Positions 1 to 59,347 of a DNA stretch of 59,347 nucleotides are shown here, piece by piece (positions within the stretch are counted from its first letter, which is position 1; each line of letters starts with the position of its first letter). The stretch covers positions 211,684 through 271,030 of the forward strand of contig JAHCML010000004.1 of NCBI GenBank assembly GCA_019192455.1. Reading direction: 5' to 3'. The position numbers and the translations under genes are program-made. The stretch comes from Alphaproteobacteria bacterium SS10. Lineage in GTDB: Bacteria; Pseudomonadota; Alphaproteobacteria; TMED2. Under the pieces are notes generated by a model. That model was not told where the DNA came from. It did no database searches and was given only the letters and a program-made list of their open reading frames with translations.

Positions 1-196
1 GGCGGCAGCCTGTGATGAACTTGATGCCCAGCTTCTTCGCCGTGCTATAGGCCCGTACGATGCCGGCCAGACTATTGCGATCAGTCAGGGCGATGGCATC
101 ATAGCCAAGCTCACAGGCGCGTTCGACCAACTCCTCCGGATGGCTCGCACCGCGTAGGAAGTCAAAGTTCGATGTGGTTTGCAGGGCCGTTGCCAT
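1..196 (-). CDS. dnaE2: Error-prone DNA polymerase DnaE2 (ImuC), N-terminal fragment
   Basis: The minus strand from an ATG at 196 encodes 65 residues up to the window edge. They match the start of the PHP domain of DnaE2/ImuC, with the runs [18 protein letters not shown] and [17 protein letters not shown]. DnaE2 is the translesion polymerase of the SOS mutasome and works with ImuA and ImuB. Its ATG overlaps the imuB stop by one base (TAATG), so the two are probably translationally coupled. The remaining ~1000 residues lie outside the window, so polymerase integrity cannot be judged. The identity rests on a short but very characteristic N-terminus. Confidence 0.9.
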
Positions 197-1896
197 TAAG
201 CAAATAACCCATGAAGGTACCAACGCGGGTTATGTCCGGCGGCGGCGTCTGTGGCGCTACTATCGCTGGGGTATAGGCCCTCGCGGTAGAGCCAGAAGCG
301 TTGGCCTGCCTCACTCTCCACCCGGTAATAGTCACGGGTAAGCGTGTCGAGGGCGCGCCTTGCATCCCACCATTCAGGGGCGATGCGCTCTGGCCCCTCG
401 GCTCGCTTGATCCGATGGGTGGTGCCGCGCCAGGCAAAACGGATGGGTGGACCGTCCGGCACTTCGGCCAAGGCTTCAACCGGTTCTGGGTGGGGGAAGA
501 GGCGGATCGGGCGGGGGGCGTCACTGGGTGGTGCCTTGCTTTGCGCCGCAACATTCCAGGCAGCCGGGTACCAATGCTCTGCCCGTTCTGGCAGGTGGCT
601 CTCATGGGCGCGCCAGCGGGTAACGCGACCGGTGCCGAGGCGATTACGTAGCCGGTCCATCAGACGGTCGATGGCCACCTCATCATTGGCCGCACTCTGG
701 TCGAGTAGGCTTTGCCTGGCGGCGACCCGGTCAACCTTGTCGATGCTGAGCGAGAGCGCATCAATGCCGAAGCCTGGATCGATTGCATCCACCCGTGCCT
801 CGAATAGCTGGGCCAAATGCTTGGCATCGGTGCTGGCGGCACCGGTCAGCACCGGGATAGGCCATACCCCACCATCGGCCCGGTAGGCGGTGAAGGTCAG
901 GGCACGGGCACCAAGGCCATCATGGCCCAGCGCCTCACAGGCGCGCTCTAACAGGTCGAGCAGAACGGCCTTAATCGTATCGCCATCACCAATCGGATCG
1001 GCAAAGCCATGTCGTAGGTTCAGGTTAGGCGGCGGTAAGAGTGGGTCAATCGGCTCCTCAACATGCCCAAGCGCCTGGTCGATACGGTGCAGCAATTGGT
1101 CGGCATCACCACTCTTTCCCTTAATGGCATCAAAGCGTTTGTAGAGCGCATCCCTAGGCAGGTCGATCACCTCACCAATACGGTGCAGGCCAAAGCGTTT
1201 GAGGTCATGCTGCACCTGAGGGCTGAGCCGTAAGCCCGTGATATTGAGCGAGCCCAAAGCCTCTCTAATCTGCGCCTGGTCATGCAGCATCGGCAGACGG
1301 CCGCGATGGTGCCCCTGATGACTGTGCCGGGCTAATGCCCAGGCGGCGCCCGGTGTGGGGGCCATGGCGATATGGGCGTCTAGGCCAAGGCGATCCAGGC
1401 TACCCTGCATCTCTCGCAACAGGGCCGCATCACCACCGAAGAGATGGCCGACACCAGTAACATCAAGCCAGAGGCCGGTTGATTGTGCGGCGGGCAGGGT
1501 GCCCGCCTTAACGCTGTCATCAATGGCAACCCATGGGCTGAAGCGCACCATCCAGCGGGCCAGGTTATTAAGGTCTCGCCGGTCACTATCTGGCGCCGCT
1601 GTTTCGGTGATCAGATCCGGGGCAATCACCTTGGCATCGGCAAGGGTCATGTCAGGATGCAGACCGATACTGGCCGCCACCTCATCCAGGGCATGAAGGC
1701 GCACCCCCTGGGCCGCACGGGTAACGAGGGCGAAGCCTGGCTGTTGCGCCTTAGGCGACGTGCCTGCGTCGTTGGCCCTTGCCGAAGGGGAGGGTGAATA
1801 GTTGGCCGCTGCCTGGCTTATGCCTTGCCGCAACCGTCGCCGGCGTGCCGTGATCGGCCAGTTCGGCAACCAAATGTAAACGATCAGCCTGGTCAT
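196..1896 (-). CDS. imuB: ImuB, Y-family polymerase-like mutasome protein
   Basis: The 566-residue protein begins [20 protein letters not shown], the typical ImuB start with the LPxWP motif. A Y-family polymerase fold follows: a palm region with [13 protein letters not shown] near residue 140, then finger, thumb and little-finger regions, and a C-terminal region that in this family holds the beta-clamp and partner contacts. ImuB proteins are regarded as non-catalytic hubs that bring DnaE2 to stalled forks, and an intact acidic triad is not obvious here. It is the middle gene of the cassette: its 5' end overlaps imuA by about 146 nt and its 3' end overlaps dnaE2. SOS induction through the LexA-like site upstream of imuA is likely. 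Confidence 0.92.
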
Positions 1897-2683
1897 CCCA
1901 CGCCACCTCCATCGCCAATGGTGGTATCCCCGTTTTGCTGCGGATCAGATTGAGCCCACAGCGCGCCATACCCGGCGCTTTTGCATCGTATTGATTGGCG
2001 GCACTGGGCCGCGCGGCCACCGACCAGCTGTTCCAAGCGGTTGGTATGCTGCCCGCCCCCTGATCCCGTAGCAGCAGGAGCGGCAGTCGGTTTCGCTCTG
2101 TCGCCAGGTTGAGGCGCCGCCCCACCGTGATGTCGAGGCCTGCCACGGCCCGGTCATCAAGGTCGGCGATCAGGCCGCCCACGGCACCGCTATCCAGTGC
2201 CTCTTCAAGCGTGAACCAGATGTCGCGAAGGTTATGGCACTGCACATGGATGATCTGCCGCGCGCTGATGCCTGTGCAACGCAGGCCCCAGCCATGGAGG
2301 CGACCAAGATCATGCTCGGTGCGTCCGCCGCTTAAATAGAGGATGGGATGATGCGCCGTCTCTGCCGCCAGCATTATGCGCCGCATGAGGTTACAGCCTA
2401 GGGCCAAAGCCGCGCCGCGATCGGCGGCTTGATGGGCTGCGATATCCTGTACCCGGTCACGCCGACGAAGCATGTCGGGCAGCCGTTCATCCAGGAGGTC
2501 AGAACCGCTGGACCAGCCCCAGGGATGTGTCTCACCATCGCTTAGGCTAATTGCCTTGTTCTGGTTTTGGTTCTGAACCGTATCGGAAAGTCCGGCGGAT
2601 TTAAGCGCAGAAAGCGCCATGCTTCGCCCCGGGCTTGTCGATAAATTCCTATTTATATCAGTGCTTTGTGTTTTTCCCTGCAT
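1751..2683 (-). CDS. imuA: ImuA, RecA/SulA-like mutasome protein
   Basis: About 310 residues. The first half contains HPWGWSSGSDLLDERLPDML and a RecA-like core (LYLSGGRTEHDLGRLHGWGL), as expected for ImuA, the first gene of imuA-imuB-dnaE2 cassettes. ImuA is thought to modulate RecA and assemble the mutasome. Candidate starts are GTG 2686, ATG 2683 and ATG 2620 (the last begins MALSALKSAG); I use 2683 and cannot exclude 2620. The 3' end overlaps imuB by ~146 nt in a different frame, which is long for a coupled pair, but both frames look like real family members across the overlap. A LexA-box-like site lies about 53 nt upstream. Confidence 0.85.
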   Translation of the reverse strand: MQGKTQSTDINRNLSTSPGRSMALSALKSAGLSDTVQNQNQNKAISLSDGETHPWGWSSGSDLLDERLPDMLRRRDRVQDIAAHQAADRGAALALGCNLMRRIMLAAETAHHPILYLSGGRTEHDLGRLHGWGLRCTGISARQIIHVQCHNLRDIWFTLEEALDSGAVGGLIADLDDRAVAGLDITVGRRLNLATERNRLPLLLLRDQGAGSIPTAWNSWSVAARPSAANQYDAKAPGMARCGLNLIRSKTGIPPLAMEVAWDDQADRLHLVAELADHGTPATVAARHKPGSGQLFTLPFGKGQRRRHVA

Positions 2684-2735
2684 CACACTCTACCATCGGC
2701 GACCGGATGCCAATGAAGGCCGCCTGCAGGTATAT

Positions 2736-2750
2736 GTTGCTATTTTGTTC
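2736..2750. promoter_or_regulatory. LexA-box-like operator upstream of imuA
   Basis: GTTG-N7-GTTC at 2736-2750 is one mismatch from the alphaproteobacterial LexA operator GTTC-N7-GTTC. It sits about 50 nt upstream of imuA, where an SOS operator of this cassette is expected. The match is short, so its position is as important as its sequence. Confidence 0.5.
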
Positions 2751-2825
2751 TTATTTGAGTCAAGCAGATTTCGACTCAACATAAAGAGCAGAGGGATTCC
2801 AAAAGCTTAAGGTGAGGGAGATGGG

Positions 2826-3461
2826 TTAGGGCATCTGGCGGCGCTGGGTGTCGGGGCCATCATTGGCCGCCGGGCCAGCTTGGTCGCCAGGGCCGCCACC
2901 CTTGCGCTTATCCCGTTGCTTGGCGACTAGCTCCATCGTCTCATGTTGGGCAATGCCAGCCATGATGATGTCGCCCGCAGCCTCCGGACCTTCCCAGCCG
3001 CTGACCTTGGCCCATTTGCCATTCTCCAAATCCTTATAGTGGCTGAAGAAGTGCTCAATCTGCTCTCGCAGGGGCTGTGGCAGGTCCTCGAAGTTCTGAT
3101 ACTCGTCATAGGCCGGGTTAATGCGGCTAGCTGGTACGGCGAGAATCTTTTCATCCACCCCGCCATCATCAGTCATCATCATGACGCCAATCGGCCGAAC
3201 CGCGATGACAGCGCCGGAATTGATCGGAATATCTGAGACCACCATCACATCAATCGGGTCGCCATCACCGCCCAGCGTGTTGGGGATGAAGCCATAATTC
3301 ACCGGGTAATGCATGGAGGTGCCAAGGATGCGGTCCACCACCATGGCGCCGCTTTCCTTATCCATCTCATACTTCACCGGGTCTGAGCGTACCGGGACTT
3401 CAATCACCACATTGATATCGCCAGGCGGGTTTTCACCGGCGGGGATTTTGTCCAAACGCAT
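2826..3461 (-). CDS. ppa: Inorganic pyrophosphatase (family I), copy 1
   Basis: Soluble family I pyrophosphatase, which hydrolyses PPi to two phosphates in the cytoplasm and pulls biosynthetic reactions forward. The family signature DGDPIDVMV and the active-site stretch YEMDKESGAMVVDRIL are intact. The start at ATG 3461 (MRLDKIPAGENPPGDINVV) is supported by AAGGG about 10 nt upstream and gives 211 residues. The core matches the usual ~175, followed by a ~30-residue Gly/Pro/Gln-rich tail that copy 2 lacks. It lies 93 nt downstream of the second pyrophosphatase gene on the same strand. The metal-binding aspartates look complete, so both copies are probably active. Confidence 0.93.
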   Translation of the reverse strand: MRLDKIPAGENPPGDINVVIEVPVRSDPVKYEMDKESGAMVVDRILGTSMHYPVNYGFIPNTLGGDGDPIDVMVVSDIPINSGAVIAVRPIGVMMMTDDGGVDEKILAVPASRINPAYDEYQNFEDLPQPLREQIEHFFSHYKDLENGKWAKVSGWEGPEAAGDIIMAGIAQHETMELVAKQRDKRKGGGPGDQAGPAANDGPDTQRRQMP

Positions 3462-3554
3462 CGCTTTTGACCCTTGGGATTGTTTCGATTTCACGAACAA
3501 TAAGGGCTTGTCTAGAAAGCGTGGGCGCTAAAACGATGATGAATTGGTGACGGT

Positions 3555-4082
3555 TCAACCGGTGACGCGCTTGATGCCGTCGAGGATGAATTGGCCAGCC
3601 TCTTCAGGGCCGCCCCAACCTTCAACTTTGGCCCATTTGCCGTCTTCTAAGTCTTTGTAGCGACTGAAGAAATGCTCGATCTGATCACAGAGCGGCTGGG
3701 GTAGGTCCTTATAGGTTTTGTACTGGCTGAAAATCGGGCTGACACTGTTGGCTGGTACGGCGAGGATCTTCTCATCCTCACCGCCATCATCGACCATCTT
3801 CATCACACCGACGGGGCGTGCCTTAATAAACGCACCGGAATTAATCGGGATATCGCAGACCACCATCACATCCACCGGGTCACCATCACCGGAGAGGGTG
3901 TTGGGGATGAAGCCGTAATTCACCGGGTAATGCATGGAGGTGCCAAGGATGCGATCAACGATCAGGGCGCCGCTCTCCTTATCCATCTCATACTTAATTG
4001 GGTCGGAACGAACCGGCACCTCAATGACCACATTGATTTCGCTGGGGGGATTATCACCTGGCGTGATGCGTTCGATTTGCAT
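3555..4082 (-). CDS. ppa: Inorganic pyrophosphatase (family I), copy 2
   Basis: Second family I soluble pyrophosphatase, 175 residues from ATG 4082 (MQIERITPGDNPPSEINVV), the normal bacterial length. It has the metal-binding signature DGDPVDVMV and the stretch YEMDKESGALIVDRIL. It is closely similar to copy 1 over nearly the whole length, so the pair is a tandem duplication. The open frame extends upstream to 4223, but the additional N-terminus is not family-like, overlaps the divergent glutaminase start and is best left out. The 117-nt gap to the glutaminase gene should hold divergent promoters. It probably leads a two-gene transcript with copy 1. Confidence 0.93.
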   Translation of the reverse strand: MQIERITPGDNPPSEINVVIEVPVRSDPIKYEMDKESGALIVDRILGTSMHYPVNYGFIPNTLSGDGDPVDVMVVCDIPINSGAFIKARPVGVMKMVDDGGEDEKILAVPANSVSPIFSQYKTYKDLPQPLCDQIEHFFSRYKDLEDGKWAKVEGWGGPEEAGQFILDGIKRVTG

Positions 4083-4199
4083 AATGAACAGGTCCGGGAT
4101 TACGGGAAGGTTGAAGTTCTGTTTTGTTGCGGCGCAGCATAACCGCAGCCCCCCTGGCTCGGCCAACAAAAAATAAGCAAGACGCGACCCTTTGCCATC

Positions 4200-5126
4200 A
4201 TGAGTGCTGCCATCAACTATCAAGAGCTGCTAAACCGGATTGAGGAGGCGATCCAGCCCCTCTATGGCCGGGGGAAGGTGGCCGACTATATTCCGGCCCT
4301 GGCCGAGGTGGCGCCGCGCCAATTTGGTATGGCGCTCCGCACCGTGGATGGGGAGGTGGCAAGTGTGGGGGCGGCCGCCCATGCCTTCTCAGCGCAGAGC
4401 ATTACCAAGCTGTTCGCCCTACAACTCGCCATCGTGCGGGGCGGGGATATGGTTTGGACCAAGGTGGGTAAAGAGCCATCGGGCGACCCGTTCAATTCTC
4501 TCGTCCTGCTAGAGCATGAGGGCGGTTTCCCCCGCAACCCGTTCATCAATGCCGGTGCGCTGGCGATGATTGATCTGCTGTTAAGCGCTGGCCGGTCACC
4601 GGATCAGTTGATCTTGAGCTATCTACGCATGCTGTCCGGCAATGCTGAGATCACGATTGATGAGGCGGTGGCCCAATCAGAGTGGGAGCATGCGAATGTC
4701 AACGCGGCCCTAACCCATTTCATGAAGGGGCATGGCGTCATCGATCATGATGTGGATACGGTGCTGAAGGCCTATTGCCGGATGTGCGCCATCACCATGA
4801 GTTGTGAGGATTTGGCCGCCGCCACCCAGGCGCTCGCCAATCGCGGCTTCTCCTCAGTGACCGGAGAGACCGTCCTGCCCGCGCGCCAAGCCCGGCGGAT
4901 CAATGCCGTCATGCTGACCTGCGGTACCTATGACAGTGTCGGCAGCTTCGCCTACCGCGTCGGCCTGCCGGCCAAGAGCGGCGTCGGCGGCGGCATCGTT
5001 GCCGTGGTGCCTGATAAGATGACGCTCGCCGTCTGGTCCCCAGAACTAGACCGCTCCGGCAACTCCTATATCGGCACCGCGGCGCTCGAGCAGTTCACGA
5101 CCATGAGTGGTTTGTCGGTGTTCTAA
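4200..5126 (+). CDS. glsA: Glutaminase (GlsA/YbaS type)
   Basis: 308 residues, the usual length of bacterial serine-type glutaminases, which convert L-glutamine to glutamate and ammonia. The catalytic SxxK motif of the beta-lactamase-like fold is present as SITK (Ser67-Lys70). Other family landmarks are GGFPRNPFINAGALAM and the C-terminal PAKSGVGGGIVAVVP. The start at ATG 4200 places the first helix as expected. It is followed at 49 nt by an arginase-family gene and then ornithine cyclodeaminase on the same strand, so the group probably serves release of nitrogen from glutamine and arginine. No signal peptide is visible, so it should be cytoplasmic. Confidence 0.93.
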   Translation: MSAAINYQELLNRIEEAIQPLYGRGKVADYIPALAEVAPRQFGMALRTVDGEVASVGAAAHAFSAQSITKLFALQLAIVRGGDMVWTKVGKEPSGDPFNSLVLLEHEGGFPRNPFINAGALAMIDLLLSAGRSPDQLILSYLRMLSGNAEITIDEAVAQSEWEHANVNAALTHFMKGHGVIDHDVDTVLKAYCRMCAITMSCEDLAAATQALANRGFSSVTGETVLPARQARRINAVMLTCGTYDSVGSFAYRVGLPAKSGVGGGIVAVVPDKMTLAVWSPELDRSGNSYIGTAALEQFTTMSGLSVF

Positions 5127-5175
5127 AAACTTTGCTCTTCACCCGACTCCGGCGCACGGGCTAAACCTTTGGCCC

Positions 5176-6096
5176 ATGATCGATCTTATTCCCATTCCGA
5201 TTGATATCAGCGGTTCCCAACGTGGCTGCTTGATGGGGCCTGATGCCATTAGTGTGGCGGGGCTGGAAAAGCAGCTGCGCGCCCTTGGTCATGAGGTAAC
5301 CCGACGCCCGACGGTGATCCCGGCGGGGCTGCCGATGGAGGGGGCAGGGCCAAGCAATGGCTCGGCAACCTTAAAGGATATGGATGCGGCCCTCGCCTGG
5401 ATTGAGGCGATGCATGAGCTAAAGCTCAGCGAGGCCACAACCCTGTTTCTGGGCGGTAATCACCTGCTATCGGCGGGCACCATCCCCGTGGTGGCCAAAC
5501 GGGCCGAGACGGCGGGCAAGCCGCTCTTCGTCCTCTGGCTTGATGCCCATTCGGATTTCCACACCCTGGGCTCAACCACCAGCGGTAATTTGCATGGCAC
5601 GCCGGTTGCCTATGTGACCCAGCGCGATGGGTTTGGCGACGGCTTCCCCGATCTGCCCGCCGCCGTTCCGGCTGAGCGGTTCTTTATGATGGGCCTGCGC
5701 TCCGTCGACGGACCAGAGCGGGCAGCCCTGCGCAATTTTGGGATTGAGACGGCGGATATGCGCCGGATTGATGAGGAGGGGGTGGCCCCCATCCTTCGCC
5801 AGTTCTTGGAGAAGGTGAACCATGCCGGCGGTACACTGCATGTCAGCCTGGATATCGACTTCCTCGACCCGGAAATTGCCCCCGCCGTTGGCACCACCGT
5901 GCCGGGCGGTGCCACCTTCCGCGAGGCGCATCTGATTATGGAGATGCTGCATGATAGCGGTGCCGTCAGCTCGGTCGATCTGGCAGAGCTGAACCCGATA
6001 CTGGATGAGCGGGGCAAGACCGCCCAACTCGCCGTCGACCTGCTGGCCAGCCTGTTTGGCAAATCAGTCCTCGACCGAAAGACCACCCGTTTTTAA
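5176..6096 (+). CDS. rocF: Arginase-family ureohydrolase, probable arginase
   Basis: 306 residues from ATG 5176. The manganese-site motifs of ureohydrolases are mostly intact: DAHSD (Asp123, His125, Asp127) and SLDIDFLDPEIAPAVGT (Asp226, Asp228). The first motif reads GGNH (Asn95-His96) where GGDH is usual, so the His ligand stays but the neighbouring aspartate is replaced. Arginase hydrolyses L-arginine to ornithine and urea; the ornithine cyclodeaminase 44 nt downstream would use that ornithine. Agmatinase or another guanidino substrate is possible, but the neighbour and overall sequence favour arginase. The frame is open from 5107, but the upstream part overlaps glsA and is not family-like. 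Confidence 0.85.
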   Translation: MIDLIPIPIDISGSQRGCLMGPDAISVAGLEKQLRALGHEVTRRPTVIPAGLPMEGAGPSNGSATLKDMDAALAWIEAMHELKLSEATTLFLGGNHLLSAGTIPVVAKRAETAGKPLFVLWLDAHSDFHTLGSTTSGNLHGTPVAYVTQRDGFGDGFPDLPAAVPAERFFMMGLRSVDGPERAALRNFGIETADMRRIDEEGVAPILRQFLEKVNHAGGTLHVSLDIDFLDPEIAPAVGTTVPGGATFREAHLIMEMLHDSGAVSSVDLAELNPILDERGKTAQLAVDLLASLFGKSVLDRKTTRF

Positions 6097-6140
6097 GCTC
6101 CCTAACAGCCGTTCAATCCTACTTACTAGAAAGACCGCCG

Positions 6141-7211
6141 ATGCCCCCCGTGCCACCGCCCAAGGACAGCAATATCGTCCCCTTTGTCAGTGTCGACAAC
6201 ATGATGAAGCTGGTGCTCTCCATCGGTATTGAGACCTTCCTGCAAGAGCTTGCGGGCTATGTGGAGGAGGATTTCAAACGCTGGGAAAGCTTCGATAAAA
6301 CGCCGCGCCTTGCCGCCCACTCTAAGGAGGGGGTGATTGAGTTGATGCCGACCAGCGACGGCAACACCTATGGCTTCAAATATGTGAACGGCCACCCGAA
6401 GAACACGCGTGAAGGCCTGCAGACCGTGACCGCGTTTGGTGTCCTATCTGACGTCTACACCGGCTATCCGGTCCTGTTGACCGAGATGACGATCCTAACC
6501 GCGCTGCGGACCGCCGCCAGCTCCGCCGTTGCGGCGAAGTACCTGGCGCCCAAGGATGCCAAGACCATGGCCCTGATCGGCAATGGCTCGCAGTCCGAAT
6601 TCCAGGCCATGGCCTTTAAGACCATTCTGGGGATTGAGACGGTGAGGCTTTACGACACGGACCCTGAGGCGACGGCCAAGTTCCAGCGCAACATGGTGGA
6701 TAGCGGGCTAAACGTGGTTGCGTGCAAAAGTGTGGAAACCGCCGTTGAGGGTGCAGAGATCGTCACCACGGTCACTGCGGATAAGCAATACGCCACCATC
6801 CTGACCGATAACACGGTGGGGACAGGTATACATATCAACGCGATCGGTGGTGATTGCCCGGGCAAGACCGAACTTCACCGCGATATCCTTCTGCGCTCAG
6901 ACATCTTTGTTGAGTTCACGCCGCAGACCCGGATTGAGGGTGAGATCCAGCAGCTGGCGAAGGATCACCCGGTGACCGAGCTTTGGCAGGTGATTACCGG
7001 CAAGGTTGAGGGCCGCACCTCGGCAAACCAGAACACCCTGTTTGATGGCGTTGGTTTCGCGACGGAGGATTTCTCCGCGCTTCGTTATGTGCGGGATAAG
7101 ATCGACGGCACCGAGTTCTACGACCGCCTCGATATGCTGGCCGATCCGGATGATCCGCGTGACCTCTTCGGCATGCTGCTCCGCGCGCAGGCGAAGCAAG
7201 GGGCCGGTTAG
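6141..7211 (+). CDS. ocd: Ornithine cyclodeaminase (mu-crystallin family)
   Basis: 356 residues. The dinucleotide-binding motif appears as ALIGNGSQSEFQA, and the catalytic aspartate segment as INAIGGDCPGKTEL. The enzyme converts ornithine to proline and ammonia with tightly bound NAD. It belongs to the longer ornithine cyclodeaminase type, with an ~80-residue N-terminal substrate region containing ELMPTSDGNTYGFKYVNGHP. It is the last gene of glutaminase-arginase-cyclodeaminase, which together route arginine to proline. Its stop overlaps the stop of the convergent sulfotransferase gene by 4 nt. A related lysine cyclodeaminase or ketimine reductase activity is the main alternative. Confidence 0.9.
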   Translation: MPPVPPPKDSNIVPFVSVDNMMKLVLSIGIETFLQELAGYVEEDFKRWESFDKTPRLAAHSKEGVIELMPTSDGNTYGFKYVNGHPKNTREGLQTVTAFGVLSDVYTGYPVLLTEMTILTALRTAASSAVAAKYLAPKDAKTMALIGNGSQSEFQAMAFKTILGIETVRLYDTDPEATAKFQRNMVDSGLNVVACKSVETAVEGAEIVTTVTADKQYATILTDNTVGTGIHINAIGGDCPGKTELHRDILLRSDIFVEFTPQTRIEGEIQQLAKDHPVTELWQVITGKVEGRTSANQNTLFDGVGFATEDFSALRYVRDKIDGTEFYDRLDMLADPDDPRDLFGMLLRAQAKQGAG

Positions 7212-8056
7212 GCTGGCTTCTCATCCTTGGTCGGGGCGGATGAAATCACATTCGCCTTTGAGCCCTTAAGGTTGCGCCAGAAGTTTTCTTCCGCGAACCG
7301 TTTGAACAAATCCGGTGGCAGGACGGTTTTGCGGTCCTGGATCCCAACCTTCTTGCGCACCGTGTGCAGGTTGCGAACGCCTAGCTGGTTGTCAAACGCC
7401 TCGGCGCTGTATTCCACATTGTCGAAATCATGCTCGAACTCTGGCTCGCCGATGAACTGATAGATTAGCTTCAGCACGTCTTTCGGTTGAGAGACGAGAT
7501 GCGCGTAATCGACGAGTAGTAGGCGGTCGGCATAATCACTCCAGCACGCCTCACGCAGGGCCTGATAGGCGAAGCCGACAAGGCGGTTCGGGCGGGCGAG
7601 GGTATCGGCGCGGGAGTAGACGGTGGCCCGCTCATCCCAGCTGTTGAACAGGCGAGTATTCTCAAAATTGTTGGAGCGATATTGCCGCTCTAGGCTGTCG
7701 ATGATCCAAGATAGGTCACGGACACAGGCGATGACCTTGAAGTCCTTGTTGAACAGGGCATCAAGGTCGGCGAGGCGGGTGGTCCAGGCACGGTTGGTGT
7801 CGAACACCACATCCACCTGCTTAGGCAGCCCAGCATAGTAGCTGTCGAACAGGCCACGCAGCATGCGCTTGCGGGTGTCGTCATCGACCATGGGCGCCAT
7901 CTCAGTGCCCGCAGAGACGTTATCGATCAGCGTACCAAACAGGCCGCCAACTGGGCTGGTCATACCGGCATGAAAACGCGGGTTCTGCTTTAGGATGGCC
8001 GACAACAGGGTCGAGCCAGAGCGGGGCAGGCCAGAGATGAAGTGATAGGTGGTCAT
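7208..8056 (-). CDS. Sulfotransferase family protein
   Basis: 282 residues from ATG 8056; the frame opens three codons earlier with a TTG. The PAPS 5'-phosphosulfate loop is GLPRSGSTLLSAIL near the N-terminus, and the 3'-phosphate-binding region is CVRDLSWIIDS near the middle, both standard for cytosolic-type sulfotransferases. The acceptor cannot be inferred from sequence. It stands alone between convergent ocd and the upstream hydroxy-acid dehydrogenase gene on the same strand (92 nt gap), with no PAPS-synthesis or glycan genes adjacent. No signal peptide or membrane segment is visible. Confidence 0.82.
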   Translation of the reverse strand: MTTYHFISGLPRSGSTLLSAILKQNPRFHAGMTSPVGGLFGTLIDNVSAGTEMAPMVDDDTRKRMLRGLFDSYYAGLPKQVDVVFDTNRAWTTRLADLDALFNKDFKVIACVRDLSWIIDSLERQYRSNNFENTRLFNSWDERATVYSRADTLARPNRLVGFAYQALREACWSDYADRLLLVDYAHLVSQPKDVLKLIYQFIGEPEFEHDFDNVEYSAEAFDNQLGVRNLHTVRKKVGIQDRKTVLPPDLFKRFAEENFWRNLKGSKANVISSAPTKDEKPA

Positions 8057-8148
8057 GTGCGCCAACCAATTGTGATCACGGGCAAATTCTGTGCCCCGTG
8101 ACCTAGCACGCCGTGGCTGGCTTATCTAGTCAAACGCGCCTAGCCAAC

Positions 8149-9297
8149 TTAGTCCCGGAACCGCAGGTTTGAGCGTGATAGCTCACTGATCGAGGTGCAG
8201 CCCATCAGCTGCATGTCGCGGATAAGCTCTTCGCGCATCAACTCCAGGGCCCGCTCAACCCCAGCTTGCCCAGCGGCGGCGAGGGGGAAGAGATAGTAGC
8301 GGCCAACGCCAACGGCCTTGGCGCCGAGGGACAGCGCCTTCAGCACATGGGTGCCCCGGGTGACGCCGCTATCCATCATCACGTCCAGCTTATCGCCGAC
8401 AGCATCAACGATCTCAGCCAGCTGATCGAAGGAAGAGCGGGAGCCGTCAAGCTGGCGGCCACCATGGTTTGAGATGACGATACCGGTACAGCCAATGTCG
8501 ACCGCCCGTTTTGCGTCCTCAACGCTCATCACGCCTTTGAGGCAGTACTGGCCATCCCATTCCTTCACCATCTCGGCGACGTCGTCCCAGTTCATGGATT
8601 TATCGAGCATTTCGGTGAAGTACTTACCGATTGAGACGGCGCCACCGCCCATATCCACATGCTCATCCAGCTGTGGCAGGGCGAAGGGCTCATTGGTCAT
8701 GTAGTTGATGCCCCACATGGGCTTGGTCGCGAATTCGAAGATACCACCGAGGGTCAGCTTCATCGGGATTGAGAAGCCGGTGCGCAGGTCACGCTCACGA
8801 TTGCCGCCGGTAATCGTGTCGACGGTCAGCATCATGACCTCAATGCCGGCCTCTTTCGCCTTCTGCATCATGGCGCGGTTTAGGCCGCGATCTTTGTGGA
8901 AATAGAACTGATAGACCTGCGGGTTCTTGTGCTTCTTCTTCAGCTCGGCAGCACTAACGGTGCCGAGGGAGGAGACGCCAAACATGGTGCCATAGTTCTC
9001 CGCCGCGGCGGCGACGGCCCGTTCACCCTGATGGTGGAATAGACGCTGTAACGCGGTGGGGGAGCAATAGACGGGCAGGTCCAGCTTCTGGCCCAGGACC
9101 TCAACCGAAAGGTCAATCTCTTCAACGCCGCGCAGGACGTTGGGCACCAGGTCACAGGTGTCGAAGGAAGATGTATTGCGATCCTTGGTGATCTCATCAT
9201 CGGCAGCGCCGTCGATGTAGTTAAAGATCGGACCGGGCAGGCGCCGCTTGGCGAGTTTGCGGAAATCCTCGTGATTGAAGCAGCGGTTTAGGCCCAT
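8149..9297 (-). CDS. lldD: FMN-dependent alpha-hydroxy-acid dehydrogenase (L-lactate dehydrogenase-like)
   Basis: 382 residues with the TIM-barrel features of the FMN-dependent hydroxy-acid oxidase family. The N-terminal NYIDGAADDE (Tyr27), the substrate Tyr region QFYFHKDR and the catalytic histidine motif SNHGGRQLDG near residue 280 are all present, as is the C-terminal flavin phosphate region AKAVGVGRYYLFPLA. Such enzymes oxidise L-lactate or related 2-hydroxy acids and pass electrons to quinone or oxygen. L-lactate dehydrogenase is most likely; mandelate or other hydroxy acids are possible. A nested inverted repeat about 25 nt upstream is a candidate operator. The lldD symbol is by family only. 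Confidence 0.85.
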   Translation of the reverse strand: MGLNRCFNHEDFRKLAKRRLPGPIFNYIDGAADDEITKDRNTSSFDTCDLVPNVLRGVEEIDLSVEVLGQKLDLPVYCSPTALQRLFHHQGERAVAAAAENYGTMFGVSSLGTVSAAELKKKHKNPQVYQFYFHKDRGLNRAMMQKAKEAGIEVMMLTVDTITGGNRERDLRTGFSIPMKLTLGGIFEFATKPMWGINYMTNEPFALPQLDEHVDMGGGAVSIGKYFTEMLDKSMNWDDVAEMVKEWDGQYCLKGVMSVEDAKRAVDIGCTGIVISNHGGRQLDGSRSSFDQLAEIVDAVGDKLDVMMDSGVTRGTHVLKALSLGAKAVGVGRYYLFPLAAAGQAGVERALELMREELIRDMQLMGCTSISELSRSNLRFRD

Positions 9298-9319
9298 TTC
9301 AGTATCGCTCCCTTAACGG

Positions 9320-9342
9320 CGGTTCTTATCGTGAACCGATAA
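9320..9342. promoter_or_regulatory. Nested inverted repeat, candidate operator of the hydroxy-acid dehydrogenase gene
   Basis: Two overlapping perfect inverted repeats are seen: CGGTTC-N7-GAACCG (9320-9338) and TTATCG-N5-CGATAA (9326-9342). They lie 23-45 nt upstream of the start codon of the minus-strand dehydrogenase gene, a normal place for a repressor site. The binding protein is unknown and no regulator gene is adjacent. Confidence 0.45.
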
Positions 9343-9701
9343 ATTATTCTGTTTATTGGGATAATCCAGTGTCCCTAATGGGATCAAGCGATCTGCCGAT
9401 GCGGTTTCGCAATTGAGTTTTGCACGGATGCGGGTAATCCGCCGGTTCGGGTGAGATTTGCTCAATTTCCACCGGCGAATCGGGCGCAGTTTTTGCCAAA
9501 TCGCTGCTCTAGATTCGGCGGTCGCGAAGGCGAAGCAGGCTCAATTTGGCGGCTATCAGCGCTTCGTCCCCAGAATTTGGCTGTTTTGTGCGGTTCTGGC
9601 CACGGCTGGGTGGCTTGTAGTGGGGGAGGCTGTCACCCTGATCAGTGGTCAGTTCTGGTTGGTAAGGGATGCGTCCCAATACCGACAAACTTGGTCGAGA
9701 G
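9343..9701. other. Intergenic region between divergent genes
   Basis: About 360 nt between the hydroxy-acid dehydrogenase and the exported TPR-like gene, which must hold promoters for both. Near 9360-9395 the hexamer TGGGAT occurs twice. A 90-codon frame from a TTG at 9458 to 9730 encodes a possible membrane span (LFCAVLATAGWLVVGEAVTL) but has no clear ribosome binding site and runs into the next gene; I do not call it a gene. Confidence 0.4.
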
Positions 9702-11708
9702 ATGAAACCGCTGCAGCAGCACACCGATAAGGATCGGATTTCAGGCAGGCACCCCTGGGGTGGCCTGGCTGCCGTGCTGGTCGCGATCTGCGCAGTGCAT
9801 GCGGCACCAATCACGCCGCAGGCCCAGGCAGAGCAGGTCGCCGCAGTTCCAGCGGCTGACACGGAAGAATTCAATCAACTGCTTCACGAAGATCGGTTGC
9901 GAACCGCGCAGCGCATGGCCCTGGGCTTTAAAGCCCCTGGACCAGCCCTTGCCCTGGCAGAGCGCTTATTAGCCAGGGGCAATCTGGCCGCCGCTGAGCA
10001 GTGGTTCATTCGTGCTGAGCATTGGGGCGGTGGCCATGCCGCGATCAGCGGCCAGGCGCAAACCGCGTTAGCCGCCGGCGACGACCTTAAGGCGCAGCAG
10101 CAGCTAGCCCGCCTACCCAGTACAGATGCGATGTCCGCTGGCTTGGTTAACCAGCTCAGCATTGTTGGGTTTGAGGCCGCCCTTGAAGCAGGTGATTTGG
10201 CCAAGGCCGCAAACCTCGCGCAGAACAGCCAGCAACCAGCCCAGGCCACAAAACTGGGTTGGGCCTATTTGGCAGATGGCAATCTGGCCTTTGCCCGGCT
10301 TTGGTTTGACCGGTCCTTGGAATGGGGCGGCGGTGATGATGCCCGTATTGGTGCCGCCACTACGGCCCTAACCGATGGTGAGGCAGGTATCGCAAGGACG
10401 CAGCTCAATGCCGTTCTGGGCGCTGATGCCCGGCTTGATGCCCTGCTGTTCCGGACGGATTTACTGGCATTCCAAACCGCAATGAAGGGCGGGGATTTCC
10501 TCGCGGCAACCGACTATCTACAGGCCGCCGCAAACCGGGCTGCGGCGATCGGTGATGATAGCCTGATCGAGGCCGCCGTTAATCAAGGTTACATCCTCTC
10601 CTTACGTCGTGCGCAGCTTGCCTATGACGTTGGTGACTTCAGGTTGGCTTTGGATCAGACCGGCGGGGTCAGTGCCGCTGCCCCGCAAGCCATCCGTGAT
10701 GCCGCCGCGTTAATTGCCGGATGGTCCAGCCTTCGCTTGGATGATTACCAAGCAGCTGGTTTGTCCTTTGCCCAGCTTTATGGCACCGAGCTTGAGGCCA
10801 TGGCCGCCGAAGGGATGGCGATTGTTCAGGCCGCCGCCAAGCAGCCACCGGTGCAGGAAGAAGACCCGATACGGATCACCAATGCACCGGTTGAGCGCGT
10901 GGTGGTTGAGCCGGTCCAACAGGCGCCTAAGCCGGTTGAAGCGGTTGCCGTCTCCGCGCCGATTGAGCCAGTTTCGGTTGTCGCGGTGGAGCAGGAGGTG
11001 CTGACACCAATCCCGACGCTGCAGCCCGGTGGTGCGGTTATCGCTGAGGGGGCAGCCGGGACCAGCATTGATGGTGAAGATGCCGCCACCTTGGCGCTCG
11101 CCACCAGCATTGATTGGTCGGATGAGAATAAGAAGGAAGGCTGGTTTGGCCGTGCGATTGATTGGCTCGCCGATGCCCCGCAATCAGCCTTGGCCTTGGC
11201 TGAAGAGGCGAACCCAGTTCGCCTGCTAGATCTCTTCTCAGATGATGAGGTGGTTGAACCAGCCCTGATCGAAACCAGTCTGGTTGAACCGAATTTCGAG
11301 GCCACGGTTCTACAAGCGGGTGGGTCTCTCGCGATAACGCCGCCACCGCCAAGCCGACCGACATTGTCGTTGAGCAATGACGTGCCGATCTTTGGTGAGG
11401 TGATCGATCGCCTCTTCGTCTTCGATCCGCCAAGCTTTGATGCCCCGGCGGAGCCGATCTTACCAAGCCATGCAGGTTTTGGTCATTACGGCGCCGATGG
11501 CAGTGAGCGCGTCGGCTTGTCTGGTGTGTTAGAGGGGGCTTACCAACTCAACTCCGATTGGGATTTGGTTGGTTTTGCCGGTGGTACTGAGGCCTCAGAC
11601 TTTGATGAGTATGTGGCCGGCTTCTCGCTTCGCTACAGCTTTGGCGATAGCAACCGGCGGGTGGACCGTGAGGCACCACCCGTTCGCGTCACCTTCTCGC
11701 CGCGCTAA
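9702..11708 (+). CDS. Exported TPR-like protein with C-terminal outer-membrane-like strands
   Basis: About 668 residues from ATG 9702, preceded by GAGAG; an ATG at 9669 is possible but has no spacing to a Shine-Dalgarno. A signal peptide is apparent (GLAAVLVAICAVHA, Ala-rich cleavage region). Residues ~60-370 are Ala-rich helical repeats of TPR/Sel1 character (for example LGWAYLADGNLAFARLWFDR). A Pro/Val-rich linker follows, and the last ~70 residues look like amphipathic outer-membrane strands ending in YVAGFSLRYSF. The layout recalls the TPR plus beta-barrel proteins of polysaccharide export or NfrA-like phage-receptor type, but no glycan genes are nearby. Function unknown; probably anchored at the outer membrane. 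Confidence 0.6.
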   Translation: MKPLQQHTDKDRISGRHPWGGLAAVLVAICAVHAAPITPQAQAEQVAAVPAADTEEFNQLLHEDRLRTAQRMALGFKAPGPALALAERLLARGNLAAAEQWFIRAEHWGGGHAAISGQAQTALAAGDDLKAQQQLARLPSTDAMSAGLVNQLSIVGFEAALEAGDLAKAANLAQNSQQPAQATKLGWAYLADGNLAFARLWFDRSLEWGGGDDARIGAATTALTDGEAGIARTQLNAVLGADARLDALLFRTDLLAFQTAMKGGDFLAATDYLQAAANRAAAIGDDSLIEAAVNQGYILSLRRAQLAYDVGDFRLALDQTGGVSAAAPQAIRDAAALIAGWSSLRLDDYQAAGLSFAQLYGTELEAMAAEGMAIVQAAAKQPPVQEEDPIRITNAPVERVVVEPVQQAPKPVEAVAVSAPIEPVSVVAVEQEVLTPIPTLQPGGAVIAEGAAGTSIDGEDAATLALATSIDWSDENKKEGWFGRAIDWLADAPQSALALAEEANPVRLLDLFSDDEVVEPALIETSLVEPNFEATVLQAGGSLAITPPPPSRPTLSLSNDVPIFGEVIDRLFVFDPPSFDAPAEPILPSHAGFGHYGADGSERVGLSGVLEGAYQLNSDWDLVGFAGGTEASDFDEYVAGFSLRYSFGDSNRRVDREAPPVRVTFSPR

Positions 11709-11719
11709 GCGCTAGGCGT

Positions 11720-13132
11720 TTAAGCGCCGATGTTGTGAACCCGGATAAGGTTGGTTGAGCCTGGTTGGCCAAATGGGAAGCCAGCAACGATTACCACCGG
11801 GTCACCCTCTTTAGCCAAGCCCATCTCGGTGAGCCTTGAGCTCACGGCACCCTGCATCCCCTCCATATCAAAGCTCTCTGGCTCGATAATTGGCTGGAAG
11901 CCCCAGTATAGGGCGACGCGCCCTGCAACCGTGCGATCAGGGACAAAGGCAATGGCCGGGGTACGTGGTCGCTCACGGCTCACCCGCGCGGCGGTGGTGC
12001 CGGTGGCGGTAAAGACGATCACAGCCTTGGCCCGGACATTGGCGGCCAAATTGGTGGCGGACTTCGCCACCGCATGGGGCACGGTGTCGTAGATGTCGTC
12101 ATGATCGAGCGACATGATCGTGTGGTAGTTCTGATAGCCTTCAGTGGCGCTGATGATCCGCGCCATGGTGGCGACAGACTCAACCGGGTAATCACCGGCC
12201 GCACTCTCAGCCGAGAGCATCACCGCATCGGCACCGTTAAAGACGGCGGTCGCCACATCCGAGGCTTCGGCACGGGTTGGCGTTGGGGCGCTGATCATGC
12301 TCTCCAACATCTGAGTGGCGACAATGACTGGCTTACCAGCACGGCGGCAGGCGGCGACGATATCGCGCTGGTGGCCGGGTACGTCTTCGGCTGGCATCTC
12401 AACCCCCAGATCACCGCGGGCGACCATGATGGCATCGGATAGACGCACAATCTCTTCCAGATGACGGATAGCGCCTGGCTTCTCAATCTTGGCGCAGAGG
12501 CCAACACCATCACCAATCCGCTTACGCGCCTCATACAGGTCATCGGGGCGCTGCACGAAGGAGAGGGCAACCCAATCCACGCCAAGCTCTTTACCAACCT
12601 CAGCATCCGCGAGGTCTTTCTCGGTCAGGGCCAGAATGTCGATATCGGCGCCGGGGAGGTTCACACCCTTCCGGTTCTTCAGCGTACCGTCGAGCATGAC
12701 CTTGGTCTGGATCTCGGTATCGGTGACGCCGGTCACCTGAAAACGCATCTTGCCGTCATCCACCATCAGCTCATTGCCAGGGATGATAGAGCGGAAGATT
12801 TCCGGATGGGGCAGGGTGACACGATTGGCGTCGCCCTCAATCTCATCAAGGGTAAAGGTGAAGTCCTGGCCAGCGCTTAGCAGCGCGCCTTCATTGGCAA
12901 AGGTACCAACGCGGAACTTAGGGCCCTGCAGATCCTGGAGGATAGCAATTGGGCGACCGATCTCGGCCTCTACCTTACGGATCGACTTCACCCGCTCCCG
13001 GTGGTCATCCGCGGTGCCGTGACTGAAGTTCAGGCGGAATACATTGACGCCAGCGAGCGCCAGTTTGCGGAGCATATCTTCCGAACCGCTAGCGGGTCCG
13101 ACGGTGGCAACGATCTTCGTTTTGCGTGTCAT
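11720..13132 (-). CDS. pyk: Pyruvate kinase
   Basis: 470 residues, the usual length. It begins MTRKTKIVATVGPAS and carries the family core: NFSHG near residue 36, the catalytic lysine motif CAKIEKPGA, the metal site VARGDLGVE and the allosteric-face helix VIVATQMLESM. It catalyses the last step of glycolysis, phosphoenolpyruvate + ADP to pyruvate + ATP. It converges with the exported TPR-like gene with only 11 nt between the stops. Its 5' end faces the Fur-box region upstream of bfd, and the two promoters share the ~290 nt gap. No defect is seen. Confidence 0.96.
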   Translation of the reverse strand: MTRKTKIVATVGPASGSEDMLRKLALAGVNVFRLNFSHGTADDHRERVKSIRKVEAEIGRPIAILQDLQGPKFRVGTFANEGALLSAGQDFTFTLDEIEGDANRVTLPHPEIFRSIIPGNELMVDDGKMRFQVTGVTDTEIQTKVMLDGTLKNRKGVNLPGADIDILALTEKDLADAEVGKELGVDWVALSFVQRPDDLYEARKRIGDGVGLCAKIEKPGAIRHLEEIVRLSDAIMVARGDLGVEMPAEDVPGHQRDIVAACRRAGKPVIVATQMLESMISAPTPTRAEASDVATAVFNGADAVMLSAESAAGDYPVESVATMARIISATEGYQNYHTIMSLDHDDIYDTVPHAVAKSATNLAANVRAKAVIVFTATGTTAARVSRERPRTPAIAFVPDRTVAGRVALYWGFQPIIEPESFDMEGMQGAVSSRLTEMGLAKEGDPVVIVAGFPFGQPGSTNLIRVHNIGA

Positions 13133-13266
13133 GTGGATTTCTTGGGCGTTTTTGTTGGTGTCAGCAGCGTGCAGGCACGGGCTGGGTTCTACCGAAACCC
13201 AGGCAAAATCAACAGCTTCTTTTGTCGGCTTCCCTCTTGCGGCATGGCTCCCTGCGACCTAGTTGC

Positions 13267-13287
13267 GAATAATGATGAAAATCATTC
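13267..13287. promoter_or_regulatory. Fur box upstream of bfd
   Basis: The core is AATGAT-GAAA-ATCATT (13271-13286), close to the Fur consensus built on GATAAT repeats. It overlaps the -35 of a sigma70-like promoter reading toward bfd: TTCGCA at 13285-13290, 17-nt spacer, TATGAT at 13308-13313. Iron-dependent repression of the downstream iron genes is the simple reading. Confidence 0.72.
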
Positions 13288-13313
13288 GCATTTGTAAAAA
13301 GATGCGATATGAT
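13285..13313 (+). promoter_or_regulatory. Predicted sigma70-type promoter of bfd
   Basis: TTCGCA, a 17-nt spacer and TATGAT (five of six matches to the -10 consensus) read toward bfd and leave a leader of about 105 nt. The -35 hexamer is covered by the Fur box. Confidence 0.5.
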
Positions 13314-13425
13314 GCATTCATAGCTGATCTTGTGGTTAAGCGATGCGTAGGCACAAGATATGGTTGATCGGCCAGTGGGGCCGTGAAACAGTAGCGACGA
13401 TTTTTACGGGTTCGGGCCTGATCAG

Positions 13426-13701
13426 ATGATCGTTTGTCATTGCAATGTAATTCACTGCCACGAGATCCGTGGTGCCACCCAAACCGCCATGGATGCCGGT
13501 GCCGATGGTTTGTCTGCGGGTAAAGTGTTTCGCAGCCTGGACAAGAAACCCAACTGCGCCCGCTGCGTTCCGCTGATGACCTCAGTGATCGAAGACACCA
13601 AGGCGAATGGTGCTCGTCACTGCGGTGGCTGCCCATGCCCAACCGAGCAGGATTTGGCCGCCCCAGCCGCTGAGGTGGTAGCCAAGCAGACCGCTGGTTA
13701 A
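13426..13701 (+). CDS. bfd: Bacterioferritin-associated ferredoxin-like (2Fe-2S) protein
   Basis: 91 residues. The N-terminal Bfd/Fer2_BFD domain has Cys4-x-Cys6 (MIVCHCN) and Cys44-x2-Cys47 (PNCARC), the four ligands expected for a [2Fe-2S] cluster; the gap between the pairs is a few residues longer than in E. coli Bfd. A further C-terminal Cys cluster (CGGCPC) is unusual. Bfd proteins reduce bacterioferritin to release stored iron, and the bacterioferritin gene lies 154 nt downstream. The Fur box and promoter immediately upstream indicate expression under iron limitation. Confidence 0.85.
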   Translation: MIVCHCNVIHCHEIRGATQTAMDAGADGLSAGKVFRSLDKKPNCARCVPLMTSVIEDTKANGARHCGGCPCPTEQDLAAPAAEVVAKQTAG

Positions 13702-13771
13702 GTCCAACTGGAATTGCAACGCATTATCAGTGGCTTAGTCTTACTAATTTCCTGTGATTTTTCGTGAATAG

Positions 13772-13791
13772 GCCTCGACTTTTGTCGGGGC
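13772..13791 (+). terminator. Hairpin between bfd and bfr
   Basis: GCCTCGAC-TTTT-GTCGGGGC forms an 8-bp stem (one G-U pair) with a 4-nt loop, followed by TTGTTTATGT. It is a weak intrinsic terminator or attenuator between bfd and bfr and could uncouple the two genes. Confidence 0.55.
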
Positions 13792-13855
13792 TTGTTTATG
13801 TCTGTGGTTAGGAATTATCGGGCGCTAGCCCAGCTCATGCAGAGAGGATGCACCC

Positions 13856-14341
13856 ATGAAGGGTAACAAGCGCGTAATCGAATATTTGAATAAGTCCATC
13901 ACCCACGAGCTGACGGCCGTAAACCAATACTGGCTGCATTATCGCCTGCTGGATGATTGGGGTTTTTCCAAGCTCGCCGCCAAAGAAAAGGAAGAGAGCC
14001 TGGAAGAGATGGTCCATGCCGACAACCTGATTGTGCGCACCATCTTCCTCGGCGGTCATCCGAACCTGCAGCAGCTCGACCCGCTGATGATCGGGACCAA
14101 CATCAAGGAAGTGTTGGAATGCGATCTGAAGGCCGAGTACAGCGCCCGCGCCCTGTACAAGGAAGCGCGTGAGGCCTGCAATGAAGAGGGTGATTACGTC
14201 ACCATGGGCATGTTCGAAGAGCTGCTGAAGGATGAGGAAGGTCACATCGACTACCTCGAAACCCAGCTTGAACTGCTCGAGAGCATTGGCATCGAAAATT
14301 ACGGCCAGTTGCAGGCAGCACCCGCTGACGAGGCTGAGTAA
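13856..14341 (+). CDS. bfr: Bacterioferritin
   Basis: 161 residues, standard length for the 24-subunit heme-containing iron storage protein. The ferroxidase ligands fall at canonical positions: Glu18, Tyr25, Glu51, His54, Glu94, Glu127 and His130. The heme-ligand methionine Met52 is present (EEMVHAD). It oxidises Fe(II) and stores Fe(III) in the cytoplasm; the Bfd-like protein just upstream would return electrons for release. GAGAGGATG-type spacing before ATG 13856 supports the start. It converges with the aminotransferase gene, with only 3 nt between the stops. Confidence 0.96.
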
Positions 14342-14344
14342 GCC

Positions 14345-15511
14345 TTAGGCGGCAATCGTCCGCATCGCATCGGTGAGCCGTGCGAAATCCACCCTGTCCG
14401 TATAGCCATAGGCTGACAGGCGCAGGATTAAACGGCCATTTGGTTGCGGTATTGGGACGTTTACAATTTTGAAGTTGTCTAGCAGGCGGTGTCGAATTGG
14501 CTCCGCCTGTTCTGCTTTCCAGATCTCAGGCAATAGCATCGCCGCCATCATGCCGGGATCGCTGGGTTTGGTGATGGCCGTCGCACCCAGAGCGGACACC
14601 ATCTCCGCATAGTCATGCTGCAGGATTGTCCGGGCATGGGCAAAGGCCCCTCGCTGATCGAGGCGGCTATAGCAATCAAGCACGGCATTCACCGTACTCC
14701 AGGCGCTAAAATCGATGGTGCCGTAGCGAATAAAGTTGGCATCAAAGCCCTGTTGGTAGCCATGGGACACCAAGGGCGATTGGGTTGCGTCCAACCACTT
14801 TTCATTGGCCCAGATGAAGGCCGTGCCGCGCGGGGCGCCGAGCCATTTATGGCCGTTGCCTACATACCAGTCAGGGTCCAGTGCGTTCAGATCAATGTCA
14901 CGATGGCCTGGGCCATGGGCGCCATCGATCAAAACGGGCACGCCCGCCGAGCGGCAGGCCGCCGTGATCGCTTCAATCGGGAAAGTGACGGCCGTCGGGG
15001 AGGAGATGTGGTCGATCACCACCAGGCCTACGTCGCTGTCTAGGCGCTTGGCCACCTCGGCTTCCATCACCTCCGCTGCTTCGGTGTTGAGTGGTAGATC
15101 AATTACCTCCACCGTGGCGCCGCGTAGCTCAGCGACAAAGCTGATCTGGTTGCGCAGGGCGGTGTAGATGTGGCTGTGGATCAGGATGCGCTGGCCCTGC
15201 TTGATCGGGGCCGCCAAGGCGGCTGCCTGTAAGCCAGCGGTGGCGTTCGCAACGAAGCCTAGCTGTTCAGGTTTGGCGTTGAGGAACTCCCCCAGCTTGG
15301 CGCGGGATTGATCCCAAATCTCTGGCCATTGATCGCGGATGAATTGATCAGGGTTTTGATCAATGACGTTCTGCCAGTGCCGCTGCACATCCTTTAGCGG
15401 CTTTGCCACCGCGCCGTAGGAGCCGTGGTTTAGGAAGGTGACCTCAGGATCGAGGTCATAGAGCACCTTCATCGGTGCCCCGGGCCGGGGGAGGTTATCC
15501 TGCTGTGCCAC
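14345..15511 (-). CDS. Class V aminotransferase (isopenicillin-N epimerase-like)
   Basis: 388 residues of fold-type I PLP enzyme. The PLP lysine lies in VGNGHKWLGAPRGTAF, with the aspartate/histidine segment LIDGAHGPGHRDIDL before it and the N-terminal FLNHGSYGAV. This resembles CefD-like proteins annotated as isopenicillin N epimerase, whose true substrates (cysteine desulfuration, epimerisation or lyase chemistry) vary widely. It starts 2 nt after the stop of the transglutaminase/DUF2126 gene, so the two are cotranscribed, which may point to peptide or amino acid derivative turnover. No beta-lactam genes are present, so an antibiotic role is not supported. Confidence 0.8.
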   Translation of the reverse strand: MAQQDNLPRPGAPMKVLYDLDPEVTFLNHGSYGAVAKPLKDVQRHWQNVIDQNPDQFIRDQWPEIWDQSRAKLGEFLNAKPEQLGFVANATAGLQAAALAAPIKQGQRILIHSHIYTALRNQISFVAELRGATVEVIDLPLNTEAAEVMEAEVAKRLDSDVGLVVIDHISSPTAVTFPIEAITAACRSAGVPVLIDGAHGPGHRDIDLNALDPDWYVGNGHKWLGAPRGTAFIWANEKWLDATQSPLVSHGYQQGFDANFIRYGTIDFSAWSTVNAVLDCYSRLDQRGAFAHARTILQHDYAEMVSALGATAITKPSDPGMMAAMLLPEIWKAEQAEPIRHRLLDNFKIVNVPIPQPNGRLILRLSAYGYTDRVDFARLTDAMRTIAA

Positions 15512-15513
15512 GG

Positions 15514-18500
15514 TTATTGCCGCCGCATATCGAGCGTGTAGGGAAACTCACTGCTCATCTTCGCTGGCTCTGGCGTGAAGGGCCCGGGGGTGTGTCCCGA
15601 TGGCCAGAAGCGGGCTTCACGACGGCCCTGGGCTTCCTGCTCGTTAATCGGGCGGGTTTCAAAGCTGCGGCCACCTGGATGGGTTGAATGATAGGTACAA
15701 CCGCCGATGGCCCGGCCTTCCCAGGTATCAATTAGATCCAGTGTCAGCGGCGCATGGGCGGGAATGGTTGGGTGCAGACACAAGGCTGGTTGCCAAGAAC
15801 GGAAGCGGATGCCAGCGATTTGCCGGTCCGGTTGGTCGGTGGCGATCAACGGTACCTCAACCCCGTTACAGGCCAGCTTGTACCGATCACCGCTGGCGCC
15901 GGTAACCATCACCTGGATCCGGTCGAGGGAACTGTCGACAAAGCGGACGGTGCCGCCAATCGCACCCTCTTCACCAAGCACGTTCCAGGGCTCTAATGCG
16001 TTGCGCAGCTCAATCTCCACGCCCTCATACCGGGCGACACCGGCACGTGGGAACCGGAACTCAAAATGCGCCTTGAACCAGTCTGGCTTCATCTCAATGC
16101 CGAGGGCAGCGCTGGTTTGGCCCAACACCTCCTGGAAGTCCTGCCAGAGGAAGTAGGGCAGCATGAACTTGTCATGCAGCGCCGTCCCAAATCGGCGGAG
16201 GCCGCCATGATAAGGCTGATCCCAGAACCGGGCGATTAGGGCGCGGATGATCAGCTGTTGCGCCAGGCTCATCTCTGGATGCGGCGGCATCTCAAACCCA
16301 CGGAACTCAACGAGGCCGAGGCGGCCAGCAGGGCCGTCGGGTGAGTACAGTTTGTCGATACAAATCTCCGCCCGGTGGGTATTACCCGTGACGTCGACGA
16401 GTAGGTGACGGAACAGTCGGTCAACAAGCCAGGGCGGACATTCCTTACCCGCAGCGCTGGTTGGGTCCGGCACCTGGGCCAGCGCAATCTCAAGCTCATA
16501 GAGGCTGTCATGCCGCGCCTCATCAAAGCGGGGCGCCTGGCTGGTTGGGCCGATGAACAGGCCAGCGAACAAATAGCTTAGCGATGGGTGGTTCTGCCAA
16601 TACCGCACGATGGAGGCGAGCAGATCAGGACGACGCAGAAACGGGCTGTCATCGGCCGTGGCGCCGCCCACCACGATGTGGTTGCCGCCACCGGAACCGG
16701 CGGGGCGGCCATCGATATGAAACTTTGAGGCATCGAGGCCAGCCATCCGTGCCTCATCATACAGCGCCTCGGTAATCGCGATCTGATCCTGCCAGCTGGT
16801 GGCTGGGTGGATGTTGATCTCAATCACTCCAGGGTCTGGCGTGACCTTGATCACATTCATCCGTGGGTCATGGGGTGGGGCATAGCCCTCAATCTGCACC
16901 GCATGACCGGTATTGCTGGCGACCTCTTCAACCGCCTGCACCAGATCCACATACTCATCCGCTGACTGCAGTGGCGGGACGAAGACGCAGAGCTTGCCAT
17001 CCCGTGGTTCAACGGCGAGGGCCGTGCGCACGGCGGGGCCATCGCCCTCAAAATCACTGTTGAACCCGTAGCCTGACGCGAAGCCCTGGGCGTCGGTGCG
17101 GACCTCTTGCTCGGTCATCCGGCTGATCGCACCAGCGGCGGTTTGAATGACGGGTGCGCGGGCAGGCAGGTTGCTGCGCGCGGCAAACGGGTCAAGCTGG
17201 TGGATCGCCTGGGTCGGTTCCCCATCACGCCCAGTGAGGGAACCAAGCGGCAAGCGATAACCGGCGGCGCTATCACCGGGTACGAGGAAGAGGGCTTTCC
17301 GCCGGGTCTTCCACTTCTCACTCTGCCATTTGTAATGGCGGCGGCGCTGTTTGGTCTTAGTGGCCTTCGCCTGCATCGGTTGGACCGGCAGGACGAAGCT
17401 GACCGGGTTGTTCAGCCCACGGTCAAAGACGGCCGACATGCGTGCGCGCTCTTCCGGGTCGGCGAGTTGGTTATCAATCGGGTCAATCTCAGGCGCCAGC
17501 GAATGCTCTTTCAGCATGAATTCGGCTGGATCTTCAAAGGCCGGTTGGACGGTGTCGTCCTCAATCTCCAAGGCCTGGGCCAGTTCGCGGGTGAAGGCCT
17601 CGGCATCCTTGATGTCAGGCCCATCGCCTTCTGGCTTTTCTTCCGCGATCAGCTGGTGATCAGACCATAGGGGCACCCCGTCACCACGCCAGTAAAGGCC
17701 AAAAGCCCAGCGCGGCAGGGTCTCACCCGGATACCATTTGCCCTGGCCGTGATGCAGCAGGCCGCCAGGGGCGAACCGGGCCTGCAATCGGCGGATCAGC
17801 TTGTCGGCATATTCCCGCTTATTCGGACCAACGGCATCGATGTTCCACTCGTCATCATCGCGCTCATCTGAGGCGACGAAGGTTGGCTCCCCACCCATGG
17901 TGAGGCGCACATCGCCAGCCTGCAGCTTAGCCTCAACCGCGTCACCGGCGCTGACGATCTCCGCCCATTCATCACGGCCATAGGGGCGCGTGATGCGTGG
18001 TGTCTCTTTGAGGCGCGTAACCGCCATCTCAAAGTTGAAATCCACATGGGCTGAGCCGACAACGCCGCTGATTGGTGCCGCACTTTGTGGGGCAGGGGTA
18101 GCGGCGAGGGGGATATGCCCCTCACCAGCGAACAGGCCGGAGGTGGCATCGAGGCCAATCCATCCAGCACCGGGCACATAGATTTCGGCCCAGGCATGGA
18201 GGTCGGTGAAATCAGCCTCCGGTCCATCGGCACCATCTGTGGCCTTAAGATCGGCCTTCAGCTGGATCAGGTAACCGGAGACGAAGCGCGCGGCATAACC
18301 CAGATGCCGGAGCATTTGAACAAATAGCCAGGCGGTATCGCGGCAGGAACCCTTGGCCCGGCCTAATGTTTCCTCCGGCGTTTGAACACCCGGCTCCATC
18401 CGCACGATGTAGCCGATCTTGTTTTGAAGCATGGAGTTGAGGTCGACGAGGAAGTCCACCGTTGAGCGTGGTGTCAGATCAACCTCGTTAACCAGTGCCT

Positions 18501-18882
18501 GAAGCAGCGGCCCGTTCTCTGTCACCTCAAGATAGGGGGCGAGTTCTTTTGCTGTGCCTTCGTCGTAAGCGAGCGGCACCTCCCGGCAGTCTTCCTCGAG
18601 GAAGAAATCGAACGGGTTGATCGCATCCATTCGGGCGACGAGATCGATTGCCACCTCAAACTCACGCACCTTCTCAGGGAACACCAGGCGCGCCATGAAA
18701 TTGCCGAATGGGTCCTGCTGCCAATTGATGAAGTGGTCAGCCGGGGTGATCTTCTGTGAGTAGCTGATGATCGGCGTCCGGCAATGCGGGGCTGGGCGCA
18801 AGCGCACGATCTGCGGCCCCAGCTCTACCGGGCGGTCATAGTGATAGGTCGTGCGATGGGTTAACGCGACGCGAATGCTCAT
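15514..18882 (-). CDS. Transglutaminase-like / DUF2126 protein
   Basis: 1122 residues. The N-terminal third is a bacterial transglutaminase-like N domain (YHYDRPVELGPQIVRLRP) followed by a transglutaminase-like catalytic domain with its triad: Cys in AKGSCRDTAWL, His in LHAWAEIYVPG and Asp in LDATSGLF. The remainder is the large DUF2126 region with GGEPTFVASDERDDDEWN and FHIDGRPAGSGGGNHIVVGG. This fusion is common in alphaproteobacteria and cyanobacteria and often travels with alpha-E and circularly permuted ATP-grasp proteins, which are absent here. It is inferred to cut or ligate peptides; no substrate is established. Cytoplasmic, leading an operon with the aminotransferase. Confidence 0.85.
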   Translation of the reverse strand: MSIRVALTHRTTYHYDRPVELGPQIVRLRPAPHCRTPIISYSQKITPADHFINWQQDPFGNFMARLVFPEKVREFEVAIDLVARMDAINPFDFFLEEDCREVPLAYDEGTAKELAPYLEVTENGPLLQALVNEVDLTPRSTVDFLVDLNSMLQNKIGYIVRMEPGVQTPEETLGRAKGSCRDTAWLFVQMLRHLGYAARFVSGYLIQLKADLKATDGADGPEADFTDLHAWAEIYVPGAGWIGLDATSGLFAGEGHIPLAATPAPQSAAPISGVVGSAHVDFNFEMAVTRLKETPRITRPYGRDEWAEIVSAGDAVEAKLQAGDVRLTMGGEPTFVASDERDDDEWNIDAVGPNKREYADKLIRRLQARFAPGGLLHHGQGKWYPGETLPRWAFGLYWRGDGVPLWSDHQLIAEEKPEGDGPDIKDAEAFTRELAQALEIEDDTVQPAFEDPAEFMLKEHSLAPEIDPIDNQLADPEERARMSAVFDRGLNNPVSFVLPVQPMQAKATKTKQRRRHYKWQSEKWKTRRKALFLVPGDSAAGYRLPLGSLTGRDGEPTQAIHQLDPFAARSNLPARAPVIQTAAGAISRMTEQEVRTDAQGFASGYGFNSDFEGDGPAVRTALAVEPRDGKLCVFVPPLQSADEYVDLVQAVEEVASNTGHAVQIEGYAPPHDPRMNVIKVTPDPGVIEINIHPATSWQDQIAITEALYDEARMAGLDASKFHIDGRPAGSGGGNHIVVGGATADDSPFLRRPDLLASIVRYWQNHPSLSYLFAGLFIGPTSQAPRFDEARHDSLYELEIALAQVPDPTSAAGKECPPWLVDRLFRHLLVDVTGNTHRAEICIDKLYSPDGPAGRLGLVEFRGFEMPPHPEMSLAQQLIIRALIARFWDQPYHGGLRRFGTALHDKFMLPYFLWQDFQEVLGQTSAALGIEMKPDWFKAHFEFRFPRAGVARYEGVEIELRNALEPWNVLGEEGAIGGTVRFVDSSLDRIQVMVTGASGDRYKLACNGVEVPLIATDQPDRQIAGIRFRSWQPALCLHPTIPAHAPLTLDLIDTWEGRAIGGCTYHSTHPGGRSFETRPINEQEAQGRREARFWPSGHTPGPFTPEPAKMSSEFPYTLDMRRQ

Positions 18883-19000
18883 CGGTAAGGCTCTGGACGG
18901 CTTGAAAACGGCTGTTTAGCTGCGACAGGCTTGTACGCAACCCGCCAAGCCTAACACAAGTGCCATCCGGAAGGGGCAGCCATCCGTTAGCCGTCACCCA

Positions 19001-21307
19001 TCAGTCAGAACCACGTGCCAGGCGTAGCTCGTCACCTGGCTTCACGACCTTCTGCAGGATAAAGGCGCCCACGGTGAGAGCTGCACCAATGGCATCGCTG
19101 ATTAAGCCGCCCTCAATTAAGAACAGGGCCGCAATCAGTAGGCAAACCCGTGATGGCCAGGCGGCGGCACTCTTGATGAACCAACCCTGTACAGCGGAGG
19201 CGAGTAGGAACACGCCGATCGATGCGGTCACACCTGCCTGCAGGATGGCAATCCAGGTGCCGTCCATCAGCAGCGCTGAGTTGTAGAAGAACATGAACGG
19301 CACGATGAAGGCGGTAATCCCGACCTTGAACGAGGTAACCGAGGTCTCCATCGGGTTCGCCCCGGAGATACCGGCCGCCGCATATGAGGCCAGGGCCACT
19401 GGTGGCGTAATCGCTGAGACAACCGCGAAATAGAAGACGAAGAAATGCGCCGTCAGCATTGGGATGCCTAGCTCAACCAGACCTGGCGCCACGACCGATG
19501 CGGCAACAGCATAGGCCGCCGTGGTTGGCATCCCCATGCCCAGTAGGATTGAGATGCACATGGCGAAGAACAGGGCCAACAGTTGCGATGCCTCGGCCAG
19601 ATCCAGCAGTAGGTTAGAGAAGCGCGCCCCAACACCGGTGAGGGAAATCACACCAACGATAATGCCAGCACAGGCACAGACGGCGATGATCTGGATCGAC
19701 ATATTACCTGCGATATCCAGCGCCTTAATGATGCTGCGTGGCCCCATGCGATGTGGGGTTAGCCAACTAACAACGGCAGCGGCGGCAATCGCCAGCGTTC
19801 CCGCCCGAATAACCGAGTAGCCTGCGAAGAGGGCGTAAATCAGGATTACAATCGGGATGAACAGGAAGACCTGTTTGGCCATGGCCTTGAGCTTTGGCAG
19901 CTCATCATCACGCATCCCACGCATGCCGAGGCGGGCCGCTTCAAAATCCACCATGAAGTAGATGGACATGAAATAGAGGATCGCCGGGATCACCGCGGCG
20001 GTGGCGATGTCGGTGTAGGGAATGCCCGTAATCTCCGCCATGATGAAGGCGCCAGCGCCCATGATCGGCGGCATAATTTGGCCACCGGTTGAGGCGGCGG
20101 CCTCGACAGCGCCTGCCGTCTTTTTTGGATAGCCAACCTTCTTCATCAGCGGGATGGTGAGAGAGCCAGTGGCCACCACATTGCCGGCCGATGTGCCATT
20201 GATCATGCCCATCAGTCCGGAGGCAAAGATCGCCACCTTGGCCGGGCCACCACGGGCACGTCCAGCCGCCGCGAAGGCGAAGTTAACGAAGTAATCGCCC
20301 ACCTTTGACGCCTGAAGGAAGGCGGCGAAGATGATGAACAGGATAATGTAGGTGGAGGATACCGCCGTGGTCGGGCCCAAGATTCCGGCATCGGTGTAAA
20401 CCTGGCTAAAGAAACGCTGCCACGTCACCGCTGGCGCGTTCAGGAAGCCAGGTAGGAATTGGCCAGCAAAGACATAGACCAGGAAGACCGAGGCGATGAC
20501 AACCAGCGCCAGACCGGCAACCCGGCGTGTCATCTCCATAATCAATAAGGTGCCCGCAACGGCGGCGATTGAGATGCCAATCGGTGCAAATGGGGTGCCG
20601 GTGGAGTTCCGCATCAACGTGCCATAGACCGTGATCAGATAGATCGCGACGGCAACACCGCAGACAGCTAGAACCAGATCTGATGGGGCGAAGCGAAGCC
20701 GGGTCCGGCGGTTGAACCAGGACATAACAATCCCGCCCGCGCTGGCAATGATAAGCGGCAGGCCAAATAGCCAAGTTTCATTGAACTTGATGGTCTTATC
20801 GATGCCATTCCAGCTGACGCCATCGGCGATTTGAAAGGCGAAGTAGAGCGCCATGCCAAGCGACATTAGGGCGGGCGCCAGTAGGGCCCAGCCAACCCAG
20901 CCGAGAATGGTTTTTTCATCCGATTTCTCTTGGGCAAAGCCACAGCCAGCAAACATTAAGAAGCCGAGGGTAAGGGCACCCGCAATGTGGACGATCCGGA
21001 AGTTCCAGGTTTCCATCGGGAAGGTCGGCAGATAGGGGATATCAATCAGACCGGCGGTCATCGCACTGATCGAGAGACCGTTCAGGGCCGCCATGTGGAA
21101 GCCAGCATAGACCGTGGTCAGGAAGCCAATGATGTAGAATAGGCGTCCCTGGTACTGGCGGCGGTTGCTCTCAACCGGCTCATCATCTACCCCGTCGGCA
21201 ATCATCGGTCCGGCATCGGTCTGTGGCGCTGTGGTCGCCGCTGCCTCGATTGCAGGTTCGGCTGCAGTATCTTCAGACGTCTTGTCGTTGTTAGGTTGGT
21301 CTGTCAT
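19001..21307 (-). CDS. TRAP transporter fused permease (TAXI type)
   Basis: 768 residues. A charged N-terminal cytoplasmic tail of ~50 residues precedes many hydrophobic helices, with the small (4TM, Q-like) and large (12TM, M-like) TRAP membrane domains fused in one chain. M-domain landmarks include ASGLMGMINGTSAGNVVATG and GQIMPPIMGAGAFIMAEI. It works with the TAXI-type periplasmic receptor encoded just upstream, using an ion gradient to import organic acids or similar solutes. A strong hairpin lies between receptor and permease. The substrate is unknown; TAXI systems are often linked to glutamate or dicarboxylates. Confidence 0.93.
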   Translation of the reverse strand: MTDQPNNDKTSEDTAAEPAIEAAATTAPQTDAGPMIADGVDDEPVESNRRQYQGRLFYIIGFLTTVYAGFHMAALNGLSISAMTAGLIDIPYLPTFPMETWNFRIVHIAGALTLGFLMFAGCGFAQEKSDEKTILGWVGWALLAPALMSLGMALYFAFQIADGVSWNGIDKTIKFNETWLFGLPLIIASAGGIVMSWFNRRTRLRFAPSDLVLAVCGVAVAIYLITVYGTLMRNSTGTPFAPIGISIAAVAGTLLIMEMTRRVAGLALVVIASVFLVYVFAGQFLPGFLNAPAVTWQRFFSQVYTDAGILGPTTAVSSTYIILFIIFAAFLQASKVGDYFVNFAFAAAGRARGGPAKVAIFASGLMGMINGTSAGNVVATGSLTIPLMKKVGYPKKTAGAVEAAASTGGQIMPPIMGAGAFIMAEITGIPYTDIATAAVIPAILYFMSIYFMVDFEAARLGMRGMRDDELPKLKAMAKQVFLFIPIVILIYALFAGYSVIRAGTLAIAAAAVVSWLTPHRMGPRSIIKALDIAGNMSIQIIAVCACAGIIVGVISLTGVGARFSNLLLDLAEASQLLALFFAMCISILLGMGMPTTAAYAVAASVVAPGLVELGIPMLTAHFFVFYFAVVSAITPPVALASYAAAGISGANPMETSVTSFKVGITAFIVPFMFFYNSALLMDGTWIAILQAGVTASIGVFLLASAVQGWFIKSAAAWPSRVCLLIAALFLIEGGLISDAIGAALTVGAFILQKVVKPGDELRLARGSD

Positions 21308-21374
21308 TGGCGATGCTGCAGCGCCTTATGCGCTGTCCTTGGGGCGAGGGGGCTATTGATTGGTCTTTAGAGAA

Positions 21375-21405
21375 TGAAGGCCGCGCCTCAACAGCGCGGC
21401 CTTCA
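21375..21405 (-). terminator. Intercistronic 12-bp hairpin in the TRAP operon
   Basis: TGAAGGCCGCGC, a 7-nt loop and GCGCGGCCTTCA form a perfect 12-bp stem between the receptor stop and the permease start. On the transcribed strand only TTCTCT follows, so termination is probably partial. It likely protects the receptor mRNA or attenuates permease expression. Confidence 0.75.
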
Positions 21406-21432
21406 ACATGTGTTCAAACTGCACGCGGCAGA

Positions 21433-22413
21433 TTAATTGCCGTGGATCAGATCGGCTGGGATCGACGCGCCGTTCTCGTTGAACCACTTCGCAGCACCTG
21501 GGTGCCAAGGCATGAAGTCGTTCTTGTCCCAGTTCTCAACCAGGGTGGAACGGGCAGCGCGGTGGATGTTCACCATGCGCTCGTTATCGGACATCACAAC
21601 CTTGGTCGCCTCATAGACGAAGCTCTCAGGCAGGTCACAATTGGCGATGGCGAAGTTCCACATAGAAACCGAACGCGCATCGGCGGTCAGCGTGGTGTAG
21701 GTGTCGGCCTTGATGCTGAAATTGGCGACCGGGAAGGCCTCCATGATCTTCTTCTGCTCAGCTTCGGTGAACTCAATGATGTTCACGCTGGTCTGAACTT
21801 CCAGCTGGCTAACCGCTGGGACTGGAACACCAGCCGCAAACGCGATCACGTCTAGCAGGCCATCTTGAAGCTGGCCGCCAAGGTCGGTCCAACCGCCATT
21901 CCGACGCTCAAAATCAACGCCTAGGGTCTCCATCATGCGTGGGAAATAGGTGTCGGAGGTTGAGCCCGCAGGACCAAAGCCAATCTTGGCACCGGCTGGG
22001 ATGTCAGCGATCGATGAAATGCCGGATGAGCTCAGCGCGGTGACTGAGAATGGGGTCTGGTACATCGGGAACATGGCGCAGGCATTGGTCATCTGCAGAC
22101 CAGGCGCGATTGGATTGTTGCCGTCGATGGACTCACGGGCTGGACCCATGGTGGTCATGCCGAACGCCGCATCGCCCGTGTGGACAAGGGCCATGTTCTG
22201 CATTGGGCCGCCGGTGACTTCACCACCGCCGGAGACACCCAGCTCATCAGCGACAAGATTTGCCCAGCCAGAACCATAGGCGAAATAGGTGCCGCCTTGG
22301 CTGGCAGTACCAACGGTAAAGCTGGATGGCCAATTGGATTTGTCAGCGGCGTCAGCTGCCATAGGCAGTGACATCATTGCGAGGCCAGCAGCGGCCGCGA
22401 TCAGTTGTTTCAT
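21433..22413 (-). CDS. TAXI family TRAP transporter solute-binding receptor
   Basis: 326 residues from ATG 22413 (MKQLIAAAAGLAMMSLPMAA), supported by GGAAAGGA about 9 nt upstream and by the clear signal peptide ending near ADAAD. The mature protein has TAXI features: VGTASQGGTYFAYGSGWANL near the N-terminus and GFGPAGSTSDTYFPRM in the middle. It binds solute in the periplasm and delivers it to the fused permease downstream. The frame extends 17 codons further upstream, but that extension is not signal-like. Located directly downstream of alanine dehydrogenase on the same strand, so an amino or organic acid substrate is plausible. Confidence 0.92.
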   Translation of the reverse strand: MKQLIAAAAGLAMMSLPMAADAADKSNWPSSFTVGTASQGGTYFAYGSGWANLVADELGVSGGGEVTGGPMQNMALVHTGDAAFGMTTMGPARESIDGNNPIAPGLQMTNACAMFPMYQTPFSVTALSSSGISSIADIPAGAKIGFGPAGSTSDTYFPRMMETLGVDFERRNGGWTDLGGQLQDGLLDVIAFAAGVPVPAVSQLEVQTSVNIIEFTEAEQKKIMEAFPVANFSIKADTYTTLTADARSVSMWNFAIANCDLPESFVYEATKVVMSDNERMVNIHRAARSTLVENWDKNDFMPWHPGAAKWFNENGASIPADLIHGN

Positions 22414-22535
22414 GGAGGGGGTTCCTTTCCAAGATGGAAAGCCGTTGTTCCGGCTCATTTGCAAACAAATAGCGCGGTAACCTAGCCGGGCTCATCCAGC
22501 TTGGGAAGCTAACCTTGTGCTGCGGCGCAGCAGGC

Positions 22536-23651
22536 TTACGCGGCTAACGCCTTCGCCGGATCGCAGTAATCGAGCGATAGGCTCTCCGCCACCTGCTGGT
22601 TCACGACCTGGCCCTTATGAACGTTGAGGCCGGCACGTAGATGCGGGTCACGGATCATAGCTTCCAGGCCATGGTCAGCCAGCATCAGGCCGTAATGAAG
22701 GGTGGCATTGCCGAGGGCATAGCTCGACGTCTTTGGCACGGCACCCGGCATGTTGGCGACGCAGTAATGGATCACGCCATCAACAACATAGGTTGGGGCA
22801 GCATGGGTTGTAGCGTGGGAGGTTTCAAAGCAGCCACCCTGGTCGATGGCCACATCAACCACCACGGTACCTGGGCGCATGGTCTTGATCATCTCTGCCG
22901 TCACCAGCTTGGGCGCACTGGCGCCCGGGATGAGGACAGAGCCAATCACCACATCTGCTGCTGCAACCTCAGAGGCAATTGCCTCAGTGGTCGAGTAAAG
23001 CGTGTGGATACGGCCACCAAACTGGTCATCCAACTGGCGTAGGCGGGGTAGGGAGCGGTCGAGGATGCTAACCTCAGCACCGAGGCCGACAGCCATCTTG
23101 GCCGCTTGGGTGCCAACGACACCGCCGCCAATGACAGTTACCTTGGCAGGCGCCACACCCGGCACGCCACCCAGCAACAGGCCCTCACCACCCGCATGGG
23201 CCTCAAGGGAACGCGCCGCCGCTTGAATTGAAAGGCGTCCAGCAACCTCAGACATCGGGGCCAGAAGCGGCAGGCCGCCGGTGGCGCCAGTGACAGTCTC
23301 GTAGGCAATCGCCGTGCAACCGCTGGCCATCAAGCCTTCAGTCTGTGGGCGGTCAGCTGCCAGGTGCAGGTAAGTGTAGAGGATTTGACCGGCGCGTAGC
23401 TGTTTGAACTCAGCTTCCTGTGGCTCCTTAACCTTCACCACCATGTCTGACTTCGCGAAGATTTCAGCGGCGGTATCAACGATCTTGGCGCCTGCCTTAC
23501 GGTAGGCGTCATCATCGGCGCCAATGCCAGCACCAGCCTTGGTTTCAATCAGTACCTCATGGCCGTGGGCGACGTATTCACGGACAGCGGCCGGGGTAAG
23601 GCCAACGCGGTATTCGTGGTTCTTGATTTCCTTAGGGCAGCCGACACGCAT
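22536..23651 (-). CDS. ald: Alanine dehydrogenase
   Basis: 371 residues, the standard length. It begins [20 protein letters not shown], carrying the substrate arginine, then Lys75 in VKVKEP and catalytic His96 in YLHLA. The NAD fold is [20 protein letters not shown]. It interconverts L-alanine and pyruvate plus ammonia with NAD. A divergent Lrp/AsnC-type gene starts 184 nt away, the usual AldR arrangement. The TAXI receptor gene follows 122 nt downstream on the same strand. Confidence 0.96.
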
Positions 23652-23753
23652 GGTTCATTTCCTCACGATATGAATATGGGCGCTATTCTCTGCGCCATTC
23701 ATGCCAGAATATGCCGATAGACCCTGCAATGTCCTTGCAATTCGTGATCATGT

Positions 23754-23769
23754 TGCGCAGCATTGCGCA
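23754..23769. promoter_or_regulatory. Candidate Lrp/AldR operator between ald and its regulator
   Basis: Two copies of the self-complementary hexamer TGCGCA (23754-23759 and 23764-23769) flank a 4-nt spacer in the 184-nt divergent intergenic region. TGCAAT also occurs twice just upstream, around 23724-23741. Lrp-type regulators bind such dyads, but the assignment is by position only. Confidence 0.4.
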
Positions 23770-23835
23770 CGAAATAAGCGTGATTAATAGTTTTAGCGCG
23801 TGAAAAGCGCGTTTAGATTTTTGCAGTGCGAAATA

Positions 23836-24288
23836 ATGGCTGAAATGGACCGTTTTGACCGGCAGATTCTGGACGCTTTGCAGGACAATGCGCGGCTAAG
23901 CAATGTGCAGCTGGCCGAGCTTGTCGGGCTATCGCCATCTGCGTGTTCCCGTCGCATTCAATCGCTTGAGGATGCCGGGGTTATCTCTGGCTATCGCGCG
24001 GTCCTAAACCGGGAGGCGATTGGCCTGCCGATGACGGTGCTGGTCAATGTTTCAATCCAAACCCTAAGTCGCGATCAAATGGATGCATTTGAGGAGGCCG
24101 TGGGCAATATCCCAGAGCTTTTGGTTTGCTATCTCGTCTCTGGCAGTAGTGATTACCTGTTAAGGATTGCCGCCCGTGACCTCGGTGATTTTGAGCGGAT
24201 CCACACTGAGCATCTGGCTGCGCTGCCCTATGTTTCGCGGATTGAGTCTAATTTTGCCCTGCGCGAGGTGGTTAACCGCGCGCCTTAA
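23836..24288 (+). CDS. Lrp/AsnC family transcriptional regulator (AldR-like)
   Basis: 150 residues from ATG 23836 (MAEMDRFDRQILDALQDNAR). The N-terminal winged helix-turn-helix includes VQLAELVGLSPSACSRRIQS, and the C-terminal RAM ligand-binding domain includes VCYLVSGSSDYLLRIAARDL. Lrp proteins form octamers that sense amino acids. Its divergent position beside ald suggests it is the alanine-responsive activator of ald. A GTG at 23800 could add 12 residues, but these do not fit the family start. Confidence 0.92.
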   Translation: MAEMDRFDRQILDALQDNARLSNVQLAELVGLSPSACSRRIQSLEDAGVISGYRAVLNREAIGLPMTVLVNVSIQTLSRDQMDAFEEAVGNIPELLVCYLVSGSSDYLLRIAARDLGDFERIHTEHLAALPYVSRIESNFALREVVNRAP

Positions 24289-24399
24289 CGCGTTGATATT
24301 TGACGCTTTGTCCTTCAATCATTCGGTGAAACTGGTAATCTGCGCGTGAGTGTCGTCAAACACTGTATGCAGCTTATTCTCGCAATTCTGAGAGTCCCC

Positions 24400-26163
24400 A
24401 TGATGTCGTCTTTTGCTGTGCGGTCTATCCGCCGTGCCGGTTTGCCGCTGGCCTTACTGGCGTTGGTTGCGTTTATGGCCTCCACCGGTGCTCGCGATGC
24501 GGGTGCCGTTGAGTATGTAAACCCGGCACCAATGAAGGATCGGGTTCAGGCCTCCGCCCGGGATTGCCGACCAGTTGATACGCTGGCCGTGCCGATGATC
24601 ACCTGGGGCGCTGATGCTATTGCCATTAACGCCAATGGGGCGCCCTCAACCCAAACCGGCACCCTGTTTGATGAGGCTGGCCTCGATGTCCGCCTATATC
24701 GTGAGGATGTGTTTGCCGAGCAGGTGCGCGCCTATCTGAACTGTGACAGCCCATTTCTGCGGGCCACAACCGGCATGGCGGCCCTCGCAACCGATGTGAC
24801 AGAGGCCGACCCACGCACCGCCATGGTGCCAGTTGCCCAGCTATCGTGGTCAGCCGGGGGTGACGCCTTGGTGGTTCGCGGTGACCTGTGCTGCAAGATT
24901 GAGGCGCTACGCGGTGCAACCATCGCGATTCAGCAGGATGGCCCACATATCGATTACATGGCCAAGCTGCTTCAGGATGCGGGCTTGTCCGTTGATGACG
25001 TAACGATCCGATGGACCCGTGACCTAACCGGCCTCACCGGCTCTACCCCTGGTGAAGCCTTCGTCGAAGATCAGAGTGTTGATGCGGCCTTTGTCATCCT
25101 GCCGGACGCCGAGGCGCTGGTAAGTGGTGGCCTCTACGGTCCGGTGGTTAAGAATGCCCGGTTGGCAGCCTCAACCCGCTCAGCGAACCGGATTATCGCT
25201 GACCAGTATTTTGTCCGTGCGGACTTCCTGCGTAGCAACCCTGAGATTGTCTCCCAGTTTGTGAATGCCTTGCTGCGATCAGAGGAGCGGGTGCGTGAGC
25301 TGTTGACCCAGCAGGGCGCTGCAAGCAGTCAGCTAGCCCGCCAATCGGCCACCATGCTGCTCGATGATGTGGCGGCGGCCGAGGATATGGTCCTGCTTTA
25401 CCTTGATGCCGAGACTATTGGCGTGCGTGGTAACCGCGACTTCTATGAGGATCGCAGCAATCCACGCCGGTTTGAGGCAGTAATGGGCCAGGCGCAATCG
25501 GCGCTGGCTGGGCTAGGCCTCATTGATCAGGTTCGCCCGATCTCACTACCGTCTGAGATTGTCTCCGGCTGGTCTGTGGACGCCCTATCGCAAGGGGTTG
25601 TGAGCCCAGATCGGGCGGCGCCCAGCTTTAACCCAGCTGCAGTGAACCAGGTCATCTCTGCCAAACAGGCACAAGGCACCCTGGACGATGCCACCTTGTT
25701 CGAGTTTGAGATCCGGTTTGAACCAAACCAGCGGGAGTTCCCGTCTGACATTTACCGCGATGATTTCAGCCGCGTGGTTGACCTGTCATCCACCTATGCC
25801 GGTGCGGTGATGGTGATCGAGGGGCATAGCGACCCACTCGGCTACCTGAAGGCGCGGCGCTCAAATGTCGGGCAGGTGGCCTTGCAGCGCCAGGCGCGTG
25901 CGGCCCTGAACCTGTCAATTGAGCGCGCCAACTCTGTTCGGGATAGCTTGATCAACTATGCCGGGGGTGAGGGTATTCAGCTCGACCCCGCACAGTTTGA
26001 AACGCTAGGCCTCGGCTTCCGTGAGCCGCGAACCGGTCTGGAGACGGACGGGGTTACGCCACGTGCCCCGGCAAGTAAGGCAGAGTGGCTATCAAACATG
26101 CGTGTTGTGTTCCGCCTGATCGCCGTTGAGGCAGAGGCCGCACAGTTCACCCTATTGGATTGA
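24400..26163 (+). CDS. Solute-binding-like protein fused to an OmpA domain
   Basis: 587 residues from ATG 24400 (GAGAG just upstream); a GTG at 24346 would add 18. A signal peptide is visible (LPLALLALVAFMASTGA). Residues ~40-380 look like an NMT1/phosphonate-type periplasmic binding domain, e.g. CKIEALRGATIAIQQDGPHI and VDAAFVILPDAEALVSGG. The C-terminal ~150 residues are an OmpA-like peptidoglycan-binding domain (VIEGHSDP, then a segment with RANSVRDSLI). The chain would tether a ligand-binding domain to the cell wall. It is first in a seven-gene operon with a VWA protein 11 nt away. Neither the ligand nor an ABC partner is evident. Confidence 0.75.
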   Translation: MMSSFAVRSIRRAGLPLALLALVAFMASTGARDAGAVEYVNPAPMKDRVQASARDCRPVDTLAVPMITWGADAIAINANGAPSTQTGTLFDEAGLDVRLYREDVFAEQVRAYLNCDSPFLRATTGMAALATDVTEADPRTAMVPVAQLSWSAGGDALVVRGDLCCKIEALRGATIAIQQDGPHIDYMAKLLQDAGLSVDDVTIRWTRDLTGLTGSTPGEAFVEDQSVDAAFVILPDAEALVSGGLYGPVVKNARLAASTRSANRIIADQYFVRADFLRSNPEIVSQFVNALLRSEERVRELLTQQGAASSQLARQSATMLLDDVAAAEDMVLLYLDAETIGVRGNRDFYEDRSNPRRFEAVMGQAQSALAGLGLIDQVRPISLPSEIVSGWSVDALSQGVVSPDRAAPSFNPAAVNQVISAKQAQGTLDDATLFEFEIRFEPNQREFPSDIYRDDFSRVVDLSSTYAGAVMVIEGHSDPLGYLKARRSNVGQVALQRQARAALNLSIERANSVRDSLINYAGGEGIQLDPAQFETLGLGFREPRTGLETDGVTPRAPASKAEWLSNMRVVFRLIAVEAEAAQFTLLD

Positions 26164-26174
26164 GGAGGCTAGAG

Positions 26175-27011
26175 ATGGGACGTCGTCGCCGCCGCTCAAC
26201 CCGGGGTGGTTTTGTCGCCCGATTACTAGGCGCCATGACACCGATTTTCATCGGTATCTTTGTGCTGGTGATGCTGGTCGATGGGATCTTCAACGATAAC
26301 CAGCTGTTGAGCGAGGACCCCGATCAACGCTCTGCCGACCAGGCGACCCGCGCTGCATTTGCGTGGGCTGGCGGCGTTGGTGTGGGCGCTGAGCTTGCAT
26401 CCGCGCTCGATAACAATCGGGTACGCCGCAACTACCTGCTCGCGATTGATGCTAGCGGATCCATGGAAGACAACGACAATTGCGCGCCATCTGGGCAGAG
26501 CAAGTTCTCCGTCGTGGCGCCGGCGGTTAGCAGCTTCCTCGATAGTGTTAGCCCCGACGATTATGTCGGCCTGATTGCCTTCCAACGGGATGAGGCAAGC
26601 CTGCTGCGCCCACTCGGTCCACCACGTAAGGATGAGATGCTGCAGGCGATTAGCACCATCACCCCAGGTGGCCGGACACCAATTGGTGCCACGCTCGTGC
26701 TTGCGAAGTCCGTGTTGGAAGCGCGTGCCGCGGCACAGGCTGGCTATGGTGAGTATACGATTGTGCTGGTAACCGATGGGGCCGCAACCGATCAGGAGAT
26801 GATGGACCGGATGTTAAGCGACATCACGCTTGAGACCCCGATCATCATTCAAACCATTGGCTTCTGCCTGCGCCGCTCTCACGCGCTCAATGATCCCAGC
26901 CGGGTGATTTATCGGGCGGCTGATGACGGTCAAGCGTTGAGCCAAGGGCTCGCTGCCGCCGTCGCTGAGGCTAGCGATTTCGATGCGTCCGACTTTGAGC
27001 AGCTGAACTGA
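26175..27011 (+). CDS. Membrane-anchored VWA domain protein
   Basis: 278 residues from ATG 26175, with a strong GAGGAGG 6 nt upstream; the frame opens earlier at a TTG that overlaps the previous stop. An Arg-rich start and one membrane span (~20-38, TPIFIGIFVLVMLVDGIF) precede a von Willebrand A domain with MIDAS DASGSM (Asp92, Ser94, Ser96), the threonine segment GGRTPIGATL and VTDGAATD. VWA domains bind partners through a metal ion. The domain should lie in the periplasm, next to the OmpA-bearing proteins encoded on either side. Its stop overlaps the next start (TGATG). Confidence 0.8.
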   Translation: MGRRRRRSTRGGFVARLLGAMTPIFIGIFVLVMLVDGIFNDNQLLSEDPDQRSADQATRAAFAWAGGVGVGAELASALDNNRVRRNYLLAIDASGSMEDNDNCAPSGQSKFSVVAPAVSSFLDSVSPDDYVGLIAFQRDEASLLRPLGPPRKDEMLQAISTITPGGRTPIGATLVLAKSVLEARAAAQAGYGEYTIVLVTDGAATDQEMMDRMLSDITLETPIIIQTIGFCLRRSHALNDPSRVIYRAADDGQALSQGLAAAVAEASDFDASDFEQLN

Positions 27012-27493
27012 TGACCAACGCACTCACTAATCCCAAGGCTGGACCTTGGTCCCGACGTCGCTTACTGCGCCTGATGCTTGGTTTGGGCATCGTCGGTGGC
27101 GCCACCGGCTATGTCGGTTTAAGCGGTGTCCAGTATCAGAAGCGTCGAGTGCGTCGCTGGATCGTTGCCTTTGACGGCAATGTGCCGAATGAGGATGGCG
27201 CCGCCATGCTGCAAACGGCACTAGACGACGCCAAGCTGCGCCTTGATCAGCCAATCCGGGTTGTTGGCCATACTGGCACCGTTGGCGCCGCTGCCGCCAA
27301 GCGCGCGCAGTCTGAGACGCGGGCCGAGGCGGTGCGCGATGCGCTGGTTGATGGCGGCATTGACCATAACCGTATTGCTGTCACGGCCCTGTCCGATCAG
27401 GCGCCACTTGAGCAACAGCCAGGTGAGAGCCGCCGTGCCTATGAACGGCGGTTGCAGCGGGTTGAAATCCTGGTCGGCAGCGTTGGTGGCTAA
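27011..27493 (+). CDS. OmpA-like domain protein with N-terminal membrane anchor
   Basis: 160 residues. A short cytoplasmic Arg-rich stretch is followed by a membrane span (~17-38, LLRLMLGLGIVGGATGYVGL) and a degenerate OmpA-like domain: WIVAFDGNVPNEDGAAML, then RVVGHTGTVG and RAEAVRDALVDGGI. The usual GHTD motif reads GHTG. It is probably an inner-membrane protein reaching toward peptidoglycan and a partner of the SBP-OmpA fusion and VWA protein. Start and stop overlap with the VWA gene indicates translational coupling. Function unknown. Confidence 0.65.
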   Translation: MTNALTNPKAGPWSRRRLLRLMLGLGIVGGATGYVGLSGVQYQKRRVRRWIVAFDGNVPNEDGAAMLQTALDDAKLRLDQPIRVVGHTGTVGAAAAKRAQSETRAEAVRDALVDGGIDHNRIAVTALSDQAPLEQQPGESRRAYERRLQRVEILVGSVGG

Positions 27494-27505
27494 GGGACCA
27501 GATCA

Positions 27506-28162
27506 ATGAGTCGTCAAGAAACCCATATGGCGGGCATTGAAAAGCTGCCCTGGTGGGGCTGGAATCCGGGTCTTGATAATGGTGATCGTGTCCTGGGCGA
27601 GGTGCTGGGCAGCATGCCGCAAGTGGATGCGAGTTCGATCCCGTGGCAGATCAAATGGCTTGAGAACCCCACCTCTTGGATTGCCCTGCCTGGTGCGATC
27701 ACTTTGCAGCGGCATGACGCCATTCATGTGCTTTTGGGCCGTGGATTGCGATCCCAGGATGAGGCATTTGTCATTGGCTTCACCATGGGGGCAACCAAGG
27801 TGCTGAAGGGCTGGCAGGAGGCATTGTTTGCCTTTGCGACCAAGCACTTCTACCCCAAACCTTACAACTTCACTGATGATGATCTCTTCGCTCTTCGCCT
27901 TGGTTTTGGCGCTGGGCAGGATAGTAAGGCAACGCGGCTTGAACGGTTTCCGTTTGAAGATCACTTCGACAAAACGGTTGATGAGGTAAGGGCGATTGTG
28001 GGTATCAGCCTGCCGGATTTACACGCCTATTATCGGAAAGAGCGGCTGCTCAACCCACACACCAAAGAAACCGCGCGGCTGGATTTAGATGTTGGTGGGG
28101 TCGACCCATCTGATATTGCTAAACCCGACGGTGAAGAGTCCGATTGGAAGCGCGAGAAATAG
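27506..28162 (+). CDS. Coq4-like protein with HDxxH-x11-E motif
   Basis: 218 residues; AAGGGA precedes ATG 27506. Residues 70-86 read HDAIHVLLGRGLRSQDE, an exact HDxxH-x11-E, the zinc-site motif of Coq4. The following helix (AFVIGFTMGATKVL) is also Coq4-like, while the rest is distant from Coq4 of ubiquinone synthesis. Coq4 acts on the ring during coenzyme Q synthesis in mitochondria; whether this protein touches quinones is unknown. No membrane span or signal peptide. It lies between OmpA-like and XpaC-like genes, an odd setting for a quinone enzyme. A similar motif occurs in the protein at 36292-36993. Confidence 0.6.
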   Translation: MSRQETHMAGIEKLPWWGWNPGLDNGDRVLGEVLGSMPQVDASSIPWQIKWLENPTSWIALPGAITLQRHDAIHVLLGRGLRSQDEAFVIGFTMGATKVLKGWQEALFAFATKHFYPKPYNFTDDDLFALRLGFGAGQDSKATRLERFPFEDHFDKTVDEVRAIVGISLPDLHAYYRKERLLNPHTKETARLDLDVGGVDPSDIAKPDGEESDWKREK

Positions 28163-28166
28163 GGCC

Positions 28167-28910
28167 ATGGTGGCGCCCCACAAAGCCAATGTGATGGAAG
28201 CGTTGGGGATCAGCGAGATTGCTGACCGCCAGGCCCTGACCACTGCCATTAAGGCGGTCGACGATCACATGAAGCAACTGACCCCAGTTCCCTGGCGGGA
28301 GTGGGGCCGTCAGCTTTTTGCTGGTGCAGCCGCCGCTGCCTTGGTCGTCCTGGCCGATTTGTATGCGGGTATGGGTTGGATGGAGGCTGGCCTATGCGGT
28401 GTGATCGCCTGGATCGGACTATCCGTCATGGTAGAACCAGATGCCCCGAGCCTTCGTGATCAGAACACATGGCTATCGGTGGCCGATCTGTATGATGGTT
28501 TAACCCGGCTGGCAAAGTCGATTGATGCGCTCCGAAATCTGAAGATGGTGTCGGTTCCGACGGCGCGACATCCTGTCGATCAGATGTGCGATATCCTCTT
28601 GTCCATTGCTGAGGATTACCGTGTTGATCCTGGGGATGTTGTGCGCTCCCGTACCTTCTTGCATCACCATGTGCCCATGGCAGTAGAGGTTGCCCAAACC
28701 GTTGACCGTTTAAGCGCGCGCGGTGGTTTGTCCGAGGAGCAGGATATCGCCCTACAGGATGCCATTCAGCAGTTACATACGATCCGCGATGCTTTTGAAC
28801 GGCAATTGCAGGCTTTGGCCCGTAACGACACGGATGATCTAAAGATCACCGGTGATGTGCTAGATAGCCTCCTCATCAAAACATCAGAAGCTGGTGCGAC
28901 CGCCCGGTAG
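28167..28910 (+). CDS. XpaC-like membrane protein
   Basis: 247 residues from ATG 28167, four nt after the previous stop. Two adjacent membrane spans (~50-67 LFAGAAAAALVVLADLYA and ~70-88) are followed by a long helical cytoplasmic domain (ALRNLKMVSVPTARHPVDQM, DVVRSRTFLHHHVPMAVEVA). This matches the XpaC family, annotated as 5-bromo-4-chloroindolyl phosphate hydrolysis protein after an old phenotype. XpaC is often encoded with the toxic-anion-resistance protein TelA, which is absent here. The true activity of XpaC is not established. Operon context suggests an envelope stress role. Confidence 0.65.
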   Translation: MVAPHKANVMEALGISEIADRQALTTAIKAVDDHMKQLTPVPWREWGRQLFAGAAAAALVVLADLYAGMGWMEAGLCGVIAWIGLSVMVEPDAPSLRDQNTWLSVADLYDGLTRLAKSIDALRNLKMVSVPTARHPVDQMCDILLSIAEDYRVDPGDVVRSRTFLHHHVPMAVEVAQTVDRLSARGGLSEEQDIALQDAIQQLHTIRDAFERQLQALARNDTDDLKITGDVLDSLLIKTSEAGATAR

Positions 28911-28924
28911 TTGAAAGAGTTTCC

Positions 28925-29758
28925 ATGATCATCAAAAAGGCCCCATCGGAAGATCTTTTTGGCCGCTTCCGAGAGGTTATCTCTGACCCGATCAATGTGC
29001 TGATCGAGCGGGTGCCCCAGGCCGGGCAGGTCGAGAACGGCATTGTCACCCTGCATAACGGCAACCAGGTGCCACTGATTGGCGCCGGGGCTTACTACGG
29101 TCCCTATTCTGGCCTGCTTGTTATCAATCGCGGGGTCACAGAGCCTCTAGAAGAATACATCTTCCAAGAGGTTTTGAAGCAGCTGCCGGAAGCGCCGCGC
29201 ATGATGGAACTGGGTGCCTATTGGGCGCATTACTCCATGTGGTTGAAGCGCGCGCGGCCTGATGGCCACTGCATCATGCTGGAGCCTGAAGAGGCTTACT
29301 TGGAGGCTGGCAAAGCTAACTTTGCCCGAAATGGGTTCAGTGGTGATTTCGTTCAGGGCTTCATCGGTCCCGATGGTTTCTCAATTGACGACTACATGGC
29401 GGAGAAGGGCCTTGATCGCCTTGATATCCTGCATGTCGATATCCAGGGGCTTGAGCCATACATCTTCACCTCAGCGGCAAAGCTGATTGAGGGCCATAAG
29501 ATTGATTACCTCTTCGTTGCGACCCATGGCGATGACACCCACACCAATGTGCTGAAGGCATTGGAGGTGGCGGGTTATCGGATTGAAGCGGAAAGCGATT
29601 TTGAGCTTCACACCACGTCGACCGATGGGTTGGTATTTGCAACCGCACCCCATATTGACCCGCTGCTTGACGGTTTTCAGTTTAAGGGACGGCAAGAGCT
29701 GGCCGTTGCCATGCCGGACGAATTGGTAGCCATGCTGAACAGCAACGTCAGCCGGTGA
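28925..29758 (+). CDS. FkbM-type SAM-dependent methyltransferase
   Basis: 277 residues. The Rossmann-fold core is visible: motif I as MMELGAYWAHYSMWL (~98-112), motif II as CIMLEPEEAYLEAGKANF, and ILHVDIQGLEPYIF near residue 165, typical of FkbM O-methyltransferases that modify glycans or small molecules. The motif I glycine pattern is atypical (ELGAYWAHYS in place of ExGxGxG), as in many FkbM members. It follows the XpaC-like gene by 14 nt, and its stop overlaps the MATE start (GTGA). The substrate is unknown; a cell-surface glycan or lipid is a reasonable guess. Confidence 0.7.
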   Translation: MIIKKAPSEDLFGRFREVISDPINVLIERVPQAGQVENGIVTLHNGNQVPLIGAGAYYGPYSGLLVINRGVTEPLEEYIFQEVLKQLPEAPRMMELGAYWAHYSMWLKRARPDGHCIMLEPEEAYLEAGKANFARNGFSGDFVQGFIGPDGFSIDDYMAEKGLDRLDILHVDIQGLEPYIFTSAAKLIEGHKIDYLFVATHGDDTHTNVLKALEVAGYRIEAESDFELHTTSTDGLVFATAPHIDPLLDGFQFKGRQELAVAMPDELVAMLNSNVSR

Positions 29759-31116
29759 CCCTTAAAGCCCATATACGCGATACGGTTCGGCTCTCCCTGC
29801 CCGTGATGATTTCACGCGCTGGGATACTGACCATGATCCTGATCGACACACTGATGGTTGGGCGATTCAGTGCGACTGAACTCGCCTATCAGGCCATTGG
29901 CTGGGCGCCGGTCGTCGTCCTTACCACCGCCGGTGTTGGTCTGATGATTGGCACCATGGTGGTGACGGCTAACGCTCTGGGGCGTGGACAGCTTGAGGGC
30001 TGCGGCATCGCCTGGCGACGCGGCATGGTGATGGCCGGTGTTATCGGTTTGCTCGCGGCGGTTATCTGCCAGTTTGGTCCAAGCTTCCTGAGTGCAACGG
30101 GTCAATCAGCTGAACTCTCAAACGAGGGTGGGCGGGTGGTTGCTGTCCTCGGGCTTAGCCTGCCGGCCACCTATTTCTTTGTTGTCACCACCTTTTCCCT
30201 CGAGGGGTTAAAGCGGCCGGTGCCCGCGATGTGGGTCATGTTGCTCGCCAACCTGGTCAATATCGGCAGCAACTGGGTGCTGATCTACGGCCAGTTTGGC
30301 CTGCCCTCCATGGGGGCGGAAGGGGCGGCCTGGTCCACGGTGATTGTGCGGTGGATCCAGGTGTTTGTGCTGGTTGGCATCTTGCTAACCATGCGGGATG
30401 CCGCGGCGCTCGGTTTCCGTGGTGCTGGATGGGGCATTGGCAAATGGGCCGATTGGCAGCGTCAGCGCTCTATCGGCTACGCGAGTTCACTCAGTATTCT
30501 GGCTGAGAGCGTTTCATTTGCGACGCTGGCGATCATGGCGGGGTGGTTGGGCAATGCCCCGTTGGCGGCCTACAACATCGCCCATAATGTGCTGGCGACC
30601 ATGTTTATGGTGGCGCTCGGCATCGGTTCAGCCACCGCGGTCCGGGTTGGATTTGCCCATGGCCAGGCAGACCACCGTAACCTCGCCATGGCCGGTTGGA
30701 CTGGTCTGGGCCTGAACACCGTTTTGATGGCGGCGTTTGGCGTTGTGCTTTGGGTTTTTGCGCCGATGGTGGCCGGTGGTTTTACGACGGATGTTGATGT
30801 GTTGGCCCTGGCAACCGCGGCGATGGCCATTGTGCCTTGGTTGCTGATCGTTGATGGCGGTCAGGTTGTTATGGCCAATGCCGCCCGGGGGCGCAGTGAT
30901 GTGTGGATCCCAACCGTAATCCAATTTGTGGCCTATTGCGTGATCATGGTGCCCATGGGGTACCTGCTCGGTGTGCGCTGGGATTGCGGTATTGATGGCC
31001 TGTTCTATGCCGTGCTGCTGGGCAGTGGCGCTGCCGTCCTGTTGCAATGCGTTCGATTTGCATGGCTAGGTCGGTTGGACCGGCGCGGTGGTTTGGTGGC
31101 GGCACAGGGTTTCTGA
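29755..31116 (+). CDS. MATE family efflux transporter
   Basis: 453 residues with about twelve hydrophobic helices arranged as two similar halves. The N-terminus (RLSLPVMISRAGILTMILID followed by TLMVGRF) and the second-half start (GYASSLSILAESVSFATLAI) are typical of MATE Na+/H+-drug antiporters. Translation starts with GTG 29755, overlapping the methyltransferase stop. It closes the seven-gene operon and ends 8 nt before the stop of the convergent adenylate cyclase gene. The substrate is not predictable; export of a compound modified by the preceding methyltransferase is possible but unproven. Confidence 0.88.
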   Translation: MTLKAHIRDTVRLSLPVMISRAGILTMILIDTLMVGRFSATELAYQAIGWAPVVVLTTAGVGLMIGTMVVTANALGRGQLEGCGIAWRRGMVMAGVIGLLAAVICQFGPSFLSATGQSAELSNEGGRVVAVLGLSLPATYFFVVTTFSLEGLKRPVPAMWVMLLANLVNIGSNWVLIYGQFGLPSMGAEGAAWSTVIVRWIQVFVLVGILLTMRDAAALGFRGAGWGIGKWADWQRQRSIGYASSLSILAESVSFATLAIMAGWLGNAPLAAYNIAHNVLATMFMVALGIGSATAVRVGFAHGQADHRNLAMAGWTGLGLNTVLMAAFGVVLWVFAPMVAGGFTTDVDVLALATAAMAIVPWLLIVDGGQVVMANAARGRSDVWIPTVIQFVAYCVIMVPMGYLLGVRWDCGIDGLFYAVLLGSGAAVLLQCVRFAWLGRLDRRGGLVAAQGF

Positions 31117-31124
31117 GCCAAGGC

Positions 31125-32936
31125 TTAAGATGATAGCGCTGCTGGATCGTCTAGCCGCACAACCTTCAAGCTCTGCTGCTTGCCCCGGATGTCAACCTCA
31201 ACGGGGTCAAAGCCCATCACGCCCCAGCCCGCTTTCTCCATCAGCTCAACCGAGGCAACAACAGGCGTGTTCCATTCCTTGGCGAGGCTCTCAAGTCTCG
31301 CTGCCGCATTGACCACATCACCAATGGCCGTTGGCCGCCGTGCTTGCCCTGCACCCAAATCGCCAAGTACGGCAGTGCCAACATGAACACCGATGGCCAT
31401 GCGCAGCGGCTCCTCAAGCCCCAGACGCTCATCCTGATTCAGCATATCCAAGGCCTCGAGCATGTCTGTTAGGGCGTTTAGCGCATTCTTGCAGCAATCC
31501 GAGGCGTCAACGGTCTCAGCATCTGACCGGTCCATAATATCCTCGGCACCGAATAGGGCCATGATGCCGTCGCCCATGAATTTGTCGACGCGACCACCAT
31601 GCTTGCGGATCGCGGATTGCTGCCAGGTGAAATACTCGTTCAGCAGGAAAATCGTGTCATAGGGCAGGCGGTCTTCGCTGAGGCTAGTGAAGCCGCGGAG
31701 GTCTGCGAACAAAACCACAATCTCACGCTCAACGCCGAGGGAGCGGCTATCGAACTTTTTGATCTTCTTCATGGCGTCTTTGGCCGCCACGAGTTGCACA
31801 ATTGAGAGCTGGCCAACAGGGCGCAGCTGACAAGCAAGCCGAACGCCTTTGGGCGCCCCAATCTTCTCTAGTAGTTTGGCCTCTGCTGGTTTGGGGTCCG
31901 GCTGTGGGTCGGATTGCGGGCCGATATGAACGCGGCAAGTGGAGCATCGCCCACGACCGCCACAAACCGAGGTGTGCGGAATACCATTGGACCTGCTGAC
32001 CTCAAGCAGAGACGCACCGCGCAAGGCTGATACGGTTCGTCCCTCGGGGTATCGAACCTTTACCCGTGGCCCTAAATGCCGAACCCAAATGGCGATCAAT
32101 GGTGTGATGAAGGCCAGCGCGGCAAAGCCGACATACATCCAAATCCAGATGACGGATTTGTCCTTAATCCGACCATAGGTCCAGGGCTTGCTAACGCTTG
32201 TAGCGCTAACGTTGGTGACCGCTACTGTCGTAAAGGATGCGGGTATTAAGAGCGGCGATGGTTGAACAACCTCTGCCCGCTCAGCGCGTCGCAGCTTGCG
32301 TTCGGCCTCAATCGTTTTGCCAGCCATCACATATCCGGCAATGGCAAGGGTCGGCACCAGAATGGCAACCGCGTGCCAAACCATCACGGTACGCTGATAC
32401 CAGGGGTATAGGTTCAACCAGAAATGCATACCGATACAGGCATGGCCCCATACCACGAGGGCAAGCAGCACCGGCAGCCATGGCTCCCTTGGCCAGTAGC
32501 CTGGAATGGTTTTCCGATAGGTGTCGTTGAAGTCGATTAGCCAATTGCTGATGCGGGTGTCGGCCAAATGCTCAATCAGCAGGATGGGGATGGCCACCCC
32601 CAGCAGTAGCTGGATCAGCTCGCGCTTTGGCAGTCTGATGCTGTGGCGGCTAGCCGTCTTACCAAGTGCCAAAAACACATGGGTTATGAGCGCGCCGTAA
32701 AGCACAACCGTGCCGACGGGATGCCGCGTTACAACCTTCCGCCATTCCTGAACCCGCTCCATCAGATCAATGTCGAGGATGCCTAGGCTGTGGTTCAGAA
32801 GATGGGTGAGAACATAGACAAACAGGATAATGCCGCTAACCAAGCGGCCACGCCGCGCAATGGCGTCGAGGTCCCATTTTTTCGCACTCGATGGCTTCGG
32901 GCTTTCTGATGTGCCCGTTGTTCCCCCAATACTCAT
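31125..32936 (-). CDS. cyaC: Membrane class III adenylate cyclase with [2Fe-2S] ferredoxin domain
   Basis: 603 residues in three parts. Residues ~30-285 hold six predicted membrane helices with many histidines (His45, His49, His86, His123, His165, His171, His188), as in cytochrome b-like heme domains. Residues ~292-385 are a ferredoxin domain with Cys325, Cys331, Cys334 and Cys369. Residues ~405-595 are a class III cyclase: metal aspartates Asp412 and Asp456, adenine-selecting Lys452 and Asp540, transition-state Asn543 and Arg547. All catalytic residues are intact, so cAMP is the likely product. A heme-bearing, quinone-responsive relative (CyaC) is known from Sinorhizobium. The YHS gene lies 13 nt upstream in the same operon. 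Confidence 0.85.
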   Translation of the reverse strand: MSIGGTTGTSESPKPSSAKKWDLDAIARRGRLVSGIILFVYVLTHLLNHSLGILDIDLMERVQEWRKVVTRHPVGTVVLYGALITHVFLALGKTASRHSIRLPKRELIQLLLGVAIPILLIEHLADTRISNWLIDFNDTYRKTIPGYWPREPWLPVLLALVVWGHACIGMHFWLNLYPWYQRTVMVWHAVAILVPTLAIAGYVMAGKTIEAERKLRRAERAEVVQPSPLLIPASFTTVAVTNVSATSVSKPWTYGRIKDKSVIWIWMYVGFAALAFITPLIAIWVRHLGPRVKVRYPEGRTVSALRGASLLEVSRSNGIPHTSVCGGRGRCSTCRVHIGPQSDPQPDPKPAEAKLLEKIGAPKGVRLACQLRPVGQLSIVQLVAAKDAMKKIKKFDSRSLGVEREIVVLFADLRGFTSLSEDRLPYDTIFLLNEYFTWQQSAIRKHGGRVDKFMGDGIMALFGAEDIMDRSDAETVDASDCCKNALNALTDMLEALDMLNQDERLGLEEPLRMAIGVHVGTAVLGDLGAGQARRPTAIGDVVNAAARLESLAKEWNTPVVASVELMEKAGWGVMGFDPVEVDIRGKQQSLKVVRLDDPAALSS

Positions 32937-32949
32937 AAAACCCCCAGGC

Positions 32950-33453
32950 CTATCGCATCTGTTCTAGATCGGTGGCCCAGTTGCGGTCTGCCCGTTCGGT
33001 TAAACGGGCCTGATCCGCACGCCATTGATCACGCGTGTTCTCAGTGTAGTGGAGGAAGAGGCGACCATCGGTGATGGTGAAAAGCCGTGGATCGCCAAAG
33101 ACATACTGCCCAACCGTAACTGGCCAGGCGCCATGGCCACCATAGGCCGGGGCATAGGTTTCCGGGTTGGCGCGGAACGCCTCTAGATTCATCTGGCTGG
33201 TGAACAGCCAGCGGGCACCTTTCCAATGATAGCTGAACTCGTCACTACCTTTGGCTGGTGCATCTGCTTCGAAATAAGTCACCGGGTCAAAGCCACCCAT
33301 GGCTAGGTTGCCAATCGGTGTCGTTCGGATCTCAGAGACCTGTGCGCTGGCTTGTTGAACTTGCAGGGTGAGGCCGAGCAGTAGGCCGACCCCAGCCATC
33401 AAGAGGCCATGCCCAAAGCGGGTGGGGCTTAAGAAGTACGAGCGGTTGGCCAT
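32950..33453 (-). CDS. Exported YHS domain protein
   Basis: 167 residues with a signal peptide (GLLMAGVGLLLGLTLQVQQA, cleavage near ASAQ). The mature part is a YHS domain: GGFDPVTYFEADAPAKGSDE, then WKGARWLFTSQMNLEAFRAN and YAPAYGGHGAW. Many YHS proteins have GGYCA at this last place; here the cysteine is replaced (GGHGAW), so metal binding through that residue is lost. It precedes the adenylate cyclase by 13 nt and is probably cotranscribed. It could be a periplasmic sensor or accessory of the cyclase membrane domain, which is inference. The family function is generally poorly known. Confidence 0.78.
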   Translation of the reverse strand: MANRSYFLSPTRFGHGLLMAGVGLLLGLTLQVQQASAQVSEIRTTPIGNLAMGGFDPVTYFEADAPAKGSDEFSYHWKGARWLFTSQMNLEAFRANPETYAPAYGGHGAWPVTVGQYVFGDPRLFTITDGRLFLHYTENTRDQWRADQARLTERADRNWATDLEQMR

Positions 33454-33809
33454 GTGGACTGGATCCTGATCAGCGCGAGGTCTGTTCCCTACAGGCTAGA
33501 TATATTCGCGGCCTGGTCAATCTAGGCGAGGTAAACACCCCGCGAACATGGCCCATATCGTGGGGTTCCTGCCGCGCCTTTTAGGGCATCAACTAAGCGG
33601 CTGGGGATCGTTTCTTTCGATATCCACACGATTTTTGAAAATTTTGTATTGAATTTTATCTAAATTGCAGGCGATTATGGTGTTGTTGATATGCAATACA
33701 GCTGCAGAGGGGGCTCTAAGGCAAGGCGCATATCAGCCCCACCTTAGTGGGTTTGGGATCATAGGCGCGAGGCTTTGGCGTCAGCACTAGAAGCACTGGG
33801 GGGTGGCTA
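33454..33809. other. AT-rich divergent intergenic region
   Basis: 356 nt between the YHS gene (minus) and the hypothetical gene at 33810 (plus). A patch around 33630-33670 is markedly AT-rich against the GC-rich surroundings and holds the promoter listed separately. Downstream, a small CCCAC-CTTA-GTGGG hairpin lies in the leader around 33737-33755. No small gene was evident. Confidence 0.4.
33635..33662 (+). promoter_or_regulatory. Predicted sigma70-like promoter for the gene at 33810
   Basis: TTGAAA (33635-33640), a 16-nt spacer and TATCTA (33657-33662). The -35 matches five of six consensus bases and the -10 four of six. It would give a leader of about 140 nt. Confidence 0.45.
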
Positions 33810-34724
33810 GTGAGTATTCTGGATCAGATTTCCGTTGAGCAGCAGGCCTCCTTTGGCCCACTTACCAATCCCGGTCTCGGTATTGGGGCCGAAGGGTCAA
33901 TAGCCAGCGGCGCAGGTCAGGCCGATATTACCGCCCAGGTGATGGCCTTACTGCCGGCCCTTAAGCCGCAATCGGAATCATCCGACCCCAGTATTGAAAC
34001 CGCACTCCCAACATCATCAGTGTCAGCTGGCATTGATAACCGTGCCGCAAGTGACTGCGCCTATCCTGGCCTTGGGTGCTGGGCAGTGCAGCTTGGTGAG
34101 GCGACCCTTGATAACGGGCAAACCCGGTTCTTCATCAATGTGGTAGATGGATTCGGTAAGATCGTCATCCAGCTTCATGGTGTTGCCACCGACCGAACCT
34201 TTGGGGATGTGTACCTGCAAGGTGGTGAGATTGATCACCAGCTTCAGCTGTTTGCCTTTATCGGTGATTTCTTTGGCGATGTGCCCCGGCTCTTGCACCC
34301 GCTGCACCCGGTTGGCGATCAGGCTGCGATGATGGCGCTGTTAAGCCAGATCGCAGCTGCCGCTGACCGGATCTCGACCGCCAATATTGATTATGTAGAA
34401 GATCATCCGGCAGCGGATCGTGGCGCCGCCCAGGATGAGAATTCTGTCGTGGCCACACTGATCGACTTGATCGGTCGTGTGGTGCCTAGCTTCGATAACC
34501 GTAAGTTTAGTGGTTGGCAGACCCCAAGCGGCCTACAGCGTAACCTCGACCGTCGGATTGATCGGCCGTTCCATGATGATGACGATCTACTCTCTGAGGC
34601 TATGCCGCCGGCACCATCTGGCCGTATCGCGCCATTTTCAAAAGCGCAGATGACTGCTTGGTTCCGGTCCGCCGCACGCCATCAATACCGCACGACTGTT
34701 CCAGCGGCGCGTCTACCATTTTAA
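33810..34724 (+). CDS. Hypothetical protein, 304 residues
   Basis: I do not recognise this protein. Translation probably starts at the GTG at 33810 after GGGGTGG. It is largely soluble, with no signal peptide or membrane span. The N-terminal ~80 residues are low-complexity (Gly/Ala/Ser/Pro); a compact domain around residues 85-170 contains two Cys (CAYPGLGCWAVQLGEATL) and FFINVVDGFGKIVIQLHG. The C-terminus is charged and probably disordered (RRIDRPFHDDDDLL). Codon use and composition resemble the neighbours, so it is likely a real gene. It is followed by a strong inverted repeat and another unknown gene. Confidence 0.55.
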   Translation: MSILDQISVEQQASFGPLTNPGLGIGAEGSIASGAGQADITAQVMALLPALKPQSESSDPSIETALPTSSVSAGIDNRAASDCAYPGLGCWAVQLGEATLDNGQTRFFINVVDGFGKIVIQLHGVATDRTFGDVYLQGGEIDHQLQLFAFIGDFFGDVPRLLHPLHPVGDQAAMMALLSQIAAAADRISTANIDYVEDHPAADRGAAQDENSVVATLIDLIGRVVPSFDNRKFSGWQTPSGLQRNLDRRIDRPFHDDDDLLSEAMPPAPSGRIAPFSKAQMTAWFRSAARHQYRTTVPAARLPF

Positions 34725-34735
34725 GCAAGCGTTTT

Positions 34736-34761
34736 GACTATCGAATGCGCTTTCAATAGTC
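34736..34761 (+). terminator. Inverted repeat between two hypothetical genes
   Basis: GACTATCGAA, TGCGCT loop and TTCAATAGTC pair in nine of ten positions, starting 11 nt after the upstream stop and followed by TTTGCT. It could be a weak intrinsic terminator or an operator for the next gene; TTGACT at 34734-34739 may be a -35 element inside it. Confidence 0.45.
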
Positions 34762-34815
34762 TTTGCTAGATTATGCGTTGATGAGACATTAACCGCCTGA
34801 AATCTAAAGACGCTT

Positions 34816-36003
34816 GTGACAATCGCTCCGGCTGTAAGCCGCACCGCCAAACCGGATCCACTATCGCTGCAACGTGTGCAAGAGATGCACGCGGCATATC
34901 TGCATGGGCTGGATCAGACGGCACGAGATGCATTGGATAAGCAGGAGCCAAAGCTCGACAGCTGCATCGTTGCGGCAATTGTTAGTCCGGTTGCTTCCTA
35001 TATCGGCCGACGCCAACAGCTTGCGACCTCAGCATCACCTGATGATGTTTCAGAGCTTCTAAAGTTTGCCGACACACTGCGTGCCAGCATGGATGGGGAT
35101 ATCCGCCCGCTCTCAGAACTTGGCGCTAAGGAAGCGCCCATGGTTAAGAAGTGGCTTGAGGTGGCCGTCGTTCAGGCGACCAGCTTGCTAAACGATGATC
35201 ATGAGCGTGCAATCTCGAAACTGGTTTCCGAAGCCCCAGCAGATCGGCCAGATACGTTCGACGATCAACTGTTTCAGGGACAGGACCGCGTCTACTTCCA
35301 GCTCCCAAAGCCGGAGAGCAAGATCGCCGCTGAGATTGAACGTCACCTGATCGCTGGCGGTTACAAGGATATGGACTATCAGGCGGGTACAGTGATTAAC
35401 CCGCAGGGTCCAATTACTAAGATTGGTCGCGCCTTACAGCGTGTCGGGCAAATGGAGTTGCGCGATGCCTATGCCAAGGACCCGGCCCGTGCCAGCGATA
35501 TGATCGTCATGATCTCCCGTGACCCGGAAGACATTGCACGCATGTCCACAAAGCGGAAATGGGATAGCTGTATGAACCCCAGCCATTACCGCTTTGGGCG
35601 CCACGTAACGGCTGATCTTCAAGAGGGAACAGCTATTGCCTACCTTTTGAAGCCGAATGATGTGAATGCCGTGAACCCAATCGCCCGCATCGCTTTGAAG
35701 CCCTATCGAAATGAAGAGGGCGAGGTTTTGATGGTACCAAATCGAACCTTTGGCCTAACGCGCACACCCTTTGCTGATTTTGTCCGTGATGTCGCCGACA
35801 CCTATGTCAACGAGGGCAAGACCGGCGTATTCAAGATTCATCATGATTTGGGCACCGATGACTTAGCGTCAGAGGTTGAGCGGTTCCCCGATGGGCGCAT
35901 CGTCTCTGAGATTACGCTTGAGCCCAATATTCAGGCCGGTGAGCCAGTTCGTAAGCTGCCTGACGGCACGACGGCCAAACGAGGAATGCGCGTTGCCATC
36001 TAG
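34816..36003 (+). CDS. Hypothetical protein with a STKRKWDSC motif
   Basis: 395 residues from GTG 34816; no signal peptide or membrane span. The N-terminal ~150 residues are helical. The C-terminal ~220 residues form a conserved-looking domain: MISRDPEDIARMSTKRKWDS immediately followed by CMNP, then NPIARIALKPYRNEEGEVLM and VYFQLPKPESKIAAEIERHL further upstream. I have the impression of having seen the STxRxWxSC pattern in unnamed bacterial and large-phage proteins but cannot verify this. The conserved Cys/Trp cluster hints at an enzyme or nucleic-acid-binding site. It is followed by a short overlapping or adjacent ORF. Function unknown. Confidence 0.6.
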   Translation: MTIAPAVSRTAKPDPLSLQRVQEMHAAYLHGLDQTARDALDKQEPKLDSCIVAAIVSPVASYIGRRQQLATSASPDDVSELLKFADTLRASMDGDIRPLSELGAKEAPMVKKWLEVAVVQATSLLNDDHERAISKLVSEAPADRPDTFDDQLFQGQDRVYFQLPKPESKIAAEIERHLIAGGYKDMDYQAGTVINPQGPITKIGRALQRVGQMELRDAYAKDPARASDMIVMISRDPEDIARMSTKRKWDSCMNPSHYRFGRHVTADLQEGTAIAYLLKPNDVNAVNPIARIALKPYRNEEGEVLMVPNRTFGLTRTPFADFVRDVADTYVNEGKTGVFKIHHDLGTDDLASEVERFPDGRIVSEITLEPNIQAGEPVRKLPDGTTAKRGMRVAI

Positions 36004-36028
36004 TTCTGCCAATAGCCAATCGGCGATC

Positions 36029-36295
36029 ATGGCCATCCGCTCTTTGTTTCAGCCCTGCAGCGCTCGTGAGCTATCCGCACGCATCAAGGCTGCGCTGGAG
36101 CAGGGGGACCTAATCCCCTTCGCTGGGGAGGTTGAGTGGCAGCTTGAGGCTGAGGATCTGGAGCGTATCTGGGAAGGTCGCTCAGAATCCATGGATGCCA
36201 TGGGCCCAGATTTGCTGAACCTGATGACGGGCACGGCGATTGCCGAGGACTGGGAAACGCCTGTGGCTTTAACGATCAAAGACCCGGTTGGTTAG
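36029..36295 (+). CDS. Small hypothetical protein, about 88 residues
   Basis: From ATG 36029 the product starts MAIRSLFQPCSARELSARIK and continues to EDWETPVALTIKDPVG, acidic and soluble. A TTG at 35993 in the same frame has a better ribosome site (GAGGA about 8 nt upstream) and would add 12 residues while overlapping the upstream gene. It directly follows the STKRKWDSC protein, so it is probably cotranscribed. Its stop overlaps the stop of the convergent Coq4-like gene by 4 nt. I do not recognise any domain. Confidence 0.5.
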   Translation: MAIRSLFQPCSARELSARIKAALEQGDLIPFAGEVEWQLEAEDLERIWEGRSESMDAMGPDLLNLMTGTAIAEDWETPVALTIKDPVG

Positions 36296-36993
36296 CGGCT
36301 GCCCGCAACCTTCGGCGTGGCTGTCTCGGATGGCGGCGCAATACGAGAGGCCTGCGCCCGGCGGTAGAATGCCAGGGCATCCCCAACATCCAATGCATTC
36401 GGGCCAAAGTTGGCTTTAGTAGCCGTCTCAGCCGGGATTTCCGTCATCTTAGGCAGGATCGTGGCGTAGTCGCGTGGTCCCGGTGTGCGACCGGCGCGGA
36501 TGAAATGCTTCAACGCATCGCGGTTCACAAAGGTCTCATCAGCCGGATCGCCACTGATCGGTGGGACCACCATTGACCAACCTGGTGGCAGGCGGCGGCT
36601 CATCATATCCTCAGCGTCCAAATGCTCGGGCAGATCACCCCAATAGGCCTTCAGTTCCTCGGCGGCATCAAGGCCACGCTGGGCCGCTGCACCGATCTTT
36701 GGCGCGATCTCTTCCGTCGTGGCTTGGAACAGGCCTGCGGCTTCCTCCTGATGCATCATGACGGCGGCCTCAACCCGGTAGGGAAGTCCGATAAGGCGGT
36801 TGGTGAATGCCATCTCGGCAATGCTGGTTGAGAATTCATCAGCAGGTGTCACGCCGCGGCCAAAAATCATGTGGAACGCGTCATGCCATTCCCGGCCTTC
36901 GGTCTTGTTAAAGACTCCATGAAAAGCGTCGATCTGTTCGCCGATCGTTGGCTCTGCGGTGGCGCCGGCGGCTTGCTTTGATGCGTCGGACAT
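36292..36993 (-). CDS. Second Coq4-like protein with HDxxH-x11-E motif
   Basis: 233 residues from ATG 36993 (MSDASKQAAG), with GAGAG before it; the frame opens further upstream, but that part overlaps a transcription terminator. Residues 37-53 read HDAFHMIFGRGVTPADE, again the exact HDxxH-x11-E of Coq4, followed by a helix FSTSIAEMAFTNRLIG. It shares the GRG feature with the protein at 27506 but little else. A metal site and an all-helical fold are likely. Whether it acts on quinones is unknown. It lies downstream of the typA terminator on the same strand and so needs its own promoter. Confidence 0.58.
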   Translation of the reverse strand: MSDASKQAAGATAEPTIGEQIDAFHGVFNKTEGREWHDAFHMIFGRGVTPADEFSTSIAEMAFTNRLIGLPYRVEAAVMMHQEEAAGLFQATTEEIAPKIGAAAQRGLDAAEELKAYWGDLPEHLDAEDMMSRRLPPGWSMVVPPISGDPADETFVNRDALKHFIRAGRTPGPRDYATILPKMTEIPAETATKANFGPNALDVGDALAFYRRAQASRIAPPSETATPKVAGSR

Positions 36994-37082
36994 TAATCTC
37001 TCAACCAGTTTGTTGGGCTGTGTTTCGCCCATTAAACACGCGAGCCTGAAAGCGCTAAGGGGCAACTGGTACCCAGTTAAGC

Positions 37083-37114
37083 AAAAGCCCGCACCATGCT
37101 GCATGGTGCGGGCT
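37083..37114 (-). terminator. Rho-independent terminator of typA
   Basis: A perfect stem of about 13 bp with a 3-nt loop (AGCCCGCACCATG / CATGGTGCGGGCT) lies 25 nt beyond the typA stop. On the minus strand it is followed by TTTTGC. It should separate typA from the Coq4-like gene. Confidence 0.85.
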
Positions 37115-37139
37115 CTAAACTGTCTTAAGCCGGTGGTAC

Positions 37140-38960
37140 TTAGCCGGCCTCTGCCATCTGTTTGGCCATGCGTTTGCGCACATGTGGGTCAAGATAGCGC
37201 TTGCGCAGGCGGATCGTTTCCGGCGTTACCTCAACCAACTCATCATCATTGATGTAGGAGAGGGCGGCTTCCAGGCTCAGCTTCTTCGGTGGGGTTAGTT
37301 GAACCGCATCATCCTTGCCCGAGGCGCGAACATTGGTCAGTTTTTTACCTTTGAGTACGTTTACATCGAGGTCGTTGCCACGGGTGTGTTCACCGATGAT
37401 CATGCCCTCATAGACCTTCACGCCCGGGTCGATCAGCATCGGCCCACGCTCTTCCAGGTTCCATAGGGCGTAGGCGACAGCCTCACCATTATCGTTGGAA
37501 ACCAGAACGCCAGTGTGGCGGCTGCCAATCGGGCCTTTATAGGGCTGATACTCATGGAACAGGCGGTTCATGACACCGGTACCGCGCGTATCTGACAGGA
37601 ACTCAGACAGATAACCGATTAGGCCACGGGATGGGGCGTGGAACATCAGGCGCTGTTTGCCGCCGCCTGATGGCCGCATCTCTTGCAGCTCACCCTTACG
37701 CTCAGAAATCTTCTGAACCACGGTGCCAGAGAACTCTTCATCAACATCGATGATGACTTCTTCAATCGGCTCCATCCGTTGCCCGTCTTCTTCCCGGAAC
37801 AGGACGCGGGGGCGGGAGATGGAGAGCTCAAAGCCTTCACGGCGCATGGTCTCAATGAGGACCGCCAGCTGAAGCTCGCCACGGCCGGCAACTTCAAAAG
37901 CATCCTTCTGGTCGGTCTCAGTGACACGGATAGCGACATTGCCCTCGGCCTCACGCATCAGGCGATCACGGATCACGCGGCTCGTGACTTTGTCACCCTC
38001 CGTACCAGCCAGCGGGCTGTCATTAACCGCGAAGGTCATGGCCATGGTTGGTGGATCGATAGGCTGTGCTGGCAGCGCCTCGGTCACCTCTGGCACGCAA
38101 ATGGTGTCGGCGACACCTGCCTCTGGAAGGCCCGCAATGGTAACGATGTCACCGGCCTCAGCTTCATCAACCGGCTGCTGCTGAAGGTTTCGGAACGCCA
38201 TGACCTTTGCAATCCGGCCCTGTTCAACCAGCTCGCTCTCGCGGTTGAGGACCTTCACTTGCAAGTTCGGTTTCACAACGCCGCTGGCAACGCGGCCAGT
38301 GATCAGGCGACCAAGGTAAAGGTCATAGCTCATGATCGTGCCGATCAGGGTGAACGGCGCGTCTTTATCCACGGTTGGGGCAGGGACGTGGCCCAGTACC
38401 AGCTTGAACAGCGCATCCAGGTTTTCCCGGGAGCCCTCAAGGCTGTCATCGGCCCAGCCATCACGACCGGAGGCAAACAGGTATGGGAAGTCGAGCTGAT
38501 CTTCATCGGCATCAAGGGCGGAGAACAGATCGAAGACCTCATCCAACACCTCATCTGGGCGGGCATCACCGCGGTCGACCTTGTTGATCACCACGATGGG
38601 CTTCAGGCCACGGGCCAGTGCCTTGCCAACCACGAATTTGGTCTGGGGGAGGGGCCCCTCAGCGGCATCGACTAGCAGGATGGCACCATCCACCATGGAG
38701 AGGATACGCTCAACCTCGCCACCGAAATCGGCATGGCCGGGGGTGTCGACGATGTTGATGCGGGTATCTTGCCATTCGACGGAGGTCGCCTTGGCCAGGA
38801 TCGTGATGCCACGCTCACGCTCCAGATCATTGCTGTCGAGGGCGCGTTCGGCCACCTGCTGATTGTCACGGAAGGCACCGGACTGTTTCAGCAGCTGATC
38901 GACGAGGGTGGTCTTACCATGATCGACATGGGCGATGATGGCGATGTTGCGCAAATCCAT
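37140..38960 (-). CDS. typA: Translational GTPase TypA/BipA
   Basis: 606 residues from ATG 38960 ([20 protein letters not shown]). G motifs are intact: P-loop AHVDHGKTT, switch [16 protein letters not shown] and NKVD in [13 protein letters not shown]. Elongation-factor-like domains II, III and V follow, then the TypA-specific C-terminal domain ([20 protein letters not shown]). TypA is a ribosome-associated GTPase needed for stress and cold adaptation and for 50S maturation. The frame extends to a TTG at 38978, but the ATG is the family start. A clean intrinsic terminator follows. Confidence 0.96.
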
Positions 38961-39094
38961 GGGGCAGCTCGCGGGCAAATCGGTTTTAAGCGGAAGTTGT
39001 GAGGCTTATATACTGCGGCGCAGCAAAGTCACAAGCGTATCCGGCCAAATTAGCCCGCATAGCTCCCGTGATGGTTCGAACGCACCTGGCGAGA

Positions 39095-39958
39095 TTAATC
39101 GCGCTTGCCGAAGCCGTAGGTGCCTTTTTGCGCCTGATCTGCCGCAACTACCGCCGCACGCTTGGCCAGTAAGCGATCTTGAGCGTCCATGGCGAGGAAG
39201 GTGCCGGTATGCTCTGGCATGTGACCGATCACCTGCTTCCACGGGCCGTGCTTGGCGTGGTCGCGGGCGTAGTCATCGAGAGCGACCTGCCCATCATAGG
39301 TTCGATCAACGACAAGTTTGAGCGTCGTCAGTAGGCGTTGGCCACCTTGTGAATCAACCTGAGGTGCCGCCATGGCAAGCCCATCGGCAGCAGCACCGGT
39401 CGCCACATTATCTGGGGTCATAACGCGAGCTGCTTCACGCAGGGTGACCAGGTCGCGGGCAAAGGCAGCCTGATCGGTTGTGCCGTTGCGATTGCCTTCC
39501 CAGGCCTCGACCACCTCGTCTTCTGCACCCTTGAAGATCATATCGCCTGCGATGTCCGTAAGGCGTGCGCGCTCAGCTTTTGAGAAGGTTGAGGAGACGA
39601 GCGGTAGATCAACCAGTGATTTCACGAGTGAGTCTGCCTGCAAGAACTGCTCAGCATTGGTCAAGCCAGAGCCAACAGGCGTAAACAGGGTCGCCATTGA
39701 GTTTGCCTGGCTCAGCTCTTCGCCCAAGGTTGGATTGCCGTTGTTGTGAGCGCCCAATAATGGTTCAGCCGCCAAGTTTTGCAGGACAAGCTCGAACTTT
39801 GGGCCTCGGGAAGGCTGTCCGGCAATGTCCGCCATGCGCTGTGCCTGCCTTGGCTCCGCCTCGGCGAAGCGCTCAATCAGTGGCTGATCGTCTGCGGTTG
39901 CGTGACCTTGGGCGATCAGTTTGGTGGCGAGTTGTGCGCCAAGTGTTGGTGCGGTCAT
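39095..39958 (-). CDS. Hypothetical protein, paralogue of the product at 40184
   Basis: 287 residues; a strong GGAGGA lies about 8 nt before ATG 39958. No signal peptide or membrane span; the sequence is Ala-rich and helical. It is clearly related to the divergent protein encoded at 40184-41119: shared blocks include an N-terminal LIERFAEAEP / LLDRFATEHP, KAER / MAER plus LxDxA, FARDL / FAKDL, ATGAAADGLAMAAPQ / ATGRATEALEAVAPQ, and the C-terminal HGPWKQVIGHM...FLAMDAQDR / YGPFKEALAHG...FLSLDALDR. No known domain is recognised. The two starts share a 225-nt intergenic region. Confidence 0.62.
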   Translation of the reverse strand: MTAPTLGAQLATKLIAQGHATADDQPLIERFAEAEPRQAQRMADIAGQPSRGPKFELVLQNLAAEPLLGAHNNGNPTLGEELSQANSMATLFTPVGSGLTNAEQFLQADSLVKSLVDLPLVSSTFSKAERARLTDIAGDMIFKGAEDEVVEAWEGNRNGTTDQAAFARDLVTLREAARVMTPDNVATGAAADGLAMAAPQVDSQGGQRLLTTLKLVVDRTYDGQVALDDYARDHAKHGPWKQVIGHMPEHTGTFLAMDAQDRLLAKRAAVVAADQAQKGTYGFGKRD

Positions 39959-40183
39959 TGGTTAGTCCTCCGGTTACTTTTCTCTTTTGCTCCTGATCTT
40001 TTGTCGTCAGGTTGCGAGGCCGTGTAATCAGAGCGTTATCTAAAGTCAAAGAAAGACGTCAATTGGCTTTGCTAATGCCAGCTATGCGAAAATGGGCTAA
40101 GGGCTTTCTCGCGCATCGCATATCACAAACATATACATTCGGTTGACGGCTAGGGGCATGCCCGCTGTCTGATAAAAAGAAGA

Positions 40184-41119
40184 ATGGTGGGCAGCATGGT
40201 TGTATCGTTGATGGCTCGCACAAAACTTGGGGAAATGGCTGAACAAACTGGCCGTGTAACCCCGAAAGAAATCGAACTTCTCGACCGGTTTGCGACAGAG
40301 CATCCGGACCGAACTGCGCCGCTCGAAACGGCACTTCAGGAGCCCTGGCGCGGTGGCCCTGGCCCGGCTAGCTGGTACGAGTTTCAAGACCAGCCCCGCC
40401 AAAGTGATTCCATGGATAGCGGCATCACTGGTGAAAGCGAGGCACGCCTCGCTAAGAACCTTGCTGCCTGGTTCACCCCCGATGGTATGAACCAATCAGC
40501 CGTGTCCCGGTATCTGGAGCGTCGTGCTGTTGTTCGCACGCTGGTTGATATCGCCCCGACCGATCAGGCGTTCTCAATGGCTGAACGCGATGCCCTTCAG
40601 GATGCCGCCGCTAAGCTGATTGATACAAAAGAGCCTCTGGTTTCCCAGATGAGCTGGCAGATCGACTGGCAGCAAATCCGCGATGACAAACTGCCCGAAA
40701 GCCGCTTTGCTAAAGATCTCGGGGATCTCCAGGATGTGGTTCCAGCCTTCTCACCGACAGGGCTTGCCACTGGCCGCGCCACTGAAGCGTTGGAAGCAGT
40801 AGCGCCGCAGATGCGCACGCAAGAGGGTGTCAACCTATGGAACGCCCTGGGTCAAGTGGTGGCCGACGTTGAAGAGGGCATGCGGGTCGCTGATGATGGC
40901 GGTAAAGTTGCCTTCATCGCTGACCAGAGTGTTGTTGATCCGAACATTTATACCCGTGGCTATCGCAAATACGGACCTTTCAAAGAGGCGCTAGCGCACG
41001 GTAACACCAACATGGTTGGCATGTTCTTGAGCTTAGATGCCCTGGATCGTCATGAGAGCCGCCGCGAGAAAGCCGCGGCTAAAGATCAGACTGCGCGACC
41101 AGGCCCAGGGGGCCGTTAA
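40184..41119 (+). CDS. Hypothetical protein, divergent paralogue of the product at 39095
   Basis: 311 residues from ATG 40184, preceded by AAAAAGAAG; ATGs at 40196 and 40211 are alternatives. Helical, soluble, no signal peptide. It aligns along nearly its full length with the protein on the opposite strand at 39095-39958; the most conserved part is the C-terminal YRKYGPFKEA followed by FLSLDALDRHE. A Lys/Arg/Pro-rich tail follows. The stop codon lies inside a 14-bp palindrome. Divergent duplication with retention of both copies suggests a functional pair, but no role can be assigned. Confidence 0.62.
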   Translation: MVGSMVVSLMARTKLGEMAEQTGRVTPKEIELLDRFATEHPDRTAPLETALQEPWRGGPGPASWYEFQDQPRQSDSMDSGITGESEARLAKNLAAWFTPDGMNQSAVSRYLERRAVVRTLVDIAPTDQAFSMAERDALQDAAAKLIDTKEPLVSQMSWQIDWQQIRDDKLPESRFAKDLGDLQDVVPAFSPTGLATGRATEALEAVAPQMRTQEGVNLWNALGQVVADVEEGMRVADDGGKVAFIADQSVVDPNIYTRGYRKYGPFKEALAHGNTNMVGMFLSLDALDRHESRREKAAAKDQTARPGPGGR

Positions 41120-41124
41120 CGGCC
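41111..41124 (+). terminator. Palindrome over the stop codon at 41119
   Basis: GGCCGTTAACGGCC is a perfect 14-bp palindrome containing the stop codon, flanked by GGG and GCCCC. It could fold as a terminator stem, but no T-run follows (AAGGCATC), so the assignment is weak. Confidence 0.3.
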
Positions 41125-41283
41125 GCCCCAAGGCATCGATCGCGGCCCATTATTCCTTGTTATTCAATAGCCTGTTTATAAGCATTTGCTGTTCTGGGCT
41201 TGCTGTTTTGGTTTAGCGGCGCCATCTACTGTCTTGCGATGCAACCAAGCATTGGCGGCTATTTATTGGGCATTCGATTTGTC

Positions 41284-41300
41284 ACGACGCGACACGTCGT
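41284..41300. promoter_or_regulatory. Inverted repeat upstream of the ABC/cNMP gene
   Basis: ACGACG-CGACA-CGTCGT is a perfect 6-bp inverted repeat about 50 nt upstream of the ATG at 41349, a plausible regulator site or small hairpin. The rest of the 229-nt gap holds no recognised element. Confidence 0.35.
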
Positions 41301-41348
41301 TGTGAGTGCTTGATGGCTTAGCGCCGCCTTTGGGATACATCTGGCCTT

Positions 41349-44300
41349 ATGGAACCCACACTATTTCGCTTCATCTGGCGCCATTCTAAGCGCGAACAGA
41401 TCATGGTGCTCTTGCTGACGCTGGCATCATTTCCGTTCCTATACATGACCTTGGAGCTGCCCAAGATTATCATCAATGATGCGTTGAGCGGCGAGGCGGG
41501 GCCACATGATTTGGGCTTCTTGAGCGTTAGCCCAGTTTCATACCTCATGCTGCTTTGTGCGGCTTTGTTCGTCCTGATCCTGATCTCCGGTTTTCTGAAG
41601 ATGCGGGTCAATGTGTACAAGGGCGTCTTGGGCGAGCGGATGCTGCGCCGCTTGCGGTTCCAAATGATGGACCGGGTCCTGCGCTTCCCGATGCCGCAAT
41701 TCCAGCGCACCAGCCAGGGTGAGATCGTCTCGATGGTGGCATCGGAGACGGAGCCGCTGGCCGGCTATATCGGTGATGCCATTGCCCTGCCGGCCTTCCA
41801 GGGCGGCACGATGCTGACCATCCTGATTTTTATGTTTGTGCAGGACCCAGTCTTGGGTCTGGCCGCCACGGCAATGATCCCGATCCAGGCGGCGGTGATC
41901 CCACGCCTGCAACGACAGGTGAACCAGCTGGGTAAGCAGCGGGTGCTCAAGGTACGTCGCCTATCGGAAGAAATTGGTGAGAGTGTGTCTGGCATCCGGG
42001 ATATCCGGATTAATGGCACCGCGCGTTACACGCTCTCAGGTTTCTCCCAGCGGCTGGGCGAAATCTTCGGCATCCGCATGTCGATCTATCACAAGAAGTT
42101 CTTCATGAAGGGGCTGAACAACTTCTTGGGCCAGATGACGCCGCTCTCCTTCTATGCGATTGGTGGCTATCAGGTGATTCAGGGTGACCTGACGATCGGT
42201 GCGCTGGTCGCCGCCGTTGCCGCTTACAAGGACCTCGCTGCCCCGTGGAAGGAGCTGCTGAACTACTACCAACGGATGGCGGACAGCAATATCAAGTACG
42301 ACCAACTGCATGAGCAGTTCGTGCCGGATGAGCTGCTGGAGAAGCAGCTGCAGTACTGCCCAGGGACGGAGCCATTCGCCCTAGACGGCGTCATCTCTCT
42401 CAACAACGTTTCGCTTGCCTCCGCTGACGGTGTGCCGGTGTTCAGCAACCTCTCCCTAACGGTGGAAGAGGGGGCAACGATTGCCATCACCGGCACGGAT
42501 ACAACGGCGCGGGAGCGGTTCGTTGAGATGCTGACCAGGATCACCCCGCCTACTGGTGGTCGGATCCTGCTTGGCGATCAGGACATCGCGACGATACCCG
42601 AGACCATTCTGGGGCCGAATTTCGGCTATGTCGGGCCCGACAGCTACATCTTCAACGATACAATCTTCGACAATGTCTTCTTCGGCATGAAGACGACGCC
42701 CGACCTTGCTGGTGATGGCGGGAAACCAACCCTAAGCAGCGCCCAGGTTAAGGACGATAAAGAGGCGGGCAAACTATGGATGAAGGAGGCTGAGGCTTCC
42801 GGTAATTCCATCGATCCCTACACGGCTGATTGGGTAAATTACGAGAATATCGGCGCCCTTGATCAACAGGATGCCTTGAATTGGTGGTTGCAGGTTATCG
42901 AGGTGACCGGGGCAACAGAGACCCTGTTCAAGCTCGGCCTCGATACGGTCATTGATCCCAATGAATATGCCGGGATGGCGGCGCAGATTTTGGGGGCGCG
43001 CCAATATATTCGCCAACGGCTGACCACCCGCGATCAAGAGCACTTTGTCAGCCCCTTCGATTACCAGCGCTACAACACCTATGCCTCGGTGGCTGAGAAT
43101 ATCCTGTTCGGCACGCCGATGGATGATCGATTGGCGACCTCACAGCTCGCGCAGAATGATTACTGCCATTCAGTGTTTAAACGCTTCGACCTCGTTGAGC
43201 CGATCCAAGAGATTGGGCTGAAGCTAGCTGAGATGCTGGTGGAGATGTTTGAGGACCTGCCACCGGGTCATGAGTTCTATGAACAGTACAGCTTTGTTGA
43301 TGAAGAGGTGCTGGATCGCCTGCCAAAGATCCTGCGACAGGTTCAGTCCAAGGGGCGTTCTTCCCTTAGCTTGGACGAACGGAACCTACTGGCCAGCCTG
43401 ACCTTCGAGCTGCGGGTTGAGCGACATCGCTTGGGTCTGATCGATGAAGAGCTGCAGAACCGGTTGGTCGAGTTGCGGCACTACTTCCACGACAACTTGC
43501 CGGTTGAGTTGCGTGACGCCGTCGCGATGTTCGACCCGCATGACTACAACCCGGCGCTGAGCATCCGCGGCAACCTCCTCTTTGGTAAGGTGGCGTTCAG
43601 CCTCGCCGGTGCAAAGGAGAAGGTTGAGGCCCTCATTGATGAGGTGTTGGAAGATTTTGGCATTAAGGAGAGCGTGATCCTGCTGATCCGTGACCTGGAT
43701 GCGGGCGTTGGCGGCAGTAAGGTGCCAACCCTGGGCAGGCAGCGCATGGCCTTAGGCCGTGCCCTGGTTAAGCGGCCAAAGATTCTAATCGCGAATGCCC
43801 CGCTTCAGGCCATGGCAATTGATCAACGGGATGTGGTGCGCCAGCGCATTCGTAACCTGCTGCCCGATACCACCATCATCTGGCTGGACCAGGATATCGT
43901 TGATGATAGCGACGTCGATCGCCGCTTTGAAATCCGCGATGGTCGCTTGATCGAGACGATTGATGCCCAGTCCGATGTGGCCGCCGATATGACGAAGCCT
44001 ACAGCTTATGGCAACCAGACTGAGACCGCTGATCTTGCCCTCGCCGATGATCAAAGTGCCGAGGTGCGCTTGCTGGCGCAGGTGCCAATCTTTGCCCATC
44101 TACAGCCACAGCAGCTTAAGCTCTTGGCTTTCACAGCTGAGCGTTTGCAGTTCGAGGCTGGTGAAGCCTTCTACCAACCGGGTGACCAGCCAGACGGCGT
44201 CTATGTCGTCATTGATGGCATGGTCGATATGATCCGCGGTGTGCGGGGTGAAGAGATGGTGGTGGCCACGCTGGGACCAGAGGGGGTGATCGGTGAGCTT

Positions 44301-44519
44301 GAGGTATTGTCCAGTATCTCGCGTGTTGCCCTGATCCGGGCGGCAACCAAAGTCTCGGCCCTGCGCATTGATCCGATGGTGTTCATCAACTTTGTCCGCA
44401 ACGACCCGGAATTGGCCTTTGCCGTTATCCGTGGTATCGGCCTGCGTTCAATTGGCCGTGCCGATGAATGGCGCCAGGCCTCCAAAGATCTAGAAGATAA
44501 GGCCGGTGCCGCTGAGTAG
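41349..44519 (+). CDS. Degenerate ABC-exporter-like protein with cNMP-binding domain
   Basis: 1056 residues. Residues ~1-320 form an exporter-type six-helix membrane domain (LRFPMPQFQRTSQGEIVSMV is a typical coupling region). The nucleotide-binding domain (~345-870) is enlarged by about 350 residues and has lost its catalytic motifs: Walker A reads TGTDTTARE (no GKS/T), the Q-loop region YVGPDSYIF lacks Gln, the signature is PTLGRQRMALGRAL, Walker B ILIANAPLQ lacks the Asp/Glu pair, and the H-switch is WLDQDI. Residues ~905-1030 are a cyclic-nucleotide-binding domain with Glu983 and Arg992 (GELEVL, SRVALIRA). It probably cannot hydrolyse ATP; a cAMP-gated membrane protein is my inference. A peroxiredoxin gene follows. 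Confidence 0.82.
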   Translation: MEPTLFRFIWRHSKREQIMVLLLTLASFPFLYMTLELPKIIINDALSGEAGPHDLGFLSVSPVSYLMLLCAALFVLILISGFLKMRVNVYKGVLGERMLRRLRFQMMDRVLRFPMPQFQRTSQGEIVSMVASETEPLAGYIGDAIALPAFQGGTMLTILIFMFVQDPVLGLAATAMIPIQAAVIPRLQRQVNQLGKQRVLKVRRLSEEIGESVSGIRDIRINGTARYTLSGFSQRLGEIFGIRMSIYHKKFFMKGLNNFLGQMTPLSFYAIGGYQVIQGDLTIGALVAAVAAYKDLAAPWKELLNYYQRMADSNIKYDQLHEQFVPDELLEKQLQYCPGTEPFALDGVISLNNVSLASADGVPVFSNLSLTVEEGATIAITGTDTTARERFVEMLTRITPPTGGRILLGDQDIATIPETILGPNFGYVGPDSYIFNDTIFDNVFFGMKTTPDLAGDGGKPTLSSAQVKDDKEAGKLWMKEAEASGNSIDPYTADWVNYENIGALDQQDALNWWLQVIEVTGATETLFKLGLDTVIDPNEYAGMAAQILGARQYIRQRLTTRDQEHFVSPFDYQRYNTYASVAENILFGTPMDDRLATSQLAQNDYCHSVFKRFDLVEPIQEIGLKLAEMLVEMFEDLPPGHEFYEQYSFVDEEVLDRLPKILRQVQSKGRSSLSLDERNLLASLTFELRVERHRLGLIDEELQNRLVELRHYFHDNLPVELRDAVAMFDPHDYNPALSIRGNLLFGKVAFSLAGAKEKVEALIDEVLEDFGIKESVILLIRDLDAGVGGSKVPTLGRQRMALGRALVKRPKILIANAPLQAMAIDQRDVVRQRIRNLLPDTTIIWLDQDIVDDSDVDRRFEIRDGRLIETIDAQSDVAADMTKPTAYGNQTETADLALADDQSAEVRLLAQVPIFAHLQPQQLKLLAFTAERLQFEAGEAFYQPGDQPDGVYVVIDGMVDMIRGVRGEEMVVATLGPEGVIGELEVLSSISRVALIRAATKVSALRIDPMVFINFVRNDPELAFAVIRGIGLRSIGRADEWRQASKDLEDKAGAAE

Positions 44520-44548
44520 CGGTGCGGGGCAAGCTCAGTGAGGCAGTC

Positions 44549-45088
44549 ATGCTAACCGTTGGTGATCAGTTTCCAGCCTTCGCCCTTAAGGCCGTGGTCT
44601 CACGCGATCCAGACAATGCGGTGATTGAGCTGACGGAGCGGTCCCATCCGGGCAAGTGGAAGGTCATCTTCTTCTGGCCAAAGGATTTCAGCACGGTCTG
44701 CCCCACCGAGTTGATCGGCTTTGGTGATCTAAACGCGGCATTTGAAGAGCGGGGCGCCGTGCTCTATGGCGCATCGACCGACAGCGATGCCGTGCACCGC
44801 GCCTGGCGGGAGCATGAGCTGGCGCTGCGGGATATGCCCTATCCCATGATCTCAGATATCAAGCGGGAGCTGTCGGAAGCACTGGGCATCTTGCACCCTG
44901 ATGAAGGGGTTTGCCTGCGCGCGACCTATATCCTCGATCCCGATAATCGTATTCGCCATGTCTCAGTCTATGACCTGCTGGTCGGGCGTAACCCGCAAGA
45001 GGTTCTGCGCACGCTTGATGCGCTTCAGACGGATGAGAAATGCCCCTGCAACTGGCAGCGTGGCGAGGCGACCGCCACCGTTGCCTAA
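44549..45088 (+). CDS. AhpC/TSA family peroxiredoxin with CPCNW C-terminus
   Basis: 179 residues from ATG 44549, where GAGG lies 6-7 nt upstream; a GTG at 44522 is less likely. The peroxidatic Cys51 sits in DFSTVCPTEL. The C-terminus has Cys165 and Cys167 (DEKCPCNW), a three-cysteine pattern like mycobacterial AhpC, which is reduced by AhpD rather than AhpF. No ahpD or ahpF is in the window, so the reductant is unknown. It would reduce hydrogen peroxide or organic hydroperoxides in the cytoplasm. It starts 29 nt after the ABC/cNMP gene on the same strand, so they may be cotranscribed. Confidence 0.88.
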   Translation: MLTVGDQFPAFALKAVVSRDPDNAVIELTERSHPGKWKVIFFWPKDFSTVCPTELIGFGDLNAAFEERGAVLYGASTDSDAVHRAWREHELALRDMPYPMISDIKRELSEALGILHPDEGVCLRATYILDPDNRIRHVSVYDLLVGRNPQEVLRTLDALQTDEKCPCNWQRGEATATVA

Positions 45089-45104
45089 GGGCCTTAAGGC
45101 TGGA

Positions 45105-46031
45105 TTAGCCTAATGGCCGTTGCGGCGGCTGGTCACTGCCGGGGGCGACCTCTGGGTTCAGCTTACTACGCCCGGCTTCCCGATGAATGATGTAGAGGCC
45201 CGAGGCGACAATGATCACCGAGCCGATAATCGTCGCCAGGCCAGGGATATCGCCAAACACGGCAAAGCCGTAGAACGCACCCCAGATCAGGCTGAGATAG
45301 TTGTAAGGCGATAGCAGGCTCGCATCGGCATAGCGGAATGCGCTGGTAAGGCAGTATTGCCCCGCACCACCCATCGCACCAATCACTGCCAGGATCGCAA
45401 AATCTGCAAGGGTTGGCGTTGTCCAGAACCATGGCAGTACGGCCCCGGCACAGGTCATGATCATGATCGTGCCATAGATGGTGATGGCCGCCGTACTCTC
45501 CGTCTCGCTCATCTGGCGGATGAAGATTTGCACCATCGCATAAGAGAAGGCACCGAACAGGGCGACATAGGTGGCGGGGTTGTTCTGCGCGAAGCCAGGT
45601 TGCATCGCGATAATCACACCGATAAAGCCAACCGCCACGGCTGCCATCCGATGCATGCCCACACGTTCCCCCAATAGCGGGATGGCCAGCAGCGTTACAA
45701 TCAGTGGGCTTGAGAAGATGATCGAATAAACATCCGAGAGCGGCAGCTGCTGGAAGCTGAAGACAAAGCAGGCCGTGGTCAGCGCCATCACGAAGCCACG
45801 GGACACGTGAAGGAATGGCCGCTCAGTCTTGAGCGCCTTCCAGCCGCCCTCAAACCGCAAGCACAGCAGCAAGACCGGCAGCGACAGCAGGGACCGGAAA
45901 AAGATCACCTGCGGGATCGAATAGGATTGGCTGATGATCTTAATCAGCACATCCATGGACGCCAGGATGCTGATACCAGCCACCATCAGTACGACACCGA
46001 GTACGGGTCGATGGATAATGCTGGAAGACAT
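45105..46031 (-). CDS. EamA/DMT family transporter, copy 1
   Basis: 308 residues with about ten hydrophobic helices and two EamA repeats, typical of drug/metabolite superfamily exporters. The first repeat contains MALTTACFVFSFQQLPLSDV and SSPLIVTLLAIPLLGERV, the second ASLLSPYNYLSLIWGAFYGF. It starts 10 nt after the stop of a second EamA gene. The two proteins are related but not near-identical, so they may form a hetero-pair or have separate substrates. The substrate is unknown. It converges with the peroxiredoxin gene across 16 nt. Confidence 0.88.
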   Translation of the reverse strand: MSSSIIHRPVLGVVLMVAGISILASMDVLIKIISQSYSIPQVIFFRSLLSLPVLLLCLRFEGGWKALKTERPFLHVSRGFVMALTTACFVFSFQQLPLSDVYSIIFSSPLIVTLLAIPLLGERVGMHRMAAVAVGFIGVIIAMQPGFAQNNPATYVALFGAFSYAMVQIFIRQMSETESTAAITIYGTIMIMTCAGAVLPWFWTTPTLADFAILAVIGAMGGAGQYCLTSAFRYADASLLSPYNYLSLIWGAFYGFAVFGDIPGLATIIGSVIIVASGLYIIHREAGRSKLNPEVAPGSDQPPQRPLG

Positions 46032-46041
46032 AAAACAGGCC

Positions 46042-47040
46042 TTAAGCGGGAGGGCGGTTATCAGAGCTGGTCAGCTGATCATTGAATTCAGCTGCCGTCA
46101 TAGCACTGCTAGCGGCCACGCGACCAGCATCCCTGATGATGTAGAGCGTGCAGAGGAAGACTAGGCACACCCCGATCACAGTTGTGCTTCTCGGCGCGGT
46201 GTTAAAGATAAGCAGGCCAAAGATGACCGCCCAAATGATCTGAGTGAAGTTCATTGGGGCGACGATCGACGCATCGCCCCTTGCAAAGGCCATGATGATC
46301 AAGAGCTGTGCGACAACCGCTGAGATTGCACATCCCAGAACGGTGGCAATTGTTCGAGGGTCCGATATCCAACTGATATCGGTTGCCGCATCTGCGCCAA
46401 CAATCTGGCTCCCAACTGGGTTGAAGATGGCCAGCGGCAACAGAATCAGAAGAACAACAATATTTGTTAGTAACATCACTTTTTCGGGTGGATCAGCCCC
46501 ATCCAATGCCCGCAAGATTAGTGTGCCACTGGCAAAGCTAAAGGCCGCCCCAATTGGAAACAGTACCACTGGGTTCAGGGATTGGATGTCTGGCTGCAGG
46601 GCAATTAGGACGCCGCAGAAACCCAGGGCAACGGCCAGCCATCGATGCCAGCTTAATCTCTCACCTAGGATCAATGAGGCCAGAACGACACCCAAAAGCG
46701 GTCCAGAAAAGCTGATCGAGTAGGCATCGGCGATACTCGGCATATAGCGATAACCGTAGAAGGCGCACTGGACCCCGATCGCCGCCACCAGGCCATGGCC
46801 AAGGACAAGTTTGTAACGGTCTGGCCATACGATGAACCGTCCATATTTCAGCCGACACCATACCGATGCGGTTAGAATGGTCGCCACAGCGTTGAAGACA
46901 ATCAGTTGTTCGATGGCCACGGCGCCATCAAGCAGCTTTGAGAAGGTATCCATCACCGAAAACAGGCCGTAGCCACCAAGTCCACAAAGGATGCTCAGCA
47001 GGTGTGGTGGCAATGATGGTCCAGCATTAGAGCTGGTCAT
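46042..47040 (-). CDS. EamA/DMT family transporter, copy 2
   Basis: 332 residues with about ten hydrophobic helices and two EamA repeats (YMPSIADAYSISFSGPLLGV; FARGDASIVAPMNFTQIIWA). It lies 52 nt downstream of the purine nucleoside phosphorylase gene and 10 nt upstream of the other EamA gene, all on one strand. The operon order hisS, pnp, EamA, EamA may suggest export of a nucleoside or amino acid, but nothing in the sequence shows the substrate. The pair probably arose by tandem duplication. Confidence 0.88.
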   Translation of the reverse strand: MTSSNAGPSLPPHLLSILCGLGGYGLFSVMDTFSKLLDGAVAIEQLIVFNAVATILTASVWCRLKYGRFIVWPDRYKLVLGHGLVAAIGVQCAFYGYRYMPSIADAYSISFSGPLLGVVLASLILGERLSWHRWLAVALGFCGVLIALQPDIQSLNPVVLFPIGAAFSFASGTLILRALDGADPPEKVMLLTNIVVLLILLPLAIFNPVGSQIVGADAATDISWISDPRTIATVLGCAISAVVAQLLIIMAFARGDASIVAPMNFTQIIWAVIFGLLIFNTAPRSTTVIGVCLVFLCTLYIIRDAGRVAASSAMTAAEFNDQLTSSDNRPPA

Positions 47041-47092
47041 TCAAACCTCTCAAACAGATAGCGGGATTGGAAAGAGCGCGGGCTGATTGGTG

Positions 47093-47938
47093 TTAAGCCA
47101 GCGTCTCGAAAAAGCCGAAGAGCAGGCGGGTCAGGCTTTCACTGCAGATATCAGCGGTGGCCAGCGTCTCTTCGTGGGTTGGTGATCCTGGGCCAACACC
47201 TTCAGCGAAGTTGGTAATCGCAGCACAGGCCGCAACGCGCATGTCGCAATGCCGGGCGATCAGACATTCGGGCACGACCGACATACCGACTGCATCGGCC
47301 CCGATGGTCTGCATCATCCGGATTTCGGCAGGGGTCTCGAAATTGGGGCCAAGCACACCGGCATAGATCCCCTCATGTAGGAAGATGTTATCGCCAAGCG
47401 CGATATCGATCAGCCAACTGCGCAAATCCATGTCGTAGGCGTTGTGCATGTTGGGGAAGCGCGGGCCAACCCGATCATCATTCGGGCCGAGCAATGGGTT
47501 GGTGCCCATCAGGTTGATATGGTCCGCGACCATCATCAGGCTGCCCGGGGTCATGGATCGGTTCAGGCTGCCGGCCGCTGCGGTCAGGAACAGAATGTCG
47601 GCGCCCAGCTTCTGCAATGCCCGGATGGTGATGGAGAGGGCCTCCATAGATTCCGCTGGCCCCTCATAGAGGTGCTGGCGTCCCTGTAGGCACGCAACCT
47701 GCGCACCGCCAAGCCAACCCATATGAAGGTTGCCTTCATGCCCCTCAACATTGGCGCGGATGAAGTTGGGAATATCGCTATATGGCACCGTCACCGAGTT
47801 TTGCATCGCGCTGGCGATGTGGCTTAAGCCGGAGCCAAGTACCAAAACGGCGCGTGGGGTCCAATCGGCTGGCTTCTTCGTCTCCAGCACGGCCACGGCC
47901 TCTTCAACCGCTGCGTGAATTGCCTCTACCGATTGCAT
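47093..47938 (-). CDS. punA: Purine nucleoside phosphorylase (PNP/MTAP family)
   Basis: 281 residues, the length of trimeric PNP. Landmarks are VLVLGSGLSHIASAM (phosphate loop), LQGRQHLYEG with its His, and the base-site region GVLGPNFETPAEIRMMQTIG. It cleaves purine nucleosides with phosphate to base and ribose-1-phosphate; Glu in NFETPAE contacts the base. One motif is slightly unusual (LTAAAGSLN where LTNAAGGLN is common). AAGGGG precedes ATG 47938, 22 nt after the hisS stop, so it is cotranscribed with hisS. xapA-like xanthosine activity is possible. Confidence 0.92.
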   Translation of the reverse strand: MQSVEAIHAAVEEAVAVLETKKPADWTPRAVLVLGSGLSHIASAMQNSVTVPYSDIPNFIRANVEGHEGNLHMGWLGGAQVACLQGRQHLYEGPAESMEALSITIRALQKLGADILFLTAAAGSLNRSMTPGSLMMVADHINLMGTNPLLGPNDDRVGPRFPNMHNAYDMDLRSWLIDIALGDNIFLHEGIYAGVLGPNFETPAEIRMMQTIGADAVGMSVVPECLIARHCDMRVAACAAITNFAEGVGPGSPTHEETLATADICSESLTRLLFGFFETLA

Positions 47939-47960
47939 GTCCGAAACCCCTTAAAGCCAA

Positions 47961-49289
47961 CTACTGCCCTGCTGGTGTCCAAACCGCCGGATCGGCGGCA
48001 CCCTGATCACCAGAGGCCATGTCTTTAACTTCATGGGGCTGGTTATCATCAAACGGTGGGAACCACACGTAACCTATGCCCTTCTTTGAGGCATAAGCCA
48101 ATTGCCGGGCAATCTTGCTTGGGCTGTGGAACATCTCAACCCTTAGGCCGCGATCACGGAGTTGCTTGGCAATCGCTGCGGCATTCCCGCGTCGTTCTTC
48201 CGACGGCAGGACAACCAAAACCTGTGTCGGGCATTTGGCGCCGGTTTCCAGCAGGCCATCGGCAACCATTTTGCCAAAGATGCGGGTGAGGCCGATTGAG
48301 ATGCCAACACCAGGCAGCTTCCGGTTGATGTAGCTGCCAGCCAAATCGTCATAGCGACCACCGGCGATGATGCTGCCAAAGCCTGGCTTGTCGATGAACC
48401 GGCCCTCGTAAACTGTGCCGGTGTAGTAATCGAAGCCACGCGCGATTGAGAGGTCCGCAAGCACGTCAGCATTAGGCACTTCATTGGCCAGATGATCCAT
48501 AACGAAGCGCAGCTCCTCAACGCCTTCGCTAAGCATCTCATGCTCGACACCCAGGGCCAGAACCCGGTCGGCAAAGCTGCTGTCAGGTGTTTGGATCTCG
48601 GCGAGGGCTAGGCTCTTCTCAGCCGTGGCTTGGTCGAGGCCAACTTCACTAACCAGCGCCTTCACCACGCCCTCAGCACCGATCTTATCGAACCTGTCCA
48701 GGGTGCGGATAACCGGCACGCGATCTTCAATACCAAGGCCGCTAAGATAGCCGTCCAGAATTTTACGGTTTGAGACGTGCATGCGAACGGGGCCGATGCC
48801 CAGGCCGCTAACACATTCCAGGGCCACCGCAGGGATTTCAGCATCGAAGTGCAGTGGCAAGTGATCGACGTTAATCACGTCGATATCGCATTGGTAGAAT
48901 TCACGGAACCGACCATCTTGAGGTCGCTCACCGCGCCAGACCTTCTGCATCTGATAACGCTTGAACGGGAAGTCGAGCGCGTTGAAGTGCTGGGCCACAT
49001 AGCGGGCAAAGGGCACCGTCACATCAAAGTGCAGCGCCAGTCTTGCCTCTGACTTATCCGCCTCTTCCGCGTGCAGGCGTTGGATTGTGTAGATCTCTTT
49101 ATCGACCTCACCCTTCGCCACCAGCACATCAAGCTCTTCCACCGATGGGGTTTCGATGGAGGCAAATCCGTAGCTTTCGAACACCCGGCGGATGTGATCC
49201 ATCCAGCGTTGCTCGACGAGGCGCTGCTCAGGCAGCCATTCGGGGAAGCCGCTGATCGGGCGCGGGCGATAGATGGCGCGTTTGCTCAT
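47961..49289 (-). CDS. hisS: Histidyl-tRNA synthetase
   Basis: 442 residues of class II synthetase. Motif 2 is WRGERPQDGRFREFYQCDID, the HisA loop is ARGFDYYTGTVYEGR, and the C-terminal anticodon domain follows (CPTQVLVVLPSEERRGNAAA). The enzyme charges tRNA-His. Motif 2 with REFYQCD and the HFDVTVPFARYVA segment resemble the non-E. coli bacterial and eukaryote-like HisRS group rather than the E. coli type (RQFHQ). The last ~25 residues form a polar tail. It is first in an operon with pnp and two EamA genes. No second hisS is visible in the window. Confidence 0.95.
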   Translation of the reverse strand: MSKRAIYRPRPISGFPEWLPEQRLVEQRWMDHIRRVFESYGFASIETPSVEELDVLVAKGEVDKEIYTIQRLHAEEADKSEARLALHFDVTVPFARYVAQHFNALDFPFKRYQMQKVWRGERPQDGRFREFYQCDIDVINVDHLPLHFDAEIPAVALECVSGLGIGPVRMHVSNRKILDGYLSGLGIEDRVPVIRTLDRFDKIGAEGVVKALVSEVGLDQATAEKSLALAEIQTPDSSFADRVLALGVEHEMLSEGVEELRFVMDHLANEVPNADVLADLSIARGFDYYTGTVYEGRFIDKPGFGSIIAGGRYDDLAGSYINRKLPGVGISIGLTRIFGKMVADGLLETGAKCPTQVLVVLPSEERRGNAAAIAKQLRDRGLRVEMFHSPSKIARQLAYASKKGIGYVWFPPFDDNQPHEVKDMASGDQGAADPAVWTPAGQ

Positions 49290-49590
49290 TATTTGGTGCG
49301 GGGTCTAAGGGAAAGAGAAATGGCCGCTAAGCCTTGCCCTGCCTGATAAAGCCGCCGCCTTTGATGGTCAATGCCGGGGCGGTCATATCAAGGCTGGATT
49401 GCAGCATTAATTGTTACAATATCGTGAAGAGTGGCGCTGATGCTCTTTGTATTGTCAACTAAATGTATATAAATAGAGGTGCGATAAACGCATTAATCAC
49501 CGATCGCGCCCAACCGACGCCCCCAAGGCATCTGCCTAGAATGTCGTTGGCCACTAAATCGGTACCCAACAGAAGAGAAACGACAGAACC
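49290..49590. other. Intergenic region upstream of a small ORF
   Basis: 301 nt between hisS (minus) and the 51-codon ORF (plus). An AT-rich stretch at about 49410-49480 (for example TATATAAATAG near 49469) could hold divergent promoters, but no spacing-perfect -35/-10 pair stands out. Nothing else recognised. Confidence 0.35.
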
Positions 49591-49746
49591 ATGAGGTTGG
49601 CTGACATAATTCCCAATAAAGTGAACCAGCTTTGCGACCAGAACATCAACCGGGCTGAACTGCTAGAGCGCCTGCAAAAGCGCCGCCAGGCAGAGCTAAA
49701 ACAAAAACAGGCTGCACCAGCGCCGTCCCGCGGCCCAGGTCGATAA
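49591..49746 (+). CDS. Small basic protein, 51 residues
   Basis: An ATG at 49591 opens a 51-codon frame ending TAA at 49744-49746. The product begins MRLADIIPNKVNQLCDQNIN, then a highly charged helix (RAELLERLQKRRQAELKQKQ), and ends in a Pro/Ala/Gly tail. It is too short for usual ORF cut-offs, but it sits alone in a 630-nt space and is followed 43 nt later by a good intrinsic terminator on the same strand, which argues for a transcribed gene or a small RNA. The ribosome site is weak (AGAAGAG is 15-20 nt away). No homologue recognised. Confidence 0.5.
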   Translation: MRLADIIPNKVNQLCDQNINRAELLERLQKRRQAELKQKQAAPAPSRGPGR

Positions 49747-49788
49747 ATCGCTAAGCAATCTTGGTGTTGGTCTTCCATCACCAAATCG

Positions 49789-49817
49789 CGCGCCGGTCTT
49801 AAGGTCGGCGCGTTTTT
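49789..49817 (+). terminator. Rho-independent terminator after the small ORF
   Basis: CGCGCCG (49789-49795), a 10-nt loop and CGGCGCG (49806-49812) form a 7-bp GC stem followed directly by TTTTT (49813-49817). It faces the plus strand and ends the transcript of the 51-codon ORF. Confidence 0.8.
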
Positions 49818-49932
49818 GATTCTGAAGCACTAGCATTGAGTGGAAATGCCTTGCTTCGATTTTGCCGCACTTTCCGATGGGGCGATGAATGGCTATCTTG
49901 GCGCGCCTTCCACCCGGATGTGAGTGCCACCC

Positions 49933-51669
49933 ATGGCATTGGATATGCCAAATCAAGCGACACCTGCACCAGTAAACCGCTCAACCGGCCCAATAAGTTT
50001 GGGCCAGTTTGGCGTGTGGTTGGTTGCCTTGGTGATGGGGGTACCAATTGCGGTTGTGTTGTCCCGCCTGACCATCCCGGCAGATGATATCTGGTCCCAC
50101 CTCACGGACACCGTGCTGGGCCTTTATGTCAGCAACAGCCTGCTGCTGGTTCTTGGCACGACGGTTGGTTCGCTCATTGTCGGTGTCGGATGTGCCTGGC
50201 TGGTTGCAAGTTGTGCCTTCCCTGGGCGACGCTGGATGCGGTGGCTGCTGTTAGCGCCAGCCGCCTTGCCGGCTTATGTGGTGGCCTATGCCTATACTGA
50301 CCTTTTCCAGTTTGCCGGGCCGATCCAAACCACGTTGAGGGATGTGTTCGGCTGGCGGCACGGTGATTATTGGTTCCCGGAAATCCGCAGCATGGGCGGC
50401 GCCATTTTGGTGATGACCGCCGTCTTCTTTCCCTATGTCTATATCTTCACTCTGGTAGCGTTTGCCGCACAGGGCGACCGCATTATGGCGATTGCTCGCA
50501 GCCTCGGGCGTGGCCCGTGGGGGGCGTTCTGGTTTGCGGCACTGCCGCTTGCCCGTCCGGCGATCATTGGTGGGTTGGCCCTGGTTATCATGGAGACCCT
50601 GGCCGATTTTGGTGCCGTTCAGCATTTCAGTATTCCGACCTTTACCACGGGCATTTACCGCACCTGGTTTGCCATGGGGGCGCCACTGCCGGCCGCCAAG
50701 CTTGCGGCGCTACTGCTGTTGGCGATTGGCCTGGTCTTGATGATTGAGGCGGCGTTGCGTGGCCGTGGTCATAGTTCCGGCTCAAACAGCCAATCTGTTA
50801 GTGGGATGCCAACGCTGTTTCACCTTAAAGGCTGGCGCGCGCTGTTCGCCTTCACGGCCTGCGCAGTGCCGGTGTTGATTGGCTTTATTGGTCCTGTCCT
50901 CACCCTGATTGCCCTGGCCATTCGGCCTGAAGGTTTGCAGGCTCTGCCCCTAATGTTGTCCGCCATCTCGGACACCTTGCTGTTGGGTGTGCTGGCTGGC
51001 CTTGTGACGGTGACGATCGCGCTGTATCTGGCCCGCTCGGTCGGGCTTCGTGGTTCTGGCGGTGATCAGCTGGGGCTCCTGCCGCGTGCTGGCGTTCGGT
51101 TGGCAACCTTGGGTTACGCCGTGCCGGGCCTGGTCTTGGCGGTTGGCATGTTGGCGCCTTTTGGGGCCATAGACCGTCTGCTAAACGCCATTGCTGAAAA
51201 CTGGTTCGGTGTCAGCGTTGGGCTTGTCTTTAGTGGGACCATCTTCACCCTCATCTACGCGTACTGTGTGCGCTTCCTAACCGTTGCGGTGAAGGGGATT
51301 GAGCCGGGGCTTGGCCGCCTACCGCCTAGCATGCTGCAAGCATCCCAAAGCCTTGGGGTTACCGGCTGGCGCCGTATGTTGCGTGTAGAACTGCCGATCC
51401 TAAGGCCGAGCCTGCTGGCAGCCTTGGTTTTTGTGATTGTTGAGGTGGTGAAAGAGCTGCCAGCGACCCTGGTACTCCGGCCATTCCAGATCGAAACACT
51501 AGCGCTTTTGGCCTACCGCTATGCCAGTGATGAACGGTTGGTGGCCGCCGCCTTACCGTCATTGGTGATTGCACTGATCGGACTGATCCCGGTCATGATC
51601 CTGGGCTATGTCATGTTTGGCAGTGGTCAGAAGGCGGCCGAGCCCGCAACGAAAAACAGCCCCGTTTGA
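49933..51669 (+). CDS. fbpB: Ferric iron ABC transporter permease (FbpB/SfuB type)
   Basis: About 578 residues from ATG 49933 (GTG 49924 and ATG 49948 are alternatives). Two fused permease halves, each with about six helices, carry the cytoplasmic EAA-type loops (IARSLGRGPWGAFWFAALPL and QASQSLGVTGWRRMLRVELP). This is the layout of the Fe(III) importer permease FbpB/SfuB/HitB. The periplasmic Fe(III)-binding protein is encoded convergently just downstream. No ATPase gene (fbpC) is in the window, so it must be supplied elsewhere. The stop codon lies inside the terminator hairpin shared with fbpA. Confidence 0.88.
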   Translation: MALDMPNQATPAPVNRSTGPISLGQFGVWLVALVMGVPIAVVLSRLTIPADDIWSHLTDTVLGLYVSNSLLLVLGTTVGSLIVGVGCAWLVASCAFPGRRWMRWLLLAPAALPAYVVAYAYTDLFQFAGPIQTTLRDVFGWRHGDYWFPEIRSMGGAILVMTAVFFPYVYIFTLVAFAAQGDRIMAIARSLGRGPWGAFWFAALPLARPAIIGGLALVIMETLADFGAVQHFSIPTFTTGIYRTWFAMGAPLPAAKLAALLLLAIGLVLMIEAALRGRGHSSGSNSQSVSGMPTLFHLKGWRALFAFTACAVPVLIGFIGPVLTLIALAIRPEGLQALPLMLSAISDTLLLGVLAGLVTVTIALYLARSVGLRGSGGDQLGLLPRAGVRLATLGYAVPGLVLAVGMLAPFGAIDRLLNAIAENWFGVSVGLVFSGTIFTLIYAYCVRFLTVAVKGIEPGLGRLPPSMLQASQSLGVTGWRRMLRVELPILRPSLLAALVFVIVEVVKELPATLVLRPFQIETLALLAYRYASDERLVAAALPSLVIALIGLIPVMILGYVMFGSGQKAAEPATKNSPV

Positions 51670-51678
51670 CCGGGGCTG
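51651..51678 (-). terminator. Terminator of fbpA overlapping the end of fbpB
   Basis: CAGCCCCG, a 6-nt loop and CGGGGCTG form an 8-bp stem (51657-51678). On the minus strand it is followed by TTTTTC, so it ends the fbpA transcript; on the plus strand the T-run is poor. The hairpin contains the last codons of fbpB. Confidence 0.82.
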
Positions 51679-51705
51679 CTCTTCAATCAGTTCTGTAATG
51701 CTGGA

Positions 51706-52740
51706 TTATGGCCAGCCAACCTGATCCGCGATCTTCAGCGCGGCTGGGTTGTTCTTGCCGAAGGTCCGGGCATTCACCGTGTCTTCCTTAAAGGTACCGA
51801 CCAGTTCCAGCGCCTCAATCGGGGCGACATTTGGATTGGTTGGATACTCGTTATTGGAGCGGGCGAAGATTGCCTGCGCTGCTGGTGAGCTTAGGTACTC
51901 GAGCAGGCGACGGGCCTCATCCGCATTTGGTGCGTTGGCAAGGATGCCAGCGCCGCTGATATTGGCATGGGCGCCGCGACCATCTTGGTTCGGGGCAATG
52001 AAGCCAACTTTTGCTGCAACGTCACGGTTGGCCGCGTCGTCAGAGGTAGCAAGGCGCATGTAGTAGTAGTGGTTGGCGATCGCGTAATCGCACTCACCAG
52101 CGGCCACGGAACGGATCTGGTCGGTGTCGCCGCCTTGTGGTGGGCGTGCCAGATTGTTTTTGATGCCTTGAGCCCATGAGAGAGCGGCGGCCTCACCATC
52201 AGCTGCAATGATCGAGCCGATCAGCGACTGGTTGTAGATGTTGTTTGAAGAGCGAATGCAAACCTCGCCCTCATATTTTGGCGTGGCCATCTCTTCATAA
52301 GTTTTTGGTAGTTCAGTGCCAGCGGTGGCTTCACGGTTGTAGATGATGCCGCGAACCCGCTTGGACAGACCATACCAAAGCCCCTCAGGGTGGCGGAGGG
52401 AGGCTGGCACGTTCTGGTCCAGGATAGCTGAGTTTGCCGCCTGGAACAGGCCAGCATTATCAGCGCGCCACAGGCGACCAGCATCAACGGTGATTAGGAT
52501 GTCTGCTGGGCTTTGTGCACCTTCAGAGACGATCCGCTCAAGCAGGGCATCGGACTTACCCTCGATAATATTAACCTTAATGCCGGTCTTCTCGGTGAAG
52601 GCGTCATAGACCTGGCGGTCGGTGTCATAGTGACGACCGGAATACACATTCACCTCGGCGGCACTAGCCGGGATGGCGAACACGGTCAGCGCTAGACCGG
52701 CCAGCAAGCTTGCAGGGCGGGTCATCAAACCTTTGATCAT
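51706..52740 (-). CDS. fbpA: Fe(III)-binding periplasmic protein (FbpA/FutA family)
   Basis: 344 residues from ATG 52740, with a signal peptide (LLAGLALTVFAIPASAAEV). The mature start VNVYSGRHYDTDRQVYDAF and the paired tyrosines in IANHYYYMRL are the iron-binding features of FutA/FbpA proteins. It captures ferric iron in the periplasm for the permease encoded convergently. An ATG at 52752 is also possible. A strong Fur box lies 66 nt upstream, so iron repression is expected, and an intrinsic terminator follows the gene. Confidence 0.93.
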   Translation of the reverse strand: MIKGLMTRPASLLAGLALTVFAIPASAAEVNVYSGRHYDTDRQVYDAFTEKTGIKVNIIEGKSDALLERIVSEGAQSPADILITVDAGRLWRADNAGLFQAANSAILDQNVPASLRHPEGLWYGLSKRVRGIIYNREATAGTELPKTYEEMATPKYEGEVCIRSSNNIYNQSLIGSIIAADGEAAALSWAQGIKNNLARPPQGGDTDQIRSVAAGECDYAIANHYYYMRLATSDDAANRDVAAKVGFIAPNQDGRGAHANISGAGILANAPNADEARRLLEYLSSPAAQAIFARSNNEYPTNPNVAPIEALELVGTFKEDTVNARTFGKNNPAALKIADQVGWP

Positions 52741-52805
52741 GGGATGTTCCATCTTGGTTGGAAGGGGAGTAGGGGCAGGCACCAAATCTGAATGGCGCTA
52801 TCTGC

Positions 52806-52826
52806 AAATAAGAACAATTCTCATTT
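52806..52826. promoter_or_regulatory. Fur box upstream of fbpA
   Basis: Read on the minus strand, the site contains TGAGAATTGTTCTTA, an almost perfect dyad matching the GAGAAT/TTCTC type of Fur operator. It is 66-86 nt upstream of fbpA and also lies upstream of the divergent zincin gene. Confidence 0.8.
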
Positions 52827-52970
52827 AACAGATTGCGGCGTTGGTTCAAGGGAAATCGTGTGCCCCTGTCACGCCTTGGTTATTGGGCGCCGACACATGG
52901 CGCTAGAAATGATAAAACGGAAGCTCAGTTAGGTGCTTTGGGCCAGAATTTTGGGAAATTCAAAGGGCAG

Positions 52971-53684
52971 ATGGTTTTGGGCAATCGGGTAAAGGCCGGG
53001 TTGGTTGGCATTTTTGGCCTGCTAGCGTTGACGGTGGGTACATCGCTTGGCCTCTTGGGCCATGATGGGCGACCGACACAGGCGCAAGCGTGTGGATCGC
53101 CGGTTCCAGCAGCGATGGTCAATGTTGAGATCATCCCTTGGAATGTCCGTTACGATTACACCCGTAGCCAAGCTGAACTATCGGCCCTTGTGCAGCGCCA
53201 GACCTGGCTAAGCAATGCGCACAGTGCGCGTGGCCTCTATGAATCTGAAATCATGCATCGCCATCGGCTCGTCTTCCATGAGGAGCAGGGCGGTTGGCTG
53301 TCATCAAACTGCTTGGCCGTCGCAGAACTTGGCGTCCAGCTGACCTATCATCGGCCAACGATCTATCTGGCTAAGGAGTTGGCTTGGGCTCGCTGCGTTG
53401 CGGTTGAGGTCCGGCGGCATGAAGAGAAGCATGCCCGTGTCGATCGGGAGATGATGGATTGGATGCGCGCCTATACCGAGGGGGAGGTCACGAAGTGGCT
53501 CTCCGAACGTCCAGTGCAGAAGCCTGCGGATATCCAGCTGGCGAAGGCTGAGATTGATCGTGAATTGAAGGCGGTGATTGAACGCGCCGTTCAGGTATTC
53601 GCCGCTGAACGGAACAAGCGCCAGCTAGCTGTCGATACGCCGCAAGAGTATCAGCGTATCGAAGACGCCTGCCCGAACAACTGA
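52971..53684 (+). CDS. Secreted HExxH zinc-protease-like protein
   Basis: 237 residues from ATG 52971, with AAAGGG 5 nt upstream; the frame is open from a TTG at 52833 but that extension is not signal-like. A signal peptide or N-terminal anchor (LVGIFGLLALTVGTSLGLLG) is followed by a domain with HEEKH (His151, Glu152, His155), the HExxH zinc-peptidase motif, and the helix continues ARVDREMMDWMRAY. This resembles DUF922-type predicted secreted proteases. Cysteines at ~115 and ~143 may form a disulfide. It is divergent from fbpA and shares the Fur-box region, so iron control is possible. Substrate unknown. Confidence 0.65.
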   Translation: MVLGNRVKAGLVGIFGLLALTVGTSLGLLGHDGRPTQAQACGSPVPAAMVNVEIIPWNVRYDYTRSQAELSALVQRQTWLSNAHSARGLYESEIMHRHRLVFHEEQGGWLSSNCLAVAELGVQLTYHRPTIYLAKELAWARCVAVEVRRHEEKHARVDREMMDWMRAYTEGEVTKWLSERPVQKPADIQLAKAEIDRELKAVIERAVQVFAAERNKRQLAVDTPQEYQRIEDACPNN

Positions 53685-53688
53685 TCGT

Positions 53689-55542
53689 TTAACCGGCTTT
53701 GCGGAACCGTCCGGTGTCGTCGTCGAATAGCTCGGCGAGGCTATTCATCATGGTGCCGCCCAGCTGTTCCGCATCGACAATGGTGACCGCCCGGCGGTAG
53801 TACCGGGTGACATCATGGCCGATGCCGATGGCGGCAAGCTCGATTGAGCTGCGGCGCTCAAGCATATCGATGACTTCGCGCAGATGCCGCTCAAGATAGC
53901 CGCCGGGGTTTACCGATAGGGTGCTGTCATCAACCGGTGCACCGTCCGAAATCACCATCAAGATGCGGCGTTGTTCCGGGCGGGTCATCAAACGCTGACT
54001 GGCCCAAAGCAGGGCCTCACCATCGATATTCTCCTTCAAGATGCCTTCGCGTAGCATCAGGCCCAGATTGCGCCTTGCCCGGCGCCATGGTTCATCCGCG
54101 GCCTTGTAAACGATATGGCGGAGATCGTTGAGACGGCCCGGCCGTTCTGGCTTGCCGGCAGCGATCCATTTCTCTCGCGACATGCCGCCCTTCCAGGCAC
54201 GGGTCGTGAAGCCGAGGATCTCAACCTTAACCCCGCAACGCTCCAGCGTCCGGGCCAGGATATCGGCGCTGACCGCCGCGATGGAAATCGGGCGCCCACG
54301 CATTGAACCAGAGTTGTCGATCAGTAGGCTAACCACTGTGTCGCGAAACTCGGTTTCCTTCTCCTGTTTATAGGAGAGGGGCATCTGTGGGTTCACGACA
54401 ATGCGCGATAGGCGGGCGGCATCGAGGATGCCTTCCTCAAGATCGAAATCCCAAGACCGTGTTTGCTTGGCTAGCAGGCGCCGCTGCAGGCGATTGGCCA
54501 GGCGTGCGATGACCCCTTGAAGATGGCTCAACTGCTGATCGAGTAGGAGGCGCAGCCGGGCTAGCTCATCGGCATCACACAAATCCTGGGCGCTGACCAC
54601 CTCATCAAACTCGGTGGTGAAGGCGCGGTACTGGTTGGCGGCCTTTGCATCTTCAAAATCTTGGTCCGGGCGACGGCGTGGCTGGCCGGGTTCTTCCACC
54701 CCCATGCCGTCTTCCATGTCCTGTTGATCATCCTGGTCCTGGGCCTCGCCCATTTCCAGCTCTTGGGTCTCTTCGCCGGTCTGCTCAGAGTCCATCGCCG
54801 TGCTGTCGTCGCTTTCGCTGTCACCGCGGCTTTGGTTGTCGGCTTGTTCCTGCTCGTCATCGGGCTGATCGCCCTCACCATCATCGCTGTCATCAGCGTC
54901 CTGATCATCGGCAAAGTCGGTTTCTAGCCGGACCAGTAATTGGCGGACGGCGCGGCCATACTCTTCCTGATCATCCAGCAGGTTCTTCAGATCATTAAGC
55001 TGGCTACCGGCGCGGCTCTCAACAAAGGGGCGCCATAGGTTCACAGCCTCGGCAATGCCTGGCGGTGGTTTGTCACCGGAAAAGGCCTCACGCGCCATCT
55101 GGTGCAGGGCTTCAGCCAGCGGAATATCGTCCCGGCTCTGGCAGCGATCATACCCCGCCTTGCGGCAGCGTTCGATCATGGCGGCGGTTAGGTTCGCCCG
55201 GGTGCCGACCATCGTCTGGGCGCCGAGGCTTTCGCACCGGGCTTGCTCCATCGCCTCAAAGACGGCGCGGGCGGTCTCACCGCTCGGCATGCCGCTGGCG
55301 TGGATGGTTTGATTATGGTGGCGACGGCGTAGGGCTGCAGAATCAGCGGACCCACGGACTAGAGCGGCATCGCTGGCCGATAGCTCCCGGCTGGGCAGTG
55401 ACAGGCGTGCCCGCTTGCCGCGCAGGCTCGGCGCATCAGCGGTAAACGAGATCTCCAGCTCGGGGTCACGCGACATCGCACGCGTTGCCGCGGTTGTGGC
55501 CCGCTTGAAGTTCTCTACTGGTTGGTCGTCCTGATCCGACAT
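53689..55542 (-). CDS. cobT: Cobaltochelatase subunit CobT
   Basis: 617 residues. The N-terminal part begins [20 protein letters not shown]; a very acidic Asp/Glu/Gln-rich linker spans roughly residues 215-300; the C-terminal VWA domain has [15 protein letters not shown] and [12 protein letters not shown]. CobT works with AAA+ CobS and the large subunit CobN to insert cobalt during aerobic cobalamin synthesis; CobN is not in the window. It starts 17 nt after cobS, forming an operon. It converges with the zincin gene with 4 nt between the stops. Confidence 0.95.
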
Positions 55543-55559
55543 GTCAGGGGGTACAGCCC

Positions 55560-56576
55560 TTATGCGGTGGCAGTTACCACGCCGGTCTCTGGCAGCTCAG
55601 TGCCAAAGCAGCGTTGATAGAACTCGGCCACGGTCGCCCGCTCCAACTCATCACATTTGTTGAGGAAGCTAACCCGGAAGGCAAAGGCAAGGTCGCCGCC
55701 GAAAATCTCAGCATTCTCAGCCCAGGTGATGACGGTTCGTGGTGACATAACCGTGGATAGGTCGCCCATCATGAACGCATCACGGGTAAGGCCAGCCAGG
55801 CGAACCATGGCATCAATCTTATCTCGGCCCTCAGCGGTGTCGTAGCTGGCGCATTTAGCCAGCACGATCCCGGCCTCAACCTCCGGCGGCAGGTAGTTGA
55901 GCGAGGCAACGATGTTCCAGCGGTCCATCTGGCCCTGGTTGATCTGTTGGGTACCGTGATAGAGGCCGGTCGTATCGCCAAGGCCAACCGTATTGGTGGT
56001 GGCAAAGACGCGGAATGCGTTGTGTGGGCGGATTACGCTGTTTTGATCAAGCAGGGTCAGCTTGCCCTCAACTTCCAATACGCGCTGGATAACGAACATC
56101 ACATCAGGACGGCCCGCATCGTATTCGTCAAAGACGAGGGCGCAGGGGCGCTGCAGGGCCCAGGGAAGCAGGCCTTCCTTATACTCGGTGACCTGTTTGC
56201 CATCGCGCAGGACGATCGCGTCCTTACCAATCAGATCGATCCGGCTGATATGGCTGTCGAGGTTGATACGGATGCACGGCCAGTTGAGGCGTGCCGCGAC
56301 TTGTTCGATATGGGTTGATTTACCCGTGCCGTGATAGCCCTGGATCAGCACCCGGCGGTTGCGGGCAAAGCCAGCCAGGATCGCCATCGTGGTGTCATGG
56401 TCGAACTGATAGGTGTCATCCACCTCTGGCACATATTCCCCACGGTTGGAGAAGCCGGGCAGCTCCATATCGCTATCGAGGCCAAAGGTCTGGCGCACCG
56501 ATACGGTGATGTCTGGTGTGGCGTCAGGGTCTAGGCCGCTGGCTTGGTCCGCCGCGAGGGTAGCTGTGGCACTCAT
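55560..56576 (-). CDS. cobS: Cobaltochelatase AAA+ subunit CobS
   Basis: 338 residues of MoxR-like AAA+ ATPase. Walker A is GYHGTGKST (residues 80-88), Walker B is [15 protein letters not shown], and sensor 1 is [11 protein letters not shown]. The N-terminal [20 protein letters not shown] is specific to CobS. It drives the CobN cobalt insertion step together with CobT, which follows 17 nt downstream. A J-domain protein gene lies 182 nt upstream on the same strand, an arrangement common in alphaproteobacteria. Confidence 0.96.
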
Positions 56577-56758
56577 GATAGAAAAATCGCCCTATGGGTA
56601 GTCAGGTGGGAATAGTCATTGGTGCGCCGCACCATGCCGTTGAAAACGACCGTAAACGGCTGGCTGATCCGCGTCCAGATGATGGTGCGGATTTCCTGCC
56701 GTCCACTTGAAATCGGCATGATTTGGCTGGGGTCAAGCGCTGGGCAGCTATGAGCTGC

Positions 56759-57397
56759 TTAGACGTCAGCCGGTGCCTGGATGGAAGCGAAGGCCGTCTT
56801 CAATGTGGAATAGGCCTGATTGATAGTCTTGAGTCGCTCTTCAGCCTTGGCATCACCACCATGTCTATCGGGGTGGTGCTCCTTCACAAGCTGCTTGTAT
56901 CGGGCCTTGATCGCATCGAAATCGACCGGTGGTTCCAGGTTCAGAACTGCAAGGGCGTCAATCTCAGCTCGGGCGGCTTGGCTGTTCTGTGCCCGGTGTT
57001 CGCGGCGCCATTGTTTCTCCCGCTCACGGCGTTCAAAGCTGGCGCGGGTTTCGTCGTCCATCGCAAAGCCACGGACTTGCTCCCGCAGCTTGTCTTCCAT
57101 CCCCGCCTTACTGCCCATGCGCCATGTGGGGCGCTCCCAGGTGTGGGCGGCACGTTGGTGGGCATCGATGTCGTGGGCCGACATGCCTTCGAAATAGTCC
57201 CAGCTCTTGTTGTACTCACGCACATGGTCGAGGCAGAACCAGTAATACTCATCCGCGCTTTGCGTATTGCTCTGCCGGGATTTTGGTGCCCGGTACTCGC
57301 CCGCCTCGGTACAGCCAGGATGATCGCACTGCCGCTTGGGCGGTGCGTCATGGCCATCGAGCCATTTGAAGTTGGAGCGGTACTGTCGTCTCGGCAT
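56759..57397 (-). CDS. J-domain protein with N-terminal Cys/His cluster
   Basis: 212 residues. The DnaJ domain lies at the C-terminus (~148-205): ARYKQLVKEHHPDRHGGDAK contains the HPD motif (175-177). The N-terminal half has a possible zinc site, Cys24-x4-Cys29 and Cys55-x2-His58 (CDHPGC, FCLDH), followed by a charged helix. J domains stimulate DnaK; a specific client is unknown. Placement between bolA and cobS is a conserved alphaproteobacterial neighbourhood, suggesting work on CobST or iron-sulfur assembly, which is inference. Confidence 0.82.
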   Translation of the reverse strand: MPRRQYRSNFKWLDGHDAPPKRQCDHPGCTEAGEYRAPKSRQSNTQSADEYYWFCLDHVREYNKSWDYFEGMSAHDIDAHQRAAHTWERPTWRMGSKAGMEDKLREQVRGFAMDDETRASFERREREKQWRREHRAQNSQAARAEIDALAVLNLEPPVDFDAIKARYKQLVKEHHPDRHGGDAKAEERLKTINQAYSTLKTAFASIQAPADV

Positions 57398-57484
57398 AAC
57401 TTGACGATTATGGGTTGTGGCAGGGTGCCCGGCAAGCGCTGGGCATGAAGAAAAACCAGCAAAACTGCGGATATTTCCCTTGAC

Positions 57485-58435
57485 CTAAGGGCTGTCGGTC
57501 GCGGCGTCTTTTGGTTTATCGCGCTCGCCATGTCGGTCCGCGCGGGCGACCAACAGCAGCCCGCCACCGATTAGGGCGAGACCCGCCAGATCAAATAAGC
57601 CCAGCGGTTCACCCAGGGTTAGGGCGGATGACATCACCCCAACCACCGGCACGCCAAGGAAGGTCAGCGAGGTCGTGGAGGCGGGGAGTGCGCGGCTTAC
57701 CGTGACCGCAGCCCAGATACAGAAGGCCGTCGCGATGGGCCCGTTATAGGCCAGCACGACATAGGTCTGGGTGGTCCAATCAATTGATCTATCTGCCTCC
57801 AGGGTCAGGGCAATCGGCACACTGATCAGGCTAGCCACCAAGAATTGCCAAGGTGCTAACTCAAGCGGGCTCGATTCCCAGCGATGCTTACGCACATGGA
57901 GCAGCATCATGGCCCAGCTAACCGCCCCCAGGACGAGCCAGAAATGCCCGATCAGGATACTGCGGTCAGACCAGTCTAACGCCCAGGGGGTGAACAACGC
58001 TGCCAATCCGGCAAGGCCAACGAAAAGGCCCAGAAGCTTGGTGCGGTTTACCGCCTCGCCCAGCAACAGGATCGCACCCGGCACCACCCAGAGCGGGGTA
58101 GTGTAGGCGACCATCGATGACCGGCCTGCCGGTACATGCTCAAGACCCAGATAGATAAAGACCTGGAAGGCGGCGATCTGAAGGGCTCCAACGGAGAACA
58201 CCACCGGCCAGTCCGCACGGGGTGGCAGACGCATGCGGCCAATGAGGGGATTAAGGGCAAAGAAACAGGCAGCACCCATCACGCAGCGCAGCGCGCCAAA
58301 GGTGAGCGGTGGTATCCCGTCCAGGCCAACCTTCATGATCGGCCAGTTCACGCCCCATAGGATCATGATCGAGACAAACAGTAGTAATGCTGCTTGCCGA
58401 CTGACGACGGAATTTTCTTCACTCTTGATTGCCAT
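57485..58435 (-). CDS. EamA/DMT family transporter, copy 3
   Basis: 316 residues with about ten hydrophobic helices and two EamA repeats: FVSIMILWGVNWPIMKVGLD, GLEHVPAGRSSMVAYTTPLW and a C-terminal half with STTSLTFLGVPVVGVMSSAL. It belongs to the RhaT/YdcZ-like DMT exporters; the substrate is unknown. It interrupts the bolA to J-domain neighbourhood, being divergent from bolA across 63 nt and 87 nt upstream of the J-domain gene on the same strand. It is the third EamA gene in this window and the most distant from the tandem pair. Confidence 0.88.
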   Translation of the reverse strand: MAIKSEENSVVSRQAALLLFVSIMILWGVNWPIMKVGLDGIPPLTFGALRCVMGAACFFALNPLIGRMRLPPRADWPVVFSVGALQIAAFQVFIYLGLEHVPAGRSSMVAYTTPLWVVPGAILLLGEAVNRTKLLGLFVGLAGLAALFTPWALDWSDRSILIGHFWLVLGAVSWAMMLLHVRKHRWESSPLELAPWQFLVASLISVPIALTLEADRSIDWTTQTYVVLAYNGPIATAFCIWAAVTVSRALPASTTSLTFLGVPVVGVMSSALTLGEPLGLFDLAGLALIGGGLLLVARADRHGERDKPKDAATDSP

Positions 58436-58498
58436 GGCGCTGCTCTACATGTTCACAACAGCAATAGCCACCATCAGAAATCAGCAGGACCAAAGGCA

Positions 58499-58777
58499 AT
58501 GGGCACAGTAGCAGAGACCATGCGGCAGAAACTTGAGGCTGAACTCAAGCCCGTTGAACTGATCATCAAGGATGAAAGCCATAAGCATGAGGGACATGCC
58601 GGGCATGATGGTCGGGGGGAGTCGCATTTCCGTGTAACCATCGTCGCCGAAGCTTTTGCCGGGCAGAATCGCGTTGCCCGCCAGCGGATGGTTCATAAGG
58701 TCTTGGCTGAGGAACTGGCCGATCGGGTGCATGCACTTGCACTCAAACTTCAAGACCCTGAAGAAGCTGTGGGTTGA
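58499..58777 (+). CDS. bolA: BolA family protein
   Basis: 92 residues from ATG 58499 (MGTVAETMRQKLEAELKPVE), with AAAGG upstream. The BolA fold is recognisable: KDESHKHEGHAGH, with a histidine-rich loop, then FRVTIVAEAFAGQNRVARQR and the C-terminal VHALALKLQDPEEAV. BolA proteins partner with monothiol glutaredoxins in iron-sulfur cluster transfer and iron sensing. No glutaredoxin gene is adjacent here. The position beside the J-domain protein and cobS/cobT matches other alphaproteobacteria. Confidence 0.92.
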   Translation: MGTVAETMRQKLEAELKPVELIIKDESHKHEGHAGHDGRGESHFRVTIVAEAFAGQNRVARQRMVHKVLAEELADRVHALALKLQDPEEAVG

Positions 58778-58921
58778 TTGCGCAACCAATCGAAATCATA
58801 AAATAATATCCAGAATTCGCGCATAGGTAGCAAAATGCACCTGTGTGCAATCATGCCCTTGTGTTCATGATAGGTTCCTGCATACTCGCCTTAGAGATCA
58901 ATACAGGAACAGGGGCTAAGC

Positions 58922-59347
58922 ATGCTTATGACCAGGAAGAAGAACACAGAGCGGGTCGTACCGACCGTTGCACAAACCCGTAAGAACGCGAGTGAGGCGA
59001 TGCTTCGCGCGGCGGGCACAACGCTTGTTGGTCGAAACATCCGCATTGATGGGCGGCGAACCAGCGTCCGGTTAGAGCCAGCGATGTGGAATGCCTTCTT
59101 CGAGATTGGTCGCCGTGAAGACCGTACCGTCGATGAGTTGGCGAGTGACATTGCCCGGCTGAAAAAGCATGAGACATCGCTCACCGCTGCGATCCGGGTG
59201 TTCATCATGGCCTATTACAAAGAGGCCGCGACCGAGGAAGGGCACGAGGCTGCTGGCCATGGGATGGAAGAGGGCCAGGCGCTCTGGTCCCCTGATGGCC
59301 AGCTCAGCGGTGCCTTAAATGCGGTGTGTGATTGGATGGGTGAGGCG
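58922..59347 (+). CDS. RHH_4-type ribbon-helix-helix protein, C-terminus cut by window
   Basis: 142 codons from ATG 58922 run open to the window edge. Residues ~45-100 match the RHH_4 family: RRTSVRLEPAMWNAFFEIGR, then VDELASDIARLKK and SLTAAIRVFIMAYY. The N-terminal ~40 residues are basic. These small DNA-binding-like proteins are frequent in alphaproteobacteria, usually without assigned targets. The stretch after residue ~105 (GHGMEEGQALWSPDGQLSGA) is acidic and unusual in length for the family. No toxin partner is visible because the downstream sequence is missing. Confidence 0.8.
   Translation, partial: MLMTRKKNTERVVPTVAQTRKNASEAMLRAAGTTLVGRNIRIDGRRTSVRLEPAMWNAFFEIGRREDRTVDELASDIARLKKHETSLTAAIRVFIMAYYKEAATEEGHEAAGHGMEEGQALWSPDGQLSGALNAVCDWMGEA

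Follow-up and report, generated by a model that had tools for sequence, protein, structure and literature searches.

TAP, TmrAB and TM287/288 carry a degenerate nucleotide-binding domain (NBD) on an ABC-exporter fold, with one functional ATP site left in each dimer. SUR1 and SUR2 use the exporter fold for regulation rather than transport, binding nucleotides and gating a potassium channel. HetC of Nostoc has a cyclic-nucleotide-binding (cNMP) domain at the N-terminus of its ABC exporter polypeptide; it also has a peptidase domain, and its ATPase is essential (PMC10986499). Whether the membrane domain of an ABC exporter is useful in the absence of ATP hydrolysis has long been disputed, largely on evidence from engineered truncations such as LmrA-MD, the membrane domain of LmrA without its NBD, which has been reported to work (PMC6155054).

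The window considered here, the whole stretch of 59,347 nucleotides of Alphaproteobacteria bacterium SS10 that was analysed, encodes a pseudo-exporter that can be compared with each of these proteins. It shares the folds of its membrane domain and NBD with the MsbA/ABCB-type (type IV) exporters but lacks an intact Walker A, Walker B, signature and H-switch, and it has in addition a 300-residue insert and a C-terminal cNMP domain. As in TAP, TmrAB and TM287/288, a degenerate NBD is mounted on an exporter fold, but here the Walker A and signature are unable to build an ATP site. The presence of a cNMP domain on an exporter polypeptide recalls HetC, although the domain is C-terminal, the ATPase motifs are gone and no peptidase domain is matched in Pfam. 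The likeness to SUR1 and SUR2 would lie in the regulatory use of an exporter fold, the difference in that no channel partner is known. Where LmrA-MD is an engineered truncation, here the motifs, or the whole NBD, have been lost naturally. No paper describing this family was found in the open-licence literature; SMb20813, named as the msbA homologue of S. meliloti (PMC10945364), may be its S. meliloti member. Annotation pipelines call the family proteins ABC transporters and at times ‘ATP-binding’, which is misleading.

Domain layout and lost catalytic motifs

The original prediction was of a catalytically dead exporter-like protein fused to a cNMP domain at 41349-44519, and these are the exact bounds of the open reading frame. 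The parts of the gene and its product are as follows, in coordinates of the window.

41349-44519 (+), whole gene, ATG start, 1056 aa: membrane domain, pseudo-NBD with duplicated insert, cNMP domain
41349-42323 (+), ABC-exporter transmembrane domain, residues 1-325 (Pfam ABC_membrane), where conservation in the family is highest
42366-42698 (+), N-terminal half of the pseudo-NBD, residues 340-450 (partial ABC_tran; AF2 model match to the ComA NBD)
42492-42515 (+), degenerate Walker A GTDTTARE, residues 382-389, against GxxxxGK[S/T]
42627-42644 (+), degenerate Q-loop YVGPDS, residues 427-432, with Pro430 at the Q-loop position
42699-43628 (+), insert in the NBD, residues about 451-760, ~300 residues, mostly helical, between Q-loop and signature
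42966-43223 (+), insert repeat unit A, residues 540-625 (hhalign to unit B)
43443-43694 (+), insert repeat unit B, residues 699-782, extending towards the signature region
43629-43964 (+), C-terminal half of the pseudo-NBD, residues 761-872 (homologue alignment and AF2 model match)
43722-43736 (+), degenerate signature VPTLG, residues 792-796, against LSGGQ
43782-43799 (+), degenerate Walker B ILIANA, residues 812-817, against hhhhDE, with Asn816 for Asp and Ala817 for Glu
43890-43892 (+), H-switch position, Gln848 (homologue alignment)
44145-44402 (+), cNMP-binding domain, residues 933-1018 (Pfam PF00027 cNMP_binding, E 1.5e-14)
44295-44297 (+), Glu983, cNMP pocket residue, Glu in 64/67
44322-44324 (+), Arg992, cNMP pocket residue, Arg in 67/67

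The exporter-type membrane domain and the NBD outline that had been predicted are both borne out by Pfam domains and AF2 structural matches. ABC_membrane matches residues 44-289 (E 3e-25), and the AF2 model matches TAP2 with an rmsd of 3.2-3.3 across 364-365 residues. The ABC_tran match is partial, taking in residues 366-468 (E 1.7e-7) and only positions 2-80 of the 137 in the profile. The NBD fold itself is present: the ComA NBD (3vx4) is matched over 227 residues within the model range 343-876 (Z 25.6, rmsd 2.5). The AF2 models were built from 13-18 sequences, and with this shallow alignment the pLDDT of the NBD is mostly 80-90.

None of the nine scored catalytic residues is kept in the window protein; Walker A, Q-loop, signature, Walker B and H-switch have been lost just as first described. 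Alignment confirms that motif loss is conserved among homologues, a complete catalytic set being present in none of the 66 aligned, and that across the family it is graded. The Walker A Lys is kept in 36 of the 66 and a Ser or Thr after that position in 6; the Walker B Asp is kept in 10, the Glu in 37, the H-switch His in 22 and the signature Gly in 5. No homologue has both Walker and signature motifs intact. The nearest is L098 (7941-11249), which alone combines a consensus Walker A (GSSDSGKS) with the Walker B Asp-Glu pair but has a broken signature (VSQTL). The proteins of S. meliloti, Azospirillum and Sulfitobacter are likewise degenerate in these motifs. The other copies that score zero, namely one from L035 together with L070 and L088, group with the window protein in the membrane-domain tree, in one clade of 11 rows (SH-aLRT 98). 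Since Lys, Glu or His is kept in some homologues, nucleotide binding or slow hydrolysis may be possible in those.

An artefact of alignment caused by the insert was considered as a source of the apparent losses; it is ruled out by a column-by-column check in the 66 homologues and countered also by the NBD fold, which spans 343-876 with the insert skipped. Nor is motif loss peculiar to the organism, as G....GK[S/T] is intact in all seven other ABC exporters fetched from its genome. Loss of ATPase function in the window protein is well supported by these alignments, and ATP-driven pumping by it appears unlikely.

The insert was absent from the original description of the protein. Its two units align with each other with E 3.8e-16 over 84 columns (hhalign), and it is thus internally duplicated. 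The unit pattern is ‘AR..LR...FD..xYN..ASVxENxLFG’, within which both units conserve FD..xYN..ASV.EN.LFG, a motif similar to the Q-loop/ENILYG segment of exporters. The first Q-loop segment was tried as a third copy; its profile similarity is only weak (hhalign probability 53-61%), and we therefore count two units. Modelled alone, the insert is predicted confidently (AF2, pLDDT 85). It has no match among solved structures (best Foldseek E 1.4), and a VIA search found no known fold, the best hit being CFTR NBD1 over 78 residues (Z 3.2); this is an absence of match and not proof of a new fold. Because of the ~300-residue insert with its two unit copies, the pseudo-NBD is not just an ordinary NBD that has eroded.

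Conservation in the family and its NBD-less relatives

With a cut-off of E <= 1e-60, a homologue is present in 128 of the 385 alphaproteobacterial genomes sampled, and in 116 of 314 when only the good ones are counted. In a phylum-wide sample a homologue was found in 28 of 398 genomes, 27 of the 28 belonging to Alphaproteobacteria. Named homologues lie on pSymB of S. meliloti and on plasmids of Azospirillum, Ruegeria and Sulfitobacter. The Oceanospirillaceae genome L035 has two dead-NBD copies near each other (2234-4858 and 5983-8589), both without a cNMP domain.

By column conservation, the membrane domain of the family is more constrained than the NBD, the opposite of what is seen in MsbA. 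Columns conserved at >=90% number 74/325 in the membrane domain and 8/223 in the two NBD halves (66 sequences), whereas MsbA controls from the same set of relatives give 42/318 and 101/240. Mean column identity tells the same story, at 0.67 for the membrane domain against 0.51-0.54 for the NBD in the family, and 0.59 against 0.73 in MsbA. In addition to this reversal, the family differs from the MsbA/ABCB-type exporters in forming a separate clade on a long branch.

Loss of the NBD motifs might be taken for the decay of a gene without function. This is scarcely credible. All 1056 codons are open, the pocket residues of the cNMP domain are kept, the membrane domain reaches 63% identity to relatives in other families (the NBD halves at most 35%), and the pseudo-exporter family recurs throughout the class in the company of the same partners. 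With the reading frame intact and the membrane domain conserved, the pseudogene reading was dropped.

Several genomes and roseobacter plasmids encode proteins of 381-497 aa that have the same membrane domain and no NBD. In the five compared, this domain is 39-46% identical to that of the window protein. The NBD-less relatives are:

L146:7540-8781, L147:7501-8700 and L148:7531-8730, in copper-resistance operons
L153:15866-17359 and L154:11848-13152, in copper-resistance operons of conjugative roseobacter plasmids
L149:7368-8594 and L150:4-1149, further NBD-less relatives

At least five lie in operons that also encode one or more of the following: a copper oxidase, CopB or other copper-binding proteins, a plastocyanin, a cytochrome c and a copper P-type ATPase. 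The NBD-less relatives form one clade (SH-aLRT 97) that is joined to the pseudo-NBD proteins (SH-aLRT 100), and the joint clade stands apart from canonical exporters in a quick tree in which the canonical branches are long. The same membrane domain is found, as a conserved natural series, in three settings: joined to an eroded NBD while the sensor is encoded separately, in one chain with both an eroded NBD and the sensor, and without any NBD. The idea of a dead ATPase held on a membrane domain is upheld and extended by the absence of a complete motif set, by conservation opposite to that of MsbA and by this NBD-less branch.

Known degenerate exporter halves usually retain Walker A and donate a usable signature. 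The window protein might be such a half, as in TAP, TmrAB and TM287/288, with a canonical partner from another locus supplying the power; canonical exporters are present in the genome, and the best structural matches are TAP and TM287/288, with homodimeric exporters scoring about equally. We regard this as quite improbable. Walker A and signature are both lost here, no canonical exporter was seen as a recurrent neighbour at 52 family loci, and L035 has its two dead copies close together, which fits a dimer of two dead subunits. The existence of NBD-less relatives also argues against a powered heterodimer.

The same relatives bear on a second alternative, in which the protein is a secondary transporter whose substrate is moved by an ion gradient while the NBD-like and cNMP domains regulate. 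Relatives consisting of the membrane domain persist in copper-resistance operons, and ion-coupled translocation has been reported for LmrA stripped of its NBD (PMC6155054). The LmrA results concern one multidrug exporter, however, and no ion-binding site is identified in the window protein, so we consider ion coupling unlikely. The first proposal, ‘a receptor, scaffold or gated channel, not a pump’, is to be qualified accordingly: the protein is unlikely to pump with ATP, but on the LmrA precedent its membrane domain may carry out ion-coupled transport.

The cNMP domain

In most loci the cNMP domain is a separate gene, encoding about 150-190 aa and lying directly downstream; at nearly all loci it is either fused or immediately downstream. 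Fused forms make up 14 of the 66 and cluster together, needing 3 changes on the tree where shuffling gives 13. Two fused proteins, L029 (6001-9504) and L031 (233-3775), carry an extra C-terminal GGDEF-like domain.

Structures of CRP show the Arg binding the phosphate of the cyclic nucleotide and the Glu binding the ribose. Glu983 and Arg992 had been predicted as retained phosphate-binding residues; both are present and near-invariant, but the contact with phosphate belongs to the Arg, that of the Glu being with ribose. The pocket consensus of the relatives is GE[IL]A[IL]LCDVPRTAT. The corresponding pocket in the window protein is GELEVLSSISRVAL, which contains Glu983, Arg992 and Val993, and residue 993 is Thr or Ser in 61 of 67 relatives. 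The two key residues lend partial support to the ‘live cAMP pocket’ once proposed, but with Val993 where most have Thr or Ser, the pocket is best called a putative one. The cNMP domain of HetC, another ABC exporter so equipped, binds ppGpp and not cAMP (PMC10986499), so the ligand here need not be cAMP.

A class III nucleotide cyclase fused to a 2Fe-2S ferredoxin domain is encoded at 31125-32936 (-) of the window. Its metal Asp, Asn and Arg residues are present by eye, and it is a possible source of cAMP. A link to an adjoining adenylate cyclase was also considered for the family and rejected, a cyclase similar to that of S. meliloti being found in only three of 52 loci, S. meliloti included.

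The near-constant cNMP gene, the GGDEF-like domain added in L029 and L031, and a dead NBD carrying a large duplicated insert would all suit a pure cyclic-nucleotide receptor or scaffold, one without transport activity whose task is to recruit or gate partners at the membrane, such as glycosyltransferases. The membrane domain is nonetheless the most conserved part of the protein, beyond the needs of a mere anchor, and we give this reading a low probability, the same as that of ion coupling.

Glycan genes and the proposed role

Neighbour genes were scored by tblastn at 52 loci. Glycosyltransferase genes of the GT28-like and GT4 kinds adjoin the pseudo-exporter at 31-32 of the 52, and a histidine phosphatase, a polysaccharide deacetylase, a PH-domain protein and a peptide-type importer are further frequent neighbours. 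Among 385 genomes, 122 have both the pseudo-exporter and the GT28-like gene, 6 the exporter alone, 3 the GT28-like gene alone and 254 neither. Presence and absence agree in 376 of the 385, and some of the discordant genomes are incomplete; the Fisher p of the co-occurrence is 1e-88, uncorrected for phylogeny. In 18 of 52 checked genomes both genes are present yet not within 10 kb on one contig. The genome of the window has its glycan set (importer, GT28-like, two GT4 and a second GT28-like) on contig C6 and the pseudo-exporter on contig C4. The gene-context case for a glycan link of the family is strong. Co-occurrence is evidence of a shared pathway and not of contact.

The gene context suggests that the protein takes part in building or exporting a glycan. 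The account that we favour, at about even odds, is of an ATP-independent membrane protein of exporter fold that serves a glycan pathway and is modulated through cNMP. On this account it would sit in the inner membrane, probably as a homodimer, and combine the membrane fold of an ABC exporter with an ATPase that does not work. The NBD would have turned into a structural or regulatory cytoplasmic domain, and the duplicated insert that enlarges it may offer partners a place to dock. The membrane part may help to move a glycan or its lipid carrier, with no ATP burnt at its own NBD, or may instead hold glycosyltransferases at the membrane. The cNMP domain, separate in most relatives and fused here, would bind a cyclic or other nucleotide and so switch the complex. 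Sequence data do not separate a translocator from a secondary transporter or a scaffold. Against the favoured account, the pseudo-exporter in this genome lies away from the glycan genes and has a peroxiredoxin next to it instead.

A broader proposal is more tentative and we hold it doubtful, if less so than ion coupling or a pure receptor: that an exporter-fold family gave up ATP throughout the class to become a nucleotide-gated, ATP-independent translocator of an alphaproteobacterial surface glycan, and that its NBD-less form was recruited to plasmid-borne copper-resistance operons. A glycan locus found in about one-third of sampled Alphaproteobacteria, Sinorhizobium and Azospirillum included, gains a named membrane component and a likely nucleotide input.

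The peroxiredoxin frame, of AhpC type, occupies 44522-45088 (+) of the window and starts 2 bases after the stop of the pseudo-exporter. It was rejected as a partner because it lies beside a family member in this genome only (52 loci), and a 311-aa upstream gene was rejected likewise, being seen in the genome of the window only (52 loci). Two neighbouring open reading frames, at 39095-39958 (-) and 40184-41119 (+) of the window, have no Pfam match above cut-off and are alike by eye.
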